Positions 1 through 64,000 of a stretch of DNA of 64,000 bases are shown in pieces. The stretch lies in the NCBI RefSeq assembly GCF_009739905.1, contig NZ_CP034279.1:6138001-6202000 (forward strand). The letters are read 5' to 3'. The notes under the pieces were generated by a model. It made no database searches. It saw only the letters and a program-made list of their open reading frames with translations, and had not been told where the DNA came from. Every line of letters begins with the position of its first letter. Positions within the stretch are counted from its first letter, which is position 1. A program made the translations under genes and the position numbers. The stretch is from Streptomyces ficellus. Lineage in GTDB: Bacteria > Actinomycetota > Actinomycetes > Streptomycetales > Streptomycetaceae.

Positions 1-41
1 TCCCGGTCCTCCACCTCCACCACGACGGAGAGAACCCCCCG

Positions 42-1028
42 ATGATGCGCCACCTCATCTCGGCCGCCGACCTCACCCGCGACGACGCCGTCCTCATCCT
101 CGACACCGCCGAGGAGATGGCCCGGGTCGCCGACCGGCCGATCAAGAAACTGCCCACCCTCCGCGGCCGTACCGTCGTCAACCTCTTCTTCGAGGACTCG
201 ACGCGCACCCGGATCTCCTTCGAGGCCGCCGAGAAGCGCCTGTCCGCCGACGTCATCAACTTCAGCGCCAAGGGCTCCTCGGTCTCCAAGGGCGAGTCCC
301 TCAAGGACACCGCGCAGACCCTGGAGGCGATGGGTGTCGACGCCGTCGTCATCCGGCACGGAGCCTCGGGGGCCCCGTACCGCCTGGCCACCTCCGGATG
401 GATCGACGCCACCGTCATCAACGCCGGTGACGGCACCCACCAGCACCCCACGCAGGCCCTGCTGGACGCTTTCACCATGCGCCGCCGGCTGATCGGCCCG
501 GACGCCGGGCTCGGCCAGGACCTGGCCGGCCGGCGCATCACGATCGTCGGCGACGTCCTGCACAGCCGGGTGGCCCGCTCCAACGTCGACCTGCTGCACA
601 CCCTCGGCGCCGAGGTCACCCTCGTCGCCCCGCCCACCCTCGTCCCGGTCGGCGTCGAGACCTGGCCGTGCGAGGTGTCGTACGACCTCGACAGCACCCT
701 GCCGAAGTCCGACGCCGTGATGATGCTGCGCGTCCAGCGCGAGCGGATGAACGCCGCGTTCTTCCCGACCGAGCGCGAGTACTCGCGCCGCTACGGCCTC
801 GACGGCCAGCGCATGGCGAAGATGCCCGAACACGCCGTGGTGATGCACCCCGGCCCGATGGTCCGCGGTATGGAGATCACCGCCGAGGTCGCCGACTCCG
901 GCCGTTGCACGGTCGTGGAGCAGGTCGCCAACGGCGTCTCCATCCGCATGGCCGTCCTGTACCTCCTGCTCGGCGGCAACGAATCGGCCGTCGCCCACAC
1001 CCGTACCGAGGAGAAGCAAGACCGATGA
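42..1028 (+). CDS. pyrB: Aspartate carbamoyltransferase catalytic chain (PyrB)
   Basis: Cytoplasmic enzyme condensing carbamoyl phosphate with L-aspartate, the committed step of de novo UMP synthesis. The 328-residue length is usual for the family. The carbamoyl-phosphate site STRTR (in [12 protein letters not shown], about residue 52) and the HPTQALLD and HPGPMVRG segments are present. Two ATG codons lie in tandem (42 and 45); the first is used here, with GGAG at 27-30 as ribosome site. A frame ending in TGA at 43-45 overlaps the start and may be the tail of an upstream gene (pyrR is usual there), but too little is visible to annotate it. The stop overlaps the pyrC start by ATGA, so the two are translationally coupled. 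Confidence 0.97.
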
Positions 1029-2311
1029 GCAAGACCCTGATCCGTGGTGCGAAGGTACTCGGCGGCGAGGCCCAGGACGTCCTGATCGACGGCGAGACCA
1101 TCGCCGAGGTCGGCGCCGGTCTCGCGGCCGGCGACGCCACCGTCGTCGAGGCCGAGGGAAGGATTCTGCTGCCCGGCCTGGTCGACCTGCACACGCACCT
1201 GCGCGAGCCGGGCCGCGAGGACTCCGAGACCGTCCTCACCGGCACCCGCGCGGCCGCCACCGGCGGCTACACGTCCGTGTTCGCCATGGCCAACACCTTC
1301 CCCGTCGCCGACACCGCCGGTGTCGTCGAGCAGGTCTACCGGCTCGGCCGGGAGCACGGCTACTGCGACGTCCAGCCCATCGGCGCCGTCACCGTCGGCC
1401 TGGAGGGCAGGAAGCTCGCCGAACTCGGCGCCATGCACGAGTCCGCCGCCGGCGTCACCGTCTTCTCCGACGACGGCAAGTGCGTCGACGACGCCGTGAT
1501 CATGCGCCGCGCCCTGGAGTACGTGAAGGCCTTCGGCGGCGTCGTCGCCCAGCACGCCCAGGAGCCCCGCCTCACCGAGGGCGCCCAGATGAACGAGGGC
1601 GTCGTCTCCGCCGAGCTGGGCCTGGGCGGCTGGCCGGCCGTCGCCGAGGAGTCGATCATCGCCCGGGACGTGCTGCTCGCCGAGCACGTCGGCTCCCGCG
1701 TCCACATCTGCCACCTGTCGACCGCCGGGTCCGTCGAGATCGTCCGCTGGGCCAAGTCGCGCGGCATCGACGTCACCGCCGAGGTCACCCCGCACCACCT
1801 CCTCCTGACGGACGAGCTGGTCCGCTCGTACAACCCCGTCTACAAGGTCAACCCGCCGCTGCGCACCGAGCGCGACGTCATGGCGCTGCGCGAGGCCCTC
1901 GCCGACGGCACGATCGACATCGTCGCCACCGACCACGCCCCGCACCCGCACGAGGACAAGGACTGCGAGTGGGCCGCCGCCGCCATGGGCATGGTGGGCC
2001 TGGAGACCGCGCTGAGCGTCGTCCAGCAGACGATGGTCGAGACCGGGCTGCTCGACTGGGCCGGCGTCGCCGACCGCATGTCCTTCCGGCCCGCGAAGAT
2101 CGGCCGCGCCGACGGCCACGGCCGCCCCGTCTCGGCTGGTGAGCCCGCCAACCTCACGCTGGTCGATCCGGCATACCGTGGAGTGGTGGACCCCGCGGGC
2201 TTCGCCTCCCGCAGCCGCAACACCCCCTACGAGGGCCGCGAGCTGCCGGGTCGCGTCACCCACACCTTCCTGCGGGGCCGGGCGACGCTCATGGACGGGA
2301 AGCTGGCGTGA
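1025..2311 (+). CDS. pyrC: Dihydroorotase (PyrC)
   Basis: Zinc amidohydrolase that cyclises carbamoyl-aspartate to dihydroorotate. Metal ligands are seen in [10 protein letters not shown] (about residue 58) and later in HICHLST and ATDHAPH. At 428 residues it is the long type I dihydroorotase typical of Gram-positive bacteria. The ATG at 1025 overlaps the pyrB stop by 4 bases, and its own stop overlaps the GTG of the next gene (GTGA). This makes an unbroken coupled operon. Confidence 0.97.
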
Positions 2312-2883
2312 CCTTTTCGATCGAACTCGCGGCCGAACTCGCGGCCGAGCCGAAGTCGGCGGAGGTGACCGACTGGGCCGCCCGGCTCGGCTGGGTCGCC
2401 GGACTGCTGCTCTTCATCGCGCTCGTCTACTGGCTGATGCGCCAGGGGTGGAAGTGGCGCGGCAGCCTCCAGTCCGGCCTGCCCGACCTCCCCGCCGCGC
2501 CGGACGCCCCGGGCGCGGCGACACTGACGATGACCGGCCGCTACCACGGCTCCACCACCGCCGGGCAGTGGCTCGACCGGATCGTCGCCCACGGCCTGGG
2601 TACCCGCAGCCGCGTGGAGCTGACGCTCCACGACACGGGCCTGGCAGTCGTACGCCCCGGGGCGAGCGACTTCTTCGTCCCGACCGGGCGGCTGCGCGGC
2701 GCCCGGCTCGACAAGGGCATCGCGGGCAAGGTCCTCGCCGAGGGCGGCCTGCTGATCGTCACCTGGGAGCACGGCGGGACGCTGATCGACTCCGGCTTCC
2801 GCTCCGACCGGGCCGCCGAGCACACCACCTGGGCCGACGCCCTCAACACCATGATCACTACGACGGAAGGCGCCGCACGATGA
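2308..2883 (+). CDS. Small membrane protein with PH-like domain inside the pyr operon
   Basis: 191-residue protein of unknown function. One membrane segment is visible near residues 28-44 ([18 protein letters not shown]), followed by a soluble part of about 130 residues. That part has alternating beta-strand character and resembles the PH-like domains of actinobacterial membrane proteins. It starts at GTG 2308, overlapping the pyrC stop, and its TGA overlaps the carA ATG. The 4-base overlaps on both sides show it is a fixed member of the UMP operon. A gene of this kind at this place is, from memory, conserved in Streptomyces. No catalytic residues are recognisable, so a role in pyrimidine metabolism is only inferred from position. 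Confidence 0.85.
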
Positions 2884-4026
2884 CGACCTCCACCCGGGGA
2901 ACCAGGGTTCCCGCCGTACTCGTCCTGGAGGACGGCCGCACCTTCCGCGGCCGCGCCTACGGGGCCGTGGGGGAGACCTTCGGCGAGGCCGTCTTCTCCA
3001 CCGGCATGACCGGCTACCAGGAGACCCTGACCGACCCGTCGTACCACCGCCAGGTCGTCGTGATGACCGCGCCGCACGTCGGCAACACCGGCGTCAACGA
3101 CGAGGACGCCGAGTCGAAGAAGATCTGGGTCTCCGGGTACGTCATCCGCGACCCCGCCCGCGTCCCGTCCAGCTGGCGCTCCCGCCGCACCCTCGACGAG
3201 GAACTGGCCGCGCAGGGCGTCGTCGGCATCAGCGGCATCGACACCCGCGCCCTCACCCGCCACCTGCGCGAGCGCGGCGCCATGCGCGTCGGCATCTTCT
3301 CCGGCGACGCGGTCGCCGACGACGCCACCCTCCTCGCCAGGGTGCAGGACGCCCCGCAGATGAAGGGCGCGAACCTCTCCGCCGAGGTCGCCACCAAGGA
3401 GACCTACGTCGTCCCCGCGATCGGCGAGAAGAAGTTCACCGTCGCCGCCGTCGACCTCGGCATCAAGGGCATGACCCCGCACCGCATGGCCGAGCGCGGC
3501 ATCGAGGTGCACGTCCTGCCCGCCACCGCCACCGTCGAGGACGTCTACGCCGTCAACCCGGACGGGGTGTTCTTCTCCAACGGCCCCGGCGACCCGGCCA
3601 CCGCCGACCACGCGGTCTCCGTCATGCAGGGCGTGCTCGCCCGCAGGACCCCGCTCTTCGGCATCTGCTTCGGCAACCAGATCCTCGGCCGCGCCCTCGG
3701 CTTCGGCACCTACAAGCTGAAGTACGGCCACCGCGGCATCAACCAGCCGGTGCAGGACCGCACCACCGGCAAGGTCGAGGTCACCGCGCACAACCACGGG
3801 TTCGCCGTGGACGCGCCCCTGGACAAGGTCTCCGAGACGCCCTACGGCCGCGCCGAGGTCTCCCACGTGTGCCTCAACGACAACGTGGTGGAGGGCCTCC
3901 AGCTGCTCGACCAGCCGGCCTTCAGCGTCCAGTACCACCCCGAGGCGGCCGCGGGCCCGCACGACGCCGCGTACCTCTTCGACCGCTTCACGTCTTTGAT
4001 GAACACCGCCCTGATGGAGGCCGAGC

Positions 4027-4034
<8 letters not shown>
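2880..4034 (+). CDS. carA: Carbamoyl-phosphate synthase small (glutaminase) subunit
   Basis: 384-residue class I glutamine amidotransferase subunit that delivers ammonia to CarB. The N-terminal CPSase small-chain domain ([12 protein letters not shown]) is followed by the GATase domain with the nucleophile in FGICFGNQ (Cys263) and His/Glu in YHPEAA. Start ATG 2880 overlaps the previous stop; its TAA at 4032-4034 runs past the GTG of carB at 4027, an 8-base overlap. It serves both pyrimidine and arginine synthesis. Confidence 0.97.
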
Positions 4035-7335
<3,301 letters not shown>

Positions 7336-7340
7336 CAGCG

Positions 7341-7368
7341 AGGGGGACACCGGAAACGGTGTCCCCCT
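7341..7368 (+). terminator. Perfect 12-bp hairpin with GAAA loop between carB and pyrD
   Basis: Arms AGGGGGACACCG (7341-7352) and CGGTGTCCCCCT (7357-7368) are exactly complementary around a GAAA tetraloop, starting 6 bases after the carB stop and ending 23 bases before pyrD. There is no T-tract. It could be an intra-operon attenuator, an mRNA-stability element or a weak terminator. Confidence 0.75.
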
Positions 7369-7390
7369 CCTCATGAGGACACCACCACAC

Positions 7391-8490
<1,100 letters not shown>

Positions 8491-8494
<4 letters not shown>

Positions 8495-9369
8495 GCCAGT
8501 CGACCCCGCAGAGCCCGCAGAGCCCGCGCGAGCCCTTCGGCGCCCGTCTGCGCCGCGCCATGGACGCCCGTGGCCCGCTGTGCGTCGGCATCGACCCGCA
8601 CGCCTCCCTGCTGTCCTCCTGGGGCCTGGGCGACGACGTGGCGGGCCTGGAGGGCTTCACGCGCACGGTCGTCGAGGCGCTCGCCGACCGGGTGGCCGTC
8701 TTCAAGCCGCAGAGCGCCTTCTTCGAACGGTTCGGCTCGCGCGGCATCGCCGTCCTGGAACGGGCCGTCGCCGACCTGCGGGACGCGGGCGCCCTGGTCG
8801 TCATGGACGCCAAGCGCGGTGACATCGGCTCCACCATGGCCGCCTACGCCGAGACCTACCTCCGCGAGGGCGCGCCGCTGTTCTCGGACGCGCTGACCGT
8901 CTCGCCGTACCTCGGGTACGGCTCGCTGAAGCCGGCCGTCGACCTCGCCCGCGAGACCGGCACCGGGCTGTTCGTCCTCGCCCTCACCTCCAACCCGGAG
9001 GGCGCCGAGGTCCAGCGGGCGGTACGCACCGACGATCCGGCCGGCCGCACCATCGGCGCGACCATGCTGGCCCACCTCGCCCGGGACAACGCGGACGAGA
9101 CGCCCATGGGCTCCTTCGGCGCGGTCGTCGGCGCGACGCTCGGCGACCTCTCCTCGTACGACCTCGACATCAACGGTCCGCTGCTGGCGCCCGGCATCGG
9201 CGCCCAGGGCGCGACGCCGGCCGACCTGCCGGCGGTCTTCGGCGCGGCCGTGCGCAACGTCGTGCCGAACGTCAGCCGGGGCGTCCTGCGCCACGGTCCG
9301 GACGCGGCGGCGCTGCGCGAGGCCGCCGAGCGGTACGCGGACGAGGTGCGGGCTGCGGTCACCGCCTGA
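8491..9369 (+). CDS. pyrF: Orotidine 5'-phosphate decarboxylase, type 2
   Basis: Last step of UMP synthesis. 292 residues, the longer actinobacterial form. The catalytic Lys/Asp signature is [12 protein letters not shown] (about residue 107), with CVGIDPH near the N-terminus and PGIGAQGA near the phosphate site. It overlaps pyrD by 4 bases and is the last gene of the operon, followed 21 bases later by a strong terminator hairpin. Confidence 0.96.
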
Positions 9370-9390
9370 CACCCCCGCGGGCCAGGTCGT

Positions 9391-9428
9391 CGGAGCCCAC
9401 GGTCACCCTCCGGTGACCGTGGGCTCCG
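9391..9428 (+). terminator. Terminator of the pyr operon
   Basis: A perfect 17-bp stem (9391-9407 with 9412-9428) closes on a 4-base CTCC loop, immediately downstream of pyrF. It has no T-run, which is usual for Streptomyces terminators. Confidence 0.85.
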
Positions 9429-9437
9429 GCCGTACCG

Positions 9438-9455
9438 ACGTGACGTACCTCACGT
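9438..9455. promoter_or_regulatory. Crp-like palindrome upstream of mihF
   Basis: ACGTGA-N6-TCACGT is a perfect palindrome with 6-base arms. The core CGTGA-N6-TCACG has the geometry of the Crp/FNR-family site TGTGA-N6-TCACA. It lies between the pyr terminator and mihF, about 250 bases before the mihF start. TAGTCT (9587-9592) and TAGGTT (9649-9654) further down are plausible -10 elements. Binding is inferred only. Confidence 0.4.
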
Positions 9456-9701
9456 TCGACCGGTCCGCGAGCGCCGGGGTCGGAATCTGCGCGCAAAACC
9501 GCGTCTTTATGTCGTGAATGTCTGGGTAGGTCGATGCTGACCAGGACTTTTCCTCTGTTCTCGCTGACTCTGGCGGCCATGGCCGCTAGTCTCCGTCGCA
9601 GAGCCAACGTGCACTGCGTTGCTCGTTGCTCCCCAGGTGTGGGCCGACTAGGTTCCTCACCGGTCCGTATCCGACAGTTCGACATCCGAGGTGACGTAGG
9701 C

Positions 9702-10025
9702 GTGGCTCTTCCGCCCCTTACCCCTGAACAGCGCGCAGCCGCGCTCGAAAAGGCCGCCGCGGCTCGCCGGGAGCGGGCCGAGGTCAAGAATCGACTCAAG
9801 CACTCCGGCGCCTCGCTCCAGGAGGTCATCAAGCAGGGCCAGGAGAACGAGGTCATCGGCAAGATGAAGGTCTCCGCCCTCCTGGAGTCCCTGCCGGGCG
9901 TGGGCAAGGTCCGCGCCAAGCAGATCATGGAGCGGCTCGGGATCTCCGAGAGCCGCCGCGTGCGGGGCCTCGGCTCCAACCAGATCGCCTCCCTGGAGCG
10001 CGAGTTCGGCAGCACCGGGGCCTGA
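9702..10025 (+). CDS. mihF: Integration host factor, actinobacterial type (sIHF)
   Basis: 107-residue nucleoid-associated DNA-binding protein, related to mycobacterial mIHF and Streptomyces sIHF. A basic N-terminal helix (TPEQRAAALEKAAAARRERA) precedes a helix-two-turn-helix core with LLESLPGVGKVRAKQIM and LGISESRRVRGLG. An upstream in-frame extension to 9534 is open but does not look like this family, whose proteins begin with MALPPLTPEQR. GTG 9702 fits this, with GAGG at 9688-9691. It sits between pyrF and gmk, the conserved actinobacterial order, and has its own upstream region of about 270 bases. Confidence 0.94.
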   Translation: MALPPLTPEQRAAALEKAAAARRERAEVKNRLKHSGASLQEVIKQGQENEVIGKMKVSALLESLPGVGKVRAKQIMERLGISESRRVRGLGSNQIASLEREFGSTGA

Positions 10026-10063
10026 CGTCCGGGGCACGGGAGTAAACCTGGAATAATCGCCCC

Positions 10064-10657
10064 ATGGCTGCAACATCCCGGGGGACCGCCCCCGAGCCCC
10101 CGGACGTACGTCCGCGACTGACCGTGCTCTCCGGCCCCTCCGGGGTCGGCAAGAGCACGGTCGTCGCTCATATGCGCAAGGTCCACCCCGAGGTCTGGCT
10201 GTCGGTTTCCGCCACGACCCGCAAGCCGCGACCCGGCGAGCGGGACGGGGTGCAGTACTACTTCGTCACCGACGACGAGTTCGACAAGCTGGTCGCCAAC
10301 GGCGAACTGCTGGAGTGGGCCGAGTTCGCCGGCAACCGCTACGGCACGCCGCGCCGCGCCGTCCTGGAGCGGCTCGAATCGGGTGAGCCCGTGCTGCTGG
10401 AGATCGACCTCCAGGGCGCGCGGCTGGTCCGCGAGTCGATGCCGGAGGCGCAGCTGGTCTTCCTGGCACCGCCGAGCTGGGACGAGCTGGTCCGCCGGCT
10501 GACCGGCCGCGGCACCGAGCCGCCGGAGGTCATCGAGCGGCGCCTGGAGGCGGCCAAGACCGAGCTGGCGGCGGAGTCCGAGTTCGACACCACCCTGGTC
10601 AACACCTCCGTCGAGGACGTAGCCCGTGAGCTGCTAGCCTTGATGCAAGTTGTTTGA
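10064..10657 (+). CDS. gmk: Guanylate kinase
   Basis: 197-residue kinase converting GMP to GDP with ATP. P-loop GPSGVGKST near residue 27; GMP-binding segments include [18 protein letters not shown] and LEIDLQGA. The first ~20 residues are a loosely conserved extension. It lies 38 bases after mihF; TGGAATAAT just upstream of the start could be a -10 region. It is followed 40 bases later by rpoZ. Confidence 0.96.
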
Positions 10658-10697
10658 TCTTTGTCCCATTTTCCAGAAGTTTTTCGGAAGGTAGAGC

Positions 10698-10970
10698 GTG
10701 TCCTCTTCCATCACCGCGCCCGAGGGCATCATCAACCCGCCGATCGATGAGCTGCTCGAGGCCACTGACTCGAAGTACAGCCTCGTGATCTACGCGGCCA
10801 AGCGCGCGCGCCAGATCAACGCGTACTACTCGCAGCTCGGTGAGGGCCTGCTGGAGTACGTCGGTCCGCTGGTGGACACCCACGTCCACGAGAAGCCGCT
10901 CTCGATCGCCCTGCGGGAGATCAACGCGGGTCTGCTGACCTCCGAGGCCATCGAGGGCCCGGCCCAGTAG
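10698..10970 (+). CDS. rpoZ: RNA polymerase omega subunit
   Basis: 90-residue omega subunit, an assembly chaperone of beta-prime. The conserved region is [18 protein letters not shown] followed by AAKRARQIN and later [13 protein letters not shown] 10698 is preceded by GGAAGG at 10686-10691. It follows gmk as in most bacteria. Confidence 0.96.
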
Positions 10971-10990
10971 GCGCCCCACTGCACGTCATG

Positions 10991-11021
10991 ACAGGCCCGG
11001 TGGACACTCCGCCGGGCCTGT
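10991..11021 (+). terminator. Hairpin after rpoZ
   Basis: A 13-bp stem (10991-11003 with 11009-11021, one G-T pair) has an ACACT loop, 20 bases after the rpoZ stop. Outer CATGACA/TGTCATG segments could pair alternatively. It separates rpoZ from coaBC. Confidence 0.7.
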
Positions 11022-11092
11022 GGTGTGTCATGGAGTCGTACGGCTCTCGCGGGTCACGAAGATCACGAGGGTCACGAAGCGGGAGGCGTGGA

Positions 11093-12331
11093 GTGGACAA
11101 GCCGAAGGTCGTCCTCGGAGTCAGCGGTGGCATCGCCGCCTACAAGGCGTGCGAGCTGCTGCGGCGGCTCACCGAGTCCGGCCACGACGTACGGGTCGTC
11201 CCGACCGAGGCCGCGCTGCACTTCGTGGGCGCCGCCACCTGGTCGGCGCTCTCCGGCAACCCGGTCTCCACCGGGGTCTGGACGGACGTCCACGAGGTCC
11301 CCCACGTACGCATCGGCCAGCACGCCGACCTGGTGGTCGTCGCGCCCGCCACCGCCGACATGCTCGCCAAGGCGGCGCACGGCATCGCCGACGACCTGCT
11401 GACCAACACGCTCCTCACCGCCCGGTGCCCGGTGGTCTTCGCCCCCGCGATGCACACCGAGATGTGGGAGCACCCCGCCACCCAGGAGAACGTGGCCACT
11501 CTGCGCCGCCGGGGCGCCGTGGTGGTCGAGCCCGCCGTGGGCCGCCTCACCGGCGCCGACACCGGCAAGGGCCGGCTGCCCGACCCGGACGAGATCTTCG
11601 AGATCTGCCGCCGGGTGCTCGCCCGCGGTGCGGCCGCCGGGCGCGACCTCGCGGGCCGCCATGTCGTGATCAGCGCGGGCGGCACCCGCGAGCCGCTGGA
11701 CCCGGTGCGGTACCTCGGCAACCGCTCCTCGGGCAAGCAGGGGTACGCCCTGGCCAGGACCGCCGCCGCCCGGGGCGCCCGGGTGACGCTGATCGAGGCC
11801 AACACCGGCCTGCCGGACCCCGCGGGCGTCGACGTCGTCCGGGTGGGCACCGCCGTACAGCTGCGCGAGGCCGTGCTCAAGGCGGCGGCCGACGCGGACG
11901 CCGTGGTGATGGCCGCCGCCGTCGCGGACTTCCGCCCCGCCGTGTACGCCGAAGGCAAGATCAAGAAGAAGGACGGCCAGGAGCCGGCGCCCGTCGCGCT
12001 GGTGCGCAACCCGGACGTCCTCGCGGAGATCTCGGCGGAGCGCGCGCGTCCGGAGCAGGTGGTCGTCGGATTCGCCGCCGAGACCGATGATGTTTTGGCC
12101 AATGGTCGGGACAAGCTCCGCCGCAAGGGGTGCGACCTGCTCGTGGTGAACGAGGTGGGGGAGCGCAAGACCTTCGGCTCCGAGGAGAACGAGGCCGTGG
12201 TGCTGGCCGCCGACGGCGCGGAGACCCCCGTACCGTACGGGCCGAAGGAGGCCCTGGCCGACACCGTCTGGGACCTCGTGGTCCCCCGGCTGGGCGCCTC
12301 CGGCGACACCGACTCGGGCAATTCAGGATGA
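11093..12331 (+). CDS. coaBC: Bifunctional CoaBC: phosphopantothenoylcysteine decarboxylase / phosphopantothenate-cysteine ligase
   Basis: 412-residue fusion that carries out two steps of coenzyme A synthesis. The N-terminal flavin decarboxylase (CoaC, about residues 1-185) shows VLGVSGGIAAYKACE and the substrate segment PAMHTEMWEHP. The C-terminal CTP-dependent ligase (CoaB) starts at VVISAGGTREPLDPVRYLG with NRSSGKQG and ends with the KIKKKDG loop. GTG 11093 is chosen: GGGAGG at 11080-11085 is well placed and the protein then begins MDKPKVVLG. Just upstream, GGGTCACGAAG occurs twice 18 bases apart (11051, 11069), of unknown meaning. Confidence 0.95.
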   Translation: MDKPKVVLGVSGGIAAYKACELLRRLTESGHDVRVVPTEAALHFVGAATWSALSGNPVSTGVWTDVHEVPHVRIGQHADLVVVAPATADMLAKAAHGIADDLLTNTLLTARCPVVFAPAMHTEMWEHPATQENVATLRRRGAVVVEPAVGRLTGADTGKGRLPDPDEIFEICRRVLARGAAAGRDLAGRHVVISAGGTREPLDPVRYLGNRSSGKQGYALARTAAARGARVTLIEANTGLPDPAGVDVVRVGTAVQLREAVLKAAADADAVVMAAAVADFRPAVYAEGKIKKKDGQEPAPVALVRNPDVLAEISAERARPEQVVVGFAAETDDVLANGRDKLRRKGCDLLVVNEVGERKTFGSEENEAVVLAADGAETPVPYGPKEALADTVWDLVVPRLGASGDTDSGNSG

Positions 12332-12340
12332 ATTTCTAAT

Positions 12341-12358
12341 TTCGCCCCTTTGGGCGGA
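12341..12358 (+). terminator. Short weak hairpin after coaBC
   Basis: CGCCC (12343-12347) pairs with GGGCG (12352-12356), extendable by two pairs, around a 4-base loop, 10 bases after the coaBC stop. It lacks a T-tract. The rest of the 241-base gap to metK shows no recognised SAM riboswitch core. Confidence 0.35.
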
Positions 12359-12572
12359 TCAAACCCCAGAAAAGCGGCGTTCCGGCCCGCGGAAGGAGCC
12401 GATCCCCCTCCCGCCGGCCCGGCGGATGTGGCCGATCAGGCTCCCAACGTGCGAGACACCTGGTCCAACGGCCGAGAGCGCCCGATAAACTGTCCTCGGA
12501 ACGACGCGGGGCGCAGCCCCCTGCCGGTCCGCAAATGATCAGCCAGCAGCCGCTGCAAACCCAGGGAGCGTT

Positions 12573-13781
12573 GTGTCCCGTCGTCTCTTCACCTCGGAGT
12601 CCGTGACCGAGGGTCACCCCGACAAGATCGCTGACCAGATCAGCGACACCATTCTCGATGCGCTGCTCCGGGAGGACCCCACCTCCCGCGTCGCCGTGGA
12701 GACGTTGATCACCACCGGCCTGGTGCACGTGGCCGGCGAGGTGACCACCAAGGCGTACGCCGACATCCCCACGCTCGTGCGCAACAAGATCCTTGAGATC
12801 GGCTACGACTCCTCGAAGAAGGGCTTCGACGGCGCATCCTGCGGCGTCTCGGTCTCGATCGGCGCCCAGTCGCCGGACATCGCGCAGGGCGTCGACACCG
12901 CCTACGAGAAGCGCGTCGAGGGTGACGAGGACGAGCTCGACAAGCAGGGCGCCGGCGACCAGGGCCTGATGTTCGGCTACGCGTCGGACGAGACGCCCGA
13001 GCTGATGCCGCTGCCGATCCACCTCGCACACCGGCTGTCCAAGCGCCTGACCGACGTCCGCAAGAACGGGACCATCCCCTACCTGCGCCCCGACGGCAAG
13101 ACCCAGGTCACCATCGAGTACGACGGTGACAAGGCCGTCCGCCTCGACACGGTCGTCGTCTCCTCGCAGCACGCCTCCGACATCGACCTCGAGTCGCTGC
13201 TCGCGCCCGACATCCGCGAGTTCGTCGTCGAGCACGTCCTCAAGCAGCTCCTCGACGACGGCATCAAGCTCGACACCGAGGGCTACCGGCTGCTGGTCAA
13301 CCCGACCGGGCGGTTCGAGATCGGCGGCCCGATGGGTGACGCCGGCCTGACCGGTCGCAAGATCATCATCGACACGTACGGCGGCATGGCCCGCCACGGC
13401 GGCGGTGCCTTCTCGGGCAAGGACCCGTCCAAGGTGGACCGCTCGGCCGCGTACGCGATGCGCTGGGTCGCCAAGAACGTCGTCGCGGCCGGGCTCGCCT
13501 CGCGCTGCGAGGTCCAGGTCGCCTACGCCATCGGCAAGGCCGAGCCGGTCGGGCTTTTCGTCGAGACCTTCGGCACCGCCAAGATCGACGCCGAGAAGAT
13601 CGAGAACGCCATCGGCGAGGTCTTCGACCTCCGCCCGGCCGCGATCATCCGCGACCTCGACCTGCTGCGGCCGATCTACTCGCAGACCGCCGCGTACGGC
13701 CACTTCGGCCGTGAGCTCCCCGACTTCACCTGGGAGCGCACCGACCGCGTGGACGCGCTGCGCAAGGCCGCGGGGCTGTAA
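12573..13781 (+). CDS. metK: S-adenosylmethionine synthetase
   Basis: 402-residue enzyme making SAM from methionine and ATP. Signatures: [14 protein letters not shown] at the N-terminus, [12 protein letters not shown] (about residue 127) and the glycine-rich [16 protein letters not shown] (about residue 270). GTG 12573 has AGGGAG at 12563-12568. The final codons and stop lie in the first unit of a 23-base tandem repeat. Confidence 0.97.
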
Positions 13782-13835
13782 CCCTTCACGCGGCGGGGCT
13801 GTAACCCCTGACGCGGCGGGGCTGTTACGCCTCGC
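13767..13835 (+). repeat. Three tandem ~23-base repeats spanning the metK stop codon
   Basis: Units at 13767-13789, 13790-13812 and 13813-13835 share the core GCGGCGGGGCTGTAACCC. The first carries the last codons and TAA of metK; the second repeats that stop; the third has mutated to GTTACG. It looks like local slippage duplication of the gene end. Confidence 0.85.
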
Positions 13836-13842
13836 ACACCCG

Positions 13843-13879
13843 CGAAGTCCGGCACCCCGATATGGGATGCCGGACTTCG
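13843..13879. terminator. Bidirectional terminator between metK and the convergent gene
   Basis: A 12-bp perfect outer stem (CGAAGTCCGGCA with TGCCGGACTTCG) continues through one mismatch to three more pairs around a GATAT loop. It lies between two converging genes and is symmetrical, so it can serve both. Confidence 0.85.
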
Positions 13880-13884
13880 GCGTT

Positions 13885-14550
13885 TCAGCGGGCGGGGGAG
13901 GACCAGCCGATGGCGGACAGGTCCGCGGCGAGATCGCTCAGGGCGAGTCCCGGATTGAGGGCGGCGACCAGGCCGTCGGTCAGCGGGCGCAGCGCGAGGA
14001 CGTGCCGGACCGCGTCCAGGTCGACCGCCACCTCGTGCATGTCCGCGGCGAAGTCCCGGTACGCCTCGGGGGACCGGTCGGTGAGGTGCTCGAACAGGAA
14101 CCCCGAGCCGTCCGGGTCCTCGTGCGCGGGGAACTCGATCGCGCCCGCGCGCCAGGCGTCGTCCCCGGCGGTCCGCCACAGGCACGCGGTCACGTCCGGA
14201 AACCCGACGCCGTGCGAGAAGGCCGGCTCGTCCACGTAGCGCCGGAAGACCTCCGGTACGTCGTCCACCACACCCGGCCAGACCCCGTCCTCGACGTACG
14301 GACTCATCGGCGACTCGTGGTCGAAGCCCCGGAGGTACGCGCCGGCCGGCGAGAACACCAGGGAGAACTCGTCACCCGAGCCGGTGCTCATCGACGCCAG
14401 CTCCTCGGTGGCGGACCAGCGCGTGTCGAAGGTGTAGTGCCGGTACACGGGGTCCGGACTGAGGATCGCCTCCAGCAGGGCCAGCGCCCGGCAGTGGTCG
14501 CGGAGCGCGGGTATCGACGGCAGCAGCCGTGCGGTGTCATGAACGGTCAC
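13885..14550 (-). CDS. Conserved hypothetical protein, about 221 residues
   Basis: Soluble protein with no family I can name. It contains a hydrophobic N-terminal helix (ALRDHCRALALLEAILSP), an aromatic-rich middle (YRHYTFDTRWS) and an acidic C-terminal half with no metal or nucleotide motif. It resembles uncharacterised actinobacterial proteins near priA. GTG at 14550 is preferred; the frame stays open upstream to 14817, but that part would run into the divergently oriented priA start region. It is divergent from priA, sharing an intergenic segment with an inverted repeat, and convergent with metK. Confidence 0.75.
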   Translation of the reverse strand: MTVHDTARLLPSIPALRDHCRALALLEAILSPDPVYRHYTFDTRWSATEELASMSTGSGDEFSLVFSPAGAYLRGFDHESPMSPYVEDGVWPGVVDDVPEVFRRYVDEPAFSHGVGFPDVTACLWRTAGDDAWRAGAIEFPAHEDPDGSGFLFEHLTDRSPEAYRDFAADMHEVAVDLDAVRHVLALRPLTDGLVAALNPGLALSDLAADLSAIGWSSPAR

Positions 14551-14570
14551 CGGGGTATCCAAGCGCAGGC

Positions 14571-14623
14571 CACTGACAGCGCCCCCTGGCAGCGCCCACT
14601 GGCAACGGGCGTTGTCAGTGGGC
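14571..14623. promoter_or_regulatory. CACTGACA-type repeats in the priA divergent promoter region
   Basis: A 13-bp hairpin (14594-14606 with 14611-14623, one G-T pair, GGGC loop) is built from CACTGGCA and its near complement TGTCAGTG. A third copy, CACTGACA, lies at 14571-14578. It is placed 19 bases before the priA GTG and 21 bases upstream of the divergent gene, where an operator could control both. Confidence 0.5.
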
Positions 14624-14641
14624 TCTGGTAGGAATGAGGCT

Positions 14642-16792
14642 GTGAGCAGCGACGACGCGAAGCGGGAAGGCGGGGGCCGGGGGGCCGAGCCGCCCGAGCA
14701 GCTCGCGCTCATACGGGAAACCGTCCGCAAGGCGAGCGTGCCGCGCGCCAAGCCCAGAACCTGGCGCGGGGCCGCCCTGGCGAAAGAGCTGCCCGTCGCA
14801 CGGGTCGTCGTGAACAAGGGCGTCCTCCACCTGGACCAGTTCTTCGACTACGCCGTGCCCGAGGAACTCGACGCCGCCGCCCAGCCCGGAGTGCGCGTGC
14901 GCGTGCGGTTCGGGGCGGGCGCCCACCAGGTGCGCGACGGGCGGCGCGAGGGCGGCCGGCTCATCGACGGCTTCCTCGTCGAACGGCGGGCCGACTCCGA
15001 CTACTCGGGCCCGCTCGCGGCCCTCGCCGGCGTGGTCTCGCCCGAGCCGGTGCTCGACGCCGAACTGCTCGGACTCGCCCGCGCGGTCGCCGACCGGTAC
15101 GCAGGATCCCTGGCCGACGTGCTGCAACTGGCGATCCCGCCGCGCAGCGCCCGCGCCGAGCGGCGCCCCTCACCGGAGCCGCTGCCACCGCCGCCCGCCC
15201 CGGAACCCGGCACCTGGAGCCGGTACGCGCGCGGCGAGGCGTTCCTCGCCGCGCTCGCCGACGGCGGCTCGCCCCGCGCCGTGTGGAACGCGCTCCCCGG
15301 GCCCCACTGGGCGGACGAGCTGGCCGGAGCCGTCGCCGCCACCCTCGCGTCGGGACGCGGCGCGCTCGTCGTCGTGCCCGACGGACGGGCGGCCGGCCGG
15401 ATGGACGCGGCCCTGACCGCCGCACTGGGCGAGGGACGCCACGCGCTCCTGACCGCCGAGGCGGGCCCCGAGAAGCGGTACGCCCAGTGGCTCGCCGTGC
15501 GGCGCGGAACCGTACGCGCCGTCGTCGGGACCCGCGCGGCGATGTTCGCCCCCGTCCGGGATCTCGGCCTCGTCGCCATCTGGGACGACGGCGACTCCAG
15601 CCACAGCGAACAGCACGCCCCGCAGCCGCACGCCCGGGAGGTGCTGCTGCTGCGCGCCGCGCACGACAAGTGCGGCTTTCTGCTCGGCGGAACCAGCTGC
15701 ACCGTCGAGGCGGCCCAGCTCGTCGAGACCGGCTGGGCCCGCCCCCTCGTCGCGCCCCGCGAACAGGTCCGGACCGCCGCGCCGCTCGTCCGCACCGTCG
15801 GGGACGGGGAGCTCGCGCGCGACGAGGCGGCGCGGGCCGCCCGGCTGCCGTCACTGGCCTGGCAGGCGGCCCGCGAGGGCCTCAAGACCGGACCGGTCCT
15901 CGTCCAGGTGCCCCGGCGCGGATACGTCCCCCGGCTCGCCTGCGAGCGGTGCCGGACACCCGCCCGGTGCCGGCACTGCGCCGGGCCCCTGGAGGCGCCC
16001 GGACAACGGGAGTTGCGCTGCGGCTGGTGCGGGCGCGGCGCGCCGGACTGGCACTGCGCCGAGTGCGGCTCCGTCCGGCTGCGCGCCCAGGTGGTGGGCG
16101 CCCGGCGCACGGCGGAGGAACTGGGGCGGGCGTTCCCGGCCGTCCCGGTACGGACGTCGGGGCGCGACCACGTCCTGGACACCGTGCCCGGACGCCCCGC
16201 CCTCGTGGTCAGCACCCCCGGCGCCGAACCGGTCGCAGAAGGCGGATACGCCGCCGCGCTGCTGCTGGACGGCTGGGCCATGCTCGGCCGGGCCGACCTG
16301 CGGGCCGGCGAGGAGGCGCTGCGGCGCTGGATGGACGCGGCCGCGCTGGTGCGCGGCCAGGACGAGGGCGGCACCGTCGTGATCGTCGCCGAACCGACGC
16401 TGCGGCCCGTGCAGGCCCTCGTCCGGTGGGACCCGGTCGGCCACGCCCAGCGCGAGCTGGCCGAACGCGCGGAGCTGGGCTTCCCGCCGGTCTCCCGCAT
16501 GGCCGCCGTGACGGGACGCACCGAGGCGGTCGCGGCGTTCCTGACCGCCGCCGAGCTGCCCGCCGAGGCGGAGGTGCTCGGCCCGGTGCCCCTGGCGCCC
16601 CCGCCCCCGGGCGCCCCGCGCCGCCCGGGCGACCCCCCGCCGGGCGAGTTCTGGGAACGCGCCCTGCTCCGCGTCCCCCCGGGCCGGGGCGCGGCCCTCG
16701 CCGCCGCGCTGAAGGCCGCACAAGCCGCCAGGCTCGCCCGCGGCGCCCCCGACCCGGTCCGCCTCCGGGTGGACCCCCCGGACATCGGCTGA
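14642..16792 (+). CDS. priA: PriA homologue (primosomal protein N') lacking helicase motifs
   Basis: 716-residue protein with the PriA layout: N-terminal 3'-DNA-binding domain (VARVVVNKGVLHLDQFFDYAVP), a helicase-like core, a cysteine zinc-binding region (CERC, CRHC, CGWC, CAEC from about residue 433) and a C-terminal PriA domain. The Walker A loop GxGxGKT is absent; the equivalent stretch near residue 215 reads WNALPGPHWADEL. The Walker B DEEH box is replaced by WDDGDSSHSEQ near residue 313. It therefore should not hydrolyse ATP as a helicase, a state I recall for actinobacterial PriA in general. GTG 14642 is used. It follows metK and precedes fmt, the usual order. Confidence 0.92.
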   Translation: MSSDDAKREGGGRGAEPPEQLALIRETVRKASVPRAKPRTWRGAALAKELPVARVVVNKGVLHLDQFFDYAVPEELDAAAQPGVRVRVRFGAGAHQVRDGRREGGRLIDGFLVERRADSDYSGPLAALAGVVSPEPVLDAELLGLARAVADRYAGSLADVLQLAIPPRSARAERRPSPEPLPPPPAPEPGTWSRYARGEAFLAALADGGSPRAVWNALPGPHWADELAGAVAATLASGRGALVVVPDGRAAGRMDAALTAALGEGRHALLTAEAGPEKRYAQWLAVRRGTVRAVVGTRAAMFAPVRDLGLVAIWDDGDSSHSEQHAPQPHAREVLLLRAAHDKCGFLLGGTSCTVEAAQLVETGWARPLVAPREQVRTAAPLVRTVGDGELARDEAARAARLPSLAWQAAREGLKTGPVLVQVPRRGYVPRLACERCRTPARCRHCAGPLEAPGQRELRCGWCGRGAPDWHCAECGSVRLRAQVVGARRTAEELGRAFPAVPVRTSGRDHVLDTVPGRPALVVSTPGAEPVAEGGYAAALLLDGWAMLGRADLRAGEEALRRWMDAAALVRGQDEGGTVVIVAEPTLRPVQALVRWDPVGHAQRELAERAELGFPPVSRMAAVTGRTEAVAAFLTAAELPAEAEVLGPVPLAPPPPGAPRRPGDPPPGEFWERALLRVPPGRGAALAAALKAAQAARLARGAPDPVRLRVDPPDIG

Positions 16793-16839
16793 GACGGGGG
16801 TGCGGCGCCGTCTGGGGCTGGGCTCGCTGCGGGGGGCCT

Positions 16840-17250
16840 CCTCGCCGTTGTGGGCGATCGCCCGCAGTGCGGCTCCCGCCGCGCCGCCCCCGTAGTGGGC
16901 AGCCGATCCGCAGGGCGGCTCCATCCACCCGCTTTGGGCGATCGCCCGCCGGTCTCGTTGTGGGCAGGCGTCCCGCAGGGCGATGGGGGTGCCCCCTGCT
17001 CGAGCGGAGCCGAGAGCTTGGGGGAGGGTGGGCACAACGGGACCGGGGCGGTGCCCTGTCCCGGTTCGCCCCGGGGGCGGTGCCTGTTCCCGGTTCGCCC
17101 GGGTGCGGCTCGGTGGGCTGCCGGTGGGGGTGGGGCGTGGCCCCTCCGGGCTCGCCTCCTCGGGGCCGGCGGCCTTCGGTCACGGGTAAGGGAGCCGAAC
17201 TTGCGCCGCCAGCCCCTGCGGGGGCGACCCTGCACGGCCCCGCCCCGGCC
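16840..17250. repeat. Composite dispersed intergenic repeat, copy 1
   Basis: Non-coding stretch between priA and a converging gene. It holds four degenerate units beginning GTTGTGGGC(A/G) at about 16847, 16892, 16931 and 16957. A hairpin module follows (CCCCCTGCTCGAGC to GAGAGCTTGGGGG, about 16992-17025) and then GTGGGCACAACGGGACCGG. A module GTGGGGCGTGGCCCCTCCGG (17130 on) is next, and a final module GCGGGGGCGACCCTGCACGG (17218 on) ends it. The same modules in the same order occur at 40.95-41.35 kb. Several open frames cross it but they are shadows without family resemblance. From 17251 to 17376 I see nothing further. Confidence 0.85.
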
Positions 17251-17376
17251 GGATGCCGACTGCGGGGCGGTGGGTGGTGGGCACGGCCCTGGCGTGGGTG
17301 CGTTGCCGCGTGCGCGCGGTGGGGGCATGGGGCGGCCGCCCGCCCGGGGGAGGAGGGGGCGGGCGGCCGGGTGGGG

Positions 17377-17892
17377 TCAGCCGTTGCGCGGGCCGGGGAA
17401 GGCGCTCGGGCGGACCTCGTCGCGGAGGGTCTGGGAGCCGGACGTGGGCTGCGGCGGCATCGAGCGGGCGGCCGGGACCGAGGGCACCGTCCGCGTACCG
17501 CCCGGCTCGGCGGGGAGCTCCGCCTCCGCCGGCTGCTGGGCCGTCGCCCGCCGGGCACCGTAACGCCGGTGGACCGCCTGCTTGGTGACGCCGAGCGCCG
17601 AGCCCACCGCGTCCCACGAGAAGCCCAGCGAACGGTCGAAGTCCACGGCCGCGGTCACCAGGGTCTCGACGCTGTCCCGCAGTTCCTGGGCGAGCCGCAC
17701 GGTGGGGGCCGGAGCCCTGCCGTAGACGACGAAGCCCGTGGACGGGCCGGATCGCCGCGGGCGGTACACATTGCCGAGCTGGGCGGTGAGCGTGCGCAGT
17801 GCGTCCACCTGCCGGCGGACCCGCTCGATGTCCCGCACCAGCAGGTGCAGACTCGCCCGGGCTTGGGCGTCATGGGTTGCGTGGTCGGCCAT
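17377..17892 (-). CDS. Putative DNA-binding protein with C-terminal helix-turn-helix
   Basis: 171-residue soluble protein. Residues ~5-75 are helical ([20 protein letters not shown]). Around residues 85-120 is an HTH-like segment, [20 protein letters not shown], with the look of an AsnC/sigma-like recognition helix, then a proline-rich disordered tail. ATG 17892 is used, two codons after another ATG. It is commonly found beside fmt in Streptomyces, in the opposite direction. No ligand domain is visible, so it may be a small chromosomal regulator. Confidence 0.8.
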
Positions 17893-18117
17893 GTACAAGC
17901 CTCTCGAACCGGCGTTGAAAGGGGTGGGCCGCTCGGAGGCGGGCCCGTTCGGTCAATCTGCCTTGACCAACGCGCCACCCGTCGTCGGGGTCACGCTGCG
18001 GGGGCGTATCCGCATATGCCCAGGGCGCGCAAGGCGCCGTACGCCCCCCGCCGCACCGGCGCCTAAACTGGTGCGTCGCCCGCCACCGCCACCGAACAGA
18101 CAGGCAGTCAGCCACTG

Positions 18118-19059
18118 ATGAAGCTCGTCTTCGCAGGCACCCCCGAGGTCGCCGTACCCGCCCTGGACGCCCTGATCGCCTCGGACCGGCACGAGGTGGC
18201 CGCTGTCGTCACCCGGCCCGACGCCCCCGCGGGTCGCGGCCGCCGGCTCGTCGCCAGCCCCGTCGCCCAGCGCGCCGAGGAGGCCGGGATCGAGGTCCTC
18301 AAGCCGGCGAAGCCCCGCGACGAGGACTTCCTGGCCCGGCTGCGCGAGATCGCCCCGGACTGCTGCCCGGTCGTCGCCTACGGCGCCCTGCTGCCGAGGG
18401 TCGCGCTCGACGTGCCCGCGCACGGCTGGGTGAACCTGCACTTCTCCCTGCTGCCCGCCTGGCGCGGTGCCGCGCCCGTCCAGCACGCCGTCATGGCCGG
18501 GGACGAGGTGACCGGCGCGTCCACCTTCCTCATCGAGGAGGGCCTGGACTCCGGTCCCGTGTACGGCGTGATCACCGAGGAGGTGCGGCCCACGGACACC
18601 AGCGGCGACCTGCTCACCCGGCTCGCGTTCGCGGGTGCCGGACTGCTCGCCGCCACGATGGACGGCATCGAGGACGGCACGCTCAAGGCGGTCCCGCAGC
18701 CCGCGGAGGGCATCACCCTCGCCCCCAAGATCACCGTCGAGGACGCGCACATCGACTGGTCCGCCCCGGCGCTGCGCGTCGACCGCGTCGTCCGCGGCTG
18801 CACGCCCGCCCCGGGCGCCTGGACCGTCTTCCGCGGCGAGCGGCTGAAGGTCGTCCAGGCCGCCCCGGCACCGGACCGCACCGACCTGGCCCCCGGCGAG
18901 CTGTCGGCGGGCAAGAACAACGTCCACGTGGGCACCGGCTCCCACGCGGTCGAACTGCTCTGGGTCCGGCCGCAGGGCAAGAAGCCCATGCGCGCCGCCG
19001 ACTGGGCCCGCGGGGTGCGGATCGCACCGGGGGAGCAGGCCGGTGCCGGACCGTCGTAG
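18118..19059 (+). CDS. fmt: Methionyl-tRNA formyltransferase
   Basis: 313-residue enzyme formylating initiator Met-tRNA with 10-formyl-THF. N-terminal formyltransferase domain with [15 protein letters not shown] and the catalytic region [17 protein letters not shown] (Asn, His and the downstream Asp); C-terminal OB-like domain from about residue 205. A -10-like TAAACT lies at 18064-18069. Its TAG stop forms the start of TAGGCT (19057-19062), a good Streptomyces -10 sequence that could serve rsmB. Confidence 0.96.
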
Positions 19060-19098
19060 GCTGAAAGGGTTCGAGCCACACGAAACGCGGAGCACCTT

Positions 19099-20520
19099 TT
19101 GAGCGAGCAGTCCCGTCGCCGTCCCCCCAAGCCGTACCGCCGCCCCAAGAAGGACCCGGTGCGGATCCTGGCGTTCGAGGCGCTGCGCGCCGTCGACGAG
19201 CGGGACGCGTACGCCAACCTCGTGCTGCCGCCGCTGCTGAAGAAGGCGCGGGAGAAGGAGGGGTTCGACGGCCGGGACGCGGCGCTCGCGACGGAGCTGG
19301 TGTACGGCACGCTGCGCCGGCAGGGCACGTACGACGCGGTCATCGCGGCGTGCATCGACCGGCCGCTGCGTGAGGTGGACCCGCCGGTCCTGGACGTGCT
19401 GGCGCTGGGTGCGCACCAGCTGCTGGGCACCCGGATCCCTACGCACGCCGCGGTGTCGGCGAGCGTGGAGCTGGCGCGGGTGGTGCTTGGCGACGGGCGG
19501 GCCAAGTTCGTCAACGCCGTCCTGCGCAAGATCGCGCAGCAGGACCTGGACGCCTGGCTGGAGCAGGTCGCACCGCCGTACGACGAGGACGCCGAGGACC
19601 ACCTGGCCGTCGTCCACTCGCACCCGCGCTGGGTCGTCTCCGCGCTGTGGGACGCCCTCGGCGGCGGGCGCGCCGGGATCGAGGACCTGCTGGAGGCCGA
19701 CAACGAGCGGCCCGAGGTCACGCTGGTGGCCCGCCCCGGCCGGTCCACCCCGGACGAGCTGCTGGACGTGCTGGGGGAGGAGGCGGGCCTGCCGGGCCGC
19801 TGGTCCCCCTACGCCGTGCGGCTGGCCGAGGGCGGCGAGCCCGGCGCGATCGACGCCGTGCGCGACGGCAGGGCCGGCGTCCAGGACGAGGGCAGCCAGC
19901 TCGTCGCGATCGCCCTGGCGAACGCCCCGGTCGACGGACCCGACCGGCGCTGGCTGGACGGCTGCGCGGGCCCCGGCGGCAAGGCGGCCCTCCTGGGCGC
20001 CCTGGCCGCCGGGCGCGGTGCCACCCTCCTCGCCTCCGAGAAGCTGCCGCACCGGGCCCGGCTGGTGGAGCGCGCCCTGACCGGCAACCCCGGCCCCTAC
20101 CAGGTGATCGCCGCCGACGGCACCCGCCCGCCGTGGCGCCCCGGCTCCTTCGACCGGGTCCTGGTGGACGTGCCGTGCTCCGGCCTGGGCGCCCTGCGCC
20201 GCCGCCCCGAGGCCCGCTGGCGCCGCCGCCCGGAGGACCTGGAGGGCTTCGGCCCGCTGCAACGCGCCCTGCTGACCGAGGCGTTGCAGGCCGTCCGGGT
20301 CGGCGGGGTCGTCGGGTACGCGACGTGCTCGCCGCACCTCGCGGAGACCCGGGTGGTCGTCGACGACGTCCTCAAGCGGCACGGCGGCGCCGAGCTGATC
20401 GACGCCCGGCCCCTGATGCCCGGCGTGCCCGCGCTCGGCGACGGCCCCGACGTACAGCTGTGGCCGCATCTGCACGGCACCGACGCGATGTACCTGGCGC
20501 TGCTGCGGCGGACCACGTAG
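19099..20520 (+). CDS. rsmB: 16S rRNA m5C967 methyltransferase RsmB
   Basis: 473-residue SAM-dependent RNA methyltransferase. An N-terminal NusB-like helical domain (about residues 20-160, ILAFEALRAVDERDAYANL) precedes the Rossmann methyltransferase domain. That domain has the SAM loop DGCAGPGGKAALL, motif IV DVPCSGLGALRRRPE and motif VI YATCSPH carrying the nucleophilic cysteine. The TTG start at 19099 follows a poor ribosome site; the sequence directly after it (SEQSRRRPPKPYRRP) is usual for the N-terminus. Located 39 bases after fmt. Confidence 0.94.
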   Translation: MSEQSRRRPPKPYRRPKKDPVRILAFEALRAVDERDAYANLVLPPLLKKAREKEGFDGRDAALATELVYGTLRRQGTYDAVIAACIDRPLREVDPPVLDVLALGAHQLLGTRIPTHAAVSASVELARVVLGDGRAKFVNAVLRKIAQQDLDAWLEQVAPPYDEDAEDHLAVVHSHPRWVVSALWDALGGGRAGIEDLLEADNERPEVTLVARPGRSTPDELLDVLGEEAGLPGRWSPYAVRLAEGGEPGAIDAVRDGRAGVQDEGSQLVAIALANAPVDGPDRRWLDGCAGPGGKAALLGALAAGRGATLLASEKLPHRARLVERALTGNPGPYQVIAADGTRPPWRPGSFDRVLVDVPCSGLGALRRRPEARWRRRPEDLEGFGPLQRALLTEALQAVRVGGVVGYATCSPHLAETRVVVDDVLKRHGGAELIDARPLMPGVPALGDGPDVQLWPHLHGTDAMYLALLRRTT

Positions 20521-20620
20521 GCCGCTGATACGCCGGGATTGCGGCAAGTGTGCCGTGCGGTGGCGGGGCAGCCCGGGCATCGGGTGAAGGAAACGCCATC
20601 CGGCATGGCAGGCTTGGCTC

Positions 20621-21304
20621 ATGGCCCAGATCAACCCCAGCATCCTGTCCGCCGACTTCGCCCGGCTCGCCGACGAGGCGAAGGCCGTCGAAGGCGCCGA
20701 CTGGCTCCACGTCGATGTCATGGACAACCACTTCGTGCCCAACCTGACCCTGGGCGTGCCCATCGTGGAGTCGCTCAGCCGGGCGACGGACACCCCGCTG
20801 GACTGCCACCTCATGATCGAGGACCCCGACCGCTGGGCCCCGCAGTACGTCGAGGCCGGTGCCGGGTCGGTCACCTTCCACGTGGAGGCGGCCGCCGCCC
20901 CCGTGCGGCTGGCGCGTGAGATCCGGGCCAAGGGGGCCAGGGCGTCGATGGCGCTGAAGCCGGCCACGCCCATCGAGCCGTTCGAGGACCTGCTCCCCGA
21001 ACTCGACATGCTGCTGATCATGACCGTGGAGCCGGGCTTCGGCGGCCAGGCGTTCCTCGACATCATGCTGCCGAAGATCCGCCGCACCCGGGAGCTGATC
21101 TCCAAGCACGGCCTCCAGCTGTGGCTCCAGGTCGACGGCGGTGTCTCGGCCTCCACCATCGAGCGCTGCGCCGAGGCGGGCGCGGACGTCTTCGTCGCCG
21201 GTTCCGCCGTGTACGGGGCGGAGGACCCGGCCGCCGCGGTGCGGGCCCTGCGTGAGCAGGCCACCGCCGCGACCGCCACGGCCGCGTGGGCGTGCGGCCA
21301 CTGA
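20621..21304 (+). CDS. rpe: Ribulose-phosphate 3-epimerase
   Basis: 227-residue TIM-barrel enzyme interconverting ribulose-5-phosphate and xylulose-5-phosphate. Signatures: [13 protein letters not shown] at the start, [14 protein letters not shown] with metal-binding residues, [18 protein letters not shown] and the phosphate site [10 protein letters not shown]. The C-terminal ten residues are alanine/threonine rich. The next gene starts 110 bases later. Confidence 0.96.
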
Positions 21305-21413
21305 GCCACGGGCGAACCACGGGCAGATGAACGCAGCCCAACAGGACCGAACCCGGACCGCCGGATCTGCAAGGATGGCGATCCGAAGTGTGAACAGCAG
21401 TGAGGAGAGCGCG

Positions 21414-22436
21414 GTGTCTGCTATGTCGGCGGGACGGCCAGCCCTGCGGATGGGACCCGCGGAGCTCGTGCAGGCGGCGGCCATGGCCCGCCGCTTCTAT
21501 CTCGAGGGCAAGTCCAAGATCCAGATCGCCGAGGAGTTCGGCGTCAGCCGCTTCAAGGTGGCCCGGGTCCTGGAGACCGCCCTGGAGCGTGACCTCGTAC
21601 GGATCGAGATCCGCGTACCGGCCGAGCTGGACGCCGAGCGCTCCGACGCGCTGCGGTCCCGGTACGGGCTGCGTCACGCCGTGGTCGTCGAGTCCCCGCC
21701 GGAGGGCGAGGACGCCTCGCCCGACCCGGAGAACCTCGGCGAGGTCGCCGCGGACCTGCTCGGCGAGCTGGTGGCCGAGGGTGACGTCCTGGGCCTGGCG
21801 TGGGGCCGTTCCACCATCCACATGGCGGCCGCCCTCGACCGGCTGCCGCCCTGCACGGTGGTCCAGCTGACCGGCGTGTACGACGCGGGCACCGCCGAGC
21901 GGGGCTCGGTGGAGGCGGTACGGCGTGCCGCCCAGGTCTCCGGCGGCGAGGCGCACCCGATCTACGCGCCCATGCTGCTGCCCGACCCGGCGACCGCGGC
22001 CGCCCTGCGCAACCAGACCGGCATCGCCCGCGCCTTCGAGTACTTCGACAAGGTGACCGTGGCGGCCGTGTCCATCGGCTCCTGGGAGCCGGGCATCTCG
22101 ACCGTCCACGACATGCTGACCGACGAGGAGCGGGCGCACTACGCCTCGCTCGGCGTCGCCGCCGAGATGTCGGCCCACCTCTTCGACGCGGCCGGGCGCC
22201 GGGTCGGCCGTGACCTCGGCGAGCGGTGCATCACCGTGGAGGCCGACCGGCTCCGCCGCATCCCCGAGGTCGTGGCCATCGCGGGCGGGCGCCGCAAGGC
22301 GGCGGCGATCGGGGCGGTGCTGCGGTCCGGCCTGGTCACCAGCCTGGTCACGGACACCATGGCGGCCGACTACCTCCTCACCGAGTTCACCCCCGGCCCG
22401 CGCCCGGCACTGGACCGCACCGACCCGGACGAGTAG
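21414..22436 (+). CDS. SorC-family (sugar-binding) transcriptional regulator
   Basis: 340-residue regulator. N-terminal HTH: residues ~18-60 with ARRFYLEGKSKIQIAEEFGV and SRFKVARVLE. The C-terminal effector domain (about 75-325) is the SorC/DeoR sugar-phosphate fold with LGLAWGRS and VVQLTGVYD. GTG 21414 is preceded by GAGGAG at 21402-21407; the frame is open further upstream with GTG 21387 as an alternative. Placed right after rpe, so a pentose- or hexose-phosphate effector is plausible but inferred. Confidence 0.88.
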   Translation: MSAMSAGRPALRMGPAELVQAAAMARRFYLEGKSKIQIAEEFGVSRFKVARVLETALERDLVRIEIRVPAELDAERSDALRSRYGLRHAVVVESPPEGEDASPDPENLGEVAADLLGELVAEGDVLGLAWGRSTIHMAAALDRLPPCTVVQLTGVYDAGTAERGSVEAVRRAAQVSGGEAHPIYAPMLLPDPATAAALRNQTGIARAFEYFDKVTVAAVSIGSWEPGISTVHDMLTDEERAHYASLGVAAEMSAHLFDAAGRRVGRDLGERCITVEADRLRRIPEVVAIAGGRRKAAAIGAVLRSGLVTSLVTDTMAADYLLTEFTPGPRPALDRTDPDE

Positions 22437-22564
22437 CGGTGGCGGGTGGCGCTCTGGGTTGGAGGAAGCCACAAGTGATCCTTCGATGACCTGTGGCTTT
22501 CGTCCGGGGCGTACGCGTGTGCGGCCGTGGGAGAATGAAGTACGTGCGTTTTCCCCCCGGCTGA

Positions 22565-24052
<1,488 letters not shown>

Positions 24053-24072
24053 TCCGCCGTCAGGACTCCGGT

Positions 24073-24121
24073 ACGGGGCCGCCGCTCGCCAAACGCGAGG
24101 GCGGCCCCGTTCCGCTTTTTT
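24073..24121 (+). terminator. Rho-independent terminator after guaB1
   Basis: An 11-bp stem (ACGGGGCCGCC at 24073-24083 with GGCGGCCCCGT at 24100-24110) has an inner CTCG/CGAG extension. It is followed by GTTCCGC and a T-run at 24116-24121, a canonical form that is uncommon in Streptomyces. Confidence 0.92.
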
Positions 24122-24142
24122 CGCGTCCGGCCGAATTCGCAG

Positions 24143-24167
24143 GAGTGCTCATGCTGGAGGCGGGTAC
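24143..24167 (+). promoter_or_regulatory. Possible SigB-type promoter of the sigma factor gene
   Basis: GAGT (24143-24146), 15 bases, then GGGTAC (24162-24167) fits the degenerate GNNT-N14-16-GGGTAC pattern described for Streptomyces SigB/SigH. It lies 40 bases before the preferred GTG start, compatible with autoregulation. The -35 is weakly specified. Confidence 0.4.
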
Positions 24168-24207
24168 ACGCGCTGTGCGAACGTACGTAGACGAGAGGGA
24201 GGGTGCA

Positions 24208-25059
24208 GTGTCCATGGCGACCACGATCTCGACCGGTACCACCCCGCAGACGACTGATCTGCCGGAGATCCGGAACCCCGGCGAGGTGGCTCCGAAGGAC
24301 GCGAAGGAACTGTCGAAGCAGTTCTTCGACCGGCTGGCTGTTCTCGAGGAAGGGACGGCGGAGTACCAGTACGTCCGCAACACCCTCATCGAACTGAACC
24401 TCTCCCTGGTGAAGTACGCGGCGACACGCTTCCGGAACCGGTCCGACCAGATGGAAGACATCATCCAGGTCGGCACCATCGGACTGATCAAGGCGATCGA
24501 CCGCTTCGACCTGAGCCGCGAGGTCGAGTTCACGACCTTCGCCATGCCGTGTGTGATCGGCGAGATCAAGCGGTTCTTCCGCGACACCAGCTGGTCGGTG
24601 CACGTGCCGAGGCGGCTGCAGGAACTGCGCATCGACATCGCGCGGGCGACCGACGAACTCTTCCAGCGGTTCGACCGCTCCCCGACCCCGGCCGAACTGG
24701 CCGAGCACCTGGGGATGGAGGAGGAGGAGATCCTCGAAGGGCTCGTCGCGGCCAACGGCTACACCGCCGGGTCGATCGACCTGCCCCTGGACGACAGCGG
24801 GGACAACTCCTCCGAGACCCTCGGTGACCGGCTGGGCGAACCCGACCGCGAGCTGGAGATCGTCGAGAACGTCCAGGCACTCAAGCCGCTCATCGAGCAG
24901 TTCGACGAACGGGACCGCCGCATCCTCAAGATGCGGTACGTGGACGAGATGACCCAGTCCGAGATCGGCGCCGAACTCGGGGTCTCCCAGATGCACGTGT
25001 CCCGGCTGCTGTCGAGGATCACCGCGCGGCTCCGCGAAGGGCTACTGGCCGTCGAGTGA
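24208..25059 (+). CDS. SigB/SigF-subfamily RNA polymerase sigma factor
   Basis: About 283 residues. Sigma-70 group 3 stress/sporulation class. Region 2 is seen in RNTLIELNLSLVKYAATRF and DIIQVGTIGLIKAIDRFD with FTTFAMPCVIGEIKRFFRD, region 3 in ATDELFQRFDRSPTPAELAE, region 4 in RRILKMRYVDEMTQSEIGAE and VSQMHVSRLLSRI. Start choice is uncertain. GTG 24208 follows GGGAGGG (24197-24203); ATG 24214 and ATG 24151 are in frame, but 24151 would lie before the possible promoter. It converges on an RsbW-like kinase and a stressosome operon, so its activity is most likely controlled by partner switching. Which Streptomyces paralogue it matches cannot be said. Confidence 0.9.
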   Translation: MSMATTISTGTTPQTTDLPEIRNPGEVAPKDAKELSKQFFDRLAVLEEGTAEYQYVRNTLIELNLSLVKYAATRFRNRSDQMEDIIQVGTIGLIKAIDRFDLSREVEFTTFAMPCVIGEIKRFFRDTSWSVHVPRRLQELRIDIARATDELFQRFDRSPTPAELAEHLGMEEEEILEGLVAANGYTAGSIDLPLDDSGDNSSETLGDRLGEPDRELEIVENVQALKPLIEQFDERDRRILKMRYVDEMTQSEIGAELGVSQMHVSRLLSRITARLREGLLAVE

Positions 25060-25068
25060 CGTACCGGT

Positions 25069-25216
25069 GACGGACCGGCCGGCGGCCGGTCCGTCGACGG
25101 CTTCCCGACGATGCCCGGGGCGATGCGCCCCGGGCATCGTGCTGCTCGTGACCTGGTGACCGGTGCCGGGTTTCCGGCCGCCCCACGCGGAACGGCCCCG
25201 CCGGGGCGGGGCCGTT
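25069..25216. terminator. Three consecutive hairpins between converging sigma and anti-sigma genes
   Basis: Hairpin A: 12-bp stem 25069-25080/25084-25095. Hairpin B: perfect 14-bp stem 25109-25122/25126-25139 with ATG loop. Hairpin C: 11-12-bp stem around 25191-25216 with CCGG loop. All are symmetrical enough to stop transcription from either side and would insulate the two regulons. Confidence 0.8.
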
Positions 25217-25247
25217 CGGGAGCGGGGCGCTGCGGTGCGCGGCGGTG

Positions 25248-25619
25248 TCAGGCGGCTTCGGCCTGGCGGTACCAGATGGCCCGGATCGTCTTGCCCACCC
25301 GGGTCGGCAGGATCTCCACCCGGCTCGCGAGGCTCTGCACCATGTGCCAGCCGAAGCCGCCGCCGCCGGAGAAGTCCGGCTTGCGCGGCGCGGGCGCGGC
25401 CGGCTCGGAGTCGTCCAGCTCCACCGCCAGCTCGCCCGGCTCGGCGCACAGCCGCAGCCGCCACCAGCCCTCGGTGTGGCGCAGCGCGTTGGCCGTCAGC
25501 TCGGTGACGACCAGCTGCACCGCGTCCAGGTCCGCCCACGGGCAGTGCTCGGCCACGAAACGGGCGGCCGTGTCACGGGCCGAGGCGCAGTCGGCGTACG
25601 GCGAAATCATGACAACCAC
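25248..25619 (-). CDS. RsbW-like ATP-binding anti-sigma factor (HATPase)
   Basis: 123-residue GHKL-fold serine kinase/anti-sigma protein of the RsbW/SpoIIAB type. The N-box ELTANALRH lies near residue 40; the G2-like box GGGGFGWHMVQSLA lies near residue 88. Such proteins sequester a SigB-type sigma factor and phosphorylate an anti-anti-sigma protein. GTG 25619 has AAGGAG (25626-25631) in front. It follows the SpoIIE-type gene by 69 bases, with its own SigB-type promoter in that gap, and converges on the sigma gene, its probable target. The pairing is inferred from position. Confidence 0.85.
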   Translation of the reverse strand: MVVMISPYADCASARDTAARFVAEHCPWADLDAVQLVVTELTANALRHTEGWWRLRLCAEPGELAVELDDSEPAAPAPRKPDFSGGGGFGWHMVQSLASRVEILPTRVGKTIRAIWYRQAEAA

Positions 25620-25648
25620 GAGCGGCTCCTTCGTTCCTCACCGCTCGC

Positions 25649-25672
25649 ATACCCCGACCTCGTGCGTTAACC
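25649..25672 (-). promoter_or_regulatory. SigB-type promoter of the anti-sigma gene
   Basis: On the minus strand GGTT (25672-25669), 14 bases, then GGGTAT (25654-25649) matches GNNT-N14-16-GGGTAC except for the last base. The -10 is 30 bases ahead of the GTG start of the RsbW-like gene and lies entirely between the two genes. Confidence 0.55.
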
Positions 25673-25688
25673 ACCGGACTGGCGAGGA

Positions 25689-26981
25689 TCAGCCCGGCAC
25701 CCGCCGCACGGTCAGGGCGACCGTGTCGTCCGGGTGCAGGATCACCGTGTGCATCTCGTCCGCGATCGCCGCCGGGATGTCCTCTATCGGACGGTGCCGG
25801 TGGCGGCGCGCCGCCCGCTCCAGCCGCTGCTCGCCCTCCCGCGGGTCGCGGCGGCTCTCGGTCAGCCCGTCCGTGTAGAGGACCAGCAGGTCGCCGGGGT
25901 CGAGGCGGTCGCGCAGCAGCCGCTCGCTGCCGGGCAGCGGGAAGCCGATGCCCCGGCCGCGCACCTCCAGCAGGGACGACTCCCCGCCCTTCCGGACCAG
26001 GAGCGCCGGCGGATGGCTGCCGTTCGCCAGCACCAGCTCCCCGCTCCCCGGGTCGAGGCGGGCGAGCTGCACCGTGGCCATCAGCTCGTGGTCGAAGGTC
26101 GCGAGGACCTCGTCGGTCCTCTGGACGATCGACTCCAGCGGGTGCCCCTCCAGCGCGAGGGTGCGCACGGCGTGGGTGACGTTGAGCGCGCTGCGCGTAC
26201 TGGTCAGGCCGTGTCCGAGGGCGTCCACCACCGTGATGTGCACGGTGCCGTCCGGGAGGACGAACCAGTCGTACAGGTCCCCGCCCGTGGGGGCGTGCTT
26301 CTCGGCCGGCTCGTAGTGGACGGCCATCTCCAGGCCCGGGACCCGCACCGGCGGCGGGCGCAGGGCGTCCTCCAGCTGGCGCAGTATCCGGCCGTGCGCC
26401 TGGCGCAGCTGCTCGTCGCGCTCCTCCAGCTGTACGTAAAGCGCCAGCACCCCGCTGTTGGTCTCGGCCAGCTCGTGCTTGAGCCGCTGGTGGTCCTCGG
26501 CCAGGGCGTCGGCCCGGTCGACCGCCACGCTCAGCTCCTCCTCCAGCAGCTCGCCCAGGCCGGGAGGATCGTCCCGGCACGCGTCCGTGCCGGACAGGAG
26601 GGGAGTGGGGACCCGCCACACGGCCGTCGTGCCGGGGAGCCGCTCCGCGGGCAGCGGAAGCCCCTCCAGCGACGGCCGGCGCGGCGCGTGCGGCAGGTGC
26701 AGCCGGACGATCAGCCGTCCTTCGGCCGGCCCGTCCGCAAGCTCGTCCGCCCGCCCGTCCGGTACGCCGTCCGCCTCGCCGCCCGGCTGGTGCGGCGCCT
26801 GGGGCGGCACCGTCTCCAGCAGTACGGGCCGGCCCGCCGTGAGCTCACCCCGGGCGACCCGCGTCGCCGACAGCGCCAGCCGGTAGCGCAGTTCCACGGG
26901 GAGGCCGGCCCGGTGGGCGACCCGGCGCAGCGCGCTGCGCAGCCCGGCGAGCGAGTGGAGGGTGGTGATCTGCGGTTTCAT
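25689..26981 (-). CDS. SpoIIE/RsbU-like PP2C phosphatase
   Basis: 430 residues. The C-terminal ~235 residues are a SpoIIE-type PP2C domain: metal site PTGGDLYDWF near residue 210, VVDALGHGLTS, ANGSHPPALL and LYTDGL with a late DDTVAL. Residues ~135-190 form a coiled coil (ALAEDHQRLKHELAETNSGV). The first ~110 residues (RYRLALSATRVARGEL) resemble a worn GHKL ATPase N-box rather than the RsbT-binding domain of Bacillus RsbU. Start ATG 26981 overlaps the previous stop by 4 bases. It probably dephosphorylates an anti-anti-sigma protein; none of the simple RsbV type is encoded nearby. Confidence 0.88.
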   Translation of the reverse strand: MKPQITTLHSLAGLRSALRRVAHRAGLPVELRYRLALSATRVARGELTAGRPVLLETVPPQAPHQPGGEADGVPDGRADELADGPAEGRLIVRLHLPHAPRRPSLEGLPLPAERLPGTTAVWRVPTPLLSGTDACRDDPPGLGELLEEELSVAVDRADALAEDHQRLKHELAETNSGVLALYVQLEERDEQLRQAHGRILRQLEDALRPPPVRVPGLEMAVHYEPAEKHAPTGGDLYDWFVLPDGTVHITVVDALGHGLTSTRSALNVTHAVRTLALEGHPLESIVQRTDEVLATFDHELMATVQLARLDPGSGELVLANGSHPPALLVRKGGESSLLEVRGRGIGFPLPGSERLLRDRLDPGDLLVLYTDGLTESRRDPREGEQRLERAARRHRHRPIEDIPAAIADEMHTVILHPDDTVALTVRRVPG

Positions 26982-27991
26982 GACTCTCTCCGCGCCGGGC
27001 CGACGGTGAGGACGGTGGCGTCGTCCCGGCTGCGCCGGTGTCGGTGGACCAGGGCTCCGGCCAGCAGCGGCGCCGGCAGCCCGGTCAGGAAGGGGGTGAG
27101 GGTGTGCGTCCAGCGGGCGTCGACACCGTCACTGTGCAGCAGCGCGATGGTGTCCGGCTCCGCCGGGGCCCGCTGCACCCGGGGGGCGGGCATGTTCCAG
27201 CCGACGACACCGGGCTGGCCGCCGAAGCGCAGCCGGACGCCGTCGTGGCCCAGCAGCAGGGTGCGTACGTTCCCCACCGAAGCCTGTTCGACGCCGTCGT
27301 CCGACAGCCGCAGCATGCTCACCGCCGCGCCCCGGCTGCGTCGCAGCGCGCGGTCCATCGCCCCCAGCAGCCGCGGCAGGGGCTGGCCGGGGTCGCGGTG
27401 GAAGACGCGCACGGCCAGTTCGGCGGCCTCGGCGGCGGGCGGGCCGTGCCCGAGCCCGTCCACGACGAGGGCCGTGCGTACGCCGCCGGTGACCGCGAGG
27501 CCCCAGGCGTCCCCGCAGGAGCGCTCCCCGTCGGCCGGCAGGCGCACCGCGCCGACGGAGGGCGCGCCATCGGCGGGGCCGTCGCCCGGTACACCCAGGC
27601 GGGCGGAGACGACGGTGCCCGCGCCCCTCGCCGTACGCACGGTGAACTCGTCGGCGATCCGGCGTACGGCGCCGAGCCCGGAGCCGAGCGTGCGGCTGGT
27701 GGTGTACCCGTCGGTCAGGCACTGGTCCAGGTCGGCCATGCCCGGGCCGCGGTCGACGGCCAGGATCTCCACGCCGGTGCGCAGCGGCAGCGGCTGGATG
27801 TACAGCGAGCCGTTCTGGGCGTGCTTGGCGATGTTGCCGGCCAGTTCGCTGGCGAGCACGGCCGCCTGGTCGGGCAGCGCGCCCGTGAGCCCCTGGTCCA
27901 GCGCCGCCCGGTGGGCGGTGGTCGCCGCGAGCTGGACGGCGCTGTAGTGGTCCACCGGGACGTGGGTGGTGGGGGAGGCCGGTGAGTCCAT
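26978..27991 (-). CDS. RsbT-RsbX fusion: ATPase domain plus PP2C-type phosphatase
   Basis: 337 residues in two parts. Residues ~1-125 are an RsbT-like GHKL serine kinase domain (N-box ASELAGNIAKHAQ, ATP site DRGPGMADLDQCL, LGSGLGAVRRI). Residues ~150-335 are an RsbX-like phosphatase (LVVDGLGHGPPAAEAAELA, LLHSDGVDARW, RDDATVL). In Bacillus these are separate proteins: RsbT phosphorylates RsbR/RsbS, RsbX reverses it. The start codon shares one base with the rsbT stop (TGATG), and the stop overlaps the next gene by 4 bases. Confidence 0.88.
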   Translation of the reverse strand: MDSPASPTTHVPVDHYSAVQLAATTAHRAALDQGLTGALPDQAAVLASELAGNIAKHAQNGSLYIQPLPLRTGVEILAVDRGPGMADLDQCLTDGYTTSRTLGSGLGAVRRIADEFTVRTARGAGTVVSARLGVPGDGPADGAPSVGAVRLPADGERSCGDAWGLAVTGGVRTALVVDGLGHGPPAAEAAELAVRVFHRDPGQPLPRLLGAMDRALRRSRGAAVSMLRLSDDGVEQASVGNVRTLLLGHDGVRLRFGGQPGVVGWNMPAPRVQRAPAEPDTIALLHSDGVDARWTHTLTPFLTGLPAPLLAGALVHRHRRSRDDATVLTVGPARRES

Positions 27992-28551
27992 CAGCGGTCG
28001 TTCCAGCGGCTGACGATCACGGTGGTGCCCTCGCCGGGTCTGGTGCGCACCTCGAACTCGTGCATCAGGCGGCGTGCTCCGCCCAGCCCGTGGCCGAGCC
28101 CGGAGCCCGTGGTGAACCCGTCGCCGAGGGCCTCCTCCACGTCGGGGATGCCGGGGCCGTCGTCCCGGACCGTCAGGCGCAGACCCTTGCGTCCGGACCG
28201 GGTCAGCGGCTGGATCTCCAGGGAGCCGCCGCCCCCGTGCACGTACGCGTTGCGGGCCAGCTCGCTGGCGGCGGTGACGATCCTCGTCTGGTCGACGAGC
28301 CCGAATCCGGCCTCGACGGTGGCCGCCCGCACGGCGTGACGTACCGTCAGCAGGTCCTCCTCGGAGGCGACGTTGTAACGGGACCCGGCGCCGCGTTCCC
28401 CGCCGGGCGCCCCGGGTTCCCAGGGTTCCCCCGGTGGACCGGAGGACCGGTCGTCGGAGGAACCGGAGGACCGGCCCTCGGAGGCCGTGGGGGAGCGCTG
28501 GGCGATCACCTCGGACCCGGGCGTCACCACCCGTTCACCGCGGAGTGTCAC
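27991..28551 (-). CDS. rsbT: RsbT serine/threonine kinase
   Basis: 186 residues. An N-terminal disordered Ser/Gly/Pro-rich stretch of about 55 residues precedes a GHKL kinase domain with N-box TAASELARNAYVHG, G1 RDDGPGIPDVEEAL and G2 GSGLGHGLGGARRLM. RsbT phosphorylates stressosome RsbR/RsbS and then leaves to activate an RsbU-type phosphatase. GTG 28551 overlaps the rsbS stop by 4 bases. The long N-terminal extension is unusual and a later start cannot be excluded. Confidence 0.9.
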   Translation of the reverse strand: MTLRGERVVTPGSEVIAQRSPTASEGRSSGSSDDRSSGPPGEPWEPGAPGGERGAGSRYNVASEEDLLTVRHAVRAATVEAGFGLVDQTRIVTAASELARNAYVHGGGGSLEIQPLTRSGRKGLRLTVRDDGPGIPDVEEALGDGFTTGSGLGHGLGGARRLMHEFEVRTRPGEGTTVIVSRWNDR

Positions 28552-28946
28552 GTCGTGCCTCCCCCGGAGGGCTGGGCCATGCGGTGCCAGCCGAGCGCGG
28601 TCAGGCCCTGCTCGGCGTTGAGGGCGGTCTCCACGCCGGTCAGCTGGAGCCCCAGCTCGACCAGGGTGATGGCGACCGCGGGCCGCATCCCGGCCACGAT
28701 CACCCGGGCGCCGAGGAGCCGCGCCATGGTGGTCAGTTCCATCAGCGTGCGCGCCACGAAGGAGTCGATGATCTCCAGCCGGGAGATGTCGATCAGGACG
28801 CCACGGGCGCCGTCGCCGACGATCCGCTCGGTCAGCTCGTCGGTGAAGGCCACCGCCGACTGGTCGTCCAGCTCGTTGAGCAGACCGGTGATGAGCACGT
28901 CGCCGAGCCGCAGGATCGGTACGCCAGTGGCTCGGGAGGCCGTCAC
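28548..28946 (-). CDS. rsbS: RsbS stressosome STAS scaffold
   Basis: 132-residue single STAS domain. It closely resembles Bacillus RsbS along its length: ILRLGDVLITGLLNELDDQS, IDISRLEIIDSFVARTL and VIVAGMRPAVAITLVELG. The serine in IIDSF (Ser62) corresponds to phosphorylated Ser59 of Bacillus RsbS. GTG 28946 overlaps the rsbR stop by 4 bases. Confidence 0.93.
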   Translation of the reverse strand: MTASRATGVPILRLGDVLITGLLNELDDQSAVAFTDELTERIVGDGARGVLIDISRLEIIDSFVARTLMELTTMARLLGARVIVAGMRPAVAITLVELGLQLTGVETALNAEQGLTALGWHRMAQPSGGGTT

Positions 28947-29830
28947 GCGGTCACCGGCCGGGCTGTTCCGGCGTCCTGGCCGACGCCGGGCTGGTCGGTC
29001 AGCCTGATGGCGGCGGCGAGGGCGTCCGCCAGGGTCGCGCGGGTCAGGATGGTCGACAGGTCGATGCCGAGCTGCGCGATGGTCTGGGCGATGGGCGGCC
29101 GGATACCGCTGATCACACAGTCGGCGCCCATCAGCCGCACCGCGTTGACGGTGTGCATCAGGTGCTGGGCGACCGCCGTGTCGACGGCCGGGACACCCGT
29201 GATGTCGATGATGGCGACCTGCGCCTCGTTGTCCTGGATCGCCTGGAGCAGGCTCTCCATCACCACCTGCGTCCGGGCGGTGTCCAGCGTGCCGATCAGG
29301 GGGACGGCGAGGACGTGCCGCCACAGCCGCACCACGGGGGTGGAGACCTCCAGGAGCTGGCGGCTCTGGCGCTGGATGATCTCCTCGCGCCCCTCCACGT
29401 ACGTCTCGAAGGAGAGCACCCCGGCGGCGTCCAGCAGCCGGTTGACCAGGATGGCCGCGGAGTACAGCTCGGCCGAGTCCCGTGCGGTGTGCTGGACGGC
29501 GGACAGCAGCGCCTCCTTGAGCGAGAGCACGGCCATCGACGTGGCGGTCGGCGTGGCGCCCGCCCGCGCACGGCGCAACGACAGCTCTATCACCGTCTGG
29601 CGCAGCTCGTTGCGGGACGTCACCAGGCGTTCCACCGGTACGTCGCCGGCCAGACCCGCGGCCAGGGCCGAGATCAGCAGATCGGCCTCCTCGCGGATCT
29701 CGTGCTCACTCATGTCGGTGCTGACCGCCTGCTCCAGCTGGAGCCGGACCCACTGGTCCGCGATCTCCTCCTCACGCTCCCGCAGGGCCTCACAGAGGCG
29801 GTCCCGCACGATCGATTCGCTGGTGTTCAC
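28943..29830 (-). CDS. rsbR: RsbR stressosome co-antagonist
   Basis: About 295 residues. An N-terminal four-helix, globin-like sensor region (about residues 10-145) without an obvious haem ligand is followed by a linker and a STAS domain. The STAS domain shows QLLEVSTPVVRLWRHVL, LIGTLDTARTQ and IIDITGVPAVDTAVAQHLM. The threonine in AVDTAV (Thr218 from this start) and the LIGTLDT threonines align with phosphosites of Bacillus RsbR. GTG 29830 follows GAGAGG and is preferred; ATG 29845 is in frame. It is the first gene of the stressosome operon; the 208 bases upstream (to 30038) show no clear promoter. Confidence 0.92.
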   Translation of the reverse strand: MNTSESIVRDRLCEALREREEEIADQWVRLQLEQAVSTDMSEHEIREEADLLISALAAGLAGDVPVERLVTSRNELRQTVIELSLRRARAGATPTATSMAVLSLKEALLSAVQHTARDSAELYSAAILVNRLLDAAGVLSFETYVEGREEIIQRQSRQLLEVSTPVVRLWRHVLAVPLIGTLDTARTQVVMESLLQAIQDNEAQVAIIDITGVPAVDTAVAQHLMHTVNAVRLMGADCVISGIRPPIAQTIAQLGIDLSTILTRATLADALAAAIRLTDQPGVGQDAGTARPVTA

Positions 29831-30038
29831 AAGTACCTCTCGCATTCGGGGACAGGACGGGCGGACCTCCGCGACCCGGCGCGGAAGTCGCCGCCGGTGC
29901 GGCCGCCCGGCCGGTCCCTCATGTTCGACGGCGGTCGGGCCGTCCCGGCCGCTGGGGCGGGGAGCGGCCGGGGTCCGCCGTGCGGACGCCGAAGGCGGCG
30001 ACCGGAGCAGAGTGCCGGCCGCCGCCCTCCACGTCCGC

Positions 30039-30350
30039 TCAAACCGTGGCCGTGGCCGATGCCTTGGTGGGGGTGGCGGCCGGAGCCGCGCTGGTGGCGG
30101 GGGCCGCCGCCGGAGCCGTGGCCGCCTTCACCTTCGCCGTCACGGACGCCGGCTCGCCGGCCGCCGAGATCGCCTGCCGGGCGACGCGCAGGGCGTCGCG
30201 CACGTCACGCGTACCGGTGGACACGCACAGGGTGTAGGCGGTGTCCTCCCGTTGACGCACGACCTTCGCGTCCGCCTCCGCACCGGAAGCGGTCAGCTCC
30301 TCATACCTGGCGACGAGTGTGCGCAGCATTGAGGGGTGCGCCATCAGCAC
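30039..30350 (-). CDS. Small DUF5133-type protein
   Basis: 103 residues. The N-terminal half (MLMAHPSMLRTLVARYEEL) and the segment TAYTLCVSTGTRDVRDALRV match what I recall as DUF5133, a family of unknown function frequent in Streptomyces. The last 45 residues are alanine/threonine low-complexity sequence. The GTG at 30350 is supported by a perfect AAGGAGGT site 7 bases upstream. It lies beside the stressosome operon on the same strand, but a gap of 208 bases separates them. Confidence 0.75.
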   Translation of the reverse strand: MLMAHPSMLRTLVARYEELTASGAEADAKVVRQREDTAYTLCVSTGTRDVRDALRVARQAISAAGEPASVTAKVKAATAPAAAPATSAAPAATPTKASATATV

Positions 30351-30476
30351 GACAGAACCTCCTTCTGAACGGGACCCGTTGCCCGGGTGTCGGGTGCCGG
30401 ATCGCGATGTCACCGACCGAGGGCGCCCCTACCCCGCCTCCGCCGGGTCATTCCCCCGCCCTGCCCCTCCGGGCTC

Positions 30477-31502
30477 TCACGTCCCCGTCAGCGCCCGTCC
30501 ACCGGCGGCTGCCGCCGCCTGCCGCAACGCCACCGCGACCGCCTCGGCGACCCGCGCGTGGCCCGCGTCGTCCGGGTGCAGCCCGTCCGCCAGCTGGCCG
30601 GGCCCGATCAGGTCGCGGCCGGGCAGCAGGTCCAGCCGCCCGTCACCGTCCGCGGCCAGGTCCCGTACGGCCTCCTCCATGGCGGTGCGCAGCTCCGCGA
30701 GCGTCGCGCCCAGGGCGTTGGCCGTGGACTCCGCCTCGGGGCGCAGCAGCGGCGAGAGCAGCAGCAGGGGCGTGTCCGGGTGCCCCTGGCGCACGAGGGA
30801 GATGAACGCCCGGGTCGTCTCGTACAGCAGCGGCGCGGAGTGCGGGACGCCGGACCAGCAGTTCGTGCCGAACGCGAGGGTGAGCAGGTCGGCGGGGAGG
30901 CGCGCCAGCTGCTGGGCGATCGACAGCTCGCCGCGCGCCGAGCCCGCGTAGCCGAGGTTGACCGCGTCCACGCCCAGGGCGCGCCCCGCGACGGCGGGCC
31001 AGGCGTGGGCGGGGCGGGTGGACCACCACCCCTCGGTGATCGAGTCGCCGTGGACCAGCCAGCGGGGGCGCGGCGCGGCGGGGGAGAGGGTGCCGTCCAC
31101 GGCACGGACGCCGAGGATCTCGGGCGCCTGGCTCTCCGGCGGGTGGACGGTGAAGGGTCCGGTGCGCCCGTCCGGGGGGAGCGGGATGGTGACTTTCGTC
31201 TCCTCGGCCGGGTCGGGGATCGTCTCCCGCAGGCAGGTGTCGCCCTCCCACAGCGCGAAGCAGTGGGCCACGTCCCGCAGCTCCTGCGAGCTGTCCGGCA
31301 CGGCCGCGCGGTAGCGGATCTCCACGGCACGGGTGCCCGGCGACACCGTGAACTCCAGCCGTACGCCGATGGGCAGCGCGGCCCGCTGGGCGGTCTCCCA
31401 CGGCAGGCGGCCCAGGTCCGCGGGGTCGGCGCGCAGTGCCCTGCCGCGGGTGTCCAGCCACGCCGTGCCGCGCAGAAAGGGCACCGGGTCCTGCCAGGTC
31501 AT
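30477..31502 (-). CDS. SGNH/GDSL-type hydrolase
   Basis: 341 residues. The first ~140 residues form a beta-rich domain; the second part is a GDSL/SGNH esterase fold with block I WLVHGDSITEGWW (about residue 157, nucleophile Ser), a Gly block in NLGYAGSARGE, block III LAFGTNCWSG and block V DGLHPDDAGH. No signal peptide, so probably cytoplasmic. ATG 31502 has GGAGGAG a few bases upstream. The substrate is unknown; carbohydrate or acyl ester is plausible. Confidence 0.88.
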   Translation of the reverse strand: MTWQDPVPFLRGTAWLDTRGRALRADPADLGRLPWETAQRAALPIGVRLEFTVSPGTRAVEIRYRAAVPDSSQELRDVAHCFALWEGDTCLRETIPDPAEETKVTIPLPPDGRTGPFTVHPPESQAPEILGVRAVDGTLSPAAPRPRWLVHGDSITEGWWSTRPAHAWPAVAGRALGVDAVNLGYAGSARGELSIAQQLARLPADLLTLAFGTNCWSGVPHSAPLLYETTRAFISLVRQGHPDTPLLLLSPLLRPEAESTANALGATLAELRTAMEEAVRDLAADGDGRLDLLPGRDLIGPGQLADGLHPDDAGHARVAEAVAVALRQAAAAAGGRALTGT

Positions 31503-31568
31503 ACCAGTCTCCTCCGGTCGGTGAAATGCCTGCCCCGGACCCCCAATGTGTCGATTCGTGCGGCGGGG

Positions 31569-31663
31569 CGCAATGTTTCCCCGTCTGTGCCCCAACCGCG
31601 CAATGATCATTCGTGGATGCGCAACAACCTCTCGTTACGAGCGCGAACCCCGCCCCTTAGGCT
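31569..31663 (+). promoter_or_regulatory. Triple CGCAA operator array and promoter of the amino-acid permease
   Basis: CGCAATG at 31569, CGCAATG at 31599 (inside the palindrome AATGATCATT) and CGCAACA at 31620 are spaced 30 and 21 bases. TAGGCT at 31658-31663, an ideal Streptomyces -10, lies 38 bases after the start of the last copy. An array of the same spacing precedes davA. It could bind the nearby Lrp regulator. The remaining bases from 31503 to 31795 show no gene. Confidence 0.55.
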
Positions 31664-31795
31664 CGTGCCCCGTACCAGGAGTGGCGGTGACCGCCTGCTC
31701 GGCGGTCTCCCTCCCCCGTGGGCTGTTCTCCATGCCCGCGTGCCGCCGCGGGTCGCCCTCCGTTCCGTCCCGCAGCGATGAAGGAGCCTGACGCA

Positions 31796-33259
31796 GTGCT
31801 GGACCAAGGCACAGCCCCTCCCGCCACCGAGAAGCCCACGCGCAAGGCGTCCGGCCTCTCCGCCCTCACCCGCCGGAAGCCGGTGGACCTGCTGGTCGCA
31901 GAGGGTGGGCAGGGTGAGGGCGGTTCGCTCCGCCGCTCGCTCTCCATGTGGCAGCTGACCATGATCAGCATCGGTGCCACCCTCGGCACCGGCATCTTCG
32001 TCGTCCTTGGCGAAGCCGTTCCGCTTGCCGGGCCGGCCGTCACGGTCGCCTTCGTCTTCGCCGGACTCACCGCGCTCTTCTCGGCGCTGTCGTACGCCGA
32101 GCTGGCGGGCACCATCCCGGTCGCGGGCTCTTCGTATTCGTACGCTTACGCAACGATGGGTGAAGTCGTCGCGTGGATCTGCGGCTGGTGCCTGCTGCTG
32201 GAGTACGGCGTGTCCGTCGCCGCGGTGGCGGTCGGCTGGGGCGACTACCTCAACGAGCTGCTCGACGGCACCATCGGCGTGACCCTGCCGACGGCGCTCT
32301 CCGCACCCCCCGGTGACGGCGGGATCTTCAACCTGCCCGCGCTGATCGTCGTCATGCTGGCGATGATCTTCCTGCTCGGCGGGGCGAAGGAGTCGGCCCG
32401 CGCCAACACGATCATGGTGGTCGTCAAGATCGCCGCGCTCGTGCTCTTCTGCACCATCGGCTTCATGGGCTTCACGTCGGGCAACTACTCCGACTTCATG
32501 CCGCTCGGCGTCAGCAGCATCGGCGCGGCCGGGGCCATCCTGTTCTTCTCGTACATCGGCTTCGACGCCGCCTCCACCGCCGGTGAGGAGGCCAAGGACC
32601 CCAAGCGGGACCTGCCGCGCGCGATCATGCTGTCGCTGGTCATCGTCACCGCGCTGTACGTGCTGGTCGCGGCCGTCGCCGTGGGCGCCTGGGACTGGAA
32701 GAAGTTCGAGGGCTCCGAGGCCTCGCTCGCCGCGATCATGAACGACGTCACCGGCCAGAGCTTCTGGGGCACCCTGCTCGCCGCCGGCGCGGTGATCTCC
32801 ATCGCCAGCGTCGTCCTCACCGTGCTCTACGGCCAGACCCGCATCCTCTTCGCGATGTCCCGCGACGGCCTGGTGCCCAAGGTCTTCGGCAAGGTCAACC
32901 CCAAGACGGGCACCCCGCGCGTCAACACCGTGATCGTCTCGCTGTTCTGCGGCATCCTCGCCGCCGCCGTCCCGCTCGGCGAGCTGGTCAACGCCACCAG
33001 CATCGGCACGCTGTTCGCCTTCGCGCTGGTCAACATCGCGGTCGTCGTCCTCCGCTACACCAAGCCGGACCTCGACCGAAGCTTCAAGGTCCCCTTCGGC
33101 CCGGTCTTCCCCGTCCTCGGGTTCCTGTTCTGCGGTTACAGCATGTACAGCCTCGACATGATCACCTGGGCGTACTTCGGAATCTGGATGGCCGTCGGTC
33201 TCGTGGTGTACTTCGTGTACGGCATGCGCCGCTCCCGATTGGCCACAGCAGAGAAGTGA
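31796..33259 (+). CDS. APC-family (CAT-type) amino-acid permease
   Basis: 487 residues with about twelve membrane segments. A cytoplasmic N-terminus of about 45 residues precedes TM1, which has the substrate motif SIGATLGTGIFVVLGE. Other signatures: FVFAGLTALFSALSYAEL, GSSYSYAYATMGEVVAW and FFSYIGFDAASTAGEEAKDP. This is the cationic amino-acid transporter branch. GTG 31796 follows AAGGAG (31781-31786); an upstream ATG (31779) overlaps that site. Followed 10 bases later by an Lrp regulator and close to lysine-degradation genes, so lysine or arginine import is likely but inferred. Confidence 0.9.
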   Translation: MLDQGTAPPATEKPTRKASGLSALTRRKPVDLLVAEGGQGEGGSLRRSLSMWQLTMISIGATLGTGIFVVLGEAVPLAGPAVTVAFVFAGLTALFSALSYAELAGTIPVAGSSYSYAYATMGEVVAWICGWCLLLEYGVSVAAVAVGWGDYLNELLDGTIGVTLPTALSAPPGDGGIFNLPALIVVMLAMIFLLGGAKESARANTIMVVVKIAALVLFCTIGFMGFTSGNYSDFMPLGVSSIGAAGAILFFSYIGFDAASTAGEEAKDPKRDLPRAIMLSLVIVTALYVLVAAVAVGAWDWKKFEGSEASLAAIMNDVTGQSFWGTLLAAGAVISIASVVLTVLYGQTRILFAMSRDGLVPKVFGKVNPKTGTPRVNTVIVSLFCGILAAAVPLGELVNATSIGTLFAFALVNIAVVVLRYTKPDLDRSFKVPFGPVFPVLGFLFCGYSMYSLDMITWAYFGIWMAVGLVVYFVYGMRRSRLATAEK

Positions 33260-33269
33260 CCCACCCGTA

Positions 33270-33725
33270 GTGCGACTGAACGATCTCGACGAACGCATCG
33301 TCCACGCCCTCGCCGAGGACGCCCGCCGCTCCTACGCCGACATCGGCTCGCTCGTCGGCCTGTCCGCGCCCGCCGTCAAGCGGCGCGTGGACCGGCTGCG
33401 GGCCGACGGCGCCATCACCGGGTTCACCGTCAGGGTCGACCCGGCGGCGCTCGGCTGGGAGACCGAGGGCTTCATCGAGATCTACGCACGCGGCAACACC
33501 TCGCCCGAGACCATCCAGCGCGGTCTCGAGCGCTACCCGGAGGTCGCGGCCGCGTCCACCGTCACCGGTGACGCGGACGCGATCGTCCAGGTCTTCGCCT
33601 CCGACATGCGCCACTTCGAGCGCGTGCTGGAGCGGATCGCGGGCGAGCCGTTCGTGGAGCGCACCAAGTCGGTGCTGGTGCTCTCGCCGCTGCTGCGGCG
33701 CTTCTCGTCCGGCTCGCCGGCCTAG
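33270..33725 (+). CDS. Lrp/AsnC-family transcriptional regulator
   Basis: 151 residues. N-terminal HTH (LDERIVHALAEDARRSYADI, GLSAPAVKRRVDRL) and C-terminal RAM/ACT effector domain (GFIEIYARG, VTGDADAIVQVFA). Starts at GTG 33270, 10 bases after the permease, so co-transcribed. Its stop abuts the stop of the convergent secreted-protein gene (TAGTCA). Being between the permease and davAB, both preceded by matching CGCAA arrays, it is the obvious candidate regulator. Confidence 0.93.
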   Translation: MRLNDLDERIVHALAEDARRSYADIGSLVGLSAPAVKRRVDRLRADGAITGFTVRVDPAALGWETEGFIEIYARGNTSPETIQRGLERYPEVAAASTVTGDADAIVQVFASDMRHFERVLERIAGEPFVERTKSVLVLSPLLRRFSSGSPA

Positions 33726-34289
33726 TCAGCCCTTCGGGTACTCCGGCTGCCACGGCAGAACCCGGAAGTCGCCCGTGCCGCCCTTGACCTTCTCGAACGG
33801 CGCCGCGCTCATGCACTTCGGCAGCTTCTTGCTCTCCTCGGGCTCGGAGCCGATCCAGCTGTAGCCCAGCCGGTCGTGCCCGCCCAGGTCGTGCACCGAG
33901 ATCCCGACGCGCCGGCCCTTGAACGGGGTGTCGCTGTCGGTGACGACACCGGTCACCACCGCCACCTTCCCGCCCGTCACCAGGCAGTCCACACGGGCCT
34001 TCGCCCAGCCGGACGTACCGTCCGGGAAGACGTGCCGGAAGCTGAACGTGCCGGTCGCCGCCTCCGGGTTCATGTTGTCCCGCGCGGCCAGGTGCGCGTC
34101 GAAGGTGAAGGTGATGTCGTCGCCGGCCGGCCGGTACAGCTTCGCCGTACCCGTCAGCGCGGCCGCCTCCCGGGTGACGGCCGGCCGGGCCGGGTCGTCC
34201 GCCGTGGCGGTGGCCACGGCGGGACCGGTGCCCATGAGGGTCAGCAGCACGGCCGCCCCGACGGCGACGACCTTCGTACGGTGGTTCAT
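33726..34289 (-). CDS. Secreted hypothetical protein
   Basis: 187 residues. A Sec signal peptide (MNHRTKVVAVGAAVLLTLMG, cleavage probably after VATATA) precedes a beta-rich mature domain with two cysteines (VDCLVTGG and KLPKCMSA) that may form a disulfide. No recognised family. ATG 34289 is chosen from the signal peptide, although the frame is open to 34490. It is transcribed away from davA and converges on the Lrp gene. Confidence 0.8.
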   Translation of the reverse strand: MNHRTKVVAVGAAVLLTLMGTGPAVATATADDPARPAVTREAAALTGTAKLYRPAGDDITFTFDAHLAARDNMNPEAATGTFSFRHVFPDGTSGWAKARVDCLVTGGKVAVVTGVVTDSDTPFKGRRVGISVHDLGGHDRLGYSWIGSEPEESKKLPKCMSAAPFEKVKGGTGDFRVLPWQPEYPKG

Positions 34290-34425
34290 GGTGGGAGCCC
34301 TTTCCGGCCGGTGAATCGGACGTCCCTCACTGTTCCGCCCGGCCCCCGCCCGCCACATCGCGCCCGGGTCGGGTCGCCCCTCCGCCGCGCGGCGGGCACG
34401 CCCTCCGACCTGCGGGCGAGCGGCC

Positions 34426-34523
34426 CGCAATGAATCTCCGCCGACCGGCCCATCCACGCAACAGATCGCTCGTCGGTCCGCAACGGTCACGCCTTGTCCC
34501 GGAAGAACACCGGACCGTACCGT
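34426..34523 (+). promoter_or_regulatory. Triple CGCAA operator array and promoter of davAB
   Basis: CGCAATG at 34426, CGCAACA at 34457 and CGCAACG at 34479 have spacings of 31 and 22 bases, followed by a possible -10 TACCGT at 34518-34523, 39 bases from the start of the last copy. The permease promoter has the same three elements with spacings 30 and 21 and a -10 at 38. The 304-base gap from 34290 to 34593 holds this and the 12-base tandem repeat only. Confidence 0.55.
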
Positions 34524-34530
34524 TTTGAAC

Positions 34531-34554
34531 GTCTTCGTTGACGTCTTCGTTGAC
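34531..34554 (+). repeat. 12-base tandem duplication in the davA leader
   Basis: GTCTTCGTTGAC occurs twice in exact tandem, 40 bases before the davA start and just downstream of the predicted -10. Its role is unknown; it could be slippage or part of an operator or leader structure. Confidence 0.75.
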
Positions 34555-34593
34555 GCCCTTCCCTCCCGTCACACACCCGACCGAGGTCTGCCG

Positions 34594-35394
34594 ATGCCGC
34601 CGCTGCGCACCGCCCTGCTCCAGAGCTCCGGACAGCCCGGTGACGTCGCCGCCAACCTCAAGGTCCTCGACGAGGCCGCCGCCCGCGCCGCCGCCACCGG
34701 CGCCGGCCTGCTGGTCGCCCCCGAGATGTTCCTGACCGGGTACGCGATCGGCGACGAGGGCGTCGCCCGGCTGGCCGAGCCCGCCGACGGGGAGTCCGCC
34801 GACGCCGTCGCCGGCATCGCCGAGCGCCACGACCTCGCCGTCGCCTACGGCTACCCCGAGCGCGACGGCACCACGGTCTACAACGCGGCCCAGCTCATCG
34901 GCCCCGACGGCACGCGGCTCCTGAACTACCGCAAGACGCACCTCTACGGCGACTTCGAGAGCGGCGCGTTCACCCCCGGCGACCAGCCCGTCGCCCAGAC
35001 GGAGCTCGGCGGCCTGCGCGTCGGCCTGATGATCTGCTACGACGTGGAGTTCCCGGAGAACGTCCGGGCGCACGCGCTGGCCGGCACCCAGCTCCTGCTG
35101 GTGCCCACCGCCCTGATGCACCCGGCCGAGGTCGTCGCCGAGTCCGTCGTCCCGGTGCGCGCCTTCGAGAACCAGATCTACGTCGCGTACGCCAACCGGA
35201 CCGGCCCCGAGGGCGACTTCGAGTTCGTCGGCCTGTCCGCGCTCGCCGGCCCCGACGGCACCGCCCGCGCCCGTGCCGGACGCGGCGAGGAACTGGTCGC
35301 CGGCGACGTCGACCCGGAGTTCCTGACCGGCTCGCGCGAGGTCAACCCGTACCTGCGCGACCGCCGCCCCGGCCTCTACACCTCCCTCGTCTGA
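34594..35394 (+). CDS. davA: Nitrilase-superfamily amidase, DavA-like (5-aminovaleramidase)
   Basis: 266 residues, carbon-nitrogen hydrolase with the Glu-Lys-Cys triad visible: Glu44 in APEMFLTGY, Lys114 in NYRKTHLYG, Cys148 in GLMICYDVEFPE. Its sequence resembles Pseudomonas putida DavA as I remember it (EMFLTGY, GYPER, NYRKTHLFG, ICYDIEFPEN), which hydrolyses 5-aminovaleramide to 5-aminovalerate. ATG 34594 is used; the frame is open to 34525 without a better start. It sits 44 bases before the matching monooxygenase gene, the DavB/DavA pair of lysine degradation. Another amide substrate cannot be excluded. Confidence 0.85.
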   Translation: MPPLRTALLQSSGQPGDVAANLKVLDEAAARAAATGAGLLVAPEMFLTGYAIGDEGVARLAEPADGESADAVAGIAERHDLAVAYGYPERDGTTVYNAAQLIGPDGTRLLNYRKTHLYGDFESGAFTPGDQPVAQTELGGLRVGLMICYDVEFPENVRAHALAGTQLLLVPTALMHPAEVVAESVVPVRAFENQIYVAYANRTGPEGDFEFVGLSALAGPDGTARARAGRGEELVAGDVDPEFLTGSREVNPYLRDRRPGLYTSLV

Positions 35395-35438
35395 GCCTTC
35401 CGCCCCTCCCCAGCTTTCCCGCAAGGAGTCCGTACCCC

Positions 35439-37133
35439 ATGACGTCCACGGTGCCCACCGCCGTCCAGCACACCGACGCGCAGCCGCCGATCACCATGTT
35501 CGGTCCGGACTTCCCGTACGCGTACGACGACTACCTGGCCCACCCGGCCGGGCTCGGCCAGATACCCGCCACCGAGCACGGCACCGAGGTCGCCGTCATC
35601 GGCGGCGGCCTGTCCGGCATCGTCGCCGCCTACGAGCTGATGAAGATGGGCCTCAAGCCCGTCGTCTACGAGGCCGACCAGATCGGCGGCCGGCTGCGCA
35701 CCGTGGGCTTCGAGGGCACCGCCACCGAGGGCCTGACCGCCGAGATGGGCGCCATGCGCTTCCCGCCCTCCTCCACCGCGCTCCAGCACTACATCGACCT
35801 CGTGGACCTCAAGACCCAGCCGTTCCCCAACCCGCTGGCCGAGTCCACCCCCTCGACCGTCGTCGACCTCAAGGGCGAGTCGCACTACGCCGAGACCATC
35901 GACGACCTCCCGCAGGTCTACCGCGACGTGGCGCGCGCGTGGAACGAGTGCCTGGAGGAGGGCGCGGACTTCTCCGACATGAACCGCGCCATGCGCGAGC
36001 GCGACGTCCCGCGCATCCGCGAGATCTGGGCCAAGCTGGTCGAGAAGCTCGACAACCAGACGTTCTACGGCTTCCTCTGCGACTCCGAGGCGTTCAAGTC
36101 CTTCCGGCACCGCGAGATCTTCGGCCAGGTCGGCTTCGGCACCGGCGGCTGGGACACCGACTTCCCCAACTCCATCCTGGAGATCCTCCGCGTCGTCTAC
36201 ACCGAGGCCGACGACCACCACCGCGGCATCGTCGGCGGCTCGCAGCAGCTCCCGCTGCGCCTGTGGGAGCGCGAGCCGCAGAAGATCGTCCACTGGCCGC
36301 TCGGTACGTCGCTGAAGTCGCTCCACGAGGGCGACCCCAAGCCCGCCGTCACGCGCCTGCACCGCACCGCCGGCAACCGCATCACCGTCACCGACGCGAA
36401 CGGCGACATCCGCACGTACCAGGCGGCGATCTTCACCGCCCAGTCCTGGCTGCTGCTCTCCAAGATCGCCTGCGACGACTCGCTCTTCCCCATCGACCAC
36501 TGGACGGCGATGGAGCGCACCCACTACATGGAGAGCTCCAAGCTGTTCGTCCCGGTCGACCGGCCGTTCTGGCTGGACAAGGACGAGGAGACAGGGCGGG
36601 ACGTCATGTCGATGACGCTCACCGACCGCATGACCCGCGGCACCTACCTGCTGGACGACGGCCCGGACAAGCCGGCCGTGATCTGCCTGTCGTACACCTG
36701 GTGCGACGACAGCCTGAAGTGGCTGCCCCTCTCGCCGAACGAGCGCATGGAGGTCATGCTCAAGTCGCTCGGCGAGATCTACCCGAAGGTCGACATCCGC
36801 TCGCACATCATCGGCAACCCGGTGACGGTGTCCTGGGAGAACGAGCCCTACTTCATGGGCGCCTTCAAGGCCAACCTCCCCGGCCACTACCGCTACCAGC
36901 GCCGCCTGTTCACCCACTTCATGCAGGACCGCCTGCCCGAGGACAAGCGGGGCATCTTCCTCGCGGGTGACGACATCTCCTGGACCGCCGGCTGGGCCGA
37001 GGGCGCCGTCCAGACCGCGCTCAACGCGGTGTGGGGCGTCATGCACCACTTCGGCGGCGCGACCGACGCCACCAACCCCGGCCCGGGCGACGTCTACGAC
37101 GAGATCGCGCCGGTGGAACTGCCGGAGGACTGA
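35439..37133 (+). CDS. davB: Flavin amino-acid monooxygenase, DavB-like (lysine 2-monooxygenase)
   Basis: 564 residues, flavin amine-oxidase fold with FAD dinucleotide site VAVIGGGLSGIVAAYELMKM near residue 50, substrate-side EMGAMRFPPSST and the C-terminal FAD motif IFLAGDDISWTAGWAEGA. Long stretches look like P. putida lysine 2-monooxygenase (ITMFGPDFPYAYDDYLAHPA; FGQVGFGTGGWDTDFPNS; NPGPGDVYDEI), including the C-terminus. The reaction is oxidative decarboxylation of L-lysine to 5-aminovaleramide, the substrate of DavA. The related tryptophan 2-monooxygenases are the main alternative. Its 3' end overlaps the convergent gene by 40 bases. Confidence 0.87.
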   Translation: MTSTVPTAVQHTDAQPPITMFGPDFPYAYDDYLAHPAGLGQIPATEHGTEVAVIGGGLSGIVAAYELMKMGLKPVVYEADQIGGRLRTVGFEGTATEGLTAEMGAMRFPPSSTALQHYIDLVDLKTQPFPNPLAESTPSTVVDLKGESHYAETIDDLPQVYRDVARAWNECLEEGADFSDMNRAMRERDVPRIREIWAKLVEKLDNQTFYGFLCDSEAFKSFRHREIFGQVGFGTGGWDTDFPNSILEILRVVYTEADDHHRGIVGGSQQLPLRLWEREPQKIVHWPLGTSLKSLHEGDPKPAVTRLHRTAGNRITVTDANGDIRTYQAAIFTAQSWLLLSKIACDDSLFPIDHWTAMERTHYMESSKLFVPVDRPFWLDKDEETGRDVMSMTLTDRMTRGTYLLDDGPDKPAVICLSYTWCDDSLKWLPLSPNERMEVMLKSLGEIYPKVDIRSHIIGNPVTVSWENEPYFMGAFKANLPGHYRYQRRLFTHFMQDRLPEDKRGIFLAGDDISWTAGWAEGAVQTALNAVWGVMHHFGGATDATNPGPGDVYDEIAPVELPED

Positions 37134-37894
37134 GCGACCAGCGGGGTGAGCATCAGCCGCCCCGCCATCCCCACGGAGCGGTCGAGGCGTTCGGTGAACT
37201 CCTCGGCCAGCTCCGGCAGCCCGCCCAGCCCGCTCGTCAGTGTGCCGCCCAGGCGGCCCAGCCCGTCCAGGCGGCCCAGACCGTCCAGGCGTTCCAGCTG
37301 CCACAGGGACCGGGCCGCGAGCCACGCCCCCTCACGGGCCCGGTCCAGGCTCCAGCAGCCCAGCAGATGCGTCAGCGGGTCGGCCACCTCCAGCAGGTCC
37401 GGCCCCGGCATCAGCTCTTCGCGGATGCGCTCCTCCAGCAGGGTGAGGACATCGCCCACCCGCTCGAACTCCCCCTCCAGGTCGGCGGGTTCGCAGCGGA
37501 GCGTACGACAGGTGTCCACCACGGCCAGCGCCAGGTCGTGCCCGACGTGCGCGTTGATACCGGCCAGGGCGAACTGCAGCGGGCGTACGCCCGGATGGCG
37601 CCGGTACTGGAAGACCGGCCACCAGCACGCCGGCGGGCGCCCACCCGCGGCGACCGCGTCGACCGCCGCCAGGTACCGCTCCGCGAACCGGACGTCCAGC
37701 GTCACGGCGGCCCGCCGGTCGGCGAACTCGCCCGCTTCGATGCGCCGCTCGATCTCCTCCGTGACCGTGAGGTACACCCGGTTGAAGACCGCCACCCCGT
37801 CCGTCTCCGGCCACAGCTCGCGCAGCGCGCGCATCCGTGCCACGACCGGGCCGACCGCGGAGGGGGCGGACGAGAACTGTTCGATCTGCGCCAT
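37094..37894 (-). CDS. DUF5995-type hypothetical protein
   Basis: 266-residue mostly helical protein. The N-terminal half (VVARMRALRELWP, DGVAVFNRVYLTVTEEIERR, LQFALAGINAHVGHDLALAV) matches what I recall as DUF5995, a family of unknown function. The conserved NAHVGHDLALA and Asp/His residues suggest a metal site. The C-terminal part contains LDGLGR twice, encoded by an exact-length 18-base tandem repeat (37253-37288). ATG 37894. It overlaps the davB 3' end tail to tail. Confidence 0.8.
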   Translation of the reverse strand: MAQIEQFSSAPSAVGPVVARMRALRELWPETDGVAVFNRVYLTVTEEIERRIEAGEFADRRAAVTLDVRFAERYLAAVDAVAAGGRPPACWWPVFQYRRHPGVRPLQFALAGINAHVGHDLALAVVDTCRTLRCEPADLEGEFERVGDVLTLLEERIREELMPGPDLLEVADPLTHLLGCWSLDRAREGAWLAARSLWQLERLDGLGRLDGLGRLGGTLTSGLGGLPELAEEFTERLDRSVGMAGRLMLTPLVAQSSGSSTGAISS

Positions 37895-38003
37895 GGGGGC
37901 AGCGTTCCAGTAGGTAGGCTCTCGGTGGTGTCATCGCGCCGGGCTTCCCCGAAACGGGGGAACCATCCCGCCCGGGCGAGCACCTGGGGGAGGGGATCAG
38001 ACG

Positions 38004-39392
38004 GTGTCAGGCGTGCGCGGACAGCGCCGTACGGACAGGATGGCTGGGCTCGGACGGCCGGAGGCCGAGGGGGCGGAAGCCGAAGGGGCGGAAGCGCGGT
38101 TGTGGGGCGCTCAGCCGCCGGCGGCGGAACAACCGGGGGCGCCTGATCTGCCCGGGGCGCCGCGGGCCGCCTCCGCTCCGGCCGCCGGGAACCGGCGTGC
38201 CGCGCGGGACCGGCGGGCCGCGCGACGGCGCACGGCGCGCCGCCACGCCATGGTCGCCGCCGCGTCGGTGGTCGTCGCCGTCGGCACCGTCAGCGGGCTG
38301 CTGGCCGCGACCGGGGGCGAGGAGAAGCACACGGCCCTGCCCGCGCCCGAGGTGACCACGAGCGCCCTCCAGCTGCCGCTGCCCGCCCGCCCGAGCCCCA
38401 GGGCCGCCTCGCCGACGCCCTCGCCCTCGCCCTCCGTCACGGCCGTGAAGCCGTCCGTCCGGCCGAGCCCGAAGCCCAAGCCGCCGGCGAAGAAGAGCAA
38501 GGCCCCCGCGGCGCCCGCGGCGCGGACCGTGTCGGCCGACCTCTACCGGCACCCGCAGTCGCAGGTACTGGACTGGGTGCGGGCCAACCCGGGCGACTCG
38601 CGCCGGGCCGTCATCGAATCCCGGATCGCCGACCAGCCGGCCGCCGTGTGGTTCGCCCAGTACGACCCCGGCGCCATCACTGGCAGGGTCCGCGCCGTCA
38701 CCTCCGGGGCCGCCGCCGCGGGCCGGGTGCCCGTCCTCGTGCCGTACGCGATACCCGACCGCGACTGCGGCGGTGCCTCGCAGGGCGGGGCGCCCGACCT
38801 CGCCGCGTACGACGGGTGGATACGGAACTTCGCGGACGGGCTCGGCAGCGGGCCGGTCATCGTCGTCCTCGAACCCGACTCGATCGCGCTCGCCGACTGC
38901 CTCTCGTCCGGTGAGCGGGCCGCCCGCTACGCCTCGCTCGCCCGGGCAGGCAAGGCACTGCGGGCCGCCAACCCGCAGGCCAAGGTGTACTTCGACGCGG
39001 GCCACTCCGGCTGGCACTCGGCGTCGAAGATGGCCGGCGCCCTGCGCCAGGCGGACGCCGCGACCAGCAGCGACGGCATCTTCACCAACGTCTCCAACTT
39101 CCACGCCACCGCCGACGAGGCCTCCTACGCCCGACGCGTGCTCGCCGCCCTCGGCGGCCCGTCCCACCTGGGCGCCGTCATCGACACCAGCCGCAACGGC
39201 AACGGCGCCCCCGCGCCCGGTGAGTGGTGCGACCCGGCGGGCCGGGCGCTCGGCCGGACGCCGACCACCCGGACCGGTGACGCGCGGATCGACGCCTACC
39301 TGTGGATCAAGCTGCCGGGCGAGTCGGACGGCTGCTCGGGCTCGGCGGGGGAGTTCTCCGCCGGCTACGCCTACGACCTGGCGACCGGCTGA
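38004..39392 (+). CDS. Membrane-anchored GH6 glycoside hydrolase
   Basis: 462 residues. An Arg/Ala-rich cytoplasmic N-terminus and a single membrane anchor (about residues 80-103, MVAAASVVVAVGTVSGLLAA) precede a Pro/Ser-rich linker and a family 6 cellulase catalytic domain from about residue 175. GH6 marks: VLVPYAIPDRDCGG (catalytic acid region near residue 252), VIVVLEPDSIAL near 290, VYFDAGHSGW, NVSNFHATADE, VIDTSRNGNG and EWCDPAGRALG. It should cleave beta-1,4-glucan outside the cell. GTG 38004 is uncertain; a 15-base tandem repeat encodes part of the N-terminus (about 38062-38095). Its end overlaps the convergent permease by 22 bases. Confidence 0.88.
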   Translation: MSGVRGQRRTDRMAGLGRPEAEGAEAEGAEARLWGAQPPAAEQPGAPDLPGAPRAASAPAAGNRRAARDRRAARRRTARRHAMVAAASVVVAVGTVSGLLAATGGEEKHTALPAPEVTTSALQLPLPARPSPRAASPTPSPSPSVTAVKPSVRPSPKPKPPAKKSKAPAAPAARTVSADLYRHPQSQVLDWVRANPGDSRRAVIESRIADQPAAVWFAQYDPGAITGRVRAVTSGAAAAGRVPVLVPYAIPDRDCGGASQGGAPDLAAYDGWIRNFADGLGSGPVIVVLEPDSIALADCLSSGERAARYASLARAGKALRAANPQAKVYFDAGHSGWHSASKMAGALRQADAATSSDGIFTNVSNFHATADEASYARRVLAALGGPSHLGAVIDTSRNGNGAPAPGEWCDPAGRALGRTPTTRTGDARIDAYLWIKLPGESDGCSGSAGEFSAGYAYDLATG

Positions 39393-40804
39393 CCGTCGTC
39401 GCCCGTGCCTTCGCCCTTGCCGCCGCCCCCGCTGTCGCTCTCGTAGGAGCTGGTGCCGGAGTCCAGCAGCGGCTCCTGCTCCTTGAGGTGCGCGGGGGCG
39501 AAGGCGCGCAGGACGTGATAGCCCGTGATGACGACGATCGTGCCCAGCGCGATGCCGCCCAGCTCGAAGTTGTCGGTGATCTTCAGGCTCACGCCGCCGA
39601 CGCCGATGATGATGCCCGCGGCGGCCGGCACGAGGTTGAGCGGGTTGCGCAGGTCGACCCCCGCGTTGATCCAGATCTGCGCGCCCAGCAGACCGATCAT
39701 CCCGTACAGGATGACGGTGATCCCGCCCAGCACCCCGCCCGGAATCGCGGCGACGACCGCGCCGAACTTGGGGCACAGGCCGAACAGCAGCGCGAAGCCG
39801 GCGGCGGCCCAGTAGGCGGCCGTCGAATAGACCCGGGTGGCGGCCATGACGCCGATGTTCTCCGAGTACGTGGTGTTCGGCGGGCCGCCCACCGCCGTCG
39901 ACAGGACCGAGGCGGCGCCGTCCGCGGCGATGGCGGTGCCCAGCTTGTCGTCGAGCGGGTCGCCCGTCATCTCGCCGACCGCCTTGACGTGCCCCGCGTT
40001 CTCCGCGACCAGAGCGATGACGACCGGCAGCGCCACGAGGATCGCCGACCACTCGAAGGCCGGGGCGTGGAACGACGGCAGCCCCACCCAGTCGGCCTTG
40101 GCCACGCCGGAGAGGTCCAGGCGCCAGTGGTCGACCGCCTCGGGGCCGCCGAGTGGCGAGTGGATCTTGCCGAACGTCAGGTCCAGCACCCACGACAGCG
40201 CGTACCCGAAGACCAGCCCCAGGGCGATCGCCACCCGTGACCAGAAACCGCGCAGGCAGACGACGGCCAGGCCGGTGAACAGCATCACCAGCAGCGCGGT
40301 CCACTGGTCCTGCGGCCAGTACGTCGACGCCGTCACCGGCGCCAGGTTGAACCCGATCAGCATCACGACCGCGCCCGTCACGATCGGCGGCATCGCCGCG
40401 TGGATGATCCGCGCGCCGAACCGCCGTACCGCGAGCCCCGCGAGGAACAGCACGACGCCGACCACCAGGACCGCCCCGGTGACGGTGGCGCTGTCACCGC
40501 CGGACGCCCGGATGGTCGCGGCCACGCCGACGAACGACAGGGAACAGCCCAGGTAGCTGGGCACCTTGCCGCGCGTCGCCAGGAGGAAGATCACCGTCGC
40601 GACACCCGACATCATGATCGCCAGGTTGGGGTCGAGCCCCATCAGGACCGGCGCCACGAACGACGCGCCGAACATCGCCACCACGTGCTGCGCGCCGAGC
40701 CCGACCGTCCGGGGCCACGAGAGCCGCTCGTCGGGTCGGACGACGGCTCCGGGAGCGGGTGTCCGTCCGTCGCCGTGCAGGGTCCAGCGCACGCCGAGGT
40801 TCAT
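39371..40804 (-). CDS. NCS2-family uracil-xanthine permease
   Basis: 477 residues with about 14 membrane segments. Signatures: GLGAQHVVAMFGASFVAPVL, the binding-site helix VALVAENAGHVKAVGEMTG, the GGPPNTTYSENIGVMAATR region, and ITVILYGMIGLLGAQIW. This is the UraA/RutG-type uracil branch rather than the xanthine branch. ATG 40804 is preceded by GGAG on the minus strand; the longer frame runs through the dispersed repeat and is not real. The C-terminus (glycine/serine rich) overlaps the GH6 gene. It imports pyrimidine base by proton symport, complementing the pyr operon in the same window. Confidence 0.92.
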   Translation of the reverse strand: MNLGVRWTLHGDGRTPAPGAVVRPDERLSWPRTVGLGAQHVVAMFGASFVAPVLMGLDPNLAIMMSGVATVIFLLATRGKVPSYLGCSLSFVGVAATIRASGGDSATVTGAVLVVGVVLFLAGLAVRRFGARIIHAAMPPIVTGAVVMLIGFNLAPVTASTYWPQDQWTALLVMLFTGLAVVCLRGFWSRVAIALGLVFGYALSWVLDLTFGKIHSPLGGPEAVDHWRLDLSGVAKADWVGLPSFHAPAFEWSAILVALPVVIALVAENAGHVKAVGEMTGDPLDDKLGTAIAADGAASVLSTAVGGPPNTTYSENIGVMAATRVYSTAAYWAAAGFALLFGLCPKFGAVVAAIPGGVLGGITVILYGMIGLLGAQIWINAGVDLRNPLNLVPAAAGIIIGVGGVSLKITDNFELGGIALGTIVVITGYHVLRAFAPAHLKEQEPLLDSGTSSYESDSGGGGKGEGTGDDGQPVARS

Positions 40805-40949
40805 GGGGGGTGGCTCCACTTCTCCGGTTCGGGCGACCGCCCGTCCGGGTCCCGGCGGGGCGGCCGAAAAAGACCGTCCGCCATCGTAACGGCGCGCCCG
40901 AACGAGGCCCGCGCGCGGGCGGCAGGCGGTGGCGCGGGCGGTCACCTGC

Positions 40950-41350
40950 GGCACGTTGTGGGCAATCGTCCCGCCGGGCGGTTGTCCCGCTGGGGTTCCC
41001 TCCCCGCCCCGTTGTGGGCAGTCGTCCCGCTGGGGCTCCCCACCCGTTGTCTGCGCCCCGCAGGACAGCTCCCTCCCGTTGTGGGCAATCGTCCCGCAGG
41101 GCGATGGGGGTCCCCCCTGCTCGAGCGAAGCCGAGAGCTTGGGGGAGGGTGGGCACAACGGGACTGGGGCGGTGCCTCGTCCCGGTTCGCCTGCGGGCGG
41201 TGCCTCGTGCCGGTGACCCCCGGTGGGGGTGGGGCGTGGCCCCTCCGGGCTCGCCTCCTCGCGGTCGGCGGGGCACCCAGCCGCGAAACGGTGCCGTATC
41301 TCGCCGCCGATCCGCTGCGGGGGCGACCCTGCACGGCCCCGCCCCGGTGC
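40950..41350. repeat. Composite dispersed intergenic repeat, copy 2
   Basis: Occupies most of the 576-base gap between the permease and MFS genes. GTTGTGGGCA-type units start at 40955, 41011, 41046 (degenerate) and 41078. A hairpin module follows (GGGGGTCCCCCCTGCTCGAG to GAGAGCTTGGGGG, 41106-41145), then GTGGGCACAACGGGACTGG, GTGGGGCGTGGCCCCTCCGG (41229 on) and GCGGGGGCGACCCTGCACGG (41317 on). Order, number of units and module spacing match copy 1. Flanking bases 40805-40949 and 41351-41380 show nothing else. Confidence 0.85.
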
Positions 41351-41380
41351 GTTGCCGCGTGCGGGACGGGGGTGGGGGCG

Positions 41381-42571
41381 TCAGCGCGGGGTGCGTTCCG
41401 CCGCTACCGCGCGCTCGCCCGTGCGCAGCACGCCCGCGCCGAGCACCAGGCCGAGGGCCAGCAGCGTCACCAGGCCGAAGGAGACGGTGAGCGACGTCAG
41501 GTCGGCCACCGCGCCGATCGCCGACGGGGCGATGAGACCCGAGGTGTACGTGATGGTCGCGACGCCCGCGATCGCCTGGCTCGGGTTCGGCCCGCTGCGT
41601 CCGGCCGCCGCGAACGCCAGCGGTACGACGACGGCCACGCCCAGACCCAGGAGCGCGAAGCCCGCCATCGCCACCGCCGGGTGCGGCGCGACGACCACCA
41701 GGAGGCCGCCCGCGGTCGCCGCCACGCCCCCGACCCGGGTCGTCCGTACCGCGCCGAACCGGTCCACGACCCGGTCGCCCACCAGCCGGGCCACCGCCAT
41801 CGTCAGGGCGAACGCGGTGGTCGACGCGGCCGCGAGGCCCGCCGACGTACCGAGCTCGTCGCGCAGGTAGACGGCCGACCAGTCCAGGCTCGCGCCCTCG
41901 GCGAACACCCCGCAGAACCCGACCGCGCCGATCACCAGCGCCGACCTGGGCGGCAGCGTGAACCGGGGCGGCGGCTCCTCGTCGGGGGCGCTGCGCAGGT
42001 CCAGTACGCCCTGGCAGAAGAGGAGCCCGAGCGCGGTGAGCACGAGCGCCGCGACCACGTGGTGCAGCCGGGCGTCGGTGCCCAGGTGCGCGGCGAGCGT
42101 GCCCGCGGCCGACCCGATGAGGGCTCCGGCGCTCCACATGCCGTGCAGGCTGGACATGATCGACTTGTCGAGCCGGTTCTCGGTCTCGACGCCCAGCGCG
42201 TTCATCGCCACGTCGGACATGCCGGAGGTCGCCCCGTACACGAAGAGCGCTCCGCAGAGGGTGTAGACGTTGGGCGCGAAGGAGGGCAGGACCAGCGACA
42301 GGGTCCACAGCACCAGCAGCCCGCGCAGCGCCGCCCGGGCGCCGAAGCGGTGGCTGATCGCGCCGGCCAGCGGCATCGCCGCCGACGCGCCCAGCGCCGG
42401 GAAGGCCAGCGCGAGGCCCAGCTGCCCGGCGCCGACGTCGGCGTGGTCCTGGATCCAGGGGATCCGGGTGGCGAAACTGCCGGTCACGGCGCCGTGCACG
42501 CAGAAGACGGCGGCGATGGCGAACCTGGCCCGCCGGAGCCGTTCCTTGCCGTACGTCACGTCCCCTCCCAT
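41381..42571 (-). CDS. MFS transporter
   Basis: 396 residues, twelve predicted membrane segments, with the loop motif GAISHRFGARAALRG between TM2 and TM3 and its weaker repeat RLVGDRVVDRFGAVRTTRV in the second half. It resembles the sugar/drug MFS proteins often paired with ROK regulators. ATG 42571 follows GGGAGG. It is divergent from the ROK regulator gene, with an inverted repeat in the 67-base gap, so it is probably the regulator's target. The substrate is unknown. Confidence 0.88.
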   Translation of the reverse strand: MGGDVTYGKERLRRARFAIAAVFCVHGAVTGSFATRIPWIQDHADVGAGQLGLALAFPALGASAAMPLAGAISHRFGARAALRGLLVLWTLSLVLPSFAPNVYTLCGALFVYGATSGMSDVAMNALGVETENRLDKSIMSSLHGMWSAGALIGSAAGTLAAHLGTDARLHHVVAALVLTALGLLFCQGVLDLRSAPDEEPPPRFTLPPRSALVIGAVGFCGVFAEGASLDWSAVYLRDELGTSAGLAAASTTAFALTMAVARLVGDRVVDRFGAVRTTRVGGVAATAGGLLVVVAPHPAVAMAGFALLGLGVAVVVPLAFAAAGRSGPNPSQAIAGVATITYTSGLIAPSAIGAVADLTSLTVSFGLVTLLALGLVLGAGVLRTGERAVAAERTPR

Positions 42572-42589
42572 GGTTGGTGGCCGGTAAAT

Positions 42590-42610
42590 TATCAGGAACC
42601 CTGCCTGATA
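42590..42610. promoter_or_regulatory. Operator palindrome between MFS and ROK genes
   Basis: TATCAGG-N7-CCTGATA is a perfect inverted repeat in the 67-base divergent intergenic region, 19 bases from the MFS start and 28 from the ROK start. ROK repressors bind inverted repeats in this position, so it is the likely operator for both genes. Confidence 0.65.
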
Positions 42611-42638
42611 GTAAGACGCGTTCTGAGAGGATCACGTC

Positions 42639-43814
42639 ATGCCCGCATCACCCAGCACCGCACGGGCCATCAACGACCGCCTCGCCCTGCGGCTCCTCCA
42701 GGACCAGGGCCCGTTGACGGCCGGTCAGCTCAAGGACCTGACGGGCCTCTCCCGGCCGACCGTCGCCGACCTCGTCGAGCGGCTCCAGGACTCCGGGCTG
42801 GTGCGGGTGGTCGGGGAAGCGGGCGCCGAACGCCGTGGACCCAACGCCCGGTTGTACGGGATCGTCGCCGACCGTGCGCACCTCGCCGCCCTCGACGTAC
42901 GCACCACCAGTGTCTCCGTCGTCGTCACCGACCTGCTGGGCGCCACCCTGGCCGAGGCCTCCCTGCCCATGGAGGGGCACAGCGACGGGCCGGCCCTGGA
43001 GCGCGCGGTGGCGGTGCTGGAGCGGACGGTGGAGCGAGCCGGGGTGCGGCGGCTGCACAGCGTCGGCATCGGCGCGCCCGGTCTCATCGACCCCGCCACG
43101 GGCGAGCTGCGCGACTCGGCCAGCCTGCCGGCCTGGCACCGGCGGCTCGTTCCGGCCCTTCAGGAACGGCTGCACGCGCGCGTGCTCGTGGAGAACGAGA
43201 CCAACCTCGCGGCGGTGGCGGAGCTGCGGGAGGGCGCCGCGCGGGACCGGGACACCTTCGTCCTGCTGTGGCTGGGTCATGGCGTCGGCGCGGCCGTACT
43301 GCTCGACGGGCGGCTGCGGCGCGGGGCGTCGGGCGGCGCCGGCGAGATCGGGTTCCTGCCGGTGCCGGGGACCGGCTCGCTGCCGTCGGCCACCGGCTGC
43401 GCCGGCGGCTTCCACGCCCTGGCCGGCTCGTCGGCCATCCGGGCGCTGGCGGGGGAGTACGGGGTGGAGCACGCCCCCGGCGACGAGGGCGGCGAACCGG
43501 CCGGCGCGGTGGCCGTCCGGGCCGCCCTGGCCGCCGGGGCGGACGACTTCCTGGACGCCCTCGCCGACCGGCTGGCCCTCGGGGCGGCCGCCGTCAGCGC
43601 CGTGCTCGACCCGGGCTGCGTCGTCCTGGGCGGCGAGGCGGGCCACGCGGGCGGCCCCGGTCTGGCGGCCCGCGTCGAGACCCGGCTGGCCGCCCTGTCC
43701 CCGCTGCGCACCGAGGTGCGGGCCGGTGCGCTGGGCGGCGCGGCCGTGCTGCGGGGCGCGCTGCTCACCGTCCGCGACGCCGCCCAGGACGAGCTCTTCG
43801 GCCCGTCCCGGTGA
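42639..43814 (+). CDS. ROK-family transcriptional regulator
   Basis: 391 residues. The N-terminal winged HTH (NDRLALRLLQDQGPLTAGQL, GLSRPTVADLVERL) is fused to a sugar-kinase-like ROK domain with IGIGAPGLIDP-type phosphate loop (VGIGAPGLID), VENETNLAA and GHGVGAAVLLDG. The usual zinc cluster CxCGxxGC is not seen: the corresponding stretch reads ATGCAGGFHALA with one cysteine, which suggests altered metal binding. ATG 42639. Divergent from the MFS transporter. Confidence 0.9.
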   Translation: MPASPSTARAINDRLALRLLQDQGPLTAGQLKDLTGLSRPTVADLVERLQDSGLVRVVGEAGAERRGPNARLYGIVADRAHLAALDVRTTSVSVVVTDLLGATLAEASLPMEGHSDGPALERAVAVLERTVERAGVRRLHSVGIGAPGLIDPATGELRDSASLPAWHRRLVPALQERLHARVLVENETNLAAVAELREGAARDRDTFVLLWLGHGVGAAVLLDGRLRRGASGGAGEIGFLPVPGTGSLPSATGCAGGFHALAGSSAIRALAGEYGVEHAPGDEGGEPAGAVAVRAALAAGADDFLDALADRLALGAAAVSAVLDPGCVVLGGEAGHAGGPGLAARVETRLAALSPLRTEVRAGALGGAAVLRGALLTVRDAAQDELFGPSR

Positions 43815-43829
43815 GCGCGGGCCAGCCGC

Positions 43830-44573
43830 TCACGCGGTGAAGCGGCGCGCCAGGAAGTCCTCGAACGTGCCCCGCCCCACCGCCCGCCCGGGCGTCAGGT
43901 GCCCGCCCGCCCGGAACCCGCGGTACGCCGCGCCCGCCAGCGGCACGCCCACCACCGGGCGCCTGAGCCCCGCCGCCCGCAGGTAGGCGCGGGCCAGGTC
44001 CGGAAGCGTCCGTACCTCGGGTCCTCCCATGTCCGTGACCCTGCCCGAAGGCGCGCCCGCCGCCAGTGCGGCGAGGCGGGCGGCGACCTCGGTTACCTCC
44101 ACGGGCTGGTCGCTGACGCCCGCCGGCAGCGGCATCACCGGCAGCTTGCCCACGCCCTGGAAGAGCCTGAGCAGCAGGTCGTGGAACTGGGTCGTGCGCA
44201 GGACCGTCCAGCCCAGGCCGGAGTCCTCGATCAGCCGTTCCACGGCCAGTTTCGTGCGGTAGTAGCCGAGCGGCACGCGGTCCACGCCCACGATCGAGAT
44301 GTAGACCAGGTGGCCCGCCCCGGCCCGCCGGGCGGCCCCGATCAGGTTGTGTGCCGCCTGTTCGTCCCCGCCGCGCGGGCTGGACGCGCAGTGCACGACC
44401 GTGCCCACGCCGGCGAGCGCCCGGTCGAGGCCCGCACCGCCCTCGCGCAGGTCGACGGCGTACGGCTGTGTGCTCCGGCTCAGCACCCGCACCTCGTGCC
44501 CGGCCGCCCGGAGCAGCTCCGTGACGTGCCTGCCGAGCGTGCCGGTCCCGCCGGTCACCAGGGTCGTGTTCAT
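43830..44573 (-). CDS. NmrA-like NAD(P)-binding protein
   Basis: 247-residue Rossmann-fold atypical short-chain dehydrogenase. N-terminal LVTGGTGTLGRHVTELL binds NAD(P); YISIVGVDRVPLGYYRTKLA carries the YxxxK-like pair; the C-terminal part resembles NmrA/HSCARG proteins. It could be a redox sensor or an oxidoreductase of unknown substrate. ATG 44573. It is convergent with the ROK gene, stop to stop, 15 bases apart. Confidence 0.87.
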   Translation of the reverse strand: MNTTLVTGGTGTLGRHVTELLRAAGHEVRVLSRSTQPYAVDLREGGAGLDRALAGVGTVVHCASSPRGGDEQAAHNLIGAARRAGAGHLVYISIVGVDRVPLGYYRTKLAVERLIEDSGLGWTVLRTTQFHDLLLRLFQGVGKLPVMPLPAGVSDQPVEVTEVAARLAALAAGAPSGRVTDMGGPEVRTLPDLARAYLRAAGLRRPVVGVPLAGAAYRGFRAGGHLTPGRAVGRGTFEDFLARRFTA

Positions 44574-44633
44574 GTACGCCTCCTCGTCGATGTGTCGTCA
44601 TCAGCAAGGAAGCACGCCGTGCGCGCGTACGAG

Positions 44634-44679
44634 CGGGCCCCGGCGGCGGCAAGGGCCGTGTCTCCGCCGCCGGGGCCCG
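44634..44679 (-). terminator. Terminator of the chitinase gene
   Basis: A perfect 16-bp GC stem (44634-44649 with 44664-44679) around a 14-base loop lies 17 bases beyond the chitinase stop on its strand and ahead of the next gene. Confidence 0.85.
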
Positions 44680-44695
44680 TCGTCCCGTCACCCGG

Positions 44696-47026
44696 TCAGC
44701 AGGCGCCGAGGTCCTGCCAGACACCCCATGGGCCGGTGGTGCCGGGCTCCTCGCCCTTGGTCCACCACTTCGCCTTCCAGGTGCGGGACGCGTGGGACAC
44801 CGTGGAGCCGGAGCCGTACGCGGTGGCCGTGCTCCACGCGGGCGCGGTGCACGCCCCGGGGGTCGGTGTCGGGTTCGTCGGGTCGGGCGACGGGCCGGGG
44901 CCCGTACCCGGCTCCACCACCGTCGCGCCCCGGGCGAGGTCGCCGGCGAGCGCGTAGGTGGTGCCGCCGATGTTCACCGTCCAGTTCCACGGCGTCGACA
45001 CCGGCAGGTAGTAGTTGAAGGAGAGGTCGACCGAGGCGCCGGGGGCCAGCGTCTGCCAGGCCGGCAGCTTCAGCGAGACGCGGTGGAAGTCGCCCTTCAG
45101 GCCGCCCACGTTGCCGCCCGTGTGGTCGCTGCTGATGACCTTGGTGCCGAAGCCGGACTGGTCCGAGGCGTTGCCCGGCGCGGCCGTTGAGTAGTCGAAC
45201 TGGAACTCCGTGCCGCCCGGCAGCGCCGTCTTCGTGTTGTTGGTGATCTTCACCTTGGGGGTGATCGGGTAGTTGGAGTCGCCCAGCTTGAACTCGCCGA
45301 ACTCCACCCCGATGTTGACCGCCTTGGTGGGCAGGGCCTTGTTCGACACCTTCGCGCCGTACGGCGTGGCCGACTTGAACGCGTCGTACATCAGGGAGGT
45401 GAGGGTCGAGCCGGGCTCGTACTGGCCCTTGGCGGCGTTCCAGGCGTAGTCGCCGGCCAGCTCCCAGACCATGGTGCCGCCGATGCCCTTGTCGACCACG
45501 TAGTCGGCCTTGGCGGCCACGGACTGCTCGTCCTCGGTGGACAGGAACGTCCGGGTCTGCGCGTTCCACAGCCAGGGCGCGACCAGGGTGGAGTCGTACT
45601 TGCGGGCGTAGGTGCCGGTCAGCTTGGTGCCGGGGCCGAAGCCGTAGGAGGGCAGGTAGTCGCCGAGGACGCCCTTCTCGAGGTTCTTGGCGTGCCACAT
45701 CGGATTGGAGCCCGCCGGGGACTCCTTGCCGTTGTCGTCCTTGTCGTGCCACAGGTTGTCGATGCCGGTCGCCCCGTCACCGCACTTCGTCAGACCCGAC
45801 CCGGCCGGGCAGGTGGTCGCGGCCGCCCTGCCCCACAGGCCGTCCGTGCCGCCCTGCACGTTCTTGTGGCCGCGGGTGTAGTACGGCAGGCCGATGTTGA
45901 TGCGGCCGGCCGGCATGGAGCCGCGGAAGTAGTGGTACGCCCAGTCGGTGTTGAGGTAGCCGATGCCGCCGTACTGCTGGCTGCCGTAGACGTTCGCCGC
46001 GGCCAGCTCCGCGTCCTTGCCGTCGTCGTAGAGCGAGGCGTTGGGGCCGACGTACTCGTTCCAGGCGCCGTGCAGGTCGTAGGACATGATGTTGACGTAG
46101 TCCAGGTACTTCTGGACCTGGAAGGTCTCCATGCCGCGCAGCAGGTAGCCGGAGGAGGGCGCCGCGACGGTGAGCATGTAGTGCTTGCCGTCGGCCGCGC
46201 CGGCCCGGTCGAGCTTCTCGCGCAGGGTCTTCATCAGCGCCGCGTAGCCCTTGACGAGGCCGCCGCGGCGGGCGTTGGAGACGGCGAAGTCGGCCGGGTG
46301 GCCCGCGTCCTTCATGGAGGTCGGGTACTCGTAGTCGATGTCGACGCCGTTGAAGCCGTACTTCTTGACGAACGCGACCGCCGAGTCGGCGAAGGTGTCG
46401 ATGCCCGCCTGGTTGACCGACCCGTCGGCGTGGGTCGCCATCGTGTAGAAGCCGCCGGAGCCGACGCGCTTGCCGTTGTCGTCGAAGTAGCCGCCGGTCT
46501 CCGCCCAGCCGCCCACCGAGATCAGCGTCTTGACGTCGGGGTGCTGCTTCTTGAACTTGTTCAGCAGGTTGAAGTGGCCCTTGTAGGGCAGCGCCGGGTC
46601 CATCTCCGCGCCCGCGACGCCGGGCCAGGTCATGCCGGTGGCGGCGTTGGCCGGGCCGTCGGTGCCGACCGACAGCTTGTTGGCGGAGTCGATGTGCCCG
46701 AAGGCGTAGTTGATGTGGGTGATCTTGTCCCAGGGGATGTCCTTGGCGAGGTAGGCGGGCGTGCCGTCCTTGCCGGTGCGCCAGCCGGTGAAGTAGCCGA
46801 TGACGCGGCGCTGGTGGTCGGCGCCCATCTTCTCGCGGCCCTCGGTGTCGTAGACCGAGCAGTACGGGACGTCGACGCCGGGCGTGGCGTACAGGCCGTC
46901 GGGGCGACAGGCCCCGTGGTCGGTGGCGGCGTGCGAGACGCCGCCGGAGAGCGAGCCGAGCAGCAGTCCGGCGGCGGCCGCGCCGGACGCGAGCAGGGTG
47001 GCTCGTCTGCGGGTGGGGGAGAGCAC
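44696..47026 (-). CDS. Secreted GH18 chitinase with chitin-binding module
   Basis: 776 residues. A signal peptide of about 33 residues ([20 protein letters not shown], ending SHA-A) is followed by a large GH18 barrel. The barrel has [17 protein letters not shown] and the catalytic DxxDxDxE in [11 protein letters not shown] (Glu233). After it come a beta-sandwich domain (about 580-700) and a Pro/Thr linker. A C-terminal CBM5/12-type module ends the protein ([20 protein letters not shown], with [13 protein letters not shown]). It degrades chitin outside the cell. The GTG at 47026 is chosen from the signal peptide with GGGAGGAAA upstream. Its promoter carries DasR-like sites. By position and architecture it resembles chiI of S. 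coelicolor as I remember it. Confidence 0.93.
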
Positions 47027-47139
47027 GGCGGGTTTCCTCCCGGGAAGGCTGAGGGGGCACACACAACGGGCAGGGGAGTGGGTCGTGTCGGCCCCGGTGT
47101 GCGCACACGCTGCGGGCCGTCTCCGTGGAGGTGACGCAG

Positions 47140-47186
47140 ACATTAAAAGGACTAGACCAAGTGGTCAATAGGTCTGGACCACTTGG
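47140..47186 (-). promoter_or_regulatory. Chitinase promoter with DasR-like repeats
   Basis: On the minus strand, -35 TTGACC (47168-47163), 17 bases, -10 TAATGT (47145-47140). The -35 lies between two 12-base direct repeats on the plus strand, AGGACTAGACCA (47148-47159) and AGGTCTGGACCA (47170-47181). Each matches 10 of 12 bases of the TGGTCTAGACCA core of DasR sites and of the classical Streptomyces chitinase repeats. A perfect 10-bp inverted repeat CCAAGTGGTC/GACCACTTGG (47157-47166/47177-47186) overlaps them. Confidence 0.8.
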
Positions 47187-47275
47187 GATGTGCCGACCAC
47201 CCTGTGAGGCAGGCCACAGCCTTCGCCCGCACGGGTGACGGCGGGGCGTGGCACACTGGCCCTGTATCAGCAGCA

Positions 47276-47402
47276 GCGCACTCCGGGGTCGGTGTAATTC
47301 CGAACCGGCGGTTACAGTCCGCGACCCGGCCGCATCCAGTGGCCGGTTGACCAGGTGAAATTCCTGGACCGACGGTGAAAGTCCGGATGGGAGGCAGTGC
47401 GC
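47276..47402 (+). promoter_or_regulatory. FMN riboswitch (RFN element)
   Basis: The closing stem is GCGCACT (47276-47282) with AGTGCGC (47396-47402). Conserved RFN segments occur in order: CTCCGGGGTCGGTGTAATTC, CGAACCGGCGGTTACAGTCC, GCGACCC, TTGACCAGGTGAAATTCCTG, GACCGACGGTGAAAGTCC and GGATGGGAG. It senses FMN and shuts off the downstream riboflavin operon. Confidence 0.97.
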
Positions 47403-47445
47403 GGCGGGTGACCCCTCGTTCGGGGCGACCGGCCGTACGCCCGCT

Positions 47446-47466
47446 GGTCGCCGGTGTCCGGCGACC
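47446..47466 (+). promoter_or_regulatory. Candidate expression-platform hairpin
   Basis: A perfect 9-bp stem (GGTCGCCGG with CCGGCGACC) with a TGT loop lies 43 bases after the FMN aptamer and 100 bases before ribD. It could be the terminator or anti-sequester element of the switch; no T-run follows. The other leader bases, 47403-47566, hold no gene. Confidence 0.45.
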
Positions 47467-47566
47467 CGTGTCGTCGGTCCCGCGTCCCCTCGTGCGGTGG
47501 TGTCCTACCCGCTTCTCTGTCGTCACCGACAGGCCCCGGAGTCCGCCCGAAGAGGCAGGAGACCCG

Positions 47567-48673
47567 GTGGCCCCCGCAGTGGAACCGACCGGCACGGCGC
47601 ACCCCGCCGACGCCGCAGCCATGCGCCGCGCCGTCGCGCTCGCCGCCCGGGGCCTCGGCTCCACCAGCCCCAACCCGGTCGTCGGCTGCGTCATCCACGA
47701 CGCCTCGGGACACGAGGTCGGCGCCGGATGGCACCAGCGCGCCGGCGGCCCGCACGCCGAGATCCACGCCCTGCGCCAGGCCGGCGTCCTCGCCCGCGGC
47801 GGCACCGCCTACGTCACCCTCGAACCCTGCAATCACACCGGCCGCACCGGCCCCTGCGCCCAGGCGCTCATTGACGCGGGCGTCACCCGGGTCGTGTACG
47901 CGGTCGGCGACCCCAACCCGCAGGCCACCGGCGGCGCCGACACCCTGCGCGCGGCCGGCGTCGAGGTCGTCGCCGGACCGCTCGCCGACGAGGCCGAGCG
48001 GGGCAACGCCGCCTGGCTCACCTCCGTACGCCTCGGGCGCCCCCACGTCGTGTGGAAGTACGCCGCCACCCTGGACGGCCGCGTCGCCGCGCAGGACGGC
48101 ACCAGCCGCTGGATCAGCTCGCCCGAGTCCCGCGCCGACGTCCACCGGCTGCGCGCCGAGTCCGACGCCGTGGTCGTCGGCTCCGGCACCGCCCGCGCGG
48201 ACGACCCCCACCTCGCCGTCCGGGGCATCGAGGGCGCCGTCCAGCCGCTTCGCGTCGTGGTCGACACCGAGGCCACCGCCGTCAGGCCCGGCGCCCGCGT
48301 CCTCGACGACGCCGCGCCCACGCTGATCGCGGTCGCCGAGGACGCCGAGACCGCCCTGCCCGACGTCGTACGGCTGCCCAGGGCCGACCGCGGCCTGTCC
48401 GTCCCCGCCCTCCTGGCGGCCCTGCACGAGCGGGGCGTCCGCTCCGTGCTCCTCGAGGGCGGCCCCGCCCTCGCCGGGTCGTTCGTCGCCGCGGGAGCCG
48501 TCGACCGGATCGTCGGCTACCTCGCCCCCGTGCTCCTCGGCGCGGGCCCCGCCGCCCTCGCCGCCGCCGGAATCACCACCCTCACCGAAGCGTTGCGGCT
48601 CGACGTCACCGAGACCGTACGCCTCGGCCCCGACCTTCGTATCACCGCAACCGTCGCACCCAAGGAGCGCTGA
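47567..48673 (+). CDS. ribD: Bifunctional riboflavin biosynthesis protein RibD
   Basis: 368 residues. The N-terminal pyrimidine deaminase uses zinc ligands in GPHAEIHAL and LEPCNHTGRTGPC; the C-terminal reductase starts near residue 170 (RPHVVWKYAATLDGRVA) with the NADPH site VLLEGGPALAGSF. It deaminates and reduces the pyrimidine intermediate after GTP cyclohydrolase II. The GTG at 47567 has AGGAGA at 47557-47562; the frame is open back through the riboswitch but that part is RNA, not protein. First gene of the rib operon; ribE follows after 2 bases. Confidence 0.93.
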   Translation: MAPAVEPTGTAHPADAAAMRRAVALAARGLGSTSPNPVVGCVIHDASGHEVGAGWHQRAGGPHAEIHALRQAGVLARGGTAYVTLEPCNHTGRTGPCAQALIDAGVTRVVYAVGDPNPQATGGADTLRAAGVEVVAGPLADEAERGNAAWLTSVRLGRPHVVWKYAATLDGRVAAQDGTSRWISSPESRADVHRLRAESDAVVVGSGTARADDPHLAVRGIEGAVQPLRVVVDTEATAVRPGARVLDDAAPTLIAVAEDAETALPDVVRLPRADRGLSVPALLAALHERGVRSVLLEGGPALAGSFVAAGAVDRIVGYLAPVLLGAGPAALAAAGITTLTEALRLDVTETVRLGPDLRITATVAPKER

Positions 48674-48675
48674 GC

Positions 48676-49284
48676 GTGTTCACCGGAATCGTCGAAGAAC
48701 TGGGCGAGGTCACCGCCGTGGAGAACCTCGGTGACTCCTCCCGCTTCCGCCTCCGCGGCCCCCTCGTCACCGAGGACGCCAAGCACGGCGACTCGATCGC
48801 CGTCAACGGCGTCTGCCTCACCGTGGTCGAGACCGCCGGCGGCGAGTTCACCGCCGACGTCATGGCCGAGACCCTCAACCGCTCCAGCCTCGGCGCCCTC
48901 ACCACCGGCTCCCGGGTCAACCTGGAGCGCCCCATGGCGGTCGGCGACCGGCTCGGCGGCCACATCGTCCAGGGCCACGTCGACGGCACCGGCACCATCC
49001 TCGCCCGCACCCCCTCCGAGAACTGGGAGATCGTGAAGATCTCCCTCCCGGCCGCCCTGCGCCGGTACGTCGTCGAGAAGGGCTCCATCACGGTGGACGG
49101 CGTCAGCCTCACCGTCGTCGACGCGGCGGCCGACTTCTTCACCATCAGCCTCATCCCCACCACCCTCGCCCTGACCACGCTCGGCATCAAGGAGCCCGGC
49201 GACCCGGTCAACCTCGAGGTCGACGTCATCGCCAAGTACGTCGAGCGGCTCATCGGCGACAAGGCCGAAGGAGCGGCGAAGTGA
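48676..49284 (+). CDS. ribE: Riboflavin synthase, alpha chain
   Basis: 202 residues made of two similar lumazine-binding barrels: [12 protein letters not shown] with [14 protein letters not shown], then [12 protein letters not shown] with [14 protein letters not shown]. It dismutates two dimethylribityllumazines to riboflavin. GTG 48676 lies 2 bases after the ribD stop. It overlaps the transporter gene by 4 bases. Confidence 0.96.
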
Positions 49285-49919
49285 CCTGGCTCAACACCGA
49301 GGCGTTCACCGCCTTCGGCCAGCACATCCTGTGGTCCGACATGATCGGCAACACCATCGGCCTGGTCGCCCTGGCCCTCGGCTGGCGCCGCTCCGTCCTC
49401 ACCTGGCCCGCCCAGTTCCTCTCCGGCGCCATCCTCTTCGCCGCCTTCGCCGGCCACCTCACCGGCAGCGCCGGCAAGCAGGTCGTCGTCATGGCCGTCG
49501 CCGGCTGGGGCTGGTGGCAGTGGACCCGCGGCCGGCAGCGCAGCCAGGACGGCACGATCGCCGTGCGCTTCGCCACCTGGCGCGAACGCGGCCTCATGGC
49601 GGGCGGCGCCCTCCTCGGCACCCTCGCCGTCGGCGGCCTGTTCACCGCCTACCCGGCCCTCTCCTGGGACCCGTGGCCCGACGCGTACATCTTCGTCGGC
49701 ACGCTGGTCGCCATGTACGCCCAGGCGCGCGGCATGGTCGAGTTCTGGTTCGCCTGGCTGCTCGTCGACCTCGTCGGCGTGCCGCTCAACTTCGTCAACG
49801 GCTACGCCTTCTCCGGCTTCGTCTACGTGATCTACGGTGCGCTCGTCCTGTGGGGCCTGCGCGACTGGTGGCTGCGCTCCCGCGCGAGCGAGTCCGCCCT
49901 GGAAGGAGCACCCGCATGA
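49281..49919 (+). CDS. ribM: PnuC-like riboflavin transporter (RibM type)
   Basis: 212-residue membrane protein with about seven helices and the PnuC-family motif [10 protein letters not shown] near residue 75, plus [18 protein letters not shown]. PnuC proteins import NMN or, as RibM in Streptomyces davawensis and corynebacteria, riboflavin. Coupling by 4-base overlaps to ribE and ribAB, behind an FMN riboswitch, argues for riboflavin uptake. Substrate is inferred from context. Confidence 0.88.
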
Positions 49920-51196
49920 GCGCCCTCCCCCTTTGGGACGCGACGGACCTCGCCCTCGACCCCGTCGAGCAGGCGATCCGCGACATCGCCGCCGGCCGCC
50001 CCGTCGTGGTCGTCGACGACGAGGACCGGGAGAACGAGGGCGACCTCGTGGTCGCCGCCGAGAAGGCGACGCCCGAGATCGTCGCCTTCATGATGAGCGA
50101 GTGCCGCGGCCTGATCTGCGCCCCCATGGAGGGCGACGAACTCGACCGCCTCCAGCTCCCGCAGATGGTCGGCGACAACACCGAGTCGATGAAGACGGCC
50201 TTCACCGTCTCGGTCGACGCCGCCCCCGCCCACGGCGTCACCACCGGCATCTCCGCCGCCGACCGCGCCACCACCCTCCAGCTCCTCGCCTCCGGCGTGG
50301 CCGCCCCCGGCGACTTCGTCCGGCCCGGCCACGTCTTCCCGCTGCGCGCCCAGCCCGGCGGCGTCCTCGTCCGCAACGGCCACACCGAGGCCGCGGTCGA
50401 CCTGGCCCGGCTCGCCGGACTCCGCCCGGCCGGCGCCATCGTGGAGATCGCCGGCGAGGACGGGGTCATGCTCCGCCTCCCCGAGCTGGTCCCGTTCGCC
50501 CGCAAGCACGGCCTGACGATCATCTCCATCGAGGACCTGATCGCCTACCGCCGCGGCAACGAGCCGACCGTCCGCCGCGAGGCCGAGGTCCGGCTGCCGA
50601 CCGCGCACGGCGAGTACACCGCCTACGGCTACCGCTCCACCGTCGACGGCGTCGAGCACATCGCGCTCGTCCACGGCGACCTCGGCGACGGCGAGGACGT
50701 CCTCGTCCGCGTCCACTCCGAATGCCTGACCGGCGACATCTTCCACTCGCTGCGCTGCGACTGCGGCCCCCAGCTCCAGGCCTCCATGGACCGCGTCGCC
50801 GAGGCCGGCCGCGGCGTCGTCGTCTACCTCCGCGGCCACGAGGGGCGCGGCATCGGGCTGCTGTCCAAGCTGCGCGCCTACGAACTCCAGGAGCGCGGCC
50901 ACGACACCCTCGACGCCAACCTGGAGCTGGGCCTGCCCGCCGACGCCCGCGACTACGCCGCCGGCGCCCAGATGCTCGCCGACCTCGGCGTACGCAGCCT
51001 GCGGCTGATGACCAACAACCCCGAGAAGGTCGACGCCCTGGTCCGCCACGGCCTGACGGTCAAGGGCCGCGAGCCCATGCCCGTCCAGGCGGGCGAGCAC
51101 AACCTCCGCTACCTGCGCACCAAGCGCGACCGGATGGGCCACGACCTGCCCTGGCTCGACGCCGCCGCCGGCGCGTCGCCCTGCAACAACCAGTAA
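49916..51196 (+). CDS. ribAB: Bifunctional DHBP synthase / GTP cyclohydrolase II
   Basis: 426 residues. The N-terminal RibB domain (residues ~10-215, [34 protein letters not shown]) makes the four-carbon unit. The C-terminal RibA domain opens GTP, with zinc cysteines in [19 protein letters not shown] and the GTP motif [10 protein letters not shown]. It supplies both riboflavin precursors. ATG 49916 overlaps the ribM stop. Confidence 0.95.
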
Positions 51197-51231
51197 GACC
51201 GAACGAACTACAGCACCGAGGAGATACGCAC

Positions 51232-51717
51232 GTGAGCGGCAAGGGCGCACCCGAACTGAGCGTGAAGAACTGCGGCGACCTCCGGGTCGCCGTGATCGCG
51301 GCGCAGTGGCACGAGAAGATCATGGACGGTCTCGTCGACGGCGCCCTGCGCGCCCTGCACGAGCTGGGCATCGACGAGCCGACCCTGCTGCGGGTCCCCG
51401 GCAGCTTCGAGCTCCCGGTCGTCGCCAAGGTCCTCGCCGGCCGCGGCTACGACGCGATCGTCGCGCTCGGCGTCGTCGTCCGGGGCGGCACGCCCCACTT
51501 CGAGTACGTGTGCCAGGGCGTCACCCAGGGCCTCGTCCAGGTCTCCGTCGACACGGGCGTCCCCGTCGGATTCGGCGTACTGACCTGCGACACCGAGGAG
51601 CAGGCCCTGGACCGGGCCGGCCTGGAGGGGTCGAACGAGGACAAGGGCCACGAGGCGGTCACCGCCGCCGTCGCCACCGCCACCACACTGCGCACGGTCA
51701 GCGAACCCTGGCGCTGA
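51232..51717 (+). CDS. ribH: 6,7-Dimethyl-8-ribityllumazine synthase
   Basis: 161 residues. Signatures include [20 protein letters not shown], the [11 protein letters not shown] loop, [15 protein letters not shown] with the catalytic His, and [11 protein letters not shown]. It forms the lumazine substrate of riboflavin synthase in an icosahedral or pentameric shell. GTG 51232 follows GAGGAG (51218-51223). Last gene of the rib operon. Confidence 0.95.
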
Positions 51718-51751
51718 GTGGGAACACCCCACCCCGTACTCTTGGACCATC

Positions 51752-52033
51752 ATGGCGAACACACCCCGTAAAAGCTTCGAAGCGCTCTTCGCCGAGCTGG
51801 AGCTCAAGGCCAAGACCGGCGACCCCGCCTCCTCCCGCACCGCCGAACTGGTGGACAAGGGTGTCCATGCCATCGGCAAGAAGGTCGTCGAGGAGGCCGC
51901 CGAGGTCTGGATGGCCGCCGAGTACGAGGGCAAGGAAGCCGCCGCCGAGGAGATCTCGCAGCTGCTGTACCACGTCCAGGTGATGATGGTCGCCCGCGGG
52001 ATCTCGCTCGACGACGTCTACGCCCACCTCTGA
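51752..52033 (+). CDS. hisE: Phosphoribosyl-ATP pyrophosphatase
   Basis: 93-residue MazG-like all-helical enzyme for the second step of histidine synthesis. The metal-binding [20 protein letters not shown] helix and the [13 protein letters not shown] helix are present. ATG 51752. Lies 34 bases after ribH, 50 bases before hisG; a promoter for the his pair is not obvious, and reading through from rib is possible. Confidence 0.94.
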
Positions 52034-52083
52034 GCACCCCCCGCTCCCACGAAGACTCCTTTCACAGTTAGGAAGCCCACCCC

Positions 52084-52932
52084 ATGCTGCGCATCGCCGT
52101 CCCCAACAAGGGTTCACTGTCCGGACCTGCGTCGGCGATGCTCCATGAGGCCGGCTACCAGCAGCGCAAGGAGTCCAAGGAGCTGGTGATGGTCGACCCG
52201 GAGAACGAGGTCGAGTTCTTCTACCTCCGCCCCCGCGACATCGCCATCTACGTCAGCTCCGGCAAGCTCGACATCGGCATCACCGGCCGCGACCTGCTGC
52301 TGGACTCCGGCGCCAACGCCGAGGAGATCCTCCAGCTCGGCTTCGCCCGCTCCACCTTCCGGTACGCCACCAAGCCCGGCACCGCGAGCGGCCCCGCCGG
52401 CTTCGGCGGCATGACGATCGCCACCTCCTACGAGGGCATCGTCGCCAAGCACCTCGCCGACCAGGGCATCGACGCCTCCGTCGTCCACCTCGACGGCGCG
52501 GTCGAGACCGCCATCGAACTCGGCGTCGCCCAGATCATCGCCGACGTCGTCGAGACCGGCACCTCCCTGCGCAACGCGGGCCTGGAGGTCGTCGGCGAGC
52601 CGATCCTCAAGTCCGAGGCCGTCGTCATCCGCCGCACCGGCGCCCCCACCGACGACCCCAAGGTGCAGCAGTTCCTGCGCCGTCTCCAGGGCGTCCTGGT
52701 GGCCCGGTCGTACGTGATGATGGACTACGACTGCCGCGCCGAGCACCTGGAGCAGGCCGTCGCCCTCACCCCGGGCCTGGAGTCCCCGACGGTCTCCCCG
52801 CTGCACAACGAGGGCTGGGTCGCCGTCCGCGCCATGGTCCCCGCCCGGGAGGCACAGCGCATCATGGATGACCTGTACGCCCTGGGCGCCCGCGCGATCC
52901 TCACCACCGAGATCCACGCCTGCCGCCTCTGA
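52084..52932 (+). CDS. hisG: ATP phosphoribosyltransferase, long form
   Basis: 282 residues, first enzyme of histidine synthesis. Catalytic domain: LRIAVPNKGSLSGPA, LDIGITGRDLL and the PRPP site IIADVVETGTSLRNAGL. The last ~75 residues form the ACT-like regulatory domain for histidine feedback, which marks the long form that needs no HisZ. ATG 52084. Confidence 0.95.
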   Translation: MLRIAVPNKGSLSGPASAMLHEAGYQQRKESKELVMVDPENEVEFFYLRPRDIAIYVSSGKLDIGITGRDLLLDSGANAEEILQLGFARSTFRYATKPGTASGPAGFGGMTIATSYEGIVAKHLADQGIDASVVHLDGAVETAIELGVAQIIADVVETGTSLRNAGLEVVGEPILKSEAVVIRRTGAPTDDPKVQQFLRRLQGVLVARSYVMMDYDCRAEHLEQAVALTPGLESPTVSPLHNEGWVAVRAMVPAREAQRIMDDLYALGARAILTTEIHACRL

Positions 52933-52995
52933 GGCACCCGCGCGCCCCCGGCCCGACCCCCTGCACCCCAGGCCCGAGCAAGAACCGGTACGCCC

Positions 52996-53448
52996 ATGTC
53001 CGACCCCCACGCCCCCGCCCTCCCGGTCACCTTCCGGCCGACCCGCACCCGGGCCGTCCTGCTGACCGTGGGCCTGCTGATGTTCGTGACCATCACGGCC
53101 GTCGCGCTGATGCTGGACACGCTCGGGCCGGGGGAGCGCGTCAGCTTCGTCTTCACCGCGGCGCTCTTCTTCGGTGTCCTCGCGCTCCTCAGCCGCCCCA
53201 AGGTCGTCGCCGACGACGAGGGCGTCACCGTCGTCAACCTCACCCGCACCCGCCGCCTGGCCTGGGCCGAGATCCTTCAGGTGAACCTGCGCGAGGGCGA
53301 CCCCTGGGTCTTCCTCGACCTCAGCGACGGCACGAGCATGCCCGCCCTCGGCATCCAGCCGGGCATCGGGAAGCAGCAGGCCATCAGGGACGCGCGGGCC
53401 CTGCGCGCCCTCGCCGAGACCCGCGGCACCGGTACCGACACCGCCTGA
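52996..53448 (+). CDS. PH-domain membrane protein
   Basis: 150 residues. Two membrane helices at residues ~20-60 precede a small beta-rich domain (VVADDEGVTVVNLTRTRRLA, WAEILQVNL, DGTSMPALGIQPG), typical of the PH domain found in actinobacterial membrane proteins. Function unknown. It sits 63 bases after hisG, a conserved Streptomyces neighbour. ATG 52996. Confidence 0.85.
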   Translation: MSDPHAPALPVTFRPTRTRAVLLTVGLLMFVTITAVALMLDTLGPGERVSFVFTAALFFGVLALLSRPKVVADDEGVTVVNLTRTRRLAWAEILQVNLREGDPWVFLDLSDGTSMPALGIQPGIGKQQAIRDARALRALAETRGTGTDTA

Positions 53449-53531
53449 CGGCGAGCGGTCCGGCACCGGCCGGGTCGCCCGGATGGGCGCCGACCCTCTG
53501 CCCCGCCGGCGGCGGGCGTGATTACTCTTGT

Positions 53532-53560
53532 GGGCGGTGGTGCCGGACGCACCACCGCCC
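53532..53560 (+). terminator. Hairpin downstream of the hisG/PH-domain genes
   Basis: A perfect 12-bp stem (GGGCGGTGGTGC with GCACCACCGCCC) has a CGGAC loop, in the 236-base gap before the CorC-type genes. It probably ends the his transcript; a leader role for the next operon is possible. No M-box or other riboswitch core is seen. Confidence 0.7.
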
Positions 53561-53684
53561 CGCGCACACGGCAGCACACGCACCACGGGCCGGCGGGGCC
53601 CCTGCGACCCGAGGAGTGATTCCCTCCAGCAATGGACGGATCGTCCGGTAGTACCTGCGCCGCCCCCTCCGAGGAGGCGGCGGC

Positions 53685-55031
53685 ATGACCATCCCCCTCC
53701 TGCTGCTCGCCGCGGCATTCCTGCTGATCCTCGCCAACGGCTTCTTCGTGGCGGCCGAGTTCGGCCTCGTCACCGTCGAACGGGCGGACGCCGAACGTGC
53801 CGCCGCCGAGGGTGACCGGCGGGCCCGTACCGTCGTCAAGGCCCTGCGGGAACTGTCGTTCCAGCTGTCCGGCACCCAGCTCGGCATCACCATCACGTCG
53901 CTGGTCGTCGGCATGCTCGCCGAACCGGCGCTCGCGCAGCTCCTCGACGGGCCGCTCACCGCGACCGGACTGCCCGAAGGGGCCGTCTCCGGGGTCGCGG
54001 TCGCGATCGGCATGCTCGGCGCGTCCGCCGTCCAGATGGTGATCGGCGAACTCGTGCCCAAGAACTGGGCCGTCTCCCGGCCCCTGCACGTCGCCCGGTT
54101 CGTCGCCGGGCCGCAGACCCTGTTCTCGGCCGCCTTCCGGCCCGTCATCACCCTGCTCAACGCCGCCGCCAACCGGCTCGTACGGCTGCTCGGCGTCGAG
54201 CCCACCGAGGAGCTGGCGTCCGCGCGCACGCCCGGCGAGCTGGTGTCGCTCGCCCGGCACTCGGCGCGGGCCGGCGCGCTCGAACAGGACACGGCCGACC
54301 TCTTCGTACGGACCCTGTCCCTGGGCGGGCTCACCGCACAGCACGTGATGACGCCACGGGTGAAGGTCAACGCCCTGCGCACCGACGCCACCGCGGCGGA
54401 CGTCGTCAACCTCACCCGGGCCACCGGCCTGTCGCGCTTCCCGGTCTACCGGGAGCGCATCGACGAGATCGTCGGCATGGTCCACCTGAAGGACGCGCTG
54501 GCCGTGCCCGCGGCCGAGCGGCTGCGCACCCCCGTGGCCCGGGTCGCCGTCCCGCCGCTGCTGGTCCCCGAGACCCTGCCCGCCCAGGCGCTCCTGGACC
54601 GGCTGCGCAACGAGCAGCCGATCGCCGTCGTCGTCGACGAGTACGGCGGCACGGCCGGGGTGGTCACCCTGGAGGACATCGTCGAGGAACTCGTCGGCGA
54701 GGTCCGGGACGAGCACGACGCCGAGGGCGACGACCGGCCCGAACTGGCCGCCGTGCCCGCCGAGGACGGACACGCCGCCTGGGAGGCCGACGGCAGCTGC
54801 CGCGTCCACACCCTCAGACGGATAGGCCTCGACGTCCCCGACGGGCCGTACGAGACCGTCGCCGGGCTCGTCGCCGACCTGCTCGGCCGCATCCCCGCGC
54901 CCGGCGACCGCGCCGACCTGCCCGGCTGGCGCCTCTCCGTGCGCCGGGTGGACCGCTACCGCGCCGAGCGCGTCCGGCTGGTCCGCACCGCCGCCGCACC
55001 GGCGCCGGAACTCGCGGAGGCCGCGCGATGA
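53685..55031 (+). CDS. CorC/HlyC-type CBS-domain membrane protein, full length
   Basis: 448 residues. A DUF21/CNNM membrane domain (residues ~1-185, LLLLAAAFLLILANGFFVAA, FQLSGTQLGITITSL, GELVPKNWAVSRP) is followed by two CBS domains (VMTPRVKVNALRT; IAVVVDEYGGTAGVVTLEDI). A C-terminal CorC_HlyC domain ends the protein (from about residue 355). Proteins of this type export magnesium or cobalt or modulate ion transport. ATG 53685 follows GAGGAGG. Its end overlaps the paralogue by 4 bases. Confidence 0.92.
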   Translation: MTIPLLLLAAAFLLILANGFFVAAEFGLVTVERADAERAAAEGDRRARTVVKALRELSFQLSGTQLGITITSLVVGMLAEPALAQLLDGPLTATGLPEGAVSGVAVAIGMLGASAVQMVIGELVPKNWAVSRPLHVARFVAGPQTLFSAAFRPVITLLNAAANRLVRLLGVEPTEELASARTPGELVSLARHSARAGALEQDTADLFVRTLSLGGLTAQHVMTPRVKVNALRTDATAADVVNLTRATGLSRFPVYRERIDEIVGMVHLKDALAVPAAERLRTPVARVAVPPLLVPETLPAQALLDRLRNEQPIAVVVDEYGGTAGVVTLEDIVEELVGEVRDEHDAEGDDRPELAAVPAEDGHAAWEADGSCRVHTLRRIGLDVPDGPYETVAGLVADLLGRIPAPGDRADLPGWRLSVRRVDRYRAERVRLVRTAAAPAPELAEAAR

Positions 55032-56230
55032 GCGTCCTCCAACTCCTCTTCGCGGGCCTGCTCGTGCTCGCGAACGGGTTCTTCGTGGGCGCCGAGTTCG
55101 CCCTCGTGTCCGTACGCCGCAGCCAGGTCGAACCGCTCGGCCCCGGCTCCAAGCGGGCACGGCAGGTCCTGTACGGCCTGGAGAACCTGCCGCAGATGAT
55201 GGCCGCCGCCCAGTTCGGCATCACCGTCTGCTCGCTGACCCTCGGCGCGGTCGCCGAACCGACCGTGGCGCACCTCCTGGAGCCGGTGTTCCACGCGGTG
55301 CGCATGCCCGAGGGCCTGATCCATCCGCTGGGGTACGTCATCGCGCTCGCCGTGGTGGTCTTCCTGCACCTGGTCATCGGCGAGATGCTGCCGAAGAACC
55401 TCGCCATGGCGGCGCCGGAGAAGACCGCGCTGTGGCTCAGCCCCGCCCTGGTCGGCTTCGCCCGGCTGTGCCGTCCCGTGACGGCGGCCCTCGGGGCCTG
55501 CTCCCGGCTGGTCCTCAAGGCGTTCCGGGTCGAGCCGAAGGACGAGGTCGAGGCGGTGTTCACCAGCACCCAGCTGGGCCGGCTGGTCGAGGACGCCGGC
55601 CAGGCGGGGCTCCTCGACCCGGCCGAGCAGGAGCGGCTGGAGGACGCCCTGGAGCTGGGCAGCCGCCCCGTCTCCGAGGTCCTCATCCCGCGTACGTCGC
55701 TGGTGACGGTCACCCCGTCGGTCACCCCGGCCGAGGTGGAGGAGCTGACCGTCCGCACCGGCTACTCCCGCTTCCCGGTGTGCGCGGAGGGCGGGGGCGT
55801 CTTCATGGGGTTCGTGCACGTCAAGGACGTGCTCGACCTGGAGGACGCCGACCGGGCCGTGCCGCAGCACGTGTGGCGCCCGATGGCGACGCTGCGGGCC
55901 GAGCTGCCGCTCGACGACGCCCTCACCGTGATGCGCCGCGCCGCCACGCACCTGGCCCAGGTCGCCGACCCCGCGGGGCGGATCCTGGGGCTGGTCGCGC
56001 TGGAGGACGTCCTGGAGATGCTGGTGGGCGAGGTCCGCGACCCGGCCCACCGCTCGGCCACGCCGCTGGTGCCGGTCGTCACCCCGGTCGTCACCCCGGC
56101 CGTCGCCGCCGCGGAGCCCGCCCGAGCGCCGGCCCTGGCGACCGGCCCCCCGCCCGGGGCGGACCTCGACGGCCCCGGTTCCGGTGCGGCGGTGGGCCAG
56201 GACCCGGCGCAGGGCGTCCTCACGGCCTGA
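55028..56230 (+). CDS. CorC-type CBS-domain membrane protein, short paralogue
   Basis: 400 residues with the same DUF21 membrane domain (LVLANGFFVGAEFALVSVRR, GEMLPKNLAMAAPE) and two CBS domains (VLIPRTSLVTVTP; ILGLVALEDVLEMLVGEVRD). It has no CorC_HlyC domain: after the second CBS comes only a Pro/Ala-rich tail of about 60 residues. The overlap ATGA with the upstream gene suggests the two proteins are made together and may form a heteromer. ATG 55028. Confidence 0.92.
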   Translation: MSVLQLLFAGLLVLANGFFVGAEFALVSVRRSQVEPLGPGSKRARQVLYGLENLPQMMAAAQFGITVCSLTLGAVAEPTVAHLLEPVFHAVRMPEGLIHPLGYVIALAVVVFLHLVIGEMLPKNLAMAAPEKTALWLSPALVGFARLCRPVTAALGACSRLVLKAFRVEPKDEVEAVFTSTQLGRLVEDAGQAGLLDPAEQERLEDALELGSRPVSEVLIPRTSLVTVTPSVTPAEVEELTVRTGYSRFPVCAEGGGVFMGFVHVKDVLDLEDADRAVPQHVWRPMATLRAELPLDDALTVMRRAATHLAQVADPAGRILGLVALEDVLEMLVGEVRDPAHRSATPLVPVVTPVVTPAVAAAEPARAPALATGPPPGADLDGPGSGAAVGQDPAQGVLTA

Positions 56231-56253
56231 CCGCCGGTGGGCCACCCGCCCGG

Positions 56254-58233
56254 TCAGTACCCGGCCGGGCCCGTGGAGCCCGGCGGGTCCTGGGGGCCGC
56301 GGTTCGCGGGACCGCGGCCCGACAGGACCTCGCCGTACGCCTGCATCAGGTCCGGCAGGCGGAGCGTGGCGAGGTCCTCCCGCGTGGGCGCCGCGGTGTA
56401 GCCGGACAGCCGCAGGTCGCGGTAGGCGCACGACTTCTCGTACAGCGTGCGCAGGAACCGGCCGTTGCCCAGCTCGTCGATCCAGCCCTGGTCGACGACG
56501 TGCCCGCTGACGGAACGCAGCTCGTCGAGCGCCTCCTCGTCCCAGACGTCGCCGTTCGCCGCGGCCAGCACCTCGCCGATCGCGGTCAGCTCGAGCGGCC
56601 GGTACGAGGGGAAGTCGACCCGCGTGGTGAAGCGGGACGACAGCCCGGGGTTGGTGGCGAGCAGCCGGTCCATGCCCTCGGGGTAGCCGGCCAGGATGAC
56701 CACGAGGTGGTCGCGGTTGTCCTCGGCCCGCTTGAGCAGCACCTGGAGCGCCTCGTCGCCGTACGCGTCGCCCTTGCTGTACCCGGAGTTGGACAGGGAG
56801 TACGCCTCGTCCACGAACAGCACCCCGCCGAGCGCCGAGTCGATCAGCTCGTTCGCCTTGACCGCGGTCTGGCCGAGGAACTCGCCCACCAGGTCGGAGC
56901 GTTGCGCCTCCACGAGGTGGTCGCCGCCGAGCAGGCCGAGGGCGTAGAAGACCCGGCCGAGGATCCTCGCGACCGTGGTCTTCCCGGTGCCGGACGGACC
57001 GGAGAAGACAAAGTGACGTTTCGGCGGCTGCACCGGCAGTCCCTGCTCGGCCCGCAGCCGTGCCATCTCCAGCTGCGCCGAGAGCGCCTTCACCTGCCGC
57101 TTCACCGGCTCCAGGCCCACCATGCGCTCCAGCTCGGCGAGCGCCTGGGCGAGCAGCGCCGGGTCGGTGGGGCTCGCGGGGAACGCCGGGGTGCGCGGGC
57201 GGCCGGGCAGGGGTGCGGACACCCGTACGCCGTGGGCGGGCGTCGGGGGCTGTGCGGGCGGCTGTCCGCCGGAGGGGCCGGGCGTCTGTCCGGGCGGCTG
57301 GCCCGGTGCCTGGCCGGGCGGCTGGGGCTGCTGCGGGTCGCCGCCGAGGCGGAGCACGTCGCCGGGCGGGACGTCCGTGGCCGTGTCGGTGAGGTCGGCG
57401 GCGTCCTGGCCGAGGCCGGACAGGGACACGGCCGCCAGGTCGGCCGCCGGGTCGTCGGTGCCGTCGAACCCGTCGTACTCCGCGATCGCGTCGAGCCGCG
57501 CGGCGGTGTCCATGAACGCCGGGTCGATCCGGTGCACGGCGCGGTACAGGGGCAGGGCGGCGGCGCTGCGGCCGGTGCCCTCGCGGGCGCGGGCCAGCCA
57601 GTAGCGCAGCTCCTTGCGCTGCGGCTGCTCGCTGCGGCAGCGCATCAGGGCGGCGGACAGCAGGGGCTCGGCCTGCCCGTACATCTCCAGGCGGACCCGG
57701 GCCATGCCGCCGAAGAGCCCGGCCTCGATGCCCAGCAGCGGGTCGTTCACGAGCGGCTCGGTGTGGCGTACGAGCTGGTCCCAGTCCTTGACCAGATAGG
57801 CCCGGCAGGCGTGCAGGAAGCGCACCTGGGGGTCGGCGTCCACGGGCGGCAGCCCGGCCAGCGCCCGGTCCAGCTCCGGCACGTGGCGGCCGTCCAGCCA
57901 GTGCGAGGCGTGCGCCAGGAGCAGGTCGCGCGGGCTCTCCAGCACGGGCTGCACCCACCAGCCGAGCCAGTACCAGGAGTTGAGCGTCCGGCGGTAGCGG
58001 GCCCGCTGCTCACCGAAGCGGTCGCGGTTGCGGTACATCCGCAGCAGGGCGGTCGTCGTGTCGACGCGCAGGGCGTGCAGCCCGAGCCACCCGTCCGCCA
58101 TGCCGGGATCGATCCGTACCGCCGCCCGGAACTCCTCCTCCGCCTGCGGATACGCACCCATGGTGTAGGCGTCCACGCCGCGCAGCCAGGCGAGGTCGGC
58201 CGGGGCCTGCGTGCCCTGCGTGCCGGTGTCCAT
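56254..58233 (-). CDS. EccA/CbbX-like AAA+ ATPase with N-terminal TPR-like domain
   Basis: 659 residues. The N-terminal ~270 residues are helical TPR-like repeats (DAYTMGAYPQAEEEFRAAVR; YWLARAREGTGRSAAALPLY). A Pro/Gln-rich linker leads to one AAA+ module with Walker A FSGPSGTGKTTVARILG, pore-region EFLGQTAVKANEL, Walker B GGVLFVDEAYSL and sensor 1 VILAGYPEGMD. The layout is that of EccA of type VII secretion and of SpoVK/CbbX. No other ESX gene (EccB-E, WXG100) is in the window, so it may serve another process. ATG 58233 has GGGGGA ahead; GTG 58245 is the alternative. Confidence 0.88.
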   Translation of the reverse strand: MDTGTQGTQAPADLAWLRGVDAYTMGAYPQAEEEFRAAVRIDPGMADGWLGLHALRVDTTTALLRMYRNRDRFGEQRARYRRTLNSWYWLGWWVQPVLESPRDLLLAHASHWLDGRHVPELDRALAGLPPVDADPQVRFLHACRAYLVKDWDQLVRHTEPLVNDPLLGIEAGLFGGMARVRLEMYGQAEPLLSAALMRCRSEQPQRKELRYWLARAREGTGRSAAALPLYRAVHRIDPAFMDTAARLDAIAEYDGFDGTDDPAADLAAVSLSGLGQDAADLTDTATDVPPGDVLRLGGDPQQPQPPGQAPGQPPGQTPGPSGGQPPAQPPTPAHGVRVSAPLPGRPRTPAFPASPTDPALLAQALAELERMVGLEPVKRQVKALSAQLEMARLRAEQGLPVQPPKRHFVFSGPSGTGKTTVARILGRVFYALGLLGGDHLVEAQRSDLVGEFLGQTAVKANELIDSALGGVLFVDEAYSLSNSGYSKGDAYGDEALQVLLKRAEDNRDHLVVILAGYPEGMDRLLATNPGLSSRFTTRVDFPSYRPLELTAIGEVLAAANGDVWDEEALDELRSVSGHVVDQGWIDELGNGRFLRTLYEKSCAYRDLRLSGYTAAPTREDLATLRLPDLMQAYGEVLSGRGPANRGPQDPPGSTGPAGY

Positions 58234-58497
58234 CGGGTCCCCCACAAACCGTGTCCCCGTACCTGTCCGCCGGGCGGCCGCCCGCCGGAAGCGTTCCCAA
58301 TCGCCCTCTCATGAACGGGATTTGACCGCACCGAGGGGCATCGTACCTGTACGGGGAGTGTGCGCTTAAGGGTGCGAAGGGCTGCGCGAGCGCCCCGCGA
58401 GCGGTGCGGGAGCGGTCCGGAAACGGTCCGGGAACGGTGACCGACGGTGAGCGTGAGGTGCTTCAGCGGCGTCGGTACGGGGGATGCGGGGGCAGAA

Positions 58498-58535
58498 CGA
58501 AGCCCCCGATCACGGGGGAACAACCGGGGGCTTCG
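58498..58535. terminator. Hairpin in the gap between two minus-strand genes
   Basis: CGAAGCCCCC (58498-58507) pairs perfectly with GGGGGCTTCG (58526-58535) around an 18-base loop. On the minus strand it is followed by TTCTG. It lies about 30 bases downstream of a clear minus-strand promoter and 264 bases before the EccA-like start. Confidence 0.75.
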
Positions 58536-58565
58536 CGTCTGCGGCGACTCCGAAAAGCCGCACAT
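58498..58565 (-). ncRNA. Candidate small RNA or leaderless leader transcript
   Basis: A minus-strand promoter, -35 TTGACC (58599-58594), 18-base spacer, -10 TACGTT (58575-58570), would start RNA at about 58566. Such an RNA would reach the hairpin at 58498-58535 after roughly 70 bases and contains another stem (GCGGC with GCCGC). An ATG at 58565-58563 sits exactly at the predicted +1, so a leaderless small peptide beginning MCGFSESPQTRS is an alternative reading. Read-through would supply the EccA-like gene. The 404-base gap 58234-58637 holds nothing else I can identify. Confidence 0.4.
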
Positions 58566-58637
58566 TGAGAACGTAAGACCTGTACGCCCCGTCGGTCAAG
58601 CGAAGTTGAGGCACTCTGCAGGCCGATTTCCGACTGC

Positions 58638-59279
58638 TCAGTACGGAGGCTCGGAACGGGGCAAAAGGTGGTCACCGTCCGTGATGAACTGGTTCGGGCC
58701 CGCTGCCGCAGCAGGCCCCGGCAGCCACTCGTACCCCTCTGGACACTCCCGTACCAGCGCGTGGGCGAAGGGCCGGGACGGGTCCGCCGCGAAGTGGCGT
58801 GTCTCCGCCACCGTCCACCCGTCCCAGAACGCGGCCTGCGCCGGTCCGTCCCGGTGGCGGCCCCGCTCCCACGACGCCTCCGCGGCCCGCTCCATCCACA
58901 GCAGCCGCGCCAAGTGGGGCCGCAGCGCGCGGCGGCCGGCGCCCACCCCTTCGATCAGGACGACGGGGGCCGGAGGGAGTGGCACGGGCGGCCCGAAGCG
59001 CCGCAGATTCCAGTCGTACGGGTGAATGCGCGCGACCTCGCCACGGCTCAGCGGTCCGAGTGCCTGGGCGCGGAGCCGCTCGGTCCAGGCGAACAGCTCG
59101 TCGTGGGTCGCCAGGTCGTCCAGGTGGAGCACCGGGGCCCCGCCGAGCGCCGTTGCCAGCCGGCCCGCGAACGTGGACTTGCCGGACCCGGCGTGGCCGT
59201 CGACCGCGACCAGCCGCACCGGGCCGCAGGAGGGCGGCAGCGCGCGCAGCGCGGCGGCGGGCCGGTCGAGGTCGTCCAT
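58638..59279 (-). CDS. Uridine-kinase-like P-loop protein
   Basis: 213 residues. P-loop AVDGHAGSGKSTFAGRLA near residue 28, a Walker B-like VVLIEGVGAGRRALR near residue 107, and YDWNLRRFG as the acceptor-side loop. It fits small uridine-kinase-like proteins of actinobacteria; phosphorylation of uridine or another small molecule is plausible but not established. ATG 59279. Its start region faces the protease gene to the right; 59280-59450 (171 bases) holds their divergent promoters. Confidence 0.87.
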   Translation of the reverse strand: MDDLDRPAAALRALPPSCGPVRLVAVDGHAGSGKSTFAGRLATALGGAPVLHLDDLATHDELFAWTERLRAQALGPLSRGEVARIHPYDWNLRRFGPPVPLPPAPVVLIEGVGAGRRALRPHLARLLWMERAAEASWERGRHRDGPAQAAFWDGWTVAETRHFAADPSRPFAHALVRECPEGYEWLPGPAAAAGPNQFITDGDHLLPRSEPPY

Positions 59280-59450
59280 GCCGCCACCCTACAAAGCCAC
59301 AGGTGCAGACCAATATTGGTGGCGCGACGCGTGCCGCGACGCTGGCCGGGCCGCCACCGGAACCGGGATAGTGGGCCCACCCGCCGTACGCGTCCGTCGT
59401 ACGCGCCTGCCTCACGTACCCGTCGTCACCGACCGACCGGGGGTCTCGCC

Positions 59451-60830
59451 ATGACCAGTTCCCCGCCGCCCGGAGCATCGTCCGCCGCACGCCGCACCGT
59501 GCTGGCGGCCGCGCTCGCCACCGTCGGCACCGCCGCGGCCTCCTCCGCGCCGGCCTCCGCCGTGGACGCGGCACCCGGGCGCCGCCCGAGGACGTCGTCC
59601 CGCCTGATCGACAACCGCTTTTGGACCTCCTACACCGACTGGCGGTCCGGTACCCGCGCCGGTACCCGCGCCGTCGCCTCCCGCCGCCCCGGGCTGGTGA
59701 TCGGCACCCCCGCCGGGCGCACCGACTACACCGACCCGCACACGGGAAGGCGGGCCACCTGGGAGTACGCGACCTGGACCTCGCCCGAGCACACCTCCAC
59801 CGTCCCGGCGACCGAGGTCATCGCCTCCTGGAACGCGGACACCCCGGCCGGCACCTGGATCACGGTCGAGCTGCGGGGGCGGTACTCGGACGGCACCGGG
59901 ACGCCCTGGTACGTCATGGGCCGCTGGGCGGCCGGCGACGGCGACATCCGGCGCACCTCGGTCGACGACCAGAAGGACGGCCGCAGCGCCGTCTGGACCG
60001 ACACCCTCGCCGTCGACGACCCCGCGACCGGGCTGCGCCTGGCGGCGTACCGGCTGCGCCTCACGCTGCTGCGCGAGCCCGGCACCCGCCTCACGCCCAC
60101 CGTGTGGCGGGCGGGCGCCATGGCGTCGGACGTCCCGGACCGCTTCACCGTGCCCGCCTCGCGCCCGGGGCTCGCCCGCGAACTGGTCGTGCCGCGCTAC
60201 TCGCAGAACATCCACATCGGGCGGTACCCCGAGTACGACAACGGCGGTGAGGCGTGGTGCAGCCCCACCTCCTCACAGATGATCCTCGAGTACTGGGGCC
60301 GCCGGCCGACCGCCGAGGACCTGGCCTGGGTCGACCCGGACTACACCGACCCCCAGGTCTGCCACGCCGCCCGCCACACCTTCGACTTCCAGTACGACGG
60401 CTGCGGCAACTGGCCCTTCAACGCCGCCTACGCCGCCACCTACGACGGCATGAACGCGGTCGTCACCCGGCTGCGGTCGCTGACCGAGCTGGAGACCCTC
60501 ATCCGGGCGGGCATCCCGGTCATCACGTCGCAGTCGTTCCTGGCCACGGAGCTGACGGGGGCCGGTTACGGCACGGCGGGCCACCTGATGACGGTGATCG
60601 GGTTCACCGACGGCGGCGACGTGATCGCCAACGACCCGGCGTCCCCGGACAACGCGGCCGTGCGCCGGGTCTACCGGCGCCGGGAGTGGGAGAACATCTG
60701 GCTGCGCACCAAGCGCCACAACGCCGCCGGGAAAGTGGTCTCGGGCACAGGCGGCGTCTGTTACCTCTACTGGCCCGCCCACCCCACGTCCGCCCAGCGC
60801 CGGGCCCTGGCGGCGGTCGGCGTCCGCTGA
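59451..60830 (+). CDS. Secreted C39-like peptidase
   Basis: 459 residues. A signal peptide of Tat-like form (SAARRTVLAAALATVG, cleavage near ASA) is followed by a beta-sandwich region of about 190 residues and a papain-fold C39-like domain. The active cysteine lies in GGEAWCSPTSSQMILEYWG, the histidine in YGTAGHLMTVIGF, and IANDPASPDN supplies the Asp. Such proteins are called C39-family peptidases; the substrate outside the cell is unknown. ATG 59451. A terminator begins directly at the stop. Confidence 0.9.
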   Translation: MTSSPPPGASSAARRTVLAAALATVGTAAASSAPASAVDAAPGRRPRTSSRLIDNRFWTSYTDWRSGTRAGTRAVASRRPGLVIGTPAGRTDYTDPHTGRRATWEYATWTSPEHTSTVPATEVIASWNADTPAGTWITVELRGRYSDGTGTPWYVMGRWAAGDGDIRRTSVDDQKDGRSAVWTDTLAVDDPATGLRLAAYRLRLTLLREPGTRLTPTVWRAGAMASDVPDRFTVPASRPGLARELVVPRYSQNIHIGRYPEYDNGGEAWCSPTSSQMILEYWGRRPTAEDLAWVDPDYTDPQVCHAARHTFDFQYDGCGNWPFNAAYAATYDGMNAVVTRLRSLTELETLIRAGIPVITSQSFLATELTGAGYGTAGHLMTVIGFTDGGDVIANDPASPDNAAVRRVYRRREWENIWLRTKRHNAAGKVVSGTGGVCYLYWPAHPTSAQRRALAAVGVR

Positions 60831-60859
60831 TCACGCCCCGCCGCCGGGGCGGGGCGTGA
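60831..60859 (+). terminator. Terminator after the C39-like peptidase
   Basis: A perfect 12-bp stem (TCACGCCCCGCC with GGCGGGGCGTGA) has a 5-base loop, starting on the base after the stop codon. Confidence 0.85.
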
Positions 60860-60897
60860 CGAACGTCTCTACCCCGGTGACCGGCCGGGCTGGCACT

Positions 60898-60936
60898 GTG
60901 GTCTGGTCACCGGGGGACGTCCGTCGACCAGACCAC
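60898..60936. promoter_or_regulatory. 11-bp inverted repeat before a small membrane gene
   Basis: GTGGTCTGGTC (60898-60908) and GACCAGACCAC (60926-60936) are exactly complementary, 17 bases apart, ending 13 bases before the start of a 48-residue ORF. It could be an operator or an RNA hairpin that hides the ribosome site. Confidence 0.55.
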
Positions 60937-60949
60937 TGAGCGAGATGCC

Positions 60950-61096
60950 ATGACCACGAACGCCGCCGCCCTCTCCGCACCCCGCACCCGCACCGGCGGG
61001 CCGAAGGACGACGGCCCCCAGCTCCTGGAGCACGCCCTGGGCTGGGTGCTCGTCGTCGTCATCGCCATGCTCGTCACCAAGGTCGGCCTGCTCTGA
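60950..61096 (+). CDS. Small single-pass membrane protein, 48 residues
   Basis: A short reading frame with the GC-rich third positions of real genes. Residues 1-28 are polar (TNAAALSAPRTRTGGPKDDG); residues ~29-48 form one hydrophobic helix (LGWVLVVVIAMLVTKVGLL) ending at the stop. ATG 60950 lies after a poor ribosome site (GAGCGAG); an overlapping ATG-CCA-TGA minicistron immediately precedes it (60944). No family is recognised. It has an inverted repeat upstream and a free 188-base region after it (61097-61284) that includes the acyl-CoA dehydrogenase promoter. Confidence 0.6.
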   Translation: MTTNAAALSAPRTRTGGPKDDGPQLLEHALGWVLVVVIAMLVTKVGLL

Positions 61097-61284
61097 CCGA
61101 GGCGCAATGATCAGCGGCCAACCGGTGACGGGAGCCGCCTGATCGGGCATACTCAACCCGCCACAGCCGCTGGTCAGCCGATTCCGTGATCCGGGAAGGC
61201 AGCATCGGCGAAGTGAGACCCGGCGGCGTCGCCCAACCCTTCGCGCGCGCCGCCGTAGCGCCCGACAGGGAGGAGAGCGCCCCC

Positions 61285-62457
61285 ATGCCCGACCGCGCCC
61301 CGCAGCCGGTGGAACGACAGCTGCCCACCGAGGAGGCCAGGGATCTCATCGCCCTGGTGCGTGACATCGTCCAGCGGGAGATCGCTCCGCGCGCGGCGGA
61401 GGAGGAGGACGCCGGCCGCTTCCCGCGCGAGGTCTTCACCCTGCTCTCCGAAGCCGGTCTGCTCGGACTGCCGTACGACTCCGCCTTCGGCGGCGGCGAC
61501 CAGCCGTACGAGGTCTACCTCCAGGTCCTCGAGGAACTCGCCGCCGCCCGCCTCACCGTGGGCCTCGGCGTCAGCGTCCACTCCCTCTCGTGCCACGCCC
61601 TGGCCGGGTACGGCACCAAGGAGCAGCAGGCCGAGCACCTGCCGGCGATGCTGGGCGGCGGGCTCCTTGGCGCGTACTGCCTCTCGGAGCCCTCGTCCGG
61701 CTCCGACGCGGCCTCCCTGCGCACCAAGGCGGTCCGCGACGGCGACGACTGGATCATCACGGGCACCAAGGCCTGGATCACCCACGGTGGCGTCGCCGAC
61801 TTCTGCACGGTCCTGGCCCGTACGGGCGTCGAGGGCCCGCGGGGCATCACGGCCTTCCTGGTGCCGGGCGACGCCGAGGGCCTCTCGGCCGCCGCGCCCG
61901 AGAAGAAGATGGGCATGAAGGGCTCGCCCACGGCGCAGCTGCACTTCGACGGGGTGCGCGTCTCCGACGCCCGCCGCATCGGCGAGGAGGGCCAGGGCTT
62001 CGCCATCGCCCTCTCCGCGCTGGACTCAGGGCGTCTCGGCATCGCCGCGTGCGCCATCGGCGTCGCCCAGGCGGCGCTCGACGAGGCGGTCACCTACGCC
62101 ACCGGGCGGAAGCAGTTCGGGCACCCCATCGCCGACTTCCAGGGCCTGCGGTTCATGCTGGCCGACATGGCCACCCAGATCGAGGCGGGGCGTGCGCTGT
62201 ACCTGACCGCCGCCCGGCTGCGCGACGCCGGCCTGCCCTTCTCCCGGGAGGCGGCCATGGCCAAACTGTTCTGCACGGACGCGGCGATGCGGGTCACCAC
62301 CGACGCCGTCCAGGTCCTGGGCGGCTACGGCTACACCGCCGACTTCCCGGTCGAGCGGTTCATGCGCGAGGCGAAGGTGCTCCAGATCGTCGAGGGCACC
62401 AACCAGATCCAGCGGATGGTCATCGCCCGTCACGTCGTGGGCCCCGAGTCCCGCTGA
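61285..62457 (+). CDS. Acyl-CoA dehydrogenase
   Basis: 390 residues, FAD enzyme of beta-oxidation or amino-acid degradation. Signature 1 GAYCLSEPSSGSDAASLRT, FAD segment WIITGTKAWITHGG, and signature 2 QVLGGYGYTADFPVERFMRE with the catalytic glutamate in IVEGTNQIQ. Chain-length preference is not visible. ATG 61285 follows AGGGAGGAGA (61267-61276); the frame is open to 61186. It resembles short-chain or branched acyl-CoA dehydrogenases. Confidence 0.93.
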   Translation: MPDRAPQPVERQLPTEEARDLIALVRDIVQREIAPRAAEEEDAGRFPREVFTLLSEAGLLGLPYDSAFGGGDQPYEVYLQVLEELAAARLTVGLGVSVHSLSCHALAGYGTKEQQAEHLPAMLGGGLLGAYCLSEPSSGSDAASLRTKAVRDGDDWIITGTKAWITHGGVADFCTVLARTGVEGPRGITAFLVPGDAEGLSAAAPEKKMGMKGSPTAQLHFDGVRVSDARRIGEEGQGFAIALSALDSGRLGIAACAIGVAQAALDEAVTYATGRKQFGHPIADFQGLRFMLADMATQIEAGRALYLTAARLRDAGLPFSREAAMAKLFCTDAAMRVTTDAVQVLGGYGYTADFPVERFMREAKVLQIVEGTNQIQRMVIARHVVGPESR

Positions 62458-62671
62458 TCTCCCCGGGAAGCGTCCACACCGGCGCCGCCGTGAGCCTGGT
62501 CCACTCCTGGTCACGGCGGCCCGGCACGGTCCGGCCGCTGCCGGCCCAGTGGCGGACCAGCGCCCGGTAGATGGGCGGGTCGGCGGGCTGCGGAACCGAT
62601 TCTTCCCGGCCCCGGACCATGCGGCTCACGCCGTAGCCGCTCGTCGGGTACGTCGAGTACAGCGAGCTCAT
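62420..62671 (-). CDS. Small conserved protein, 83 residues
   Basis: The first ~65 codons have strict G/C third positions, and the peptide (LYSTYPTSGYGVSRMVRG, then PADPPIYRALVRHWAGSGRT) is rich in aromatic and basic residues like conserved Streptomyces small proteins. It overlaps the acyl-CoA dehydrogenase end by 38 bases, tail to tail, where codon bias is lost. No ribosome site is visible. Function unknown; DNA binding is possible from its charge. Confidence 0.5.
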   Translation of the reverse strand: MSSLYSTYPTSGYGVSRMVRGREESVPQPADPPIYRALVRHWAGSGRTVPGRRDQEWTRLTAAPVWTLPGEISGTRGPRRDGR

Positions 62672-62808
62672 GCCCGGCCAACGCCGGGCGGTCCCGCCCG
62701 GTCACCCGTCTCCGCATTCGCGCGGCAGTTCGTCACCCACCCGCACCGCCGCCGGGCCCTGCCCGGCGGACGCCACAACGCGGGCCCGCCGGGGACGGTG
62801 ACGACCGC

Positions 62809-63207
62809 TCAGGCCGCCCGGCGCATCGGAGGCATCCGGCGGCCCGAGGGGCGCGGCATCTTGAGGGGGCGCGACCCGGGACCGCCCACGTGCGAGAACG
62901 GCTGGGTGCGCCAGTCGAGCCCCTGAGGGAGCGTCAGCAGCAGGGCGGTGTCCTGCTCCTGGAGCTCCAGCGACTCGTCGGCCGGGCGGGCCTCCGCCGC
63001 CGCCCGCCCCGTACCGCTGCACACCGTCAGCACGAACGGGTTCCACGGCGTGGGGCACAGGGCGTGCTCCGGCAGCGCGTCCTCGTCCGCGAGGAGCGCG
63101 ATGGGCTGCGAGCAGTCCGGGCAGATCACCCGGACCATTTCGAAAGTGTCGTATGCGTCGAGTTCGTCGTCCACGTGGGATCCGACCGAATCAACAGGCT
63201 CCTGCAT
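62809..63207 (-). CDS. Hypothetical protein with cysteine pairs
   Basis: 132 residues, acidic N-terminus, then RVICPDCSQPIALLADED with a CxxC, and later cysteines in HALCPTP and TVCSG that could complete a zinc ribbon. The C-terminus is proline/arginine rich. ATG 63207 with GGGGGAG upstream fits well; the frame is open to 63318. Family unknown. It is divergent from the Lrp gene, sharing the 203-base gap 63208-63410. The 137 bases from 62672 to 62808 hold nothing evident. Confidence 0.75.
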   Translation of the reverse strand: MQEPVDSVGSHVDDELDAYDTFEMVRVICPDCSQPIALLADEDALPEHALCPTPWNPFVLTVCSGTGRAAAEARPADESLELQEQDTALLLTLPQGLDWRTQPFSHVGGPGSRPLKMPRPSGRRMPPMRRAA

Positions 63208-63410
63208 GGAGAATCTCCCCCTCGGGTGGGCCGACCAGGCTCTTGCGGCCTCGACCACAGCAACCAATTCCCTTCCGCCCGCGCGAATAACCATCCGGTC
63301 ACGAAGGACGCCCCCCATGGGCTGTGGTCTTCGTCACATGCCGCTCGCAGGTGCCCTTCCGAGGTGCCTCCGACTGTGCCGCGGGGTGCCCGGGGCAATA
63401 GGTTGACCGC

Positions 63411-63851
63411 ATGGAGGAGCTGGATCGTCAGATCGTCGAGTTGCTCGTCAAGGACGGGCGCATGAGCTACACCGACCTGGGCAAGGCCACGGGCCTGTCC
63501 ACGTCGGCGGTGCATCAGCGCGTCCGGCGCCTCGAGCAGCGCGGAGTCATCCGCGGCTACGCCGCCGTCGTCGACCCCGAGGCGGTCGGGCTGCCGCTCA
63601 CCGCGTTCATCTCGGTGAAACCGTTCGACCCCAGCGCCCCGGACGACATCGCGGACCGGCTCGCCGACATCAGCGAGATCGAGGCCTGCCACAGCGTCGC
63701 CGGTGAGGAGAACTACATCCTCAAGGTGCGGGTGGCCACCCCCTTGGAACTGGAGCACCTGCTCACCCGGATCCGCTCGCAGTCCGGCGTCTCCACCCGT
63801 ACGACGGTCGTCCTGTCCACTCCCTACGAGGCCCGGCCGCCGCGCGTGTAG
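63411..63851 (+). CDS. Lrp/AsnC-family transcriptional regulator
   Basis: 146 residues. HTH LDRQIVELLVKDGRMSYTDL with GLSTSAVHQRVRRLEQRG; RAM domain TAFISVKPFD and HSVAGEENYILKVRV. A -10-like TAGGTT at 63399-63404 lies so close to the ATG (63411) that the message may be leaderless. It could regulate the following amidohydrolase or the divergent gene; the effector is unknown. Confidence 0.92.
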   Translation: MEELDRQIVELLVKDGRMSYTDLGKATGLSTSAVHQRVRRLEQRGVIRGYAAVVDPEAVGLPLTAFISVKPFDPSAPDDIADRLADISEIEACHSVAGEENYILKVRVATPLELEHLLTRIRSQSGVSTRTTVVLSTPYEARPPRV

Positions 63852-63873
63852 CCGCGTATCTAGGCTGGTCACC

Positions 63874-64000
63874 ATGACCGAGAGCGAACACCGCACCGTG
63901 CTCCTGCGCGGTGGAGACGTCCACAGCCCCGCCGACCCCTTCGCCACCGCCATGGTCGTCGAACGCGGCCACGTCGCCTGGGTGGGGTCCGAGGGCGCGG
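63874..64000 (+). CDS. Amidohydrolase, N-terminal fragment (runs off the window)
   Basis: Only 42 residues are visible: VLLRGGDVHSPADPFATAMV followed by VERGHVAWVG. This is the beta-sandwich start of the metal-dependent amidohydrolase superfamily (adenine deaminase/imidazolonepropionase-like, or YtcJ type). ATG 63874. TAGGCT at 63861-63866 is an ideal -10 giving a leaderless message. The enzyme class cannot be decided from this piece. Confidence 0.65.
   Translation, partial: MTESEHRTVLLRGGDVHSPADPFATAMVVERGHVAWVGSEGA

Follow-up and report, generated by a model that had tools for sequence, protein, structure and literature searches.

The sigB operon of B. subtilis, rsbR-S-T-U-V-W-sigB-rsbX, provides the reference for stressosome signalling, and its eight-gene form seems, in a survey of stressosomes with globin-type RsbR, to be restricted to Bacillales (PMC9237108). 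Activation of the phosphatase by RsbT in B. subtilis has been described as proceeding through a helix linkage (PMC12143880). The same survey portrays most downstream outputs as being without a detectable RsbU_N domain, and leaves the route taken by RsbT open (PMC9237108). Within Streptomyces, accounts of the SigB/RsbA/RsbV(SCO7325) and BldG networks of S. coelicolor have SigB homologues controlled via RsbV-type proteins (PMC7244524, PMC8346170), and BldG is described there as phosphorylated by several RsbW homologues (PMC8346170).

The window analysed here, a stretch of 64,000 nucleotides from Streptomyces ficellus, contains an R-S-T-TX-U stressosome cassette, an RsbW-like gene (W) and a sigma gene (Table 1). 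The favoured reading, to which a probability of about 60% is given, is that this stressosome feeds the neighbouring W-sigma switch through an RsbV-type protein. If confirmed, one stressosome would be tied to one sigma factor in a genus where several SigB homologues obscure the wiring; here the sigma gene is one of eight in the genome that exceed the TIGR02980 cut-off.

Gene content and conserved residues

The initial annotation had described RsbR, RsbS, RsbT, TX, a SpoIIE-type phosphatase (U) and an RsbW-like protein on one strand, mostly with overlaps of 1-4 bases, and facing a SigB/SigF-class sigma gene. All of this was borne out: the cassette is intact on the minus strand with overlaps of 4, 4, 1 and 4 bases, 69 bases separate U from W, and the plus-strand sigma scores 295.7 bits against a TIGR02980 cut-off of 234.35, which places it in the SigB/SigF/SigG family. 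The same gene order was found again in other Streptomyces and is therefore not due to chance.

Table 1. Genes and putative promoters at the locus (positions in the window)
Feature	Position	Strand	Description	Basis or remark
guaB1	22607..24052	+	GMP reductase, locus anchor gene	TIGR01303 and NF052358 over cut-off
Putative sigma promoter	24145..24166	+	SigB-type	GTG-N14-GGGTA
sigma	24208..25059	+	SigB/SigF/SigG family	ATG alternative at 24214
W	25248..25619	-	RsbW-like GHKL protein, candidate anti-sigma factor	PF13581, 2.1e-12
Putative W promoter	25649..25672	-	SigB-type, in U-W gap	GGTTAA...GGGTAT
U	25689..26981	-	SpoIIE/RsbU-type PP2C phosphatase	PF07228, only Pfam match
U, predicted parts			pseudo-GHKL domain (residues ~1-128), long helix (142-207), then PP2C	models
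TX	26978..27991	-	rsbT-rsbX fusion: second GHKL kinase domain and RsbX-type PP2C	Pfam
rsbT	27991..28551	-	GHKL switch kinase, N-box intact	PF02518/PF13581
rsbS	28548..28946	-	lone STAS, acceptor site IIDSF	PF01740
rsbR	28943..29845	-	RsbRD_N sensor domain and STAS	PF14361 and PF01740
DUF5133 gene	30039..30413	-		PF17196, 4e-18; exact start unsure
Putative stressosome operon promoter	30430..30451	-	SigB-type, upstream of DUF5133 gene	ATG-N14-GGGTA

The components of an RsbRST(X) module are all present, namely RsbR with sensor and STAS domains, RsbS, RsbT with its N-box and an RsbX-type PP2C domain. Among PDB chains, RsbR hits 7o0i, from a stressosome, at 6.2e-35 and others bearing the name RsbR at 4e-30, while a profile of the X half of TX matches 3zt9, presumably a Moorella structure, at 3e-30 and RsbX 3w40 at 2.9e-21. 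RsbR carries the two threonine acceptor sites of a stressosome, with LDT in 12 of 13 chosen rows of the alignment (the Salinimonas row has LDS) and VDT in all 13, and the DS acceptor motif of RsbS is present in all 15 rows chosen for that protein. The N-box residues E97 and N101 of RsbT are kept in 21/21 rows; in TX the N-box glutamate is found in 22/23 and the asparagine in 21/23, and the PP2C aspartates are found in 23/23 rows of both TX and U. W retains an N-box, although the glycines of its G1 box, as that box is usually defined, are missing from each of the 18 chosen rows, so W may not act as an RsbV kinase. One locus with a broken frame (L035) was left out of all alignments, L019, L021 and L037 out of that of RsbT and L037 also out of that of TX; loci L018-L040 all contain TX by construction.

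The sigma gene more likely starts at GTG 24208 or ATG 24214 than near 24143, because the conserved promoter motif occupies 24145-24166. Similarly, GTG 29830 is the more likely start of RsbR, since the upstream ATG occurs only in the window and L038 and is absent from the seven other aligned relatives. The DUF5133 gene, which adjoins rsbR in L018-L022 and L038, is perhaps the first of the stressosome transcript. A second stressosome in the genome (26.9-30.3 kb) was rejected as a working one and looks decayed, its RsbS being without the first ~68 residues, including the acceptor serine, and its U without both ends.

Phosphatase U and the source of RsbV

A Pfam-A scan (E up to 0.05) detected no RsbU_N in U, SpoIIE being the sole match, and RsbT would therefore not act on U in the textbook way. 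Of the initial annotation, the description of a stressosome and partner-switching locus beside a SigB-type sigma gene is supported. Since the rows shown in a fold search with the whole of U were PP2C matches, the N-domain was folded alone. It models as a GHKL anti-sigma-kinase fold, with residues 2-127 aligning to RsbW at a Z of 11.8 (VIA-align), and the catalytic N-box is absent from 22/22 rows; in the model, the front end of U thus resembles an inactive version of the kinase fold. The long helix is modelled as joining this domain to the PP2C domain, which gives the helical linker plus PP2C arrangement of RsbU. A profile comparison of U with RsbT was in register but weak (E 0.0096, probability 4%) and was not used for homology. 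Should the model hold, this dead-looking kinase fold would give, for one output that is without RsbU_N, a specific answer that can be tested.

According to the favoured reading, R and S would hold T in unstressed cells, and on stress T would phosphorylate both and depart. Freed T would then engage U at its pseudo-GHKL domain and its long helix. The helix would thereby become ordered and the phosphatase active, and U would remove phosphate from an RsbV-type protein. In the sister clades the source of this protein would be the gene that separates U from W; in the clade of the window it would come from elsewhere (a BldG-, RsbB- or ArsI-like protein). It would pull W off sigma. Free sigma would boost its own transcription along with that of W and of the stressosome operon, whilst the X domain of TX would reset the complex and the kinase half of TX would perhaps compete with T.

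As had been noted earlier, no simple RsbV is encoded in the window, where the only two STAS matches are RsbR and RsbS. The earlier suggestion that RsbV lies elsewhere or is not needed can be narrowed: an rsbV gene stands between U and W, its start overlapping the stop of U as ATGA, in S. candidus, S. spiroverticillatus and three relatives with no sigma gene at the locus (L023, L025, L032, L033, L039), and was not found at that position in the clade of the window. Two of these loci, L023 and L025, have the full Bacillus-type gene content, though not as a single operon. Trees give no decision between loss of RsbV in the clade of the window and gain in the sister clade. The search of the genome for a partner RsbV that the initial annotation had called for did return several RsbV-type genes outside the window, but a partner sharing the promoter motif was not among them, RTG-N14-GGGTA occurring within 400 bp at 0/13 of the STAS genes checked (the genome has 15 STAS matches beyond the window, of which the second RsbR and a transporter were excluded). 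The best match to the RsbV of L023 among the STAS loci read, at 6,603,614 (47% over 99 aa) and beside a SpoIIE-type match, was considered as a relocated orthologue and is tentatively taken as a paralogue.

The missing gene raises the speculation of a circuit without RsbV, in which T would release or expose the pseudo-GHKL domain of U, this domain would bind W directly as a false partner and free sigma, and the phosphatase domain would act on R/S or some other target. In its boldest form, which seems doubtful, the dead kinase-fold front of U would dock with free RsbT or on the R/S scaffold and pair with the anti-sigma factor, a kinase mimicry that gives a stressosome route requiring neither RsbV nor RsbU_N. 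The circuit without RsbV is itself judged unlikely. It would accord with the empty position between U and W in the clade of the window, with a U front end that models as the fold of W-type anti-sigma kinases and devoid of an N-box, with the G1 glycines missing throughout the W alignment and with the M. smegmatis RsbW homologue RsbW3, described as an antagonist that binds RsbW1 (PMC7693655). However, the same pseudo-GHKL domain heads U in the five loci that keep RsbV and is therefore not special to the clade that has none. The invariant PP2C aspartates of U make a phosphoprotein target likely, and several RsbV-type genes are available in the genome.

Linkage of the stressosome, W and sigma

The locus is a composite, in which a stressosome cassette lies beside a sigma/anti-sigma pair of wider spread than the cassette. 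Among 392 Streptomyces genomes, sigma was found in 36, W in 32 and both in 19, where they are always adjacent with gaps of 74-1165 bases (hypergeometric p for co-occurrence 1.7e-14, kinship not corrected). The description of the module as self-contained does not survive these comparisons: 14 of the 19 genomes with the pair are without a stressosome at the locus (such loci are L088-L091, L116, L120-L123 and L125-L127, with L093, L128 and L129 away from guaB1), and in L032, L033 and L039 the stressosome and W occur as R-S-T-TX-U-V-W without a neighbouring sigma. Related strains with or without stressosome, RsbV or sigma at one site, and with readable promoter motifs, amount to a natural experiment.

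That another RsbW-like protein, and not W, holds the adjacent sigma is very improbable. Candidates are plentiful, with 78 HATPase_c_2 matches in the genome (E up to 0.001), anti-sigma factors of S. coelicolor are described as binding several sigmas (PMC8346170), and sigma occurs without W in L092, L094, L119 and L124; the invariable adjacency of W and sigma in the 19 genomes with both nevertheless argues against it.

The stressosome and the W-sigma pair might also be neighbours by history, the former serving other sigmas (through BldG or similar) and the latter being a separate two-gene switch that shares the site. The many W-sigma loci without a stressosome, and the sigma-less loci that keep stressosome and W, are consistent with this view, as is the occurrence of TX homologues in 71/150 genomes, adjoining guaB1 only in G000 and G006 (by contig coordinates; fragmented assemblies could hide cases). 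It is nonetheless rated improbable, as W stays next to U at loci that have no sigma (L032, L033, L039, L130, L132), U, V and W are contiguous in the sister loci with U and V overlapping, and a promoter motif is common to sigma and the stressosome modules linked to guaB1.

This motif, RTG-N14-GGGTA, lies upstream of sigma in 19/19 loci as against 18/1800 random 200-bp pieces, and upstream of 14/14 guaB1-linked stressosome operons as against 1/8 unlinked modules and 67/1800 random 700-bp pieces, the 19/19 and 14/14 having been counted on the sequences from which the motif was first read. Loci fetched later gave 13/14 for sigma and 2/2 for linked operons, after removal of L115 and L134, which repeat the genomes of L019 and L033, and with L133 having no sequence upstream of sigma. 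For W, the -10 element is seen again upstream while the -35 element varies, the RTG-N14 form being present in only 9/20 loci and then in 10/16 later ones; the GGGTAG that precedes W in L032, L033 and L039 is the rsbV stop codon, and L039 is counted among the nine. The canonical promoter GTTT-N13-16-GGGTA has no match in the window, the -35 element being different. The motif of the stressosome operon is kept in L032, L033 and L039 without a neighbouring sigma and may therefore serve another SigB homologue.

Comparison with described systems

The window shares with the B. subtilis operon a sensor scaffold, a switch kinase, a phosphatase, a member of the anti-sigma kinase family, a SigB-family sigma and SigB-type promoter motifs. 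It is not a complete Bacillus-type sigB operon, in which R, S, T, U, V, W, sigma and X stand together, as RsbV is absent here, although present in five sister loci. In contrast to B. subtilis, RsbX forms a fusion with a second RsbT, the sigma gene stands apart on the opposite strand in convergent orientation, and a predicted pseudo-GHKL domain replaces the four-helix N-domain of RsbU. In the minimal RSTX modules of Vibrio, Moorella and others, too, R-S-T precedes an RsbX-type phosphatase, with an output gene next in line; the fusion of RsbX to a second RsbT-type domain, the sigma/anti-sigma pair that follows and an output gene whose PP2C phosphatase has a predicted pseudo-GHKL domain at its N-terminus set the present locus apart.

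Within Streptomyces, SCO7324-SCO7328 of S. coelicolor is, by its published description, likewise an RsbR/RsbS-like operon (PMC7244524, PMC8346170). In 20 class-2 loci (L095-L114), which were read for gene order only and yield no frequencies because some were chosen for a nearby sigma, U matches, where found, start at about residue 150 or later and are thus without the N-domain. SigI-ArsI-PrsI of S. coelicolor also pairs a sigma with a nearby candidate anti-sigma factor. A similar locus lies at ~4.43 Mb in the S. ficellus genome; unlike the window it encodes an ArsI-type RsbV in cis, and the 9 kb read there gave no stressosome match. Mycobacterial SigF partner switching and Rv1364c also combine GHKL and PP2C modules, with an RsbW homologue described as an antagonist (PMC7693655), but the RsbW domain is described as following the phosphatase in Rv1364c (PMC12143880; 3ke6), whereas the degenerate GHKL domain of U precedes it.

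Composition of the locus and its phosphatase

The arrangement proposed in the initial annotation, with stressosome genes and an RsbW-like gene on one strand facing a SigB/SigF-class sigma gene, was found in full. Neighbours among rsbR, rsbS, rsbT, the rsbT-rsbX fusion (TX) and the SpoIIE/RsbU-type phosphatase gene (U) overlap by 1-4 bases, and U is spaced 69 bases from the candidate anti-sigma gene (W). In alignments, the acceptor motifs are kept in RsbR (LDT in 12/13 rows, VDT in 13/13) and RsbS (DS in 15/15), the N-box of RsbT is intact in 21/21 rows and that of TX retains Glu in 22 and Asn in 21 of 23, while the PP2C aspartates are conserved in all 23 rows of both TX and U. In PDB searches, RsbR matched stressosome RsbR, the X domain of TX matched RsbX, and RsbT matched SpoIIAB, an anti-sigma kinase (1.4e-8). 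The start of rsbR is probably the tabulated GTG, since this codon and the preceding GAGAGG are conserved in aligned relatives, 7/8 of which are missing the upstream ATG. A DUF5133 gene lies near the stressosome, and such genes recur near stressosomes or SigB-type sigma genes in L098, L100-L102, L104 and L106-L108, which include class-2 loci (those read for gene order).

Positions of the features discussed (window coordinates unless stated)
Feature	Position	Strand
rsbR, rsbS, rsbT, TX, U (PP2C phosphatase), W (short GHKL)	29845 to 25248	minus
Probable rsbR start, GTG	29830	minus
guaB1, then SigBFG sigma gene converging on W		plus
DUF5133 gene	30039-30413	
Second stressosome, near left chromosome end	about 26.9-30.3 kb of chromosome (6960-10313 of L075)	
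RsbV-type gene in rsbB-rsbA-sigB-like locus	0.380 Mb of chromosome	
BldG-like RsbV-type gene	3.305 Mb of chromosome	
ArsI-like RsbV-type gene adjoining a sigma	4.431 Mb of chromosome	
T, U and W beside guaB1 in L130	12491-14761 of L130	

SpoIIE was the only Pfam match of U, and the full model shows a PP2C fold joined by a helix (142-207) to a small N-domain. For the N-domain modelled alone (pLDDT 79.9), the top ten structural matches (VIA-align) were all anti-sigma kinases with Z down to 10.2, among them RsbW (Z 11.8, 2.4 A, 98 residues), UsfX (11.7), the Rv1364c RsbU-RsbW structure (11.0) and SpoIIAB (10.8), followed by LvrC (8.1), SiaB (6.8), DesK (5.4) and others at Z of 5.0 or below; Foldseek E-values were weak (best 0.011). 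The N-box Glu and Asn are absent in 22/22 rows, at positions taken from a weak profile alignment. The modelled fold and the absence of these residues together suggest a pseudo-GHKL domain.

Distribution of sigma, W and the stressosome

A scan for TX gave 23 loci, 22 of them in Streptomyces (14 at guaB1, the anchor gene of the locus, and 8 elsewhere). Sigma is present in 11 of the guaB1-linked loci and missing from L032, L033 and L039, which keep R-S-T-TX-U-V-W all the same. The same RsbT-RsbX fusion is found, at 28% identity, in the R-S-T-TX locus of Salinimonas, a gammaproteobacterium (L040), suggesting that the fusion is old or widely exchanged. Among 150 sampled Streptomyces genomes, 71 have a TX homologue and sigma adjoins guaB1 in at least 9; when contig coordinates were compared by eye, TX was seen to adjoin guaB1 in the window genome and G006 alone, a count from which fragmented assemblies could hide cases.

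In a 392-genome Streptomyces sample (E up to 1e-119 for sigma and 1e-30 for W), sigma was found in 36 genomes, W in 32 and both in 19, and in all 19 the two are adjacent, at a spacing of 74-1165 bases. Reading of all 19 placed a stressosome at the sigma-W locus in 5 (G000, G006, G250, G386, G339) and none there in 14, which does not support the first description of the module as self-contained. Sigma and W occur at guaB1 with no stressosome alongside in L088-L091, L116, L120-L123 and L125-L127, and the genome of L090 (G023) has a TX homologue elsewhere. The pair lies away from guaB1 in L093, L128 and L129, and L133 has W with a partial sigma at a contig end. Sigma occurs without W in L092, L094, L119 and L124, and W without sigma at the locus in L130-L132. 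The GDSL gene flanks the cassette in the window; in L121 its open frame stops 44 bases short of the W match, and among the matched genes of L088, L089, L116 and L123 the permease comes next to W. Across the loci read, the wider unit is thus sigma-W, with the stressosome behaving as a cassette that lies between W and the GDSL/permease side. Beside guaB1 in L130, only T, U and W are matched, with R, S, TX and sigma unmatched; unless the unmatched genes lie elsewhere, T and U may act there as a pair that does without this scaffold.

RsbV-type genes and a putative promoter motif

The search for RsbV used a profile of eight STAS domains, all from the genome that contains the window, and covered open frames of 70 codons or more across 48 loci or regions. 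Matches below 1e-20 lie in the gap separating U from W in L023 (S. candidus), L025 (S. spiroverticillatus), L032, L033 and L039, and in these five the stop codon of U overlaps the start codon of V in the sequence ATGA. In L027, L029 and L030, matches below 1e-20 lie downstream of U on the opposite strand; weaker RsbV-like matches occur at greater distance in L024, L027 and L030. In the window (15000-40000) and its clade the profile matched only R and S, which bears out the earlier statement that no simple RsbV is encoded here, and it gave no matches in sigma-W loci without a stressosome. In a guaB1 tree, window-type loci, two partial ones included, form one clade (97/98) and V-bearing loci a separate one (89/89). 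From these matches and clades, S. candidus and S. spiroverticillatus have R-S-T-TX-U-V-W with sigma, and the window's lineage is without V.

The genome (7.08 Mb, single contig) has 17 STAS matches, 2 of them within the window, 78 HATPase_c_2 matches (E up to 0.001) and 8 SigBFG sigmas above cut-off. The search for a partner RsbV elsewhere yielded several RsbV-type genes (table), which we name from their neighbours and from the order of genes in S. coelicolor. A second stressosome looks decayed from its sequence: RsbR, T and TX frames are open, RsbS is without its first 68 or so residues, acceptor Ser included, and U is truncated at both termini.

The putative SigB-type motif RTG-N14-GGGTA was first spotted in alignments of related loci, where it precedes sigma, W and the operon, and then counted in the same sequences. 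It occurs within 200 bp upstream of sigma in 19/19 loci, within 700 bp upstream of the operon in 14/14 guaB1-linked modules, in 1/8 unlinked modules (one with only 260 bp in view) and within 150 bp upstream of W in 9/20; random pieces had it in 18/1800 (200 bp), 67/1800 (700 bp) and 15/1800 (150 bp). RTG stands at exactly 14 bases for 42/58 GGGTA sites. Because the motif had been read from the sequences first counted, loci fetched afterwards were held out, two repeat genomes being removed; some are near kin of earlier loci (L116 of L088), so this set is not fully independent. There, the motif precedes sigma in 13/14 (the miss being L118), the operon in 2/2 and W in 10/16, with GGGTA alone before W in 16/16. 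In L032, L033 and L039, W lies close behind rsbV, and the GGGTAG ahead of W, being the rsbV stop codon, is not a promoter; L039 is counted among the 9 matches at W. PMC8346170 gives S. coelicolor SigB-family promoters a -35 of GNNT or GTTT and a GGGTA-like -10.

Relation to known systems

The locus is a real, conserved, composite system, through which we infer wiring from T to sigma. Neither this guaB1-linked locus nor its putative pseudo-GHKL phosphatase was found described in the literature searched, which covered few subscription journals and was partly available as incomplete text. According to PMC9237108, the eight-gene operon is seemingly confined to Bacillales, and most proteins downstream of surveyed globin-type RSTX modules are without detectable RsbU_N. 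As PMC8115616 states, rsbV, R, S, T and X occur along with a fused rsbUW in many slow-growing mycobacteria, and actinobacterial stressosome versions are therefore not new as such. In S. coelicolor, SCO7324 is RsbR/S-like and the first of five genes, and SCO7325 is an RsbV acting on SigB (PMC7244524 and PMC8346170). The putative pseudo-GHKL domain of U would occupy the arm on which B. subtilis RsbU, as described in PMC12143880, bears its RsbT-binding domain.
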